Part shown: positions 1 through 32,985 of the stretch, in pieces
Position numbering within the stretch: position 1 is the first letter of the stretch
Layout of the letters: every line of letters begins with the position of its first letter
Origin: an uncultured Elusimicrobia bacterium
GTDB taxonomy: Bacteria; Elusimicrobiota; Elusimicrobia; UBA1565; UBA9628
NCBI GenBank assembly: GCA_903881545.1
Contig: CAIRTQ010000066.1
Span: 1-32,985 of the forward strand
Direction: 5' to 3'
Length of the DNA stretch: 32,985 bases
Notes under the pieces: generated by a model
What the model was told of the DNA's origin: nothing
The model's input: only the letters and a program-made list of their open reading frames with translations
The model's database searches: none
Program-made: the position numbers and the translations under genes

Positions 1-179
1 ACGCGACCGCTGTCCCTGCGACGAAGAATTTGATACCTTCCCATTTGGCGATTCCTCCTTTGGTGCTTCTTGTCCCAACTTGATGCTACCAAGCCGGGGG
101 AATCGCCTCAACTCTTTTCAACTAGACCCGGGACATCCTCATTAAAAAGGCCCGCCGGAAGAGAGCGCGGATTCGGGAC

Positions 180-836
180 ATGGATTATTCCAAGCTCAGG
201 AGGCTTCTTGCGCTTTCCGTGGTCAGCGCGGCGGACAAGCAAAATTGGTCAGAAATGTTCGTGAAGGCCTATGGCAGGAATTGTGATGACAATCCGCACA
301 TTGGCGATATATCGCCATTCCTATCGGATCACACTAGAAGCAGTCTTAAGGATTTGACCTGCACGGGGACCTCGTCGCCTCTTGAGGAAACCGCCCCGCG
401 TTTCAGTGAAGGAACAATGAATATCAACATTAACTACCCCGGTGCCGGTGTGCGGTATTTCTTGTCTGGGAAGAGTGCTCTGGAAGGTCGGGCGCAAGAC
501 GATGGTCATAATCTTGACGCCGGAGCGCGTCTTTACTGGTACCCGATGCGGTTTTCAGGTGGCAGCAGATTCAGCCCGTATCTGTGTGCGGAGGGTGATT
601 ATGTTTCCTTCAAAGGCCCAGCCGCTAAGGGTAGCGGCTGGGCAGGCGGGGCCTTCGCTGGGCTTGAATACTCTCTAAGCCAATACTTTTCATTGCAGAT
701 GGATACAGGCGGTCTGTTTCTTGCTCTCAGAGATAAGGGCACCGGACTTGTTGAAAATGATATTGAGTTCACCCTGAATCTCGGCGTGAATTTCTATATC
801 AAGTCAGGCAATAACGGTTTCTTGGAGGCACCTTGA
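180..836 (+). CDS. Predicted outer-membrane beta-barrel protein
   Basis: A 218-residue protein of unknown function. Residues from about 80 onward alternate hydrophobic and polar/aromatic residues with Gly turns (VRYFLSG, GARLYWYPMRF, GAFAGLEYSLSQYFSLQ, FTLNLGVNFYIK). This is the pattern of a small outer-membrane barrel, and it ends in an amphipathic strand close to the C terminus. The N-terminal part (KLRRLLALSVVSAA) is only a weak signal-like stretch. The ATG at 180 has no clear Shine-Dalgarno, and the frame is open back to a TAG at 123, so the true start is uncertain. Its stop overlaps the TTG start of the next gene (TTGA), so the two are probably translated together. Base composition is poorer in GC than the genes after 4200. 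The barrel fold is inference from pattern only. Confidence 0.6.
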   Translation: MDYSKLRRLLALSVVSAADKQNWSEMFVKAYGRNCDDNPHIGDISPFLSDHTRSSLKDLTCTGTSSPLEETAPRFSEGTMNININYPGAGVRYFLSGKSALEGRAQDDGHNLDAGARLYWYPMRFSGGSRFSPYLCAEGDYVSFKGPAAKGSGWAGGAFAGLEYSLSQYFSLQMDTGGLFLALRDKGTGLVENDIEFTLNLGVNFYIKSGNNGFLEAP

Positions 837-2089
837 GGATCTTTTTGTTTTTTGCCTTAGCCCTGTTGCTGGCGCCCCGAGCCCAGGGTGGTTTCAGCAT
901 CGGCACAACGGGAGCCATAAAGCAGGCTGTTGGCAAATTAGAGGAGAAGGTTGATGCCCAGAAAGTGGCCCAACTCCTAAAATGGACGGTCAAGGTCGAG
1001 CAATGCTCCGTGTCCCATTTCCCGGCCATAGGGTCGGACGGGACTATCTACTTTGGGACCGGCAACACTAGCCCGTCTACACTCTACGCCATAAACCCAA
1101 ATGGCACCCAAAAATGGACGTTTGTCATAGGCGGCTTCCCGAACGCACCCCCCTCGCCGACCATAGGCGCCAACGGGGCCATTTATGTAGGAGGCGTCAA
1201 TAATTTTTACGCTGTAAATCCAGATGGAACCCAGAAATGGTCTATTCCCCCCATAATAGGCGACGATAGAAATGCCCCAGATATAACCGTAGGTGCCGAT
1301 GGAACTATCTATGTGGGAGGTGGCGGGAGCGGGAATTGTAGCGGCTCGCTCTACGCAATAGATCCTAGTAGCGGCACCCAGAAGTGGACGTTTGCCACCG
1401 GCGCTAGGAGTTACACGGCTCCGGTCATAGACGCAAATGGGATTATTTATGTTGGAGTGCTAAATTATGGGGGGACTGGCGGGTGTCCGGACTCTAATGG
1501 GTTTTATGCCATAAATCCTAACGGCACGAAGAAATGGGCATTCTCTATGAGCGACGCTGCGGCGGCAGACCCGATCATCGGCGCGGATGGGACCATCTAT
1601 GTGGCGGGCACCAATATTTTTTACGCCATAAATTCCAATGGCACCGAGAAGTGGTCTTTACCCTCTGGCGGGGGGTCACCAGTCATAGGCACTGATGGGA
1701 CCATCTATGGGTGGGACAGTAATTCTCTAGTTGCTATTGATCCCAAGGGCACTATAAAGTGGAAGTTTTCGGATAATTGGCGCAGTGCTAACATCTTAGC
1801 TCCGGCCATAGGCACAGATGGGACTATCTATTTGGGAGCCCCGAGCGGCAGGCTCTATGCCGTAAATTCAAATGGCACCGGAAAATGGGCGTTTGGCACA
1901 GACCACATTAGTTTCATGTCGCCTACCATAGGTGCAGATGGAACTATCTACGTGGGGGCCACGGAGCTTGGCCTGGTGGGGGGCGCGCTCACTGGCGCTC
2001 TCTATGCAATATCCGGAAAAACCCCTCTGGCCAATTCCGCTTGGCCCAAGGCCCGCCATGATCTGCAAAATACCGGCTGGCAGCATTGA
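833..2089 (+). CDS. Secreted PQQ-like beta-propeller protein
   Basis: The 418-residue product starts with a clear signal peptide (MRIFLFFALALLLAPRAQG). It then has eight repeats of the type G(A/T)DGTIYVG...LYAINPNGTQKW, the signature of PQQ_2/pyrrolo-quinoline-quinone-like propeller blades, so a complete eight-blade propeller fits. The C-terminal WPKARHDLQNTGW motif is common in secreted propellers of this class. The TTG start at 833 is supported by GGAGG at 824-828 with 4 bases of spacing and by overlap with the upstream stop codon. There are no catalytic quinoprotein dehydrogenase residues that I can name, so a binding or scaffold role at the cell surface is likelier than an enzyme. Frequent ATA and AAT codons set it apart from the GC-rich genes downstream. 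Confidence 0.8.
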   Translation: MRIFLFFALALLLAPRAQGGFSIGTTGAIKQAVGKLEEKVDAQKVAQLLKWTVKVEQCSVSHFPAIGSDGTIYFGTGNTSPSTLYAINPNGTQKWTFVIGGFPNAPPSPTIGANGAIYVGGVNNFYAVNPDGTQKWSIPPIIGDDRNAPDITVGADGTIYVGGGGSGNCSGSLYAIDPSSGTQKWTFATGARSYTAPVIDANGIIYVGVLNYGGTGGCPDSNGFYAINPNGTKKWAFSMSDAAAADPIIGADGTIYVAGTNIFYAINSNGTEKWSLPSGGGSPVIGTDGTIYGWDSNSLVAIDPKGTIKWKFSDNWRSANILAPAIGTDGTIYLGAPSGRLYAVNSNGTGKWAFGTDHISFMSPTIGADGTIYVGATELGLVGGALTGALYAISGKTPLANSAWPKARHDLQNTGWQH

Positions 2090-2095
2090 AGCGGC

Positions 2096-2114
2096 CCGCC
2101 CTAGCCCTGGGCGG
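2096..2114 (+). terminator. Weak hairpin between propeller gene and 577-aa gene
   Basis: CCGCCC and GGGCGG form a 6-base-pair stem with a 7-base loop, just after the propeller stop codon at 2089. No T-run follows, so it is not a canonical intrinsic terminator. It may only slow or stabilise the 3' end. Downstream, TAAAAT at 2130-2135 touches the next ATG and could be a -10 element, in which case the real start of the next gene lies further in. Confidence 0.3.
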
Positions 2115-2135
2115 CAACATCATGCAGACTAAAAT

Positions 2136-3869
2136 ATGAATGGAACGAGCGACCTTCGCATTCGATTCGTCGAGAGGCCATTGTCGGAGAGATCACTCAC
2201 GCCCCAGGCGCAGGCGATCATTGATAATAGTTCCCTCCGTCGCGTCAGGATATCGGATACCGGCATCGAAATGCTTACCGCCATTGTCGGGCGCGGCATG
2301 ACCCCCAGTCTCAGGAGGGTGTTGGCAGAATCGCTGCGGGAGACAATGGAGGGTCGGATACCATTTGGCGACCAGGCCGCCGACAGCATCCTCACCGAAG
2401 TCTATGGTGAAATTATCGGCCCGCTCATGACCTGCTTGGCTCGTGGTGGTGATTTTGAGATCATCAGACTTGAGCGGCAGGATGGGGCCGACCTTCTCTT
2501 GGTAGACAAGCAAGCCAAGCGAATTATTCTACAGGAATGCAAGGGGACCTTTGCCGACTACGTCAGAGCCAAAGCCAGTCCATCATCTCTGGATGTTTGC
2601 CAACAGTTAAGGAACCAGCGCAACAAAGGGAAACATCAACTGCGTTGGCCCGATGTTGACGAAATCGGTTCCCGAAGGGTTCGGGTTCGGGGCAAGAAGA
2701 CCACGGCTTCGTGTCCGATCCCGTGTGCAGAGAGGACCGTGGTAGTGACCGCTGTCCCTGACGGACGCCTCCGGCTGTGTGCTGCGCAGATAAGTCCGCC
2801 GGTGCACGATCCGTGTGACAAAAACTGCGCTAAGCACTGCCTGTTCTCTCCAGACCCAGCTTTGGTTTGCGTTTTGTCTTCAGAGAAGGACGACGATTCG
2901 GTTCAGATGGACGATAAAACTCGCAGTTTTCTAGACCGCTACAAGGCATGCGAGCGTGCGATCTGGGGCAACGCTCATGGGTCCGTTGGCGACACCTTTG
3001 CTTCGATGTTATCCTCGGTAGGGCAACTGGACGTGCCTATAGTGTCTGCAGAGGGCGGTGTGTCGATCCTGACGGGACTGATGGAACGCGCCATTGAGCG
3101 GAATGTCTTTGTGGACTTCGGGCCGGTGTTTGATGCCAGTGAGCCACTTCAGCAGCCGGCGCTAACGCGAGCTCTGCACTATCTACGTGATATGCAGGGC
3201 GATATCCCCAGGCCGAGAGTCACAGAAGTGGATATTCATGAACTCAGCCGCATGCTCTACGGCAAGGAGGGGGAGTCCCACGAAAAACGACTTGTCGGCA
3301 ATTGGCGTTACCGCGTTGCCGGACCAGGTTCCGAAGGGGAGGGCACGTTGGTCGAGTCATGCATTCAAAGAACCCCAAGGGGGAATCTCGAAATGCGGCT
3401 TGTGCCGAGACAAGTTTCACAACAGCACTCGCCCGATGATTTGCGGTGGGGCATTTCGGACATGCTTTCCGGCGGCCGCTTCCCGCCGAAGTTTGTGTAT
3501 GAGTCGTTCATGGATGAAACAGCGTCGTTAGAAGGGCGCGGACAGATTCCAGGGAATGAAGGAGGACGCCGAACTATTATTTTGGGACAGACTCTCTCTA
3601 CCGGGTACCCATACTGGCCCTTCTGGTTCCCACTTGCTGACAGGATGGCGCTCCGCGAGATGCATTCGTGCTGTCCAGAATGCGACATGCTGGCCGATTG
3701 GATTGAGCACCGATTGCCGTTTCCGCTTGACTCTTTCCGGTGGCAACATTGGCACCGACATCACAGGCGCCGCATGTGGCCGAGATTTGGTGGGCAAGAT
3801 GAATCTCCACTTGCATTTGTTACGACGGACTCCCGTGGTTTCATGGTTCTGTCTTCCGGCCTGAGATAG
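2136..3869 (+). CDS. Unknown protein, possible PD-(D/E)XK nuclease core
   Basis: I do not recognise the family of this 577-residue protein. Residues about 85-137 resemble a PD-(D/E)XK core: a helix with E88 (LTEVYGEIIGPLM), then GADLLLVD with D119, then a strand ending in E134-C-K136. A glutamine-bearing helix (DVCQQLRNQ) follows. A cysteine cluster lies at about 193-245 (CPIPC, then CDKNCAKHC, then a further Cys), with another CCPEC near residue 510, so zinc or Fe-S binding is possible. The C-terminal third is rich in Trp, His and Arg. There is no signal peptide. The ATG at 2136 has no Shine-Dalgarno, so the start may be internal. Composition matches the two genes before it rather than the chromosome to the right. 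The nuclease reading is inference from motif spacing. Confidence 0.6.
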   Translation: MNGTSDLRIRFVERPLSERSLTPQAQAIIDNSSLRRVRISDTGIEMLTAIVGRGMTPSLRRVLAESLRETMEGRIPFGDQAADSILTEVYGEIIGPLMTCLARGGDFEIIRLERQDGADLLLVDKQAKRIILQECKGTFADYVRAKASPSSLDVCQQLRNQRNKGKHQLRWPDVDEIGSRRVRVRGKKTTASCPIPCAERTVVVTAVPDGRLRLCAAQISPPVHDPCDKNCAKHCLFSPDPALVCVLSSEKDDDSVQMDDKTRSFLDRYKACERAIWGNAHGSVGDTFASMLSSVGQLDVPIVSAEGGVSILTGLMERAIERNVFVDFGPVFDASEPLQQPALTRALHYLRDMQGDIPRPRVTEVDIHELSRMLYGKEGESHEKRLVGNWRYRVAGPGSEGEGTLVESCIQRTPRGNLEMRLVPRQVSQQHSPDDLRWGISDMLSGGRFPPKFVYESFMDETASLEGRGQIPGNEGGRRTIILGQTLSTGYPYWPFWFPLADRMALREMHSCCPECDMLADWIEHRLPFPLDSFRWQHWHRHHRRRMWPRFGGQDESPLAFVTTDSRGFMVLSSGLR

Positions 3870-4092
3870 GTCTTGGGCCGGGAAACGGACGGTGGGTGCA
3901 TGAAGGCAACTTGTTGCTCCTGAAAATGTCATTCCGACTTCTGTCTCACCACCCGCAACCGCCTCCCCGCAGAGCCGCCGCGTCCGCAGACAGCCCGCCG
4001 GCATGACGATTTCGCCAGGCCACCACGATTTTCATCGCCTGCTGGGACCGCGCCTCATCGTGCTCAGACGCAACCGTTTTGCAGAAGAAGCT
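3870..4092. other. Non-coding transition stretch
   Basis: No convincing gene, RNA or strong terminator is visible here. Base composition changes within this stretch from the AT-richer left part to the GC-rich right part. Several short open frames run through it in both directions, but none has a recognisable product or a ribosome-binding site. Confidence 0.4.
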
Positions 4093-4768
4093 TTGAAAGT
4101 GAAGGCACAACCCTACATCCCCAAATCCTGAGATTTCTGGTCCTTGGCTGCTCGGCACTTGGCCTGGCCATCGCGTCCTTTCTCCACGGGCGATACCGCC
4201 TCAGGGAAATTCCCATCGTGATAAAGCCTCTCCCCTCCGGCTCGGGCACAAACGCGACCTTGGCCCGCCACGTCCTCCGCTTGGCCGGTGAAATCGGCGA
4301 CCGCAACTACCTGCTGGCAGAAGCCCAAAAATCCGCCGCCTCGTACATCTCAGACCAATTCCGCCTCTCCGGCTACGAGCCCATCGAGCAGGCCTACCCC
4401 GTCCCCGGGCCAAAGGGCCAAGTCCAACTCCGGAACATCCTCGCCAAGCGCCCCGGCTCACAGCCTCAGTCGCCCATACTCGTGGTAGGCGCGCATTACG
4501 ACACAAAATCCGGCACCCCAGGCGCGGACGACAACGCCTCAGGCATCGCCGGGCTCCTCGAACTGGCGCGACGATTCCACGGCACGACCGGCAGCATCGA
4601 ATTGCGCTTCGTCGCATTCGACAGCGAAGAACCCCTCTTCTTCTTCACCAAGAACAAAGGAATCCCGCGTATCACCAGCCCGACGACATACCGGCCAAGC
4701 TCGACTATGCTACGATGGCCGATGTCGTAGACGGCCTCGAAGCCGCTCTCAAGGCCATGACCCGCTGA
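4093..4768 (+). pseudogene. Broken M28-family aminopeptidase
   Basis: The central frame (4218-4670) carries M28 zinc-peptidase hallmarks: LVVGAHYDT (first zinc ligands), PGADDNASGIAGLLELAR (bridging Asp) and RFVAFDSEEP (catalytic Glu pair). Directly after EEPLFFFTKNKGI the match stops. The expected C-terminal block, YHQPDDIPAKLDYATMADV with its zinc-binding His, continues in a different frame at about 4670-4768 and ends with TGA. Roughly 100 family residues are missing between the two blocks, which fits an out-of-frame internal deletion. A second lesion is likely near 4122-4125. One extra A would join a start at TTG 4093 (or GTG 4099; KVKAQPYIPK) to a membrane anchor (ILRFLVLGCSALGLAI) in the main frame, which otherwise has no start before GTG 4218. 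A truncated 170-residue product from 4218 would lack the last ligand. Confidence 0.75.
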
Positions 4769-4769
4769 C

Positions 4770-5609
4770 ATGGAAACGACAACCGAAGACGACTACATCG
4801 CCGAACCCCCACCTCCTCCCCTCCTCTCCACCACCGCCCTCACCCTCTTCCCCCTCATCCTCGCCGCCGCCTGGTTCCTCGACTTAATCGGCCTCGGCCT
4901 CCTCATGCACGGCACCATCCACGAATTCGGCCACGCCACCGCCGCCTGGCTCTGCGGCCGCTGGGCCATCCTCGTCCCCATCGTCCTCACCTGGATCAGC
5001 CCCGCCCGCTCCACCACCGCCACCTGCCTCGCCGCCGGCGCCCTCCTCATCATCTTGTGGCGCGCCTGGACCAAAGGCCGCTACGGCCTCCTCATCCTCT
5101 CCACCCTCGCGCTCCTCTCCATGCTCGCCATCTTCTTCTCCTGGACCGACGCCCAGGCCGAGACCGCCATCATCTACTCCGGCATCGCCGGCGAAATGGC
5201 CCTCCCCGCCCTCTGCGCCACTCTCTACTTCTGCGACGTCTCCCCCCGCCTCCGCTGGGACTTCTGGCGCTATCCCCTGCTCCTCATGGCCGCCTGCTGC
5301 TGGCTCTACTCCGCCAGCATCTGGTCCGGCGTCCCCATCGGCCTCATCGGCTGGGACACCGACCCCCAGCAAGAGCGCATCGCCCATGACCCCCAGGCCT
5401 ATCTCGATTGGCTCAACGACGGCGCCGGCGCATCCTCGCTCGGCAGCAACGACTCCGACATCCACAGGCTCGTCCATGACTACCACTGGACCACCAAGCA
5501 ACTCGCCTGCCACTACCGCGGCATCGCGGCCGGATCGGCCATCGTCATCCTCCTCGCCTTACTGTACGGAACCCTCGCCGCCGCGCTCAAGCCTGCACCC
5601 CGCGTATAA
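4770..5609 (+). CDS. Polytopic membrane protein with HEFGH motif
   Basis: The 279-residue protein has about six to seven hydrophobic segments. An HExxH-type motif (GTIHEFGHATAAWLCG) lies near residue 50, inside or beside the first hydrophobic region. That placement is typical of M50 site-2-protease-like intramembrane metalloproteases. I do not see the second metal-ligand motif (NPDG-like) of that family, so activity is uncertain. The C-terminal part has a soluble loop rich in Asp and His (residues about 195-240) before the last membrane segment. The ATG lies one base after the TGA of the peptidase remnant, so the two may once have been co-translated. The coding strand is strikingly C-rich at third positions. 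Confidence 0.6.
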   Translation: METTTEDDYIAEPPPPPLLSTTALTLFPLILAAAWFLDLIGLGLLMHGTIHEFGHATAAWLCGRWAILVPIVLTWISPARSTTATCLAAGALLIILWRAWTKGRYGLLILSTLALLSMLAIFFSWTDAQAETAIIYSGIAGEMALPALCATLYFCDVSPRLRWDFWRYPLLLMAACCWLYSASIWSGVPIGLIGWDTDPQQERIAHDPQAYLDWLNDGAGASSLGSNDSDIHRLVHDYHWTTKQLACHYRGIAAGSAIVILLALLYGTLAAALKPAPRV

Positions 5610-5616
5610 CTCCGCA

Positions 5617-5645
5617 TTGTCGGCAACTCTGGCGGCGGATATACT
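5617..5645 (+). promoter_or_regulatory. Sigma70-type promoter for microprotein/ABC unit
   Basis: TTGTCG (5617-5622) and TATACT (5640-5645) are separated by exactly 17 bases. The -10 matches the consensus at five of six positions and the -35 at four of six. Transcription would begin near 5652, about 38 bases before the microprotein ATG at 5690. Confidence 0.6.
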
Positions 5646-5689
5646 TATGATCAGTCCATTGCTGCAGTGACCGACAGACGGAGGGATTC

Positions 5690-5761
5690 ATGTTGCTAGG
5701 CGGCCTCATCGGCTTATTGGTTGTCATCATCCTCATCATCATCATCGTAAAACTGGTCTAA
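5690..5761 (+). CDS. 23-residue single-span membrane microprotein
   Basis: A 72-base open frame encodes MLLGGLIGLLVVIILIIIIV plus KLV. It is a single hydrophobic helix made almost only of Leu, Ile, Val and Gly, with one Lys near the C terminus. GGAGG stands 6 bases before the ATG, and a good promoter ends about 45 bases upstream, so expression is credible. It resembles in kind, but not in recognisable sequence, the tiny hydrophobic membrane proteins found in many bacteria. The ABC transporter ATPase starts 37 bases after its stop, with no ribosome-binding site of its own. The microprotein may therefore be co-transcribed with the transporter and could act as a small accessory subunit. Its function is unknown. 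Confidence 0.65.
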   Translation: MLLGGLIGLLVVIILIIIIVKLV

Positions 5762-5798
5762 AGCGGGCACCACGCCAGCCGTCGCGCCGCTTTCTGCC

Positions 5799-6479
5799 AT
5801 GCAACTGGAGATCCAGCGTCTCTCCAAAGTATATCCGGGCAACCGAGGGCTTTTGCCGACGAGTTTCAGCGTGGACCGCGGCGAGCTGATCGCCATCGTC
5901 GGGCATAACGGCGCGGGCAAATCGACGCTGCTCAAACTCCTGGCCAGCTGGCTCGTCCCCGACAGCGGGCAGGTCACGGTGCAAGGCATAGCGCTCCGGG
6001 ATCGGCTGGCCCTGGTCCGAATGATCGGCTTTGTCCCCGAGACCCCCAACCTGCACGACGCCTTTTCGGTCGATTACAATCTCGCGCTCTGGGCCCGCCT
6101 TTTCGGAGCGCCGGCTTCGCGCGTGGAAGACACCCTGCGGGAATTCAAGCTCATCGCCTTTCGCAGCAGCGCCGTGCGCACCTTGTCCAAGGGCTTGAAA
6201 CAACGGGTCAGCATCGGACGCTCGCTCATCGCCGATCCCCCCGTCCTGCTTCTGGATGAGCCCACGGCCTCGCTGGATTTTGAAACGACCAAGGATATCT
6301 ATCGCCTCATCCACCGCATCCACGGCTTGGGCAAAACCATCCTTTTCGCGTCGCACCGGCCGGAGGAGATCAAGACCCTGGCCACGCGCATCCTCGTCCT
6401 GCACGAAGGGGCGGTCGTTTTCGACGGGGCGCCCGACGCCTACTTCCGATCCTCCTTCTACCAGACCCTTTACCTATGA
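5799..6479 (+). CDS. ABC transporter ATP-binding protein (NatA-like)
   Basis: This 226-residue cytoplasmic ATPase of an ABC-2 type exporter has Walker A GHNGAGKST (residues about 35-43), signature LSKGLKQRVS (about 130), Walker B VLLLDEPTASLD (about 148) and the switch His in FASHRPEEI. The LSKGLKQR form is typical of the NatA/drug-export branch. Its stop overlaps the permease start (ATGA at 6476-6479), so the pair is translationally coupled. No Shine-Dalgarno is visible before the ATG at 5799, but no better start exists upstream in frame. The substrate cannot be told from sequence. Confidence 0.9.
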   Translation: MQLEIQRLSKVYPGNRGLLPTSFSVDRGELIAIVGHNGAGKSTLLKLLASWLVPDSGQVTVQGIALRDRLALVRMIGFVPETPNLHDAFSVDYNLALWARLFGAPASRVEDTLREFKLIAFRSSAVRTLSKGLKQRVSIGRSLIADPPVLLLDEPTASLDFETTKDIYRLIHRIHGLGKTILFASHRPEEIKTLATRILVLHEGAVVFDGAPDAYFRSSFYQTLYL

Positions 6480-7507
6480 TCCGAACCATCGCGACGCTGC
6501 TCGCGCATGACCTGGCCGTCGCCTTTAAGAACAAGACCATCCACCTCGTCATCTGCATCCCCCTCTTTGTCTACGCCACGCTGACGCTGGTCGACCCCAG
6601 CAAGGCGGGCGCGGCCCGGATGAATATCGCATTGCTGAAGACCGAGCCGTATGCGCCCGTTGTGCTTGAAAGCATCATGGCGGCGCGCGACCAGTTTGCC
6701 GTCCGTTGGGTCGCGGATGCGGCGGAAGCCACGCGCCTGCTCAAGGCCCGCAAGATCGACGCGATCCTGACGCCTGAAGGCCACGCCGCGCCGCGCCTGC
6801 TGTTGACGGTGGTCCAGCAGACATCCATCGAAACAGTGACGATCGTGCAGCGGTTGTCCGCCCTGCAATCCGCCGCGGAAGGCAAAGGCCCCGGCTGGAT
6901 CGCGGCCATACGGACGCTGCAGGCAAGCTCGCTCAAACGCCAGACCCTGCCCATCTGGATATTGATGATGGTCCTGCTCGTCGGTTTCATCGTGCTGCCG
7001 GCCGAAGTCGCCGAAGAAAAAGAAAAACAACTGCTCCTGGGGTGGCTGCAAACGCCCGTGCGCGAAAGCCAATGGCTGGCTTCCAAACTGACCTACGGGA
7101 TCGCCCTGATGCTCCTATCCGTGGCAGTGCTGCAGTGGCTGGGCGCAGGACCAGCCCGCGCGCAGGCCCTGCGTTATCTCGCGCTGCTAGGCGCCGGCGG
7201 TTTCTGCTTCGGTGCCCTGGGGATATGTCTGGGACTTCTGTGCCGCAGCCAGGCCAGCGCCAGGACCCTGGGCGTCCTCTGCTACCTGCCGCTGCTGCTG
7301 CCCGCCGCGCTATCCGACATGTCGCCGGCGTTGAGACGCATAGCGCCGCTGGTCCCTTCCTACTATTTCTATGAACCGATCCGGGCGATGCTTCTGGAAG
7401 GCAGCGCGCCCGGCGCCTGCACCCGCGCCGGGCTCATCCTCGCGGCCATCGGACTGCTGGCGTGCCTGGCGTCCCAGCGCTTGATCAAGAAACGCTGGCT
7501 GATGTAG
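6476..7507 (+). CDS. ABC-2 type transporter permease (NatB-like)
   Basis: The 343-residue membrane partner of the upstream ATPase has one N-terminal membrane span (residues about 22-42). A roughly 110-residue extracytoplasmic domain follows, then a cluster of five spans from about residue 160 to the end. This is the NatB/ABC-2 permease layout. The motif EVAEEKEKQLLLGWLQTPV between the second and third spans matches the conserved cytoplasmic coupling region of the family (typically EKE-gT-E-L--TPV). Together with the ATPase it should form a homodimeric exporter or a transporter for a small or lipid-like substrate. An inverted repeat follows the stop. Confidence 0.85.
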   Translation: MIRTIATLLAHDLAVAFKNKTIHLVICIPLFVYATLTLVDPSKAGAARMNIALLKTEPYAPVVLESIMAARDQFAVRWVADAAEATRLLKARKIDAILTPEGHAAPRLLLTVVQQTSIETVTIVQRLSALQSAAEGKGPGWIAAIRTLQASSLKRQTLPIWILMMVLLVGFIVLPAEVAEEKEKQLLLGWLQTPVRESQWLASKLTYGIALMLLSVAVLQWLGAGPARAQALRYLALLGAGGFCFGALGICLGLLCRSQASARTLGVLCYLPLLLPAALSDMSPALRRIAPLVPSYYFYEPIRAMLLEGSAPGACTRAGLILAAIGLLACLASQRLIKKRWLM

Positions 7508-7517
7508 TCCGCTTCTG

Positions 7518-7541
7518 AATCAGTAGGCTAGCCTGCTGATT
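7518..7541 (+). terminator. Inverted repeat after ABC permease
   Basis: AATCAGTAGGC and GCCTGCTGATT pair around TA with a single T-G wobble. The 24-base palindrome starts 10 bases after the permease stop. It has no T-run on the + strand, so it could be an mRNA-end hairpin or a protein-binding site rather than a classical terminator. Confidence 0.45.
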
Positions 7542-7584
7542 TGCACCCTTTACCTACCCAGGTCAAATTGCCACAATACGGCCC

Positions 7585-9384
7585 ATGATATTCCCACTCA
7601 TCCTCGCCCTCATCCTGCCCGCCGCCCACGCCGCCACCCTCCCAGAATCCGCCCAGCAGTTCGTCGCGGACTACTCCCACCTCTACCAAGGCGTCTACAC
7701 CGCCAGCCAGGAAGCCTCCTGGAAAGCCTCCACCGACGTCACCCCCGAGCACGAAGGCGAGCGCACCGGCGCCAACCAGGCCCTGGCCAACCTCACCGGC
7801 AGCACCTATGTCATCGCCCAGGCCCGCGAATTCCTCAAGCACAAGGCCGAACTCCCCCCGCAGACCGTGCGCGAGCTCCAGCGCATCTGGTGGATGGCGG
7901 CGGAGAACCCCCAGGACATCCCCGAGATCGCGTCCCGGCGCGTGGAAGCCGAAAGCAAGCAATCCTCCGCCATGGACACCTTCCCCTTCTGCGCCCAGCG
8001 CGCCCCGGACGGCAAGACCTGCTCCCAGCCCACCACCGCCAACGAGATCGACGACATCCTCGCCTCCACCGCCACCGACGCGGCCGAGCATCTCAAGTAC
8101 TGGCTGGCCTCCAAGGAGATCGGCGCGGCCCTCAAGCCCGGCCTCGTCGACCTGCGCGGCCTGCGCAACGAGGTGGCCCGCCATTTCGACTACCGCTCCT
8201 ACTTCGACCTCCAGGTCGCCTGGTACGAGATGAGCACGCCCGAGATGATGGCCATGCTCGAAGGCGTGCTCAAGGACATCCAGCCCCTCTACGAGCAGAT
8301 CCACTGCTACGCCAAATACGAGCTGGCCCAGCGCTACCACCAGCCCGTGCCCCAGGGCCCCATCCCCGCGCATTGGCTGGGCAACCGCTGGGCCCAGGAA
8401 TGGCCGGGGCTCGTGCCCGGCGTGGACCTCGACCCCTACTTCAAGGGCCGCTCGCCCGAATGGATCGTCAAGAAGGCCGAGTCCTTCTACACCTCCACGG
8501 GCTTCGACCCCCTGCCCCAGAATTTCTGGAAGAACTCCGACCTCTACCCCGCGGCGCCGGGCGGGCGCAAGAAGAACACGCACGCCTCGGCCTGGCACGT
8601 GGACCTCGACCAGAACGTACGCTCCCTGCAGTCCGTGGAGCCCAACGCCCAATGGTGGGGCACCGCGCACCACGAGCTGGGCCACATCTTCTACTTCTTA
8701 TCCTACGCCCGGCCCGAGGTGCCCATCCTCCTGCGCGACGGCGCCATGCGCGCCTTCCACGAGGGCTTCGGCGACATGATCGTCATCGCGGCCAACCAAG
8801 CGCCCTACCTGAAGCAGACGGGCATACTGCCGGCCGGCGAGAAGATCGACGAGATGGCCTGGCTGCTCGCCGAAGCCATGGACTCCATCGTGTTCCTGCC
8901 CTTCGCGGCCGGGACCATGACCCACTGGGAGCGCGACATCTACGCCGCGGACCTGCCGGCCGACCAGTGGAACGCGCGCTGGTGGCGTTACGCCCGGCAG
9001 TACCAGGGCATCGAGCCGCCCGCGCCGCGAGGCGAGGCGTCGTGCGACGCCTGCTCCAAAACCCACGTCAACGACAACCCGGCCTACTACAACACCTACG
9101 CCATCGGCACGGTCTTCAAGTACCAGCTCCACGACCACATCTGCCGCCAGGTCCTGCATCAGGACCCGCGCAGCTGCAACTACTACGGCCGCAAGGAGGT
9201 GGGCGACTTCCTCAAGAGCCTGCTCTCCAAGGGGGCCACGGAAGACTGGCGCCGCCTGCTGCGCGAGAAGACCGGCTCGGACCTGTCCAGCAAGCCCATG
9301 ATGGACTACTTCCAGCCCCTGCTGGACTACCTAAAGCAGAAGAACCAGGGGCGGACTTGCGGCTGGCAGGGGTTGCCGGGCTAG
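7585..9384 (+). CDS. M2-family peptidyl-dipeptidase (ACE-like)
   Basis: This 599-residue zinc dicarboxypeptidase of the angiotensin-converting-enzyme family should remove dipeptides from the C termini of peptides in the periplasm or outside the cell. A signal peptide is clear (MIFPLILALILPAAHA). The zinc site HHELGH is near residue 361, followed by FYFLSYARPEVPILLRDGA and the third-ligand block AFHEGFGD near 391, in the order and spacing of ACE. The N-terminal helical part and the length match the family. It is a single-gene unit: the ABC operon ends 77 bases upstream, and the convergent small gene overlaps its last four bases. Bacterial M2 enzymes are patchily distributed. Confidence 0.92.
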   Translation: MIFPLILALILPAAHAATLPESAQQFVADYSHLYQGVYTASQEASWKASTDVTPEHEGERTGANQALANLTGSTYVIAQAREFLKHKAELPPQTVRELQRIWWMAAENPQDIPEIASRRVEAESKQSSAMDTFPFCAQRAPDGKTCSQPTTANEIDDILASTATDAAEHLKYWLASKEIGAALKPGLVDLRGLRNEVARHFDYRSYFDLQVAWYEMSTPEMMAMLEGVLKDIQPLYEQIHCYAKYELAQRYHQPVPQGPIPAHWLGNRWAQEWPGLVPGVDLDPYFKGRSPEWIVKKAESFYTSTGFDPLPQNFWKNSDLYPAAPGGRKKNTHASAWHVDLDQNVRSLQSVEPNAQWWGTAHHELGHIFYFLSYARPEVPILLRDGAMRAFHEGFGDMIVIAANQAPYLKQTGILPAGEKIDEMAWLLAEAMDSIVFLPFAAGTMTHWERDIYAADLPADQWNARWWRYARQYQGIEPPAPRGEASCDACSKTHVNDNPAYYNTYAIGTVFKYQLHDHICRQVLHQDPRSCNYYGRKEVGDFLKSLLSKGATEDWRRLLREKTGSDLSSKPMMDYFQPLLDYLKQKNQGRTCGWQGLPG

Positions 9385-9723
9385 ATGCCGGGCGTGAGGC
9401 CGTCGACGATGACGCGGCCTCCGGTGAAAGCGGCCCGGCCCGAGGTGGGCTGCACGGGCATATCCACGATCGGCTGGGCGCCGCGGCTCATGGCCGCGGC
9501 TCCGGCCACGGCCTGCAGCCAGCCGGAGGCCCCGGCCAAAGACAGGGCGGGAGAGGCGACCGCGTCGCGCAGGCCGGCATCGACGGAGCCGATGGGACGG
9601 ACCACGGATTCGGAAGCCTTCAGAACGGGCATGCCGTCGCGGCGGGCAAGCACCACGCCCAGCGCCAGCACGGCCACGGCGCCGGCCAGGAAGACTTTTG
9701 CCGCGAGATTGTTCCCGTTCATA
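9381..9723 (-). CDS. Small membrane-anchored protein of unknown function
   Basis: A 113-residue frame on the minus strand begins MNGNNLAAKVFLAGAVAVLA, a typical N-terminal anchor or signal. About 85 residues rich in Ala, Val and Gly follow, ending GGRVIVDGLTPGI. It is favoured over the overlapping + strand frame because it has a credible export signal and the GC-rich third-position pattern of neighbouring genes. The frame could also be read from further upstream inside the aldehyde dehydrogenase gene, but the start at 9723 lies in the 89-base divergent gap and fits better. No Shine-Dalgarno is evident. I recognise no family. Confidence 0.5.
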
Positions 9724-9812
9724 TTGACTATGATAGGAGAGCGGCCGACCCGGGGCCAGGGCTTAAAGGCCCAGACCGGCCTAGGACTTATGCCGCGGCA
9801 GAGGAGGCCCCT

Positions 9813-11231
9813 ATGAAAGCGCAGAAGATCGCGGTCCGCAACCCCGCCACCGAGGAGATCGTGGGCGAGGTCCCCAACCAATCCCCCCAGGAAGTCTCCG
9901 CCGCGGTGGCGCGGGCCCGCGCGGCCTTCCCCCTCTGGCGCGCCACCCCGGCGCACGAAAAGGCCCGGCTCCTGCACGACGTGGCGCAAGGCCTCCGGGA
10001 CCACGCGGAAAAGCTCGCTCGAATACTGACCCGCGAGGGCGGCAAGCCCCTGCGTGAGAACCGCGACGAAATGGACTGGTCCGCCTCCTGCTTCGACTAT
10101 TACGCCGGGATATGCCGCCAACAGCGCGGCCGCGTCATCCCCTCCATCGAGCCCAGCCAATTGGCCTTCATCCTGCACGAGCCCTATGGCGTAGTCGGCG
10201 CCATCGTGCCCTGGAACTACCCCATCCTCCTGGCGGCCTGGAAGATAGCCCCCGCCCTGGCGGCGGGCAACACCGTGGTCTTGAAGCCCCCCCAGCAGAC
10301 GCCCCTGTCCACCGTCGCCTGCCGGGCCATCTACTCCGGCCTGCCGCTAGGCGTCGTCGAGATCGTCACCGGCGCGGGCCGGCTCACGGGCGAGGCCCTC
10401 ATCCGCCACCCGGGCACGGACCTCATCGCCTTCACCGGCTCCCTGGAGGTCGGCAGGCACATCGCGGAAATCTGCGCCCGCACCGTCAAGAAGGCCCACC
10501 TGGAGCTGGGCGGCAAGGACGCCTTCGTGGTCTGTGCCGACTCGGACCTGGGCGTGGCGGCCAAGGCCGTGGCCTGGGCGGCGTTCCTCAACGCCGGCCA
10601 GGTCTGCACCTCGACCGAGCGAGTCTATGTCCACTCCAGCATCTACGCGGAATTTTTGGAAAGGCTCAAGGCCTTCACGGAAAGCCTGGTCGTCGGCGAC
10701 GGCCTGCGGCCGAAGACCGACGTGGGCCCTTTGATCGGGGCCGAGGTCCGCCGGAAGGTCGAGGAGCATGTGGCCGACGCCTTGCGCCGGGGCGCCCGGC
10801 TCGTGTGCGGCGGCAAGCGGCCTAAAGGACTCAAGCGCGGCTTCTTCTACGAGCCCACCGTGCTCGCGGGCGTGGACCACGGCATGAAGGTCATGCGCGA
10901 GGAGACCTTCGGCCCGGTCTGCCCGGTCATGGCCTACGAAGATTTCGACGAGGCACTGCGCCTGGTCAACGACTCGCCTTACGGGCTGGGCGCCAACCTT
11001 TACACGCGCGACGCTCAGACGGTCAAGCGCTTCTTCGAAGGCGTACAGGCCGGGACCATCTGGGTCAACGACCCGCTGACGGACAACGACGCGGGCCCCT
11101 TCGGCGGGTTCAAGGCCAGCGGCGGCTCGCGCGAGCTGGGCGAGGAGGGCCTGCGCGAGTTCCAGCAGGCCAAGCACGTACACTGGGACTTCGAGCAGAA
11201 GGCCAAGCCCTGGTGGTATCCTTACGGTTGA
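9813..11231 (+). CDS. Aldehyde dehydrogenase (NAD(P)+-dependent)
   Basis: This 472-residue cytoplasmic enzyme of the ALDH superfamily oxidises an aldehyde to the carboxylate. Visible landmarks are the cofactor-binding PWNYPILLAAWKIAPALAAG, the Rossmann turn FTGSLEVG, the general-base Glu in LELGGKD (about residue 232) and the nucleophile Cys in NAGQVCTSTER (about 265). EETFGPVCPV and the C-terminal PFGGFKASGGSRELG are also present. Length and motif order are those of betaine-, succinate-semialdehyde- and aminobutyraldehyde-type enzymes, but the substrate cannot be fixed. The ATG at 9813 has GAGGAGG 5 bases upstream. The frame stays open for about 1.9 kb upstream through the M2 gene, which is a high-GC artefact and not part of the protein. 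Confidence 0.93.
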   Translation: MKAQKIAVRNPATEEIVGEVPNQSPQEVSAAVARARAAFPLWRATPAHEKARLLHDVAQGLRDHAEKLARILTREGGKPLRENRDEMDWSASCFDYYAGICRQQRGRVIPSIEPSQLAFILHEPYGVVGAIVPWNYPILLAAWKIAPALAAGNTVVLKPPQQTPLSTVACRAIYSGLPLGVVEIVTGAGRLTGEALIRHPGTDLIAFTGSLEVGRHIAEICARTVKKAHLELGGKDAFVVCADSDLGVAAKAVAWAAFLNAGQVCTSTERVYVHSSIYAEFLERLKAFTESLVVGDGLRPKTDVGPLIGAEVRRKVEEHVADALRRGARLVCGGKRPKGLKRGFFYEPTVLAGVDHGMKVMREETFGPVCPVMAYEDFDEALRLVNDSPYGLGANLYTRDAQTVKRFFEGVQAGTIWVNDPLTDNDAGPFGGFKASGGSRELGEEGLREFQQAKHVHWDFEQKAKPWWYPYG

Positions 11232-11246
11232 AGGCTAGGGCGGGCG

Positions 11247-13589
11247 TCAGGACGGCCCGATGTCGGACTCGCTCTCCCGCACCGCGTCGAGCCGGTTCCA
11301 GAAATCCGCCGCGCCGCGGATGCGCTTCTCCGGGTCCGGGTGCAGGGCCCCGTCGATAAGCATGTCGAAAGAGCGCGGCAAGGACGCCTCCAGCACCGAC
11401 GGCTTGGGGTAGCGGCAGGCCAGCTTCTCGGCCTGGCTGGCCGGCGGCGCATAAGGCCGGCGCCCCGTCACCATCTCATAAAGGCAAGTCCCCAGGGAGT
11501 AGATGTCCGACTCCGGCCGCACCATGCCGTACTCCTGCTCGGGGGCCATGTAGTAGGGCGTGCCCGTCACGGAGTTGGTGACATCGTAGCCCCGGGGGCC
11601 GCCGGCGGGCGCCGGCTGAGAATCGCGGACGCGACGGGAGATGCCGAAGTCCATCACCTTGACTACGCCCTGCTCGGTGATCATGATGTTGGCGGGCTTG
11701 AGGTCACGGTGCACCACATGGCGCTGGTGGGCGAACTCCAGCGCGGCGCAGACCGGCCGCATGATGGCCTTGGCCTCGGCCAAGGGCAGGCGGCCCTTCT
11801 CGGAGATGAGCTCGTCCAGGGTGCGGCCCGCGATGAACTCGAAGACCAGGTAAAGCCCGTAGTCGTCCGAAAGCACGGAGTGGATGTCCACGATGTTGGG
11901 GTGGTGCAGGGCCGCCACGGTGCGCGCCTCTTCGAGGAACTGGGCTTTGGCCTTGGGGTCGACCGTGTAGTCGTCGAGCAGCATCTTGATGGCGACCTTG
12001 CGGCCCAAGGCCTTGTCCATGGCCTCGTAGACGACGCCCATGCCGCCCTGGCCCAAGGTCTGGCCCATGACATAGGCGTCCGTGATGGAGAAGCCGGCCT
12101 TGGGCTTGGACCCCGCGGGAGCCCCGGCGCCTAAGGGGGCCGCCACGGGGCCGGCTGGCCGCGACCAGCGCTCGCTGAAGAGGTGCATGAAGCCCGCCGC
12201 GATGAGCAGGCCGCCCGCCAGGGAGCTCGCCAGAATGAAGAGGAACTGCCGCCGCCGAGACGGCTGAGGGGCCTGGGGCGCTTGCGCCCCAGATGCCGCG
12301 GCCTGGGACGCGGCCGGGGAAAGCTCGATGCCGTAGGCCGCAGCCGCGTCATGATAGACCGGCTCGAACTGGGGGTTGAGCTCCGCGGCCTTCTTGAGGT
12401 CCGTCAGCATGGACTCCAGGTCCCCCATCTTCTCGTGGGCGAAGCCCCGGTTGGCGAAGGCGTAGGGGTTCTTGGGATTGATCTCCAAGGAGTGGTTGGC
12501 GTCGGCCAAGGCGTCGTTGAAGCGGCCCAGGCGGTTGTAGGCGAAGGAGCGCGCGTCGCGGGCCGCGGTCTCGGTCGGGTTGAGGGACAGCGCTTGGCTG
12601 GCATTGCTGATCGCCGAGTCGTACTGGCCGATGAGGTTGTAGGCCGCGGCGCGGTAATAGAAGGCCGAGGTGTTGTTGGGATCGGCGGCCAGGGCCTTGT
12701 CCGCGGCCGCGATGGCGCCGAAATAGTCCTTGAGCGCGATCTTGTCGGCCGCGGAACGCAGCAGATGTTCGACCGCGGGCGCCTGCGGCGCCGGCGGCAC
12801 TTCCTGGCTTTTGTTCTCCACCTGGTTGATCTGGGTCACCATCCCGTGGTACTCGCGCTGGACCTCGACTTCCAAGCGGGTCTTCACGTCGCGGATGGTG
12901 ACGGGCGGCACGCGGCCCTCGGCCAGGCGCATGAGCGCATAGGCGGTGCGGTCGTTGGCATTCAAGGCCAGGGCGCGGCGGGCGTCCTCCAGCGCGTCGA
13001 GGTACTGGCCCATCCGGTAGGTGGCCAGGGCCCGGGCCGTGTAGGCGTCCGGGTTGTCGGGGTCGAGGTGGGCCGCCAGGTCGGCGTCGGCGTAAGCGCT
13101 CTGGAAATTCTGGAGGCCGTAGTTGGCGTTGGAGCGATTGATGAGGGCGTCGCAATTCTTGGGGTCGTAGGCCAGCACGCTTTCAGCGAGGCGCCGGCTG
13201 TCCTCCCAGCGGTTGGCGCGGTTGTTCATGTAGGCGGCGGCGTTCTGGATCTGCTTGAGCACCGCCTTGGGCGTGGAATCGAGGGTGAGGCCGGCGGCCA
13301 AAGAGGTCAGCTCGGGCAGGCTCCGCCTGACAAAGGCCTCGCGCTGGTCCTTGGGCAGGGCCGCGGCGCCACCGTCGATGCGCTCCAGCACGGGGAGGAT
13401 CTGATTGCGGACCGCGCTGGCGGGCAGGGCCTTGAGCATGGACCGGAGGGACTGGACCGTGACATGGGAGTCGGCGGCGCGGTTCAAAGCGGCCGGCTGG
13501 TCGTTGGCTTTGGCCGCAGGCTCGGCCGCGGCCAAAAGGCCGGGGCGGACAGAAAAAAATACGGCCGCGAGGACCGCGCGGAGGTTCAT
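11247..13589 (-). CDS. TPR-sensor Ser/Thr protein kinase receptor
   Basis: The start chosen is MNLRAVLAAVFFSVRPGLLAAAEP (780 residues), a signal peptide, rather than the longer frame. About seven TPR units (for example NPDAYTARALATYRMGQYLDAL) span residues 110-415 in two blocks split by a Pro/Ala linker. A membrane span (FLFILASSLAGGLLIAAGFM) is near 447-470. A complete Hanks-type kinase domain runs from about 500 to 775: GQGGMGVVYEA, VAIKML, HRDLKPANIM, DFGIS and MAPEQE are all intact. The predicted order is therefore periplasmic TPRs, membrane, cytoplasmic kinase, the reverse of the common bacterial PknB layout with its N-terminal kinase. A strong promoter lies upstream. The signal it senses is unknown. 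Confidence 0.9.
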   Translation of the reverse strand: MNLRAVLAAVFFSVRPGLLAAAEPAAKANDQPAALNRAADSHVTVQSLRSMLKALPASAVRNQILPVLERIDGGAAALPKDQREAFVRRSLPELTSLAAGLTLDSTPKAVLKQIQNAAAYMNNRANRWEDSRRLAESVLAYDPKNCDALINRSNANYGLQNFQSAYADADLAAHLDPDNPDAYTARALATYRMGQYLDALEDARRALALNANDRTAYALMRLAEGRVPPVTIRDVKTRLEVEVQREYHGMVTQINQVENKSQEVPPAPQAPAVEHLLRSAADKIALKDYFGAIAAADKALAADPNNTSAFYYRAAAYNLIGQYDSAISNASQALSLNPTETAARDARSFAYNRLGRFNDALADANHSLEINPKNPYAFANRGFAHEKMGDLESMLTDLKKAAELNPQFEPVYHDAAAAYGIELSPAASQAAASGAQAPQAPQPSRRRQFLFILASSLAGGLLIAAGFMHLFSERWSRPAGPVAAPLGAGAPAGSKPKAGFSITDAYVMGQTLGQGGMGVVYEAMDKALGRKVAIKMLLDDYTVDPKAKAQFLEEARTVAALHHPNIVDIHSVLSDDYGLYLVFEFIAGRTLDELISEKGRLPLAEAKAIMRPVCAALEFAHQRHVVHRDLKPANIMITEQGVVKVMDFGISRRVRDSQPAPAGGPRGYDVTNSVTGTPYYMAPEQEYGMVRPESDIYSLGTCLYEMVTGRRPYAPPASQAEKLACRYPKPSVLEASLPRSFDMLIDGALHPDPEKRIRGAADFWNRLDAVRESESDIGPS
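12273..12292. repeat. GC-rich palindrome in kinase juxtamembrane linker
   Basis: CTGGGGCGC and GCGCCCCAG are perfect 9-base arms with a TT loop. On the coding strand the region reads AASGAQAPQAPQ in the Pro/Ala/Gln linker just before the membrane span. The palindrome is followed by ATGCC, as is one of the RNase E/G copies. Confidence 0.6.
12778..12792. repeat. GC-rich palindrome between TPR blocks of kinase
   Basis: GGCGCC-TGC-GGCGCC lies in the PPAPQAPAVE linker between the two TPR blocks. Codon phase is the same as in the other members of this palindrome family (GCG CCN NNN GCG C). Confidence 0.5.
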
Positions 13590-13616
13590 GGCTGCTCTCT
13601 CTGGATTCCTTGGTTT

Positions 13617-13645
13617 AGTGTAAGAATGACGGGAAATATTGTCAA
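13617..13645 (-). promoter_or_regulatory. Sigma70-type promoter for the kinase gene
   Basis: On the minus strand a perfect TTGACA (13645-13640) is followed after 17 bases by TACACT (13622-13617). Transcription would start near 13610, about 20 bases before the kinase ATG at 13589. The same 92-base gap also has to hold the promoter of the divergent NYN gene. There, TGCTAAAAT at 13683-13691 is a possible extended -10, but it would force a start downstream of TTG 13682. Confidence 0.6.
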
Positions 13646-13681
13646 GGGCCGAAAGGCGGCCAAGGGATACAGGACTCATAT

Positions 13682-14131
13682 TTGCTAAAATCTCATCAGG
13701 TGTTTCTTTACTGCGTGGACGGGACCAACTTGGTCCGCCAGTTCTGGGGCTACGGGGGACCGGAATTCCGTGAGCAGGAGGAGAGCGACTGCGTCACCTT
13801 GGTGGAGTCCTTCGCCGCCCTCTGTCAGTCCCTGACCGGGAGCGTGCAGATCGAACTGTTCTTCGACGGCGAGGGGCGGGGCTGGCAGCGGCCGGTGCGG
13901 CTGCCGGAGAACCTGCGCATCCGATTCTCCTGGGAAGAGCCGGCCGACACGCTCATCCTGGACCGCATCCGCGCCCGGGCCTTCGGCCATGAGGGCGGCG
14001 TGACGGTGGTGACTGCGGACGGCGAGCTGGGCCGGCGAGCCCGCGCCGAGGGCGGACGCTGGCTGGCGGTCAGCGCCCGGGACGGCCTGGAACGGGTACT
14101 CCACAGCATAGAGGCGAAATTTTCAAAATGA
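13682..14131 (+). CDS. NYN/YacP-like RNase domain protein
   Basis: This 149-residue protein has the PIN-like NYN fold of YacP relatives: VDGTNLVR near the N terminus (first acidic site), IELFFDGEG (second strand with Asp), EEPADTLILDRIRA (the usual ADD.I helix region) and VTVVTADGELGRRA (last acidic strand). Such proteins cleave RNA and are often tied to tRNA or rRNA processing. The TTG at 13682 is supported by AGGA 7 bases upstream. GTG at 13700 or 13715 are alternatives that would give a typical short YacP N terminus. Its stop overlaps the next start (ATGA), so it is coupled to the flavoprotein. Confidence 0.75.
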   Translation: MLKSHQVFLYCVDGTNLVRQFWGYGGPEFREQEESDCVTLVESFAALCQSLTGSVQIELFFDGEGRGWQRPVRLPENLRIRFSWEEPADTLILDRIRARAFGHEGGVTVVTADGELGRRARAEGGRWLAVSARDGLERVLHSIEAKFSK

Positions 14132-15255
14132 ACGAAAGCGTCATCGTCGTGGGCGGAGGAGTCATGGGGGCGAGCGCGGCTTTGGCGCTCACGCGCCTGG
14201 GCCGGCAGGTCACCGTGCTCGACCAGAGCGAGATCCCCAACCGGCAGTCGGCCTCGGGCGACCAGCTGCGCACCTTCCGCTTGAGCTACGGCAAGGACGC
14301 CTTCTACAGCTCGATGGCGCTCAAGAGCCTGCCCCTGTGGCGGGAGCTCTGCGAGCAGAGCTCGGACCAATTTTTTCAGCAGAATGGATTCCTGGACCTG
14401 GCCGTGCAGGCCCATGGCTACGAGGAGCACTGCGCCAGGGTCCTCAAAGATCTCGAGATCCCCTGCGCCACCCTGAGCAAGGAAGACATCCGCGCCCGCT
14501 TCCCCATGATGAACTCGCGCGCCTTCCGCTTCGGCCTGCTGCACAAGGAAGGCGGCATGCTCTGGGCCATCCGCGCGGTTTCCGCCATCCTGGGCTTGGC
14601 CCAACGCCGGGGCGTCAAGGTGCGGCCGCACACGCGCATCGTCTCGGTGGTCAAGGACAAGGGCGCCATCAAGGGCCTCAAGGACGCGGCCGGGCGCGCC
14701 TGGACCGCGGACAGCTATCTCTTCGCCCCGGGCGCCTGGACGCCGGAGCTGCTCAAGGCCTACCGCCTGCCGCTCAAGGTGACCCTCCAGCAGCAGATCT
14801 ACATCCGGCCGCCCTACAACCGCGGCCGCTACCGGCCGGAGCACTTCCCGCCGTTCTTCGTCCCCAGCCAGGGCTTCTACGGTTTCCCCATGCACATCCA
14901 CGGCTTCATGAAGATCGCGGAGTCGCGCAAAGGCCCGACGGCCAAGCCGGGCGACGCGGCGGAGCGGGAGATCACGCCCCAGTTCGAGCGCAAAGTGCGC
15001 GCCTTCCTGAAGCGCTTCATCCCGGAACTGGCGAACTTCACCGAGTCCGAAGGGCACGTCTCCTACTACACCAGCACCAAGGACGAAGATTTCATCGTGG
15101 ACCGCCTGACCGGGACGGCCAACGGATTCGTCATGGCGGGATTCTCGGGCCACGGCTTCAAGTTCGCGCCGCTGCTGGGCCAGTCCATGGCCCAGCTCAT
15201 GGTGGGCGGCAAATCGGACCTCAACCTCCACCGCTTCCGCCTCAACCGCTTCTAG
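14128..15255 (+). CDS. Sarcosine oxidase/SolA-like FAD oxidoreductase
   Basis: This 375-residue member of the DAO family resembles monomeric sarcosine oxidase, N-methyltryptophan oxidase and pipecolate oxidase, which oxidise secondary amino acids. An N-terminal FAD site VVGGGVMGASAALAL is followed by the typical SASGDQLRTFRLSYG. The C-terminal block DEDFIVDR...GFSGHGFKFAPLLG and the ending FRLNRF closely follow SolA. The position that carries the FAD-linking Cys in that family (C-x-Y-T-x-T-x-D-E) is Ser here (SYYTSTKDED), so FAD is probably held non-covalently. The gene starts inside the stop codon of the NYN gene and is followed 11 bases later by ccdA. Substrate is unknown. Confidence 0.88.
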   Translation: MNESVIVVGGGVMGASAALALTRLGRQVTVLDQSEIPNRQSASGDQLRTFRLSYGKDAFYSSMALKSLPLWRELCEQSSDQFFQQNGFLDLAVQAHGYEEHCARVLKDLEIPCATLSKEDIRARFPMMNSRAFRFGLLHKEGGMLWAIRAVSAILGLAQRRGVKVRPHTRIVSVVKDKGAIKGLKDAAGRAWTADSYLFAPGAWTPELLKAYRLPLKVTLQQQIYIRPPYNRGRYRPEHFPPFFVPSQGFYGFPMHIHGFMKIAESRKGPTAKPGDAAEREITPQFERKVRAFLKRFIPELANFTESEGHVSYYTSTKDEDFIVDRLTGTANGFVMAGFSGHGFKFAPLLGQSMAQLMVGGKSDLNLHRFRLNRF

Positions 15256-15266
15256 CGGAGAGCACC

Positions 15267-15986
15267 ATGCATTCAGTGACCATCGGGGCAGCCTTCTTAG
15301 CCGGCCTGGCATCCTTCCTTTCGCCCTGCGTGCTTCCTTTGGTGCCGGGCTACATCTCGTTCATGTCCGGACTGTCCCTGGAGGAGATATCCTCCGGCGC
15401 GGCCACCACGCGCCGAACTGCCCTGGCGGCGCTGTTCTTCGTGCTGGGCTTCTCCGTGGTGTTCACGGCCCTGGGCGCCTCGGCGTCCTTCATCGGCCAG
15501 CTTCTGGCCGCGCACTTGTCCTTGCTGGGCAAGGTCGCGGGCGCGCTCATCATCGTGCTGGGCCTGCACACGACAGGATTGGTCCCGATCAAATGGCTTT
15601 ACTACACGAAGCGCGCCGACTCCTCGCGCGTGGCGCCGGGGCTGGCAGGCTCGTTCTTGATGGGCCTGGCTTTCGCTTTCGGCTGGACGCCGTGCATCGG
15701 GCCGATCCTGGCCGCGATATTAGCTTTGGCCGCGACCCAGCAGAGCGTGGCGCAAGGCGTGGCGCTCCTGTTCATCTATTCCCTGGGCCTAGGCGTGCCC
15801 TTCATCCTGACCGGCTTGGGGTTAAGCGCTTTCCTGCGCTTCTTCGCGCGCTACAAGAAGTTCATCCGCTGGGGCGAGATCGGGGCCGGGACTCTGCTGA
15901 TCGTGGTAGGTGTCCTGGTGCTTTCCAACCGCCTGAGCTGGCTGATGCGCCTGATGCCGGCTTCCTTCTACAAGTTCTCGATGTAG
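15267..15986 (+). CDS. ccdA: Cytochrome c biogenesis / thiol-electron transporter CcdA
   Basis: This 239-residue six-span membrane protein of the CcdA/DsbD-transmembrane family carries electrons from cytoplasmic thioredoxin to periplasmic thiol proteins. Two conserved Cys-Pro motifs, ASFLSPCVLPLVPGYISFMSG (span 1) and GWTPCIGPILAA (span 4), are intact. ATG 15267 is preceded by GGAG about 6 bases upstream. The much longer open frame extending left is only an open alternative frame of the flavoprotein gene. No thioredoxin-like partner or cytochrome c maturation gene lies beside it. Confidence 0.9.
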   Translation: MHSVTIGAAFLAGLASFLSPCVLPLVPGYISFMSGLSLEEISSGAATTRRTALAALFFVLGFSVVFTALGASASFIGQLLAAHLSLLGKVAGALIIVLGLHTTGLVPIKWLYYTKRADSSRVAPGLAGSFLMGLAFAFGWTPCIGPILAAILALAATQQSVAQGVALLFIYSLGLGVPFILTGLGLSAFLRFFARYKKFIRWGEIGAGTLLIVVGVLVLSNRLSWLMRLMPASFYKFSM

Positions 15987-15989
15987 CGG

Positions 15990-16535
15990 CTACTCGCCGC
16001 CGTGCTCAAGGCTCGGCGCTGGATTCCGGGGCTTGGCCGGGAACGTCCCGCTGCGCTCCCAATATCGGTCGAAGAGAAAAGAAATCCCCATGGCGATGAG
16101 GCAGCCGGCCATGACGCATCCCATGCGCTCGATGGCGATGTGCCAGTCGCGGGTGCGGCCTTCCGAGATGGTCACGATGATCAAGGCCGCCAGGGCCGTA
16201 CGCGTCGTGTGAGGCATTCCCAGTGCCGAGCAGGCCAGGATGGTCAGGACGATGCCCGCACAGATGGCGGCCAGGCCCGGAGGGAGGACAAAAAAGACGA
16301 GCAGGCCAAAGAAGGAGCCGATGATGTTGGCCTTGATGCGGGTGACGGCCAAGCTGGCTGAGTATCCGGACTCGGGCGATATCACAAGGACCGTGGATAT
16401 CATCGCCCAGATGAGCTGGTGCTGGGGGAAGACGGGCTTCAAGCCGTAGCCGATGGAGACGCCGGCGACGCACTTGACGATGTAGATCAGGATCGGGTGC
16501 CGGGCAGCGTCAGGGAGACGGAATTTCCCAGTCAT
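15990..16535 (-). CDS. Half-size FUSC / aromatic-acid-exporter family protein
   Basis: The 181-residue protein has about five hydrophobic spans and the FUSC-type features RIKANIIGSFFGLLVFFVLP and RMGCVMAGCLIAMGISFLF. Full-size FUSC exporters carry two such halves plus cytoplasmic domains, so this protein should work as an oligomer. It may export aromatic or other small organic acids, but no substrate can be assigned. It converges on ccdA with only 3 bases between stops and has an AT-rich upstream region. A 10-base palindrome TATCTAGATA begins two bases from its ATG, a possible operator. Confidence 0.75.
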   Translation of the reverse strand: MTGKFRLPDAARHPILIYIVKCVAGVSIGYGLKPVFPQHQLIWAMISTVLVISPESGYSASLAVTRIKANIIGSFFGLLVFFVLPPGLAAICAGIVLTILACSALGMPHTTRTALAALIIVTISEGRTRDWHIAIERMGCVMAGCLIAMGISFLFDRYWERSGTFPAKPRNPAPSLEHGGE

Positions 16536-16669
16536 TTATCTAGATATAGTCGTAAATATAGTTAATCCATCGCAATACTGATAGCTAAACAACAAGCATG
16601 TTACTCCGTTGACATTTCAAAACACATAGAACTATTTGCGGCCTCAATCGTAAAGCATAGAAGGCTCAT
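16536..16669. promoter_or_regulatory. AT-rich divergent intergenic region
   Basis: This 134-base gap between the FUSC and YhcG genes is far poorer in GC than its surroundings. A perfect TTGACA at 16609-16614 faces the YhcG gene, with only a weak -10 (TATTTG at 16633-16638, 18-base spacing). TATCTAGATA at 16537-16546 is a palindrome beside the FUSC start. Both divergent genes must be controlled from here. Confidence 0.45.
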
Positions 16670-17779
16670 ATGCGCAGGAACATCCGAGATGATCGTCATG
16701 CCCTGGGGCGAACCCGCGACGAGGCGATGTTCCCGACGCCACCGACGCGTTCCCGATTACCTTCGGGCTATGCCGGGATATTGCGGGATCTCAAGCAGCG
16801 CATCCAGCAAGAGCGCCTGCGCACGGTCATGGCCGCCAATACCGCGATGGCTATGCTCTACTGGGACATCGGACGGACTATCCTTGAGCGCCAGGCTCGC
16901 AAAGGCTGGGGCGCGCGCGTTATAGACCGCCTCTCAGCTGACCTCCGAAAAACCTTTCCCGACATGCGCGGCCGCTCGCCCCGAAACCTCAAGTACATGC
17001 GCGCTTTCGCCACCGCCTGGCCGCAGCGGGGAATCGTGCAACGGGTCGTTGCACAAATCCCTTGGCGGCAAAATATCGCCCTGCTGGAACGGCTGGGACA
17101 TCCCGAAACCCGCCTATGGTACGCGCAACAAGCCGTCCAAAACGGGTGGTCCCAGCCGATCTTATGCCTTCAAATCGAGAATCGGGCGCACGAGCGGCAG
17201 GGCAAGGCCGTCACGAATTTCCCCACCGTCCTGCCGTCGGCCGCATCCGACATGGCGGCGCAGGTGTTTAAGGACCCTTATCTTTTCGACTTCCTGGGAA
17301 CGGCGGACCCGCGCCGGGAACGCGAGGTCGAACAAGCGCTGGTGGATCACATCCAGCATTTCCTGCTTGAACTCGGGGCGGGCTTTGCATTCATGGGCCG
17401 CCAGGTGCATCTGGAAGTGGGCGCCCGCGATTATTATCTCGACTTACTGTTCTATCATGTCAAGCTGAGGCGTTACGTGGTGGTCGAACTCAAGGCGGCC
17501 TCGTTCGATGCCGCTTTTGTCGGGCAGATGAACCTGTATCTCTCCGCCGTGGATGACCTGCTCCGTCACCCGGACGACCAGCCCACGATCGGTCTGCTCC
17601 TATGCAAGGAGAAGGACAGACTCACGGTGGAGTATGCCCTGCGCGACTTGCGCAAGCCGATCGGCGTGGCGCAATGGCGAACACGCCTGGCCGAATCCCT
17701 GCCCAAACGCCTGCAAGAAAGTCTGCCGTCAATCGAAGAACTTGAGGCCGAGCTAGGAAAACGGCACGACGGCAATTAA
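16670..17779 (+). CDS. DUF1016 / YhcG-type PDDEXK nuclease
   Basis: The 369-residue protein has the two-part layout of the YhcG family. The N-terminal DUF1016 helical domain includes YWDIGRTILERQARKGWGAR and GRSPRNLKYMRAFA, with the NIALLERL and RLWYAQQAVQNGWSQ segments after it. The C-terminal PD-(D/E)XK domain has the catalytic pattern DYYLDLLFYH...YVVVELKA, with a QMNLYLSAVDD helix behind it. These proteins are found near restriction-modification and other mobile loci, often alone. Here no methylase or other partner is adjacent. The ATG at 16670 has AGAAGG upstream; ATG 16727 would trim 19 residues. Confidence 0.9.
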   Translation: MRRNIRDDRHALGRTRDEAMFPTPPTRSRLPSGYAGILRDLKQRIQQERLRTVMAANTAMAMLYWDIGRTILERQARKGWGARVIDRLSADLRKTFPDMRGRSPRNLKYMRAFATAWPQRGIVQRVVAQIPWRQNIALLERLGHPETRLWYAQQAVQNGWSQPILCLQIENRAHERQGKAVTNFPTVLPSAASDMAAQVFKDPYLFDFLGTADPRREREVEQALVDHIQHFLLELGAGFAFMGRQVHLEVGARDYYLDLLFYHVKLRRYVVVELKAASFDAAFVGQMNLYLSAVDDLLRHPDDQPTIGLLLCKEKDRLTVEYALRDLRKPIGVAQWRTRLAESLPKRLQESLPSIEELEAELGKRHDGN

Positions 17780-17790
17780 AAAAGGTTCCC

Positions 17791-18171
17791 CTACTCCCCA
17801 ACCACCGCCACCGCCTCAATCTCCACCGCCGCGCCCCGCGGCAGAGCCGCGGCCTGCACCGTCGCCCGGGCCGGACACGGAGTCGGGAAGGATTTCGCGT
17901 AGACCTCGTTCATGACCGCGAACTGCCCCAGGTCCGTCATGAAAACCGTGGTCTTCACCACGTCCTTCATGCCCAAGCCCGCCGCGGCCAAAATCGCCGC
18001 CACATTCCTCAGGCAAGCCTCGGTCTGCAAAGCCACGCCCTCCGGCATGGCCTTGCCCGCCGGGTCCAAGGGCAGTTGCCCCGAGACGAAGACCAAGTTC
18101 CCGGCCCGGATGGCCTGGGAATATGGCCCGATAGCCTGCGGCGCTCCGGAAGTCTGGATGGCCGTCTTCAT
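17791..18171 (-). CDS. ridA: RidA-family enamine/imine deaminase
   Basis: The 126-residue trimeric RidA/YjgF/UK114 protein hydrolyses reactive enamine and imine intermediates such as 2-aminoacrylate. The family signature PARATVQAAALPRGAAVEIEA near the C terminus contains the substrate-binding Arg, and GPYSQAIRAGNLVFVSGQLP near the N terminus is intact. Its start overlaps the rho stop (ATGA), so it is the last gene of the long minus-strand run, ending 11 bases from the convergent YhcG gene. No terminator hairpin is obvious between them. Confidence 0.93.
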   Translation of the reverse strand: MKTAIQTSGAPQAIGPYSQAIRAGNLVFVSGQLPLDPAGKAMPEGVALQTEACLRNVAAILAAAGLGMKDVVKTTVFMTDLGQFAVMNEVYAKSFPTPCPARATVQAAALPRGAAVEIEAVAVVGE

Positions 18172-19358
18172 TTGAGCGAGGCCAGCAGGGCCTTGTTGGT
18201 CTTATAGGTCATGAGCAGTTCGTGCATCGCCTTGGTCGCGTCCATCTCGCCCAAAGGCGCCAGGTGCCGGCGCAGTTTGAAGACCCCCTCCAAGATATCC
18301 GGCGGCAGGAGCTTCTCCTCCTTGCGGGTGCCCGTGTCACGAATCTTGAGCGCCGGGAAGATGCGCGCCTCGGCCGCGGAGCGGAACAGCACCAGCTCCA
18401 TGTTGCCAGTGCCCTTGAACTCCTGGAAGATGATGTCGTCCATGCGGCTGCCAGTATCTACCAGGATGGAGGCGATGATGGTCAAAGACCCCCCCTCCTC
18501 CAGCTTGCGCGCCGCGCCGAAGAAACGACGCGGGATCTCCATGGCCCGCGAGTCCAGGCCGCCGCTCATGGTCCGGTTGCCCACCGCGAACTGGTTGTGC
18601 ACCCGTGCCAGGCGCGTGAGCGAGTCCAGCAGGATCAGCACATCGGCGCCCTGCGCCGCCGCCGAAATGGCCGCGCGCATCAGGCCCTCGGCCACCTCCC
18701 GGTGCCGCTCGTAGGACTGGTCGCTCGACGAGGCCCAGACCTCGGCCGGCACGCTGCGCTTGAAGTCCGTCACCTCCTCCGGCCGCTCGTCGACGAGCAG
18801 GCAGAACTGCTTGATCGCCGGCTCCACGCCGTAGACCGCGTTGGAGATCTGCTTGAGGAAGGTCGTCTTGCCGGCCTTGGGCGGCGAGACGATCAGGCCC
18901 CGCGTGCCCTTGCCGATCGGGCTGAGCAGGTCGAGGGCGCGCATGGACGGGTCGGTCGAGCCCTTCTCCAGGCAGATCCACTGGTGCGGATCCACCGGAG
19001 TCTTCGCCATGAAAGCGACTTCGTCGGCGGTGCGCTGAGGACCGGACGGCGCGCGGGGCGCGACATTACCCTGATTGCCGTTGTTCTCCTGGGGCCGCCG
19101 CTGCTGCTGCTGCTGCCGGTTGTCGAAGCGGCGCCTGCGGTCGCGGTACCGGACATGCCGTCCACCACCGTGGCCACCTTGGCCGCCATGGTGTCCACCC
19201 TGACGACCACCCTGGCCGCCTTGGTCGCCACCCTGGCCACCGCCCTGGTTACTGCCCTGGCTGCCACCTTGGCCGCCACCCTGGTTGCCGCCCTGGTTGG
19301 CTCCTTGGTCGCCGCCCTGGTTACCGCCTTGTCCGCCCGACCGCTCTTCGTTCATCAT
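18168..19358 (-). CDS. rho: Transcription termination factor Rho lacking the OB-fold domain
   Basis: The 396-residue protein has a complete Rho ATPase/translocase core from about residue 122: LSPIGKGTRGLIV, Walker A SPPKAGKTT, VLILLDSLTRLARVHN, the Q-loop stretch SGGLDSRA, RRFFGAARKLEEGGSLTIIA and the R-loop FKGTGNMEL. Upstream of the core there is no Rho-N helix domain and no cold-shock (OB) RNA-binding fold. Instead residues about 7-66 are Gly/Gln/Asn-rich repeats (GGNQGGDQGANQGG), followed by Arg/Gln-rich HVRYRDRRRRFDNRQQQQQRR and a short spacer. The tail is in frame and starts at ATGATG with an AGGAGAGG site. It could still bind RNA through the Arg-rich part or promote assembly. Whether a normal second Rho exists elsewhere is unknown. 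Confidence 0.93.
   Translation of the reverse strand: MMNEERSGGQGGNQGGDQGANQGGNQGGGQGGSQGSNQGGGQGGDQGGQGGRQGGHHGGQGGHGGGRHVRYRDRRRRFDNRQQQQQRRPQENNGNQGNVAPRAPSGPQRTADEVAFMAKTPVDPHQWICLEKGSTDPSMRALDLLSPIGKGTRGLIVSPPKAGKTTFLKQISNAVYGVEPAIKQFCLLVDERPEEVTDFKRSVPAEVWASSSDQSYERHREVAEGLMRAAISAAAQGADVLILLDSLTRLARVHNQFAVGNRTMSGGLDSRAMEIPRRFFGAARKLEEGGSLTIIASILVDTGSRMDDIIFQEFKGTGNMELVLFRSAAEARIFPALKIRDTGTRKEEKLLPPDILEGVFKLRRHLAPLGEMDATKAMHELLMTYKTNKALLASLK
19165..19340. repeat. Tandem Gly-Gly-Gln/Asn codon repeats in rho
   Basis: The 5' part of rho is built of variants of a short unit (CAGGGCGGCAACCAGGGCGG on the coding strand) encoding GG(N/D/S/G)Q. The degenerate tandem array makes length variation by slippage likely. 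Confidence 0.7.
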
Positions 19359-19410
19359 ACCTACCTCTCCTTACCGACAGACCTACAAAAGCTCTGAATG
19401 CCCAGCATGC

Positions 19411-20211
19411 TCAATCGAACGCGTGCAGCTCCGCCGTTCCGGACCGCAGGCCCAAAAGGCGCCGCGCCAGCCGACTGAAACGCTTGGGATCGTCCGAGAC
19501 AAAGAATTTCTGCCGGCCCCGGCCCTGCCGACGGCGCAGTTCCAGGTTTTCCAACAGGCTCTCAGTCTCCCGGGCCACCGCGTCGGCGGAATCGATGAGC
19601 CGCACCGAGGGGCCCATGACCCGGCGCACCACCCCCTTGAGCAGAGGATAGTGCGTGCAACCCAAAATCAAAGTGTCTATGTCCGTGCGCCGCAAGCCCG
19701 CCAGATAGTGGCGCGCCGCCAGCAAGGTCGCGGGATGGCCCCACCAGCCCTCTTCCACCAAGGGCACGAACAGGGGGCAGGCCAAGGACTCCACCCGCAC
19801 TCCCGGCCGCCGCGCCCGCAGGGCCGCGGCGTAGGCGCCCGAAGCGATCGTGGCTTCGGTGCCGATGATGCCCACATGGCCGTTGCGCGTGGCGGCGGCG
19901 GCGGCATTGGCCCCCGGCAGGATCACGCCCAGCACCGGCACGTCGATGGCGCGCGCCACCGCGTCCAGGGCGAGGGCCGAGGAGGTATTGCAGGCCACCA
20001 CCAAAGCCTTGACCCCGCGCGCGGCCAGAAAGCGCGCCACCTCCAGGGAATAGCGCGTCACCGTGGCGCCGGACTTGGAACCGTAGGGCACATGCGCCGT
20101 GTCGCCGAAATAGATCACGTCCTCCTCGGGCATGCGGCGGATGACCGCCTTGAGCACGGTCAAGCCTCCGATGCCGGAGTCGAAGATGCCGATGGGAGCG
20201 TTGGCCTTCAT
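19411..20211 (-). CDS. murI: Glutamate racemase
   Basis: The 266-residue cytoplasmic enzyme makes D-glutamate for peptidoglycan. The family motifs are intact: IGIFDSGIGGLTVLK, the first catalytic Cys in VVACNTSSALAL, and the second in LILGCTHYPLL, with VIYFGDTAHVPYG between. Its start overlaps the amidase stop (ATGA), so it is co-translated with a peptidoglycan hydrolase. Fifty-two bases separate it from rho. Confidence 0.96.
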   Translation of the reverse strand: MKANAPIGIFDSGIGGLTVLKAVIRRMPEEDVIYFGDTAHVPYGSKSGATVTRYSLEVARFLAARGVKALVVACNTSSALALDAVARAIDVPVLGVILPGANAAAAATRNGHVGIIGTEATIASGAYAAALRARRPGVRVESLACPLFVPLVEEGWWGHPATLLAARHYLAGLRRTDIDTLILGCTHYPLLKGVVRRVMGPSVRLIDSADAVARETESLLENLELRRRQGRGRQKFFVSDDPKRFSRLARRLLGLRSGTAELHAFD

Positions 20212-21764
20212 CCCTTGCTCCGGCTCTGGGCTGGGTCCAGCCAGCCCTGGCGCTTGGCGTAATCCAGGAGCCCCGCGTAGACGCCGTCCAGCAAGCGGCG
20301 GCGGTAGGCCTGAGTGCCCAGCTTGGCCTGGTCGCGGCGGTTGGTCACGAAGCCCATCTCCACCAGGATCGCGGGCGCGTCCGTGCCGCGCAAAACATAG
20401 AAGGCCGCCTGCTTGACCCCGCGGGGGGTCAGGTCCACGCGCTTGCCCAGATCGCGGGAGACCAAGGCGGCCAATTCCGCCGAGGCATTGATGTTCTCGG
20501 TCTTGGACATGGCCCGCAGGATGAGGGCCGCCTCCTCGTCCGCCGGGGACTTTCCCTCCAGCTCCAGGGAGGCGTTCTCGGCCTCGGCTAGGCGCGCGGC
20601 CTCCGGATCAGTGGCGTTCTCCGATACGGAATAGACCTCGAAGCCGTGCTCCTTGCGGTTGCGGTTGGCGTTGCAGTGCAGGGACACGAAGATATCGGCG
20701 CGCGCGTCGTTGGCCATCCGGGAGCGCTCTGCCAGGGGCACGAAGGTATCGTCGCCGCGGGTCAGGATCACGTCAAAGGTCTTCTCCTCGCGCAGGACCT
20801 GGGCCAACTCCAGCGCCGCGGTCAGGTTGAGGTCCTTCTCCCGCGCGCGGCGGCCGCCCAAGGCCCCGGGATCCTTGCCGCCGTGCCCCGCGTCGATGAC
20901 GATGCGGCGCCGCTGCGGAACCGACGCTTCCGAAGTCGGTGGAGGCGGGGCCTGCACCGCCTGCGCAGCAGGCAGTGCAGGTGCCGCTGGCGCAAGCGCC
21001 AGCGGCGCAGGCACGGCCGCAACCCTGTCCCCTGCCCCAGCCAAAATCTCCACGGCCAGACGGCGCGGCTCGGAGAACTCCCGCACCCGCCACCCGAGCC
21101 CCGGCCGGGCGAAGCGCACGCTGAGGTGAGCCCCCCTGGCGTCCTGGCTCAGGGTGTAGCTCTGCACCAAGCCATCGCCCACCACGGCCTGCTCCGGCGC
21201 ATCGATGACGCCGAAAGGCAGGCTAAGATCCACGGCCTGCACGCCCCGCGCCGCCGCGGCATGCCCCAGGGGCTTCTTGAGCTCCAGGACGACCCGCGTG
21301 AATTCCTGATAGGAGAACCAATGCACGGACCCGAGGTTGCCGCGCCGCTCCACGGTGAGCAGCATGTTGCCCTCATCGAACCGGCTCTCCATCCCCGAGA
21401 AGGCCGTGAATTCGGCCCCCAGGAAGAAAGACAGCGGGACAAAGGCCTCGGCGGAGCGCAGCACGGGCGGCGCTTCCAGCGCCGCCTTGCGCCCAGCCAG
21501 CAGGGCCTCGCCCGAACCGATCACCAGCTGTAGCAGCCGCCCCCGGAAGCTCAGCTGCACCCGCCCGGAGATGGGATACCAGTAGGCCTGGCCGCCGTAG
21601 AGCTCCCCCGCCTGCTTGGCGCTGACGAAGGTCCGGCCGTCGGAGCGATAAGCCGCCAGCGAGTCGTGGGAGCGTCCGGAGACCACCACCTGGATCTCCT
21701 CGCCTCCCGCCGCCGCAGGGGCCAGAACCGCCAAGGCCAACGACAAGAAGAGGGCTTTGTTCAT
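20208..21764 (-). CDS. N-acetylmuramoyl-L-alanine amidase with stalk domain
   Basis: The 518-residue exported enzyme cleaves the bond between MurNAc and the stem peptide. A signal peptide (MNKALFLSLALAVLAPAAAGG) leads to a region like the copper-amine-oxidase N-terminal stalk domain (GRTFVSAKQAGELYGG, EAFVPLSFFLGAEF). An AMIN-like beta stretch, a Pro/Ala linker at about 255-290 and a C-terminal Amidase_3 domain follow. That domain has the zinc ligands in IVIDAGHGGKDPGA, REKDLNL and SLHCNAN and the catalytic Glu in ILVEMGFVTN. The start at 21764 overlaps the RNase E/G stop (ATGA). The far longer frame that runs through the RNase gene is an artefact of high GC. A role in cell separation fits the mre/mrdA neighbourhood. 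Confidence 0.93.
   Translation of the reverse strand: MNKALFLSLALAVLAPAAAGGEEIQVVVSGRSHDSLAAYRSDGRTFVSAKQAGELYGGQAYWYPISGRVQLSFRGRLLQLVIGSGEALLAGRKAALEAPPVLRSAEAFVPLSFFLGAEFTAFSGMESRFDEGNMLLTVERRGNLGSVHWFSYQEFTRVVLELKKPLGHAAAARGVQAVDLSLPFGVIDAPEQAVVGDGLVQSYTLSQDARGAHLSVRFARPGLGWRVREFSEPRRLAVEILAGAGDRVAAVPAPLALAPAAPALPAAQAVQAPPPPTSEASVPQRRRIVIDAGHGGKDPGALGGRRAREKDLNLTAALELAQVLREEKTFDVILTRGDDTFVPLAERSRMANDARADIFVSLHCNANRNRKEHGFEVYSVSENATDPEAARLAEAENASLELEGKSPADEEAALILRAMSKTENINASAELAALVSRDLGKRVDLTPRGVKQAAFYVLRGTDAPAILVEMGFVTNRRDQAKLGTQAYRRRLLDGVYAGLLDYAKRQGWLDPAQSRSKG
20959..21006. repeat. Two GC-rich palindromes in amidase linker
   Basis: GCCTGC-GCA-GCAGGC (20959-20973) and GCCGCTGGCGC-AA-GCGCCAGCGGC (20983-21006, perfect 11-base arms) lie side by side in the Pro/Ala linker. 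They are separated by AGTGCAGGT. Both belong to the same type as the copies in the RNase E/G gene. Confidence 0.65.
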
Positions 21765-23827
21765 TCTAGGACGATGCGGTACTCCTCCCAAGGCAGCGAA
21801 GGCTCGCTCTGTATCTTGACCGAGCGGCCCACATTTTTTTCGATGAACACCTGCTGGGCCCGGAAGATGTCCGACAGGGCGGGATGCAGCAGGAGGCGCA
21901 GGTTGCCGCCGGGGCGGCCGCCCGTCATCCGCAGGATCTCCCTCTGGATGCGGATGCGCAGGGTCTCGCTGGAGAGCACCCGGCCGCAGCCCTTGCACTG
22001 CTGACATTCCTCGGTGATGAGGCTCACCGTGGACTCCCGCTTGCGCTCGCGGGTCAGCTCGACGAGGCCCAGGCGGGTGATGGGCAGGATGCGGATCTTG
22101 GCCCGGTCGCCCCGGCAGGAACGAGTGAAGGCTTCCATGACCTTCTGCCGGTTGGAGGCTTTGCGCATGTCGATGAAATCGACCACGATGATGCCGCCGA
22201 TGTTGCGCAGGCGCAGCTGGTGGGCGACCTCCAGAGCGGCCTCGATGTTGGTCTGGGTGACGGTCTCCTCCTGCGACTTGGAGCCGGTGAAGCGGCCGGT
22301 GTTGACGTCGATGGCGCAGAGTGACTCGGCCTCCTGGATGATGATGGAGCCGCCGTTGGGCAAGGCCACCTTGGTGCGCCGCATATCCTCGATGTCGCCC
22401 TCCAGATGGAAGGCCTGGAACAGCGGGGTCTTGGCGTCGTAAAGGCGCACGCGGTCCTTGAGCTCCGGGGAGATGGCCTCCACGAACTCCAGCACGCCGC
22501 GGTACTGCTCCGCGTTGTCCAGCAGGTAGACATAGACCTGGTCGGAGAGCAAGTCCCGCGCCACCTGCAGGGCGAGGTCCAGATCCTTGTGCAGCAGTGC
22601 GGGCGCCGGGGTTTCCTCGAACTTCTTCTGGATCTGGTTCCAGGTCTGCAGGAGGTATTTGACCTCGCGCTCCAGGTCGGCCTCCGAGGCCCCTTCGGCC
22701 TCGGTGCGCACGACCAGGCCCTTGCCGCCCAGGTATTCGGCCACCAGCCGGTCCACGATCCCGGCCAGCCGGGTGCGCTCGGCCGCGTCGCCGATCTGCT
22801 TGGAGATGCCGACATAGCCCTGCAGAGGCGTGAAGACCAGGTAGCGGCCGGGCAAGGAGATGTCCATGGTCACCTTCATGCCCTTGGTGCCGATGGCCTC
22901 CTTGGCCACCTGGATCATGATGTTCTGCCCCTTCTTGAGCGTGGCGTCGATGGCGGCGCCCTTCTCGCCCAGGACGTCGGAGATGTAGAGGTAGGCGTTC
23001 TTTTCGAAGCCGATGTTGACGAAGGCCGAGGAGATGCCGGGCAGGACATTCTCGACTTCGCCCTTGTAGATGTTGCCCACGATGTACTGGCTGCCGCGGC
23101 GCTCCCAAAGGAGCTCGGCCAGCCGGCCGTCATCGACGATGGCGATGCGCGTCTCTTCGAAACTGGTGTTGGCCATTATCTCGCGCTTGACCGCGACGGG
23201 CGATGCGTGGCGGTCGCTGCGGAACTCGCGCTCGGCCCCGCTGCGATGGCCCTCGCCGCCCCGGCGGTCGCGGTCCCGATCGCGCTCGCGCCGCGGCTCG
23301 CGCTCACCACGTGCGGCATCGCTACGCGCAACATCGCCGCGCGCGGCCTCGCCGCCCCGGCCGCGACGGTTACGGCCACGCCCGTCGTTACGCCCCTGCC
23401 CTTGGCCCGGCTGGCGATGGTGCGGCGCCGGCCGCTGCGGGGCCTGCGCCCCAGGCGCAGGTGCAGGCCTCTGCGGTCCGGCCGCCGCCGGCGCCGAAGG
23501 CGCCACGGGCGCCGCGGGCGCCGGACCCTCGTCGACCTCGCATTCGTCCTGGGAGCCGGCGTCCTCCGCGTCTCCGGCCTGCGCTGCAAGCGCAGGTGCC
23601 GCCTGATATTCTTCCGGCTCCGGTTCCTGCTCCTGCGCCAGAAGCGCCTGCGCTGCAATCATCTGCGCCGAAGGCGCAGATGCCACGGCCGCGTCCGCCC
23701 GCGGATACTCCTCACGCCGGGCGGCCTGTGCATCCTCCTGCGCCTGTGGCGCAGGCGTCTGCGCTGCAGGCGCAGGTGCCACGGGCTCCGGAGTCGTCTG
23801 CATCAATTCTTTCTCTTCGTTTGCCAT
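21761..23827 (-). CDS. Ribonuclease E/G with long disordered N terminus
   Basis: This 688-residue endoribonuclease acts in mRNA decay and rRNA processing. Residues about 1-215 are low complexity: an Ala/Pro/Gln/Glu part, then an Arg/Asp/Gly part (RREPRRERDRDRDRRGGEGH type). The catalytic region follows. The S1 domain begins near GSQYIVGNIYKGEVENVLPG, the DNase-I-like active site has AIDVNTGRF and VVDFIDM (metal-binding Asp), and the zinc-link CQQC is near residue 606. In E. coli RNase E the disordered scaffold is C-terminal; here it is N-terminal. An internal ATG at 23176 (MANTSFEE) could give a short RNase G-like form, but its ribosome-binding site is weak, while ATG 23827 has GAGAGG. Position next to mre genes matches rng (cafA) in proteobacteria. 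Confidence 0.93.
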   Translation of the reverse strand: MANEEKELMQTTPEPVAPAPAAQTPAPQAQEDAQAARREEYPRADAAVASAPSAQMIAAQALLAQEQEPEPEEYQAAPALAAQAGDAEDAGSQDECEVDEGPAPAAPVAPSAPAAAGPQRPAPAPGAQAPQRPAPHHRQPGQGQGRNDGRGRNRRGRGGEAARGDVARSDAARGEREPRRERDRDRDRRGGEGHRSGAEREFRSDRHASPVAVKREIMANTSFEETRIAIVDDGRLAELLWERRGSQYIVGNIYKGEVENVLPGISSAFVNIGFEKNAYLYISDVLGEKGAAIDATLKKGQNIMIQVAKEAIGTKGMKVTMDISLPGRYLVFTPLQGYVGISKQIGDAAERTRLAGIVDRLVAEYLGGKGLVVRTEAEGASEADLEREVKYLLQTWNQIQKKFEETPAPALLHKDLDLALQVARDLLSDQVYVYLLDNAEQYRGVLEFVEAISPELKDRVRLYDAKTPLFQAFHLEGDIEDMRRTKVALPNGGSIIIQEAESLCAIDVNTGRFTGSKSQEETVTQTNIEAALEVAHQLRLRNIGGIIVVDFIDMRKASNRQKVMEAFTRSCRGDRAKIRILPITRLGLVELTRERKRESTVSLITEECQQCKGCGRVLSSETLRIRIQREILRMTGGRPGGNLRLLLHPALSDIFRAQQVFIEKNVGRSVKIQSEPSLPWEEYRIVLE
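23444..23775. repeat. Cluster of seven GC-rich palindromes in RNase E/G linker
   Basis: Copies lie at 23444-23460 (CTGCGCC-CCA-GGCGCAG), 23490-23504 (GGCGCC-GAA-GGCGCC), 23579-23595 (CTGCGCT-GCA-AGCGCAG), 23643-23654, 23661-23681 (ATCTGCGCC/GGCGCAGAT around GAA), 23737-23755 (CCTGCGCC/GGCGCAGG around TGT) and 23759-23775 (one G-T wobble). Three are followed by a (G/A)TGCC tail. On the coding strand most read GCG CCT NNN GCG CAG, giving A-P-x-A-Q, in one constant phase. Confidence 0.7.
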
Positions 23828-23844
23828 GGTGAAAAACCTCTCTA

Positions 23845-25623
23845 TTAAAGTTGCTCCGCCTTCTTGTCCTGCAAACCGTAGGCCGCCATCATCACCGCGC
23901 GGGCGATAGGCCCCGCCGCGGACGCGCCGTGCCCGCCGTTCTCGACAAGCACCGCGACCGCCACGGCCGCGGGTTCCCCTGGGCGCGCGGCGTACGATAT
24001 GAACCAGGCATGGTCAGATCCGGACGAATTCTGCGCCGTGCCGGTCTTGCCCGCCACATCCAGGCCCGCGATACGCGCCGCCACTCCGGTACCGGAAGAG
24101 ACCACCATCCGCATCGCGCCGTGCAGCTCGTCCCAGACTTCATCCCGCAGCGTCACCTGGCCCATCTTCTCCGGCGCCTGCCGGTAGTCCGGGCGCGCCT
24201 CGTGATAATCGATGCGGTCGAGGTAATGCGGCCGCCACACGGTCCCGCCGTTGGCGATAGCCGCAGCCACCACCGCCATCTGTATCGGCGTCACCAACAG
24301 CTCCCCCTGGCCAATGGAGAGGTTGATGGTGTCGCCGTCGTACCACTGGCGGCCGGCCCGCTGCCGGGCGCTGGGGCCGAACAGATTGCCCCGCCGCTCG
24401 CCCTTCAACGCCACGCCGGTCGGCGCGCCGAGCCCGAACATGCGGGCGTACTTCTCGATCAGAAGCCCTCCGGTCCGCAGGCCCATGCGGTAGAAGTAAA
24501 CGTCGCAGGAGTTCGCTAGGCCCGAGTACCAGCTCACGCCATTATGCCCCTTGTGGTTCCAGCACAGGAAGGTGTCCCTGCCCCAATTCAGAAAGCCCGG
24601 GCAATGGACCGAGTCCTGAACCGTGAACCGGCCCTCGTTGAGCCCCGCCGCGCCCACCACCACCTTGAAGGTCGAACCGGGGGCGTAGGAGCCGGAGACG
24701 GCGCGGTCGAACTCGTCGAGCCGGGCCACGGCCTGACTGACCACGTCCGGGTCGGAAGACATGAGGGCGTTGGGATCGAAGCCCGGGGCGGAAGCCAAGG
24801 CGAGCACGGCCCCATCGCGGGGGTCGATGGCCACCACCGCCCCCTTGTTGGTCGCGGAAGCGCGCAGGCCCTCGTCGGCGGCCTTCTGCACCTCCGCGTC
24901 TATGGTGAGGTGGAGGTCGCTGCCGGCGACGCCGGGCATGCTCTCTAGGGCACGCTTCAGCCGGCCCTGGGCGTCAACCTCCATGCGCTGGCCGCCGTCG
25001 CGGCCGCGCAATTGCGGCTCGAAGGCCGCCTCCAGGCCGATCTTGCCGATGCGCGAATCCCCCCGGTAGCCCCGGTTCTTGAGCGCCCGCCAGGCCTTCG
25101 CGTCGATCTTCCCCATGTAGCCCAGCAAGTGGCTGGCGAAGCGGCCCAAAGGATAGTAACGCCGCGACTCCTCGATGAGGCTCACGCCGGGATAGATGGT
25201 CTTGAGCTCGGAGAGCCTGAACATGACCTGCACGGGCAGGTTCTCGGCCAAACTCAGGGCCGTCTCCTCGTGCACCGCCTGCTGCAAGGTCTCCAGCAGC
25301 TCCGCCGGCTCCCGCTTGAGCTCCCGGCCGAGCTGCCGCGACAGGAAGGCCAGATCGGAGTTCTTCTGGCGCTGGGTCGGGATGAAAATGAGGGAAAAGG
25401 CCCTCTGGTTGGCGGCCACCGTCTTGCCGTTGCGGTCGAAGATGGCGCCGCGCGCGGCGGTCTGGTAGATGATCTGCGTGCGATTGCGCTCCGCAAGCTG
25501 CTGATACCCGGCCCGCTCCAGGATCTGCAGCTGCGCCAGCCTCAGGCCCAACAGGCCGCCGGTCAGGCAGGCTGCCATCCAGAGCGCGTTGAGCCGCTCC
25601 TGCGAACCGGCCTCGCGCTTCAT
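23845..25623 (-). CDS. mrdA: Penicillin-binding protein 2 (elongation transpeptidase)
   Basis: This 592-residue bitopic transpeptidase of the rod complex cross-links lateral-wall peptidoglycan. An N-terminal span (LNALWMAACLTGGLLGLRLA) leads into a pedestal domain with GAIFDRNGKTVAANQ. The transpeptidase domain has the active Ser in APGSTFKV (about residue 314), the SxN-type triad in LANSCDVYFYR and KTGTAQN (about 525). The triad is SCD rather than SxN, as is usual in PBP2. Start and mreD stop overlap (ATGA), so it is coupled to mreBCD. rodA is not in the window. Confidence 0.95.
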   Translation of the reverse strand: MKREAGSQERLNALWMAACLTGGLLGLRLAQLQILERAGYQQLAERNRTQIIYQTAARGAIFDRNGKTVAANQRAFSLIFIPTQRQKNSDLAFLSRQLGRELKREPAELLETLQQAVHEETALSLAENLPVQVMFRLSELKTIYPGVSLIEESRRYYPLGRFASHLLGYMGKIDAKAWRALKNRGYRGDSRIGKIGLEAAFEPQLRGRDGGQRMEVDAQGRLKRALESMPGVAGSDLHLTIDAEVQKAADEGLRASATNKGAVVAIDPRDGAVLALASAPGFDPNALMSSDPDVVSQAVARLDEFDRAVSGSYAPGSTFKVVVGAAGLNEGRFTVQDSVHCPGFLNWGRDTFLCWNHKGHNGVSWYSGLANSCDVYFYRMGLRTGGLLIEKYARMFGLGAPTGVALKGERRGNLFGPSARQRAGRQWYDGDTINLSIGQGELLVTPIQMAVVAAAIANGGTVWRPHYLDRIDYHEARPDYRQAPEKMGQVTLRDEVWDELHGAMRMVVSSGTGVAARIAGLDVAGKTGTAQNSSGSDHAWFISYAARPGEPAAVAVAVLVENGGHGASAAGPIARAVMMAAYGLQDKKAEQL

Positions 25624-26096
25624 GGCCGGCCCCCCCTCGGCCCGGCGGCGATACGCGCCGCCAGCGGCACCAGCAGGCAGTTGTACAGTGGGTCACACAA
25701 GAAGGCGGGCCACCCCGGCCAGAGGAAGGACTTGGCAAAGACCGCGCCCAGCAATCCGTAACACAGGAAATAGCCCCAGGTCGCCAGGAACACGACCGCG
25801 CACAAGGACACGAAGTCGGAAAGATCGATCTGGCGCCGCACGGTCCCGGCCGCGTAGCCGGCCAGCATCAAGGTGAAGGCGTTGCCGCCGAAGAGCTGCG
25901 CCCGCAGCAGGTCCAGGAACAGCCCCCAGAGGAAACCGTAGGCCATCCCCGGGTTGGACCCCGAGCGCGCCGCGACGGCCACGGTGAGGACGAGCAGGAG
26001 CTGCGGGGCCAAGCCCCAGAGCGCCAGGTGCGACGACCACCACCATTGCGCGACCGCAGCGGCCGCGAACAGGAATACCGCGCGCAGAGCTCTCAT
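25620..26096 (-). CDS. mreD: Rod shape-determining protein MreD
   Basis: This 158-residue integral membrane protein has about five spans and no charged soluble domain, as usual for MreD. Recognisable segments are LALWGLAPQLLLVLTVAVAA and AYGFLWGLFLDLL, the latter resembling the G-(F/I)-GLL-D motif of the family. It links MreC to the membrane and the rod complex. It overlaps mreC by four bases and mrdA by four bases. MreD is poorly conserved, so the call rests partly on position. Confidence 0.9.
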   Translation of the reverse strand: MRALRAVFLFAAAAVAQWWWSSHLALWGLAPQLLLVLTVAVAARSGSNPGMAYGFLWGLFLDLLRAQLFGGNAFTLMLAGYAAGTVRRQIDLSDFVSLCAVVFLATWGYFLCYGLLGAVFAKSFLWPGWPAFLCDPLYNCLLVPLAARIAAGPRGGRP

Positions 26097-27088
26097 GGGA
26101 CCGCCTGTCCCGCCGCCGCGGGGGCCGTGCTCAGGCGCACTTCCGGCAGAAGCGCCGCCGCGGGGGCCGTGCTCGGGCGTACTTCCGGCGGAAGCGCCGC
26201 GGCGCGGCGCGGCGGGACCAGCCGCAGGGCCTCGGCGCGCACCGGCGACTGCGGACCGGCTTCCTGCCCCGGCCGGAGGATCATCACCTGGCTCAAGGAG
26301 GCGGCGTCCACAGCCGGCTGCACCGCGACCGACTGTGTGTTCCAGGCCGGATCCCGCGGTTGGATCGCCGCGACGCTGCCGATCAGGACATGGCCCGGGA
26401 AGGTGGCGCTGGTAGGAGAGGTAAAGACCAGGTCGCCCTTGACCAAGGCGGCCTCAGGGGCCAGGTAGTTCACGCTCAGGCGCGGCCCGCCGCCCTTCCC
26501 GCCCTGCGCCAGGCCCTCCACCGCAGCCGAGGAAAGATAGACCGCGGCTGAAGAGGACTCGTCGGTCAGGAGCAGGACCAAGCAGGACTCCTGGCGTACC
26601 TCCGTGACGCGGCCAATGGCAACCAAGGCGCCTTCCTCCTCGCCGAACACCGGGGCGTTGAGCGCGACGCCTTGCGCCGCGCCCAGGCCGACGATGATGC
26701 TGCTGTAGCGATGCAAGGGGTCGCGCTCCAGGACCTCCCCCCACAGGGGTGCGTAGCCACGCGGTGCCCGCAGGCCCAGGGCCCGGGCGAAGCGCTGGTT
26801 CTGGGCGCGCAAGGCGTCCATTTCGGAGAGCCGCCAAAGGTCCTGGCGCAGTTGGGCCCGCAGCCGCACATTCTCCAGGTCCGCGGTCAACAGCCGGGAG
26901 AGCCCGGCCGGCGCGTCGGCCAGCCGCTGCAACCCCTGGGCGCCGGAGAACGCCGCGGGCTCGAATAGATAGAGCAGGCCGGCCTTGCAGGCCCGGACTG
27001 GGGCAGAAAGCGGCAAGGACAGCATGATCAACGCTAGGGCGGAGAACGCCGCCAGGATATAGTTAGAAATCTGTGTCTCGCGATGCAT
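26093..27088 (-). CDS. mreC: Cell shape protein MreC
   Basis: This 331-residue bitopic protein has a membrane span near residue 10 (ILAAFSALALIMLSLPL). A coiled coil follows (about 70-105, ENVRLRAQLRQDLWRLSEMD). The two-barrel MreC domain comes next, marked by RDPLHRYSSIIVGLGAAQGV, GRVTEVRQESCLVLLLTD and GDLVFTSPTSATFPGHVLIG. It scaffolds PBP2 and MreB. The last roughly 40 residues are a Pro/Ala tail with a 14-residue tandem repeat. No Shine-Dalgarno is visible before the ATG, unlike most genes here. A short hairpin lies in the gap before it. Confidence 0.95.
   Translation of the reverse strand: MHRETQISNYILAAFSALALIMLSLPLSAPVRACKAGLLYLFEPAAFSGAQGLQRLADAPAGLSRLLTADLENVRLRAQLRQDLWRLSEMDALRAQNQRFARALGLRAPRGYAPLWGEVLERDPLHRYSSIIVGLGAAQGVALNAPVFGEEEGALVAIGRVTEVRQESCLVLLLTDESSSAAVYLSSAAVEGLAQGGKGGGPRLSVNYLAPEAALVKGDLVFTSPTSATFPGHVLIGSVAAIQPRDPAWNTQSVAVQPAVDAASLSQVMILRPGQEAGPQSPVRAEALRLVPPRRAAALPPEVRPSTAPAAALLPEVRLSTAPAAAGQAVP
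26111..26194. repeat. 42-base tandem duplication in mreC tail
   Basis: Two head-to-tail 42-base copies (26111-26152 and 26153-26194) differ at three bases. They encode variants of ALPPEVRPSTAPAA near the MreC C terminus. The high identity points to a recent in-frame duplication. Confidence 0.85.
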
Positions 27089-27100
27089 GGGTCAACGCGT

Positions 27101-27115
27101 CAAGGCCACGCCTTG
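27101..27115 (-). promoter_or_regulatory. Small hairpin in mreB-mreC gap
   Basis: CAAGGC and GCCTTG form 6-base arms with a 3-base loop in the 62-base gap between mreB and mreC, about 13 bases before the mreC ATG. No T-run follows. It could hinder ribosome access to mreC, which also has no Shine-Dalgarno, and so set a lower MreC level than MreB. Confidence 0.35.
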
Positions 27116-27150
27116 CCGCGCCCGTTGCGCCGAGGACGCCGCTGCCGGGC

Positions 27151-28203
27151 TTACAGCCCGCGGTAGCGATACGAGGTGACGAAGTCCGGGCGCCGGTCCT
27201 TGATGTTGTCGAGCTCTTCCAGGAACTTCCCCGCCCCCAAAGCCACGCAAATCAGGGGGTCGGCGGCGCGATGTACGGGCAACTCCGTCTCCTGTCGAAT
27301 CAAATCGGGCAGACCTCTCAGCAGCGAGCCTCCGCCCGCCAGCATGATACCTCTATCAACCAAATCGGCGGACAGCTCCGCCGGCGTCTCCTCCAAAGTA
27401 TTCTTGATCACATCCAGGATAAGCTGCACCGGTTCCATGAGAGCCTGGCGCACCTCTTCTGAAGTGATCAACACGGTCTTGGGCAGGCCGGTGGCCTGGT
27501 CCCGGCCCTTGACCTCCTTCGTCTTCTCCTCCTTCAGCGGGAACACCGAGCCGATCTCGATCTTGACGTCCTCAGCGGTCGTCTCCCCGATGAGCAGGTT
27601 GTACTTCCGACGGAAATGCATCATCACGGCATCATCCATCTCGTCGCCGGCAATGTCGATGGACTTCGACACCACCAGGCCGCCCAGGGAGATCACCGCC
27701 GCCTCGGTCGTGCCGCCGCCGATGTCCACGATGAAGTTTCCATGGGGCTCGGTGATGGGCAGGTCCGCGCCGATGGCCGCCGCCATAGGCTCCTCAATGA
27801 GATAAACCTCTCGCGCCCCGGCCTGCTCCGCAGACTCCTGCACGGCACGGCGCTCCACCTCGGTGATGCCCGAGGGGATGCCGATGACGATGCGGGGGTG
27901 CAGCAGGGAGCGCCGGTTATGAACCTTGCGGATGAAATACTTGATCATCTCCTGCGTCAGCTCGAAATCCGCGATGACGCCGTTCTTCAGCGGCCGGACC
28001 GCGATGATGGAGGAAGGCGTGCGCCCCAGCATCCTCTTGGCCTCGGACCCGATGGCCAGCACCCGCCGGGTCTCTCGGTCGATGGCGACCACCGAGGGTT
28101 CCCGCAACACGATGCCCTGGCTCTTCACATAGACCAAGGTGTTGGCCGTCCCCAAATCGATGCCCATGTCATTGGAGAACAGACTGAAGAGGAAGTCGAA
28201 CAT
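27151..28203 (-). CDS. mreB: Rod shape-determining actin homologue MreB
   Basis: The 350-residue actin-like ATPase forms membrane-attached filaments that guide wall growth. The N-terminal [21 protein letters not shown] contains an amphipathic membrane helix followed by phosphate-1. Further motifs are [16 protein letters not shown], phosphate-2 [19 protein letters not shown] and the adenosine motif [16 protein letters not shown]. It starts 12 bases after the rplQ stop, so it sits directly downstream of the alpha operon and is likely expressed with ribosomal genes unless a promoter is hidden inside rplQ. Confidence 0.97.
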
Positions 28204-28215
28204 GTCCGAGTCGTC

Positions 28216-28560
28216 CTAGGAGATCAGCTCGATGAGGCCGCGGGAGGCATTATCCCCCGCGCGGGGGATCAGGTGCATGATTCGCGTATAGCCGCCGGGA
28301 CGCTTGGCGTAGCGGGGAGCCAGCACCTCGAAGAGCTTGCGGTACACCACCTTGTCTTGGATGTAGCGGCGCACCATGAAGTGCTTGCCGCGCACGGCAT
28401 GAGTGATAAGCCGCTCCGCGAAAGGCCGCAGTTCCTTGGCGCGGGCGATCGTGGTCTCCACCCGCTCATGGAGGAACAGGCTGGTCGCCATATTCCGGAG
28501 CATGGCCCGGCGATGCGTGCTGGTCACGCCCAGCTTGCGTCCGCCCAGAGTCTTGATCAT
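28216..28560 (-). CDS. rplQ: 50S ribosomal protein L17
   Basis: The 114-residue L17 has a standard N terminus (GRKLGVTSTHRRAMLRNMATSLFLHERVETT, opening MIKTLGG instead of the usual MRH), the KELRPFAERLITHA motif and the C-terminal RIMHLIPRAGDNASRGLIEL. It follows rpoA by 11 bases, as in most bacteria. Confidence 0.95.
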   Translation of the reverse strand: MIKTLGGRKLGVTSTHRRAMLRNMATSLFLHERVETTIARAKELRPFAERLITHAVRGKHFMVRRYIQDKVVYRKLFEVLAPRYAKRPGGYTRIMHLIPRAGDNASRGLIELIS

Positions 28561-28571
28561 AAACGAATCCT

Positions 28572-29573
28572 TTAGTTGTTAATCTGCATGCCCAAGGACA
28601 GCCCCATGTCCTTCAGGCGGTCCTTGATCTCGTCGAGCGACTTCTGGCCGAAGTTCTTAACCGCCAGAAGCTCCTCGTCCCTCTTGGAAACCAACTCCCC
28701 GATGGTGCGGATGCGCGCCACCTTCAGGCAATTGGAGGCGCGCGAGGACAGCTCGATCATGTCAATGGTCTGACCCAGAGTGTCCTTGAGCTTGGAGTCC
28801 GCCCCCAGCCCGGCGCCGACCGCCACGCCCTCGCCGGCCTCGCCCGTCAGTCCTTCACCCGCCGCAGGGGCCGCCTCCTCGGGAATGAAGATGTCGAGGG
28901 ATTGGCGCAGCAGCTTGGAGGACTGGATGAGCGCCTCCGCCGGATTGAGCGAACCATCGGTCCATATCTCCAGGATGAGCCGGTCGTAGTCGGTGACCTG
29001 CCCCACGCGCGCATTCTCCACGTCGTAGTGCGCCTTGGCCACCGGCGAGAAGATAGCGTCCACGGGCAGGAATCCCGCGGGCCAGTGGGGGTTCTGCTGG
29101 CGCAGCTCCTCGGCGGGAACATAGCCGCGGCCCTTGGAGATCTCAATCTCCATGTCGAGCTTGCCGCCGGCTTCCAGATGGGCGATGACGAAATCCTTAT
29201 TGACCACCTCGACATTGGCGTTGACGCGGATGGTCCCGGCGGTCACCGCGCCTTCCTTATTGGCGGTCAGGTAGATCGTCTCCGGCCCGTTGGAAAAGAG
29301 CCGGACCCGGAGCCGCTTGAGGTTAAGGAGGATGTTCATCACATCCTCCTTGACTCCGGCGATCGTGGCGTACTCGTGAGTGGCGCCCTCGACGCGCACC
29401 GCGGTCACGGCCGCCCCCTCCAGGCTCGACAGGAGCACCCGGCGCAAGGCGTTGCCGACGGTGTGCCCATAGCCGCGCTCATAGGGCTCGGCGATGAATT
29501 TAGCGTAGTCGTCCGACATCGTCTTCTCGTCGACGCTCAGCTTCTGCGGCAGAATCAGTTCTTTATATGCCAT
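28572..29573 (-). CDS. rpoA: RNA polymerase subunit alpha
   Basis: The 333-residue subunit has an N-terminal dimerisation domain with the usual EPYERGYGHTVGNALRRVLLSSLEGAAVTAV. An acidic/Ala/Gly-rich interdomain linker of about 35 residues lies around 235-270. The C-terminal domain has the DNA-binding SSRASNCLKVARIRTIGELV and NFGQKSLDEIKDRL. The linker is longer than in E. coli, in keeping with the taste for low-complexity linkers in this genome. Gene order rpsD-rpoA-rplQ is standard. Confidence 0.97.
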   Translation of the reverse strand: MAYKELILPQKLSVDEKTMSDDYAKFIAEPYERGYGHTVGNALRRVLLSSLEGAAVTAVRVEGATHEYATIAGVKEDVMNILLNLKRLRVRLFSNGPETIYLTANKEGAVTAGTIRVNANVEVVNKDFVIAHLEAGGKLDMEIEISKGRGYVPAEELRQQNPHWPAGFLPVDAIFSPVAKAHYDVENARVGQVTDYDRLILEIWTDGSLNPAEALIQSSKLLRQSLDIFIPEEAAPAAGEGLTGEAGEGVAVGAGLGADSKLKDTLGQTIDMIELSSRASNCLKVARIRTIGELVSKRDEELLAVKNFGQKSLDEIKDRLKDMGLSLGMQINN

Positions 29574-29597
29574 GAATCGCTCTTCCCCCTCAAACGC

Positions 29598-30221
29598 CTA
29601 CTTGGAATAATGCTCGATGATGAGCTGTTCGTTGACCGGGAACGACATCTCGGCGCGCTCCGGCGCGCGCAGGATCTTGGCGGAGAGTTCGCCTTCATTG
29701 AACTCTATGTAGCTCGGGCGCTGGTTGAGCTTCTTGGACGTCTCCAGGCTGAGCTTGACGCCCACGGTCTCCCGGCACTTCGCGTCCGGCGACACCACTC
29801 CGCCGGTGGGCACGTTGAAGGACGGGATGTTCACCCGGCGGCCGGCGACGCGGATGTGGCCGTGCAGCACCAGCTGGCGCGCCTGCTTGAGCGAAGTGGC
29901 CAGGCCCATGCGGCGCACCACATTGTCGAGGCGCATCTCCAGAGCGCGCAGGAGATGGTCCCCGGAAGCCTCCGAGCTCTTGGCGGCCGCCTCCACCAGC
30001 CTCTTGAAAGGCTTCTCCGTCATGGAGATCATGCGGCGCAGCTTCTGCTTCTCGCGCAGCCGAATGGCGTAGGCCGAGGGCTTGCCGCGCTGCGGCCGGG
30101 CCGCGCCCGGCGGGGTGGGGCGCTTCTCCAAAGTACACTTGACGAGGCACTTGTCACCCTTGAGGAACAACTTGTTCTGCTCACGACGGCAGAGCTTACA
30201 GACCGGTCCGGTGTAACGCAT
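29598..30221 (-). CDS. rpsD: 30S ribosomal protein S4 (zinc-binding form)
   Basis: The start was set at [19 protein letters not shown] (207 residues), in preference to a longer frame that runs into rpsK. Four Cys near the N terminus (CKLC and CLVKC) form the zinc site of C+ type S4. The S4 domain has [30 protein letters not shown]. The conserved PSYIEFNE and the C terminus are intact. It is a primary 16S rRNA-binding protein and often autoregulates this operon. Confidence 0.96.
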
Positions 30222-30225
30222 GGTT

Positions 30226-30696
30226 CTAGACCCTCCTGGCCTTGGGCGGGCGGCAGCCGTTATGCGGCAACGGCGAAACATCCTTGATGCTGATGACGAT
30301 GAGCCCCGCGTTGGCGAGGCTGCGCACCGCGGTCTCGCGGCCCGGTCCGGGGCCCTTGATGAAGACCGAGATCTGCTTGATGCCCATCTCCATGGCGCGC
30401 TTGGCGATCTTGGTGGCGGTCACGCCGGCGGCGAAGGGAGTGCCCTTCTTGGTGCCCCGGAAGCCGCTGCCTCCCGCCGAAGACCAGGCCAGCACGTCGC
30501 CCCGATCGTCGGTCAAGGACACGATGGTGTTGTTGAAGGAGCACTGGATGTGGACCTTGGCGTAGGTCAGTCCTTTCCAAGACTTCTTGCCGGCGGCGCC
30601 GGCATGAGGCCGGGCCGCGGGGGCCGCTGCCGCCGAAGGCGTCGCGGCCGGCGCGGGAGCCGGCGCGGGGGCCGGAGATTTCTTTTCTTCTGCCAT
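30226..30696 (-). CDS. rpsK: 30S ribosomal protein S11 with N-terminal Pro/Ala tail
   Basis: The 156-residue protein has a canonical S11 body from about residue 40 ([66 protein letters not shown]). The first 37 residues are an unusual [20 protein letters not shown]-type low-complexity tail; most bacterial S11 are about 129 residues. The tail contains a short palindrome of the same kind as those in the RNase E/G and amidase linkers. It should extend from the 30S platform. Confidence 0.95.
30631..30641. repeat. Short palindrome in S11 tail
   Basis: CGCC-GAA-GGCG lies in the Pro/Ala tail and is read as CCT TCG GCG on the coding strand. That is the same loop and phase as two of the RNase E/G copies. 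The arms are only four bases, so on its own it would not stand out. Confidence 0.35.
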
Positions 30697-30722
30697 GTTG
30701 TTGTAAACCTTCCTTTACTGAA

Positions 30723-31121
30723 TTACGCCTTAGCGGCCGGCCTCTCGACAGCCTTGCCGACTCCGATGGTCTTGCGGCGCCCGCGGCGGGTGCGCGCGTT
30801 GGTGCGCGTGCGCTGGCCGCGGACCGGCAGGTTGCGGCGGTGGCGGGAGCCGCGGAAGCTGCCGATCTCCTGCAATCGCTGCAGATGGCCGGAAAGCTCG
30901 CGCCGCAACTCGCCCTCCACCTTGAACTCCTTGGTGATCAGGTTGCTCAAAAGGCTGGCCTGCTGCTCGGTAAGGTCCTTGACTCGGGTCGCGGGCGGAA
31001 CCGCCGTCCCCACCCGGTCCAGGATCTCTTGGGACTTCGCTTTGCCTACCCCGTAGATGTACTGCAAGGCGACATCGATTCTCTTGTTCTTCGGCAAATC
31101 CACTCCGGCGACGCGTGCCAT
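30723..31121 (-). CDS. rpsM: 30S ribosomal protein S13
   Basis: The 132-residue S13 is standard: [33 protein letters not shown], the [27 protein letters not shown] block and a basic C terminus. It contacts the decoding-site region and the 50S bridge. It lies between rpmJ and rpsK as in the classical alpha operon. Confidence 0.97.
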
Positions 31122-31133
31122 GGCTTTTTCTCC

Positions 31134-31247
31134 TTATCCCTGACGCTGCTTGTGCTTGGGATTGGCGCACAACACGCGCACCACTCCGTTGCGCTTAACC
31201 ACCCTGCACTTCTGACAGATCGGCTTGACGCTGGCTCTCACCTTCAT
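31134..31247 (-). CDS. rpmJ: 50S ribosomal protein L36 (zinc form)
   Basis: The 37-residue protein [20 protein letters not shown] continues to [17 protein letters not shown]. Three Cys and one His form the usual zinc ribbon. The start at 31247 was chosen for the family length; the longer open frame is an artefact. Spacing to infA is 4 bases. Confidence 0.97.
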
Positions 31248-31251
31248 ATCA

Positions 31252-31464
31252 TTACTCCCGGTACACGATTCTGCCGCGGCTGAGGTCGTACGGGGAAAGC
31301 TCGACGCGCACCTTGTCGCCGGGGAGGATTTTGATGTAATGCATCCGCATCTTCCCCGAGATGTGCGCCAGAACGACCTTCCCCGCGGCGATCTCCACGC
31401 GGAACATGGCATTGGGCAGGGCCTCTAGGATACGGCCCTCCACCTCGATCTTGTCTTCCTTCAC
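31252..31464 (-). CDS. infA: Translation initiation factor IF-1
   Basis: The 70-residue OB-fold protein binds the 30S A site. [39 protein letters not shown] and the ending [11 protein letters not shown] match the family throughout. It lies between map and rpmJ, the classical order. Confidence 0.97.
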
Positions 31465-31468
31465 CGTT

Positions 31469-32257
31469 TCAACTCCTGTCCGCTGCGGACCGCCCGCGGG
31501 ACGTCAGCACCTCGGGGCCTTGGGCGGTCATGGCCACGGTGTGTTCAAAATGAGCGGAAAGGCTGCCGTCCTTGGTCACGGAGGTCCAACCGTCCTGCTG
31601 GGTCCGCGCCTCCCAACCCCCGGCGTTGACCATGGGCTCGATGGCTAGGACCATGCCCGGCACCAGCCGCGGGCCCGTCTGCGCCTGCCCGAAGTTGGCC
31701 ACGGGCGGGTCCTCATGCAGGGCCCGGCCGATGCCGTGCCCGACGAACTCGCGCACCACGGAGAAACCGGCCGCCTCCACACGCTCCTGGATGGCCCGTG
31801 ACACATCGCCCAGCCGGCCGCCGGGCCGCATGGCGGCGATGCCGTCGGCCAAGGCCTGCCGGGTCACCGCAATCAAACGGGACGCCTCGGCGCTGACGAC
31901 GCCCACGGCCACGGTCACGGCCGAGTCCGAATAGAAACCCCGATAGAGGCAGCCCAGATCGAGACTGACCAGGTCGCCTTCCCGGATGATCCGCTGCGCC
32001 GAAGGGATGCCGTGGATGATCTCGTCATTGAGCGAGACGCAGACCGACGCCGGGAATCCCCGGTAGCCCAAGAACGCCGGCTGGGCACCCCGCCGTGCGA
32101 ACTCGGCGGCGGCCAAACGATCGAGCTCCAGAGTGGCCAGGCCGGGGCGCACCGCCGCCGCCAGCACGGCGAGCGTCTCGGCGAGGATGCCGCCCGCCTG
32201 CCGCATGAGGGAGAGCTCCGCGACGCTCTTGAGTTCGATGGTCTTGGTGGAGAACAT
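31469..32257 (-). CDS. map: Methionine aminopeptidase, type I
   Basis: The 262-residue enzyme removes the N-terminal Met from new proteins. Metal and substrate residues are all visible: His in [10 protein letters not shown], two Asp in [20 protein letters not shown], His in [15 protein letters not shown], Glu in VLAIEPMV and the last Glu in HFEHTVAMT. It sits between adk and infA with 4 to 6 bases on each side. Confidence 0.97.
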
Positions 32258-32263
32258 AACCGC

Positions 32264-32920
32264 TCAGCGCGCCGCCAAAAGCGACTGGATGATCGCCGCC
32301 AGGCTGCCGGAGACCGCCTCGGGCGGCCGATCGCCGTCGATTTCATGCAGGATCTGCCCCGCCCGATAGTAGGCGACGAGCGGGCGCGTCATCTCTTCAT
32401 AAATCAGCAGGCGCTTTTGGACCGTGGCCGCGCCGTCGTCGCCGCGCTGGATCAGGCCGCTGCCGCACTTGTCGCATTTTCCCGCCAGCTGTGGCGGCAG
32501 ACTCCGGATGTTGAACACCGAACCACAGGCGCCGCACCACAGGCGCGAGCCCAAGCGCTTGACGGCCTCGGCATGGCTCACGCTCAAGAACAGCGCTAGG
32601 TCCACCGCGACGCCCTGCTTGGCCAAAACCGCGGAAAGGGCCTCGGCCTGCTCCAGGTTGCGGGGGAAGCCGTCGAGCAGGTAGCGCTTCTCCTGGATGT
32701 CCTGGATCCGCGAGGCCACCATCTCAACGACGACGGGGTCGGGCACCAGATGGCCGTTGTTGACGAACTCCGCAGCCTTGCGCCCCAGCGGGGATTGGGA
32801 GGACATTTCGGCGCGGAAGATGTCGCCAGTGGACAGGTGCGTAAAGCCGAACTGGGCGCTCAGAGCGCCCGCCTGGGTCCCCTTGCCGGAGCCCGGAACT
32901 CCGATGATCAGGACGATCAT
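32264..32920 (-). CDS. adk: Adenylate kinase with zinc-binding lid
   Basis: The 218-residue enzyme interconverts AMP, ADP and ATP. P-loop GVPGSGKGTQAG, AMP site HLSTGDIFRAEM and the lid are intact. The lid carries four Cys (CGAC and CDKC about 16 residues apart), the zinc-binding long form. Just before it in transcription order is secY, the usual spc-operon end. Confidence 0.97.
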   Translation of the reverse strand: MIVLIIGVPGSGKGTQAGALSAQFGFTHLSTGDIFRAEMSSQSPLGRKAAEFVNNGHLVPDPVVVEMVASRIQDIQEKRYLLDGFPRNLEQAEALSAVLAKQGVAVDLALFLSVSHAEAVKRLGSRLWCGACGSVFNIRSLPPQLAGKCDKCGSGLIQRGDDGAATVQKRLLIYEEMTRPLVAYYRAGQILHEIDGDRPPEAVSGSLAAIIQSLLAAR

Positions 32921-32921
32921 C

Positions 32922-32985
32922 CTAGCTCCCCACGTTGAACCAACGCTGCTGGATGCGCCCCTTCTTGAGGAAGCCCTCGTAATGG
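32922..32985 (-). CDS. secY: SecY C terminus (partial)
   Basis: Only the last 20 codons are in the window: HYEGFLKKGRIQQRWFNVGS and a TAG at 32924-32922. The RHYEGFLKKGRI-type ending is characteristic of the SecY cytoplasmic tail, and position before adk agrees. The remainder lies beyond the right edge. Confidence 0.85.
   Translation of the reverse strand, partial: HYEGFLKKGRIQQRWFNVGS

Follow-up and report, generated by a model that had tools for sequence, protein, structure and literature searches.

Canonical Rho captures C-rich RNA with its OB domains and then threads it into the channel of its motor, and most discussions treat it as a single protein in each cell. An ancient line of Rho paralogues also exists in several phyla. 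The NCBIfam family NF041509 (paralog_Rho2, 'Rho, short form') and the Rho2 proteins of Desulfobacterales, Calditrichota, Planctomycetota and Verrucomicrobiota are, like the protein described here, second Rho proteins that accompany a canonical one (in all 13 of the genomes examined). Rho2 proteins of other phyla are its nearest relatives outside Elusimicrobiota, and the helix bundle was likewise not found in them; however, 24 of the 25 sampled keep the OB domain, which our protein lacks. Second Rho paralogues are already known as a kind, and the OB-less version is a new variation. A biased, unstructured N-terminal segment such as the one found here is also present in the Rho of Mycobacterium, Micrococcus and Bacteroides, where, according to the respective reports, it binds RNA or condenses; in Mycobacterium and Bacteroides, however, the same reports describe the segment as an insert, with the cold-shock domain kept. 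In an excerpt of PMC4167861, an N-terminal fragment of the mycobacterial protein that includes a stretch rich in Arg, Asp, Asn and Gly binds RNA in the absence of the canonical sites, although its binding of poly-dC80 is poor. For Bacteroides Rho, a commentary (PMC10284900) reports that the inserted disordered region drives condensation under stress. The N-terminal domain of E. coli Rho, finally, bears residues that contact RNA polymerase (PMC8828861, in excerpt). Our survey of the open-access literature, by title and start of the abstract, returned nothing on an OB-less Rho or a short Rho paralogue, which is weak evidence of absence. An OB-less Rho beside a canonical Rho is a natural experiment on the motor alone, and it bears on whether translocation can be uncoupled from rut recognition and on how a disordered tail might assume the task of capturing RNA.

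The protein is encoded in a stretch of 32,985 nucleotides of an uncultured Elusimicrobia bacterium (contig CAIRTQ010000066.1), which as a whole is termed the window. The gene, termed rho2, and its parts are:

18168..19358, minus strand: rho2, an OB-less (motor-only) Rho paralogue of 396 aa (open reading frame, translation, Pfam and NCBIfam profiles).
18168..19031, minus strand: Rho motor (RecA-like ATPase), residues 110-396 (Pfam, AlphaFold2, Foldseek).
18558..18596, minus strand: Q-loop region (residues 255-267), with one residue fewer than the E. coli loop (alignment).
18861..18884, minus strand: Walker A motif PPKAGKTT, residues 159-166 (translation, alignment).
19044..19358, minus strand: tail without predicted structure, residues 1-105 (AlphaFold2 pLDDT, no secondary structure).
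19089..19160, minus strand: Arg/Gln-rich patch RHVRYRDRRRRFDNRQQQQQRRPQ, residues 67-90 (translation).
19165..19338, minus strand: imperfect tandem repeats with periods of 9, 12, 24, 33 and 36, coding for GGxQGG-like repeats (Tandem Repeats Finder).

Reading frame, coordinates and strand agree with those given in the earlier note on this DNA. The open frame has 400 codons and murI ends 52 bases upstream of rho2; thus, no longer, OB-containing reading of the gene is possible. The ATPase domain PF00006, at residues 139-339, is the sole Pfam match above the curated cut-off, and neither the OB/cold-shock domain Rho_RNA_bind (PF07497) nor the Rho_N helix bundle (PF07498) matched the window protein at E<=1. 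In the AlphaFold2 model, built on an alignment of 39 sequences, there is no helix or strand ahead of residue 111, and pLDDT is 42-52 per ten-residue block over residues 1-100, with a block mean of 65 for residues 101-110. Most blocks of the motor exceed 90, the minimum being 66 at residues 261-270 in the Q-loop. The window Rho2 is a Rho with a complete motor, without helix bundle and without OB domain, just as the earlier note had held. A divergent OB fold at residues 66-120, a possibility which that note had raised, is contradicted by the missing secondary structure, and a hidden OB fold was rejected on the combined evidence of the Pfam searches of the window protein and its relatives, the PF07497 genome scans described below, and AlphaFold2.

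Compared with canonical Rho (TIGR00767/NF006886; E. coli Rho, PDB 1pv4, 3ice, 8q3n), Rho2 shares the whole motor and the catalytic residues, but it lacks the helix bundle and the OB primary site, has a shorter Q-loop and carries an unstructured Arg-rich tail. The best Foldseek match of the window protein is Rho 8q3n (E 6.6e-35, 47% identity over 285 columns), and the best 50 matches listed are all Rho structures. It scores 350.1 bits against the Rho profile NF006886, above the cut-off of 315, and 331.2 bits against TIGR00767, below the cut-off of 509.45. A flagellar or secretion ATPase was rejected as its identity (FliI clade 1 profile, 64 bits vs a cut-off of 619.1). Against NF041509 it reaches 279.8 bits, below the cut-off of 628; the one other-phylum Rho2 for which we have a score (L037) also stays below it, with 363.1 bits. 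The first position of the profile aligns with the start of the OB domain in L037, and the window Rho2 has no such domain. Both the presence of a further rho gene in addition to the canonical one and the absence of the helix bundle, the two traits which we inferred for NF041509 from the name of the family, are true of the window protein.

The motor itself is of the Rho-type RecA kind, with Walker A, catalytic Glu and Arg finger. All 36 aligned Elusimicrobiota Rho2 rows are identical at K184, T185, E211, R212, D265, S266, R269, R272, K336, G337, R353 and R366 (E. coli numbering), which we take to be catalytic or RNA-channel residues. The R-loop presumably corresponds to about DTGSR, residues 301-305 of the window protein; KGTGNMEL, previously labelled as the R-loop, would lie just downstream of it. 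At E. coli position 279 the Q-loop is gapped in the window protein and in 31 of the 36 aligned Elusimicrobiota Rho2, and Thr replaces V284 in 35 of the 36, so that RNA handling by Rho2 may differ or be weak. The dN/dS ratio of the window rho2 against five relatives is 0.079-0.134, and two other Rho2 pairs gave 0.070 and 0.247, the latter being the more distant pair; four pairs of canonical Rho gave 0.051-0.125. Judged by these ratios, rho2 is under purifying selection, and from its residues the motor looks active.

The genome that contains the window (2.94 Mb in 158 contigs, 93% complete) has four ATP-synt_ab matches, rho2 among them. Its sole PF07497 match (E 4.3e-33) is a different Rho of 451 aa on another contig, C104. 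That rho2 would be the only Rho of this genome was therefore rejected, and the suggestion that it is a second Rho is borne out by this OB-bearing canonical Rho. The motors of the two proteins are 49% identical. A protein search (best match E <= 5.4e-97) found the Rho2 paralogue in at least 36 of 247 Elusimicrobiota genomes; at most seven candidates were scored per genome, which makes all counts lower bounds. Rho2 was present in 24 of 24 genomes of the window's own family (f1), in 4/4 of f2, 2/2 of f8, 1/1 of f9 and 1/1 of f11, and in at least 1/3 of f5, 1/3 of f6 and 2/3 of f7; in the other families there was none at E <= 5.4e-97. The next genome beyond this limit (G012, 9.3e-88) yielded a canonical Rho when its gene was fetched. 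A second Rho in G205 and G208, missed by the search, was revealed by the OB-domain scan.

None of the 36 Rho2 genomes has a PF07497 match on the Rho2 contig, even at E<=1, and 34 of them have one above the cut-off on another contig. In the 35th (G069) the canonical Rho was split by the assembly, with pieces at two contig ends. For G173 (91% complete; loci L117 and L191) a canonical Rho was sought and none was seen, the only Rho found being OB-less, and this genome bears on whether a cell can live with a motor-only Rho alone. The 36 Rho2 genomes and the 36 aligned Rho2 rows are different, overlapping sets. Moreover, PF07497 and PF07498 were absent among the best 25 of 34 Pfam families listed for 35 OB-less proteins (33 from Elusimicrobiota and two from Hydrogenedentota), a result compatible with a PF07497 match of E-value above 0.028 in one member.

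We placed the proteins in a phylogenetic tree of 99 motor-domain rows, inferred by a quick method with SH-aLRT support and without bootstrap; the tree is unrooted. It includes 30 of the 49 non-Elusimicrobiota loci found, further fetched loci not being entered, and omits L013, L018, L020, L022, L023, L026, L028, L029, L031, L032 and L148. The 33 canonical Rho rows (21 from Elusimicrobiota and 12 others, including E. coli) lie on one side of a branch with SH-aLRT 99, and the 36 Elusimicrobiota Rho2 rows on one side of another with SH-aLRT 98. Neighbours of the latter are the Rho2 of Calditrichota, Caldisericota and Desulfobacterota (SH-aLRT 84). Each of the 13 genomes reached via such loci contains one Rho that matches nearly the whole TIGR00767 profile (above the cut-off in 12 of 13) and a second one whose match begins only at profile position 30-131.

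Among the Rho2 of other phyla, PF07497 was found at E<=0.01 in 24 of 25 and PF07498 in none of the 25. Rho2 with an OB domain occur in Planctomycetota, Verrucomicrobiota, Desulfobacterota and Calditrichota, with a canonical Rho alongside in the genomes examined. A very divergent second Rho of Cloacimonadota (L083, 2716-3798), with an odd N-terminal region and an end branch of about 1.75 in the tree, is perhaps the single one of the 25 missing PF07497. We compared five positions which we take to be primary-site residues of E. coli Rho. Position E108, a less certain column since the nearby loop is gapped in the alignment, is Glu in one of 26 Rho2 OB domains vs 30 of 31 canonical Rho. At position Y110 the 26 have either Asn (14) or Gly (12), and 30 of the 31 have Tyr or Phe. 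Of the 26 Rho2 OB domains, 23 retain R66 and 21 retain D78, and 25 have a Tyr or Phe at position Y80. These counts omit L047 and L050, which have no OB domain, as well as L056 and L057, whose starts are unsure, and lack L136 and L137. The primary site of the other-phylum Rho2 thus appears to be changed, not gone, and as R66 and D78 are kept, those proteins may still bind RNA at the OB domain.

In two Hydrogenedentota genomes (L047, L050) Rho2 is also without an OB domain. Like the window protein, it has a canonical-type Rho in the same genome and, in L047, an Arg-rich start; AlphaFold2 gives residues 1-51 of L047 a pLDDT mostly <50 and shows no structure ahead of residue 58. It differs in that it sits elsewhere in the tree, apart from the Elusimicrobiota Rho2, and in that a glmS-like gene lies directly upstream in both loci. 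One shared clade was not rejected (p-AU 0.354) in a constrained test of 76 rows, which included 17 of the 36 Elusimicrobiota Rho2 and left out L083, L147, L146 and L078. The OB domain may have been lost twice, in Elusimicrobiota and in Hydrogenedentota. Along the Rho2 line, we infer from the sequences a probable order of loss, namely the helix bundle, then part of the primary site and then, in these lineages, the whole OB domain, although an unrooted tree does not fix this order.

The tail of the window protein reaches a maximum of 6 Arg per 10 residues, and 25 of 36 Rho2 tails contain a 10-residue stretch with 5 or more Arg. In composition, the 36 tails (2123 residues) are G 31%, Q 18%, R 15% and N 7%, with Lys at 0.4% and Ala at 1.8%; Ala makes up 9.5% of the motors. 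High G+C content favours Arg over Lys, and the motors of the same genes served as the control for this effect: R:K is 316:9 in the tails vs 836:668 in the motors. Over the 34 of 36 rows listed, tail length is 1-111 residues (median 70) and net charge 0 to +17 (median +8). The tail starts for all these counts were chosen with a pattern list; tails of 0-1 residue (L117, L118, L122, L123) come from trimming at a set distance from Walker A, and the start is unsure in L117 and L123, which have longer open frames upstream, and in L030, which is truncated at the 5' end. In 19 canonical Elusimicrobiota Rho, the N-terminal extensions are Ala-rich (15%) and mostly of charge -3 to +4; one reaches +13, and its start is doubtful.

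The open frames at loci L122 and L118 encode just 304 and 313 aa, and almost nothing precedes the motor. An Arg-rich tail is therefore no universal replacement of the OB domain. The earlier idea that the tail stands in for the OB domain fits most relatives, whose tails are Arg-rich, but not these two, and while the tail is located at the N-terminus of the window protein, comparison with the N-termini of relatives shows that it is not a constant feature of the family. The Gly/Gln tail is an elaboration of this lineage, and what is constant in the family is the lost OB domain rather than the tail.

The reading we prefer, with a probability of roughly 0.5, is that Rho2 would be a long-conserved motor-only ring that threads RNA without a rut-type site and serves as an auxiliary translocase or helicase, loaded by the tail where there is one. 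Such a protein would form a Rho-type ring and hydrolyse ATP, and RNA would be pulled through the central channel, the secondary site. Without the C-specific primary site it would pick no rut sites and might act on exposed RNA. Where present, the Arg-rich, Lys-poor tail could gather RNA non-specifically and deliver it to the open ring; tail-less members would load via the channel itself or via a partner. Tail loading is plausible because the mycobacterial N-terminal fragment binds RNA without the canonical sites, but it would not be general, as the tails differ widely in length and all but vanish in some members. The invariant motor residues, the low dN/dS, the well-supported Rho2 clade, the R:K bias of the tails and the altered E108 and Y110 positions in other Rho2 speak for the preferred reading; the changed Q-loop, the poor poly-dC80 binding of the mycobacterial fragment, the R66 and D78 retained in other Rho2 and the ratio of 0.247 in one Rho2 pair speak against it. 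Since the RNA polymerase contacts sit in the missing N-terminal domain, Rho2 is more likely auxiliary than a replacement of the canonical terminator. The apparent lack of a canonical Rho in G173, if real, fits a purely auxiliary role poorly.

A bolder form of this reading, which we put forward tentatively and at less than even odds, makes Rho2 a natural rut-independent Rho: a motor-only ring without primary site or polymerase-docking domain, with a job separate from termination, loaded by its tail or directly at the channel, and with a possible double loss of the OB domain. The job might be the clearing of untranslated RNA, R-loops or decay intermediates, and the remaining OB domains of the paralogue line would already be without part of the primary site.

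Alternatively, Rho2 and canonical Rho could share mixed hexamers, with fewer primary sites and fewer RNA-polymerase contacts per ring, which would tune termination. The identity of their motors in the window genome and the OB-bearing Rho found, whole or split, in 35 of the 36 Rho2 genomes speak for such rings, as do R366 and R269, which are kept in the aligned rows of both groups and which we take to act across the subunit border. However, the two proteins form deeply separated groups in the tree and G173 shows no canonical Rho, and we consider mixed rings rather unlikely.

The genes around rho2 bear on a role in RNA decay. Those of the same-strand run are:

17791..18171, minus strand: ridA (Ribonuc_L-PSP), with a 4-base overlap with rho2, a frequent downstream neighbour (profile and relatives' loci).
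19411..20211, minus strand: murI-like racemase gene, a frequent upstream neighbour (profile and relatives' loci).
About 20208-21764, minus strand: amidase gene (profile and relatives' loci).
21761..23827, minus strand: RNase E/G family gene (rng), further up the run (PF10150, 6.5e-94).

The run rng-amidase-murI-rho2-ridA is common in the f1 loci whose flank extends far enough, L025/L130 being without murI and ridA. Synteny was counted over loci L006-L036, leaving out L082, which is cut inside rho2; ridA matches at most 42 bases after rho2 in 28 of these 31 loci, the exceptions being L009, which ends at rho2, L035, with ridA 1.4 kb on, and L025, with none. Rho2 could thus be the RNA-unwinding helicase of a decay complex with the RNase E/G of the same run. 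As precedent, an excerpt of PMC5472812 describes an association of Rho with the Caulobacter RNase E degradosome that increases at low temperature, and cites Rho as a degradosome component in R. capsulatus. We nevertheless regard this role as fairly improbable. Of the 11 genes that neighbour rho2 in the window, none, not even RNase E/G, was found within the 3-4 kb flanks of rho2 in L116 and L118-L123, from other Elusimicrobiota families, or in either Hydrogenedentota locus, and L117 and the other-phylum loci have none of the 11 in their flanks either. The neighbour proteins scanned in such loci likewise included none of them. The synteny is confined to one family and hence reads as vertical inheritance rather than as a functional partner. 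An rng gene beside mreBCD is, moreover, a common bacterial arrangement, so that its link to rho2 may be accidental.

The tail might, by analogy, mainly drive condensation, storing or switching Rho2 under stress. Its Gly/Gln/Asn/Arg composition and the Bacteroides precedent would agree with this; aromatic residues, however, are few (0-6 per tail) and several members have a very short tail or none, which makes this explanation distinctly unlikely. Low-complexity repeats can misassemble, but an assembly artefact, local deletion or decaying copy, the first two of which the earlier note had considered, is contradicted and very unlikely, as the same architecture recurs in many other assemblies (at least 36 of 247 genomes of the phylum, in a clade with SH-aLRT 98), the catalytic residues are intact and dN/dS is well below 1.

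A partner of Rho2 was sought among the neighbours. The 20 neighbour proteins scanned include no shared RNA-binding partner, and nothing recurs among them besides the glmS-like gene (Hydrogenedentota) and DUF5677 (f1, L007). An open frame of about 190-240 aa lies between murI and rho2 in L007 (2140-2724, plus strand), with similar-looking frames in L009, L010, L024 and L027, and is absent from the window; in the one case scanned, L007, it is DUF5677. As DUF5677 is not an OB protein and the window has no room for such a frame, a separately encoded OB partner beside rho2 was rejected. A second NusG as partner was rejected as well, since a single NusG was found in the window genome.

Three further observations concern the flanking genes. 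A listed 966-aa open frame at 20208-23108 on the minus strand of the window is a TTG-start frame through part of the RNase E/G gene. A YhcG-type PDDEXK nuclease gene (DUF1016_N and YhcG_C; 16670-17779, plus strand) converges on the rho2-ridA run; it had no tblastn match in the loci of other genomes and may therefore have been inserted recently. The glmS-like gene of the Hydrogenedentota (SIS and glutamine amidotransferase; L047, 947-2782; L050, 1124-2953) has a 4-base overlap with the start of the OB-less rho2.
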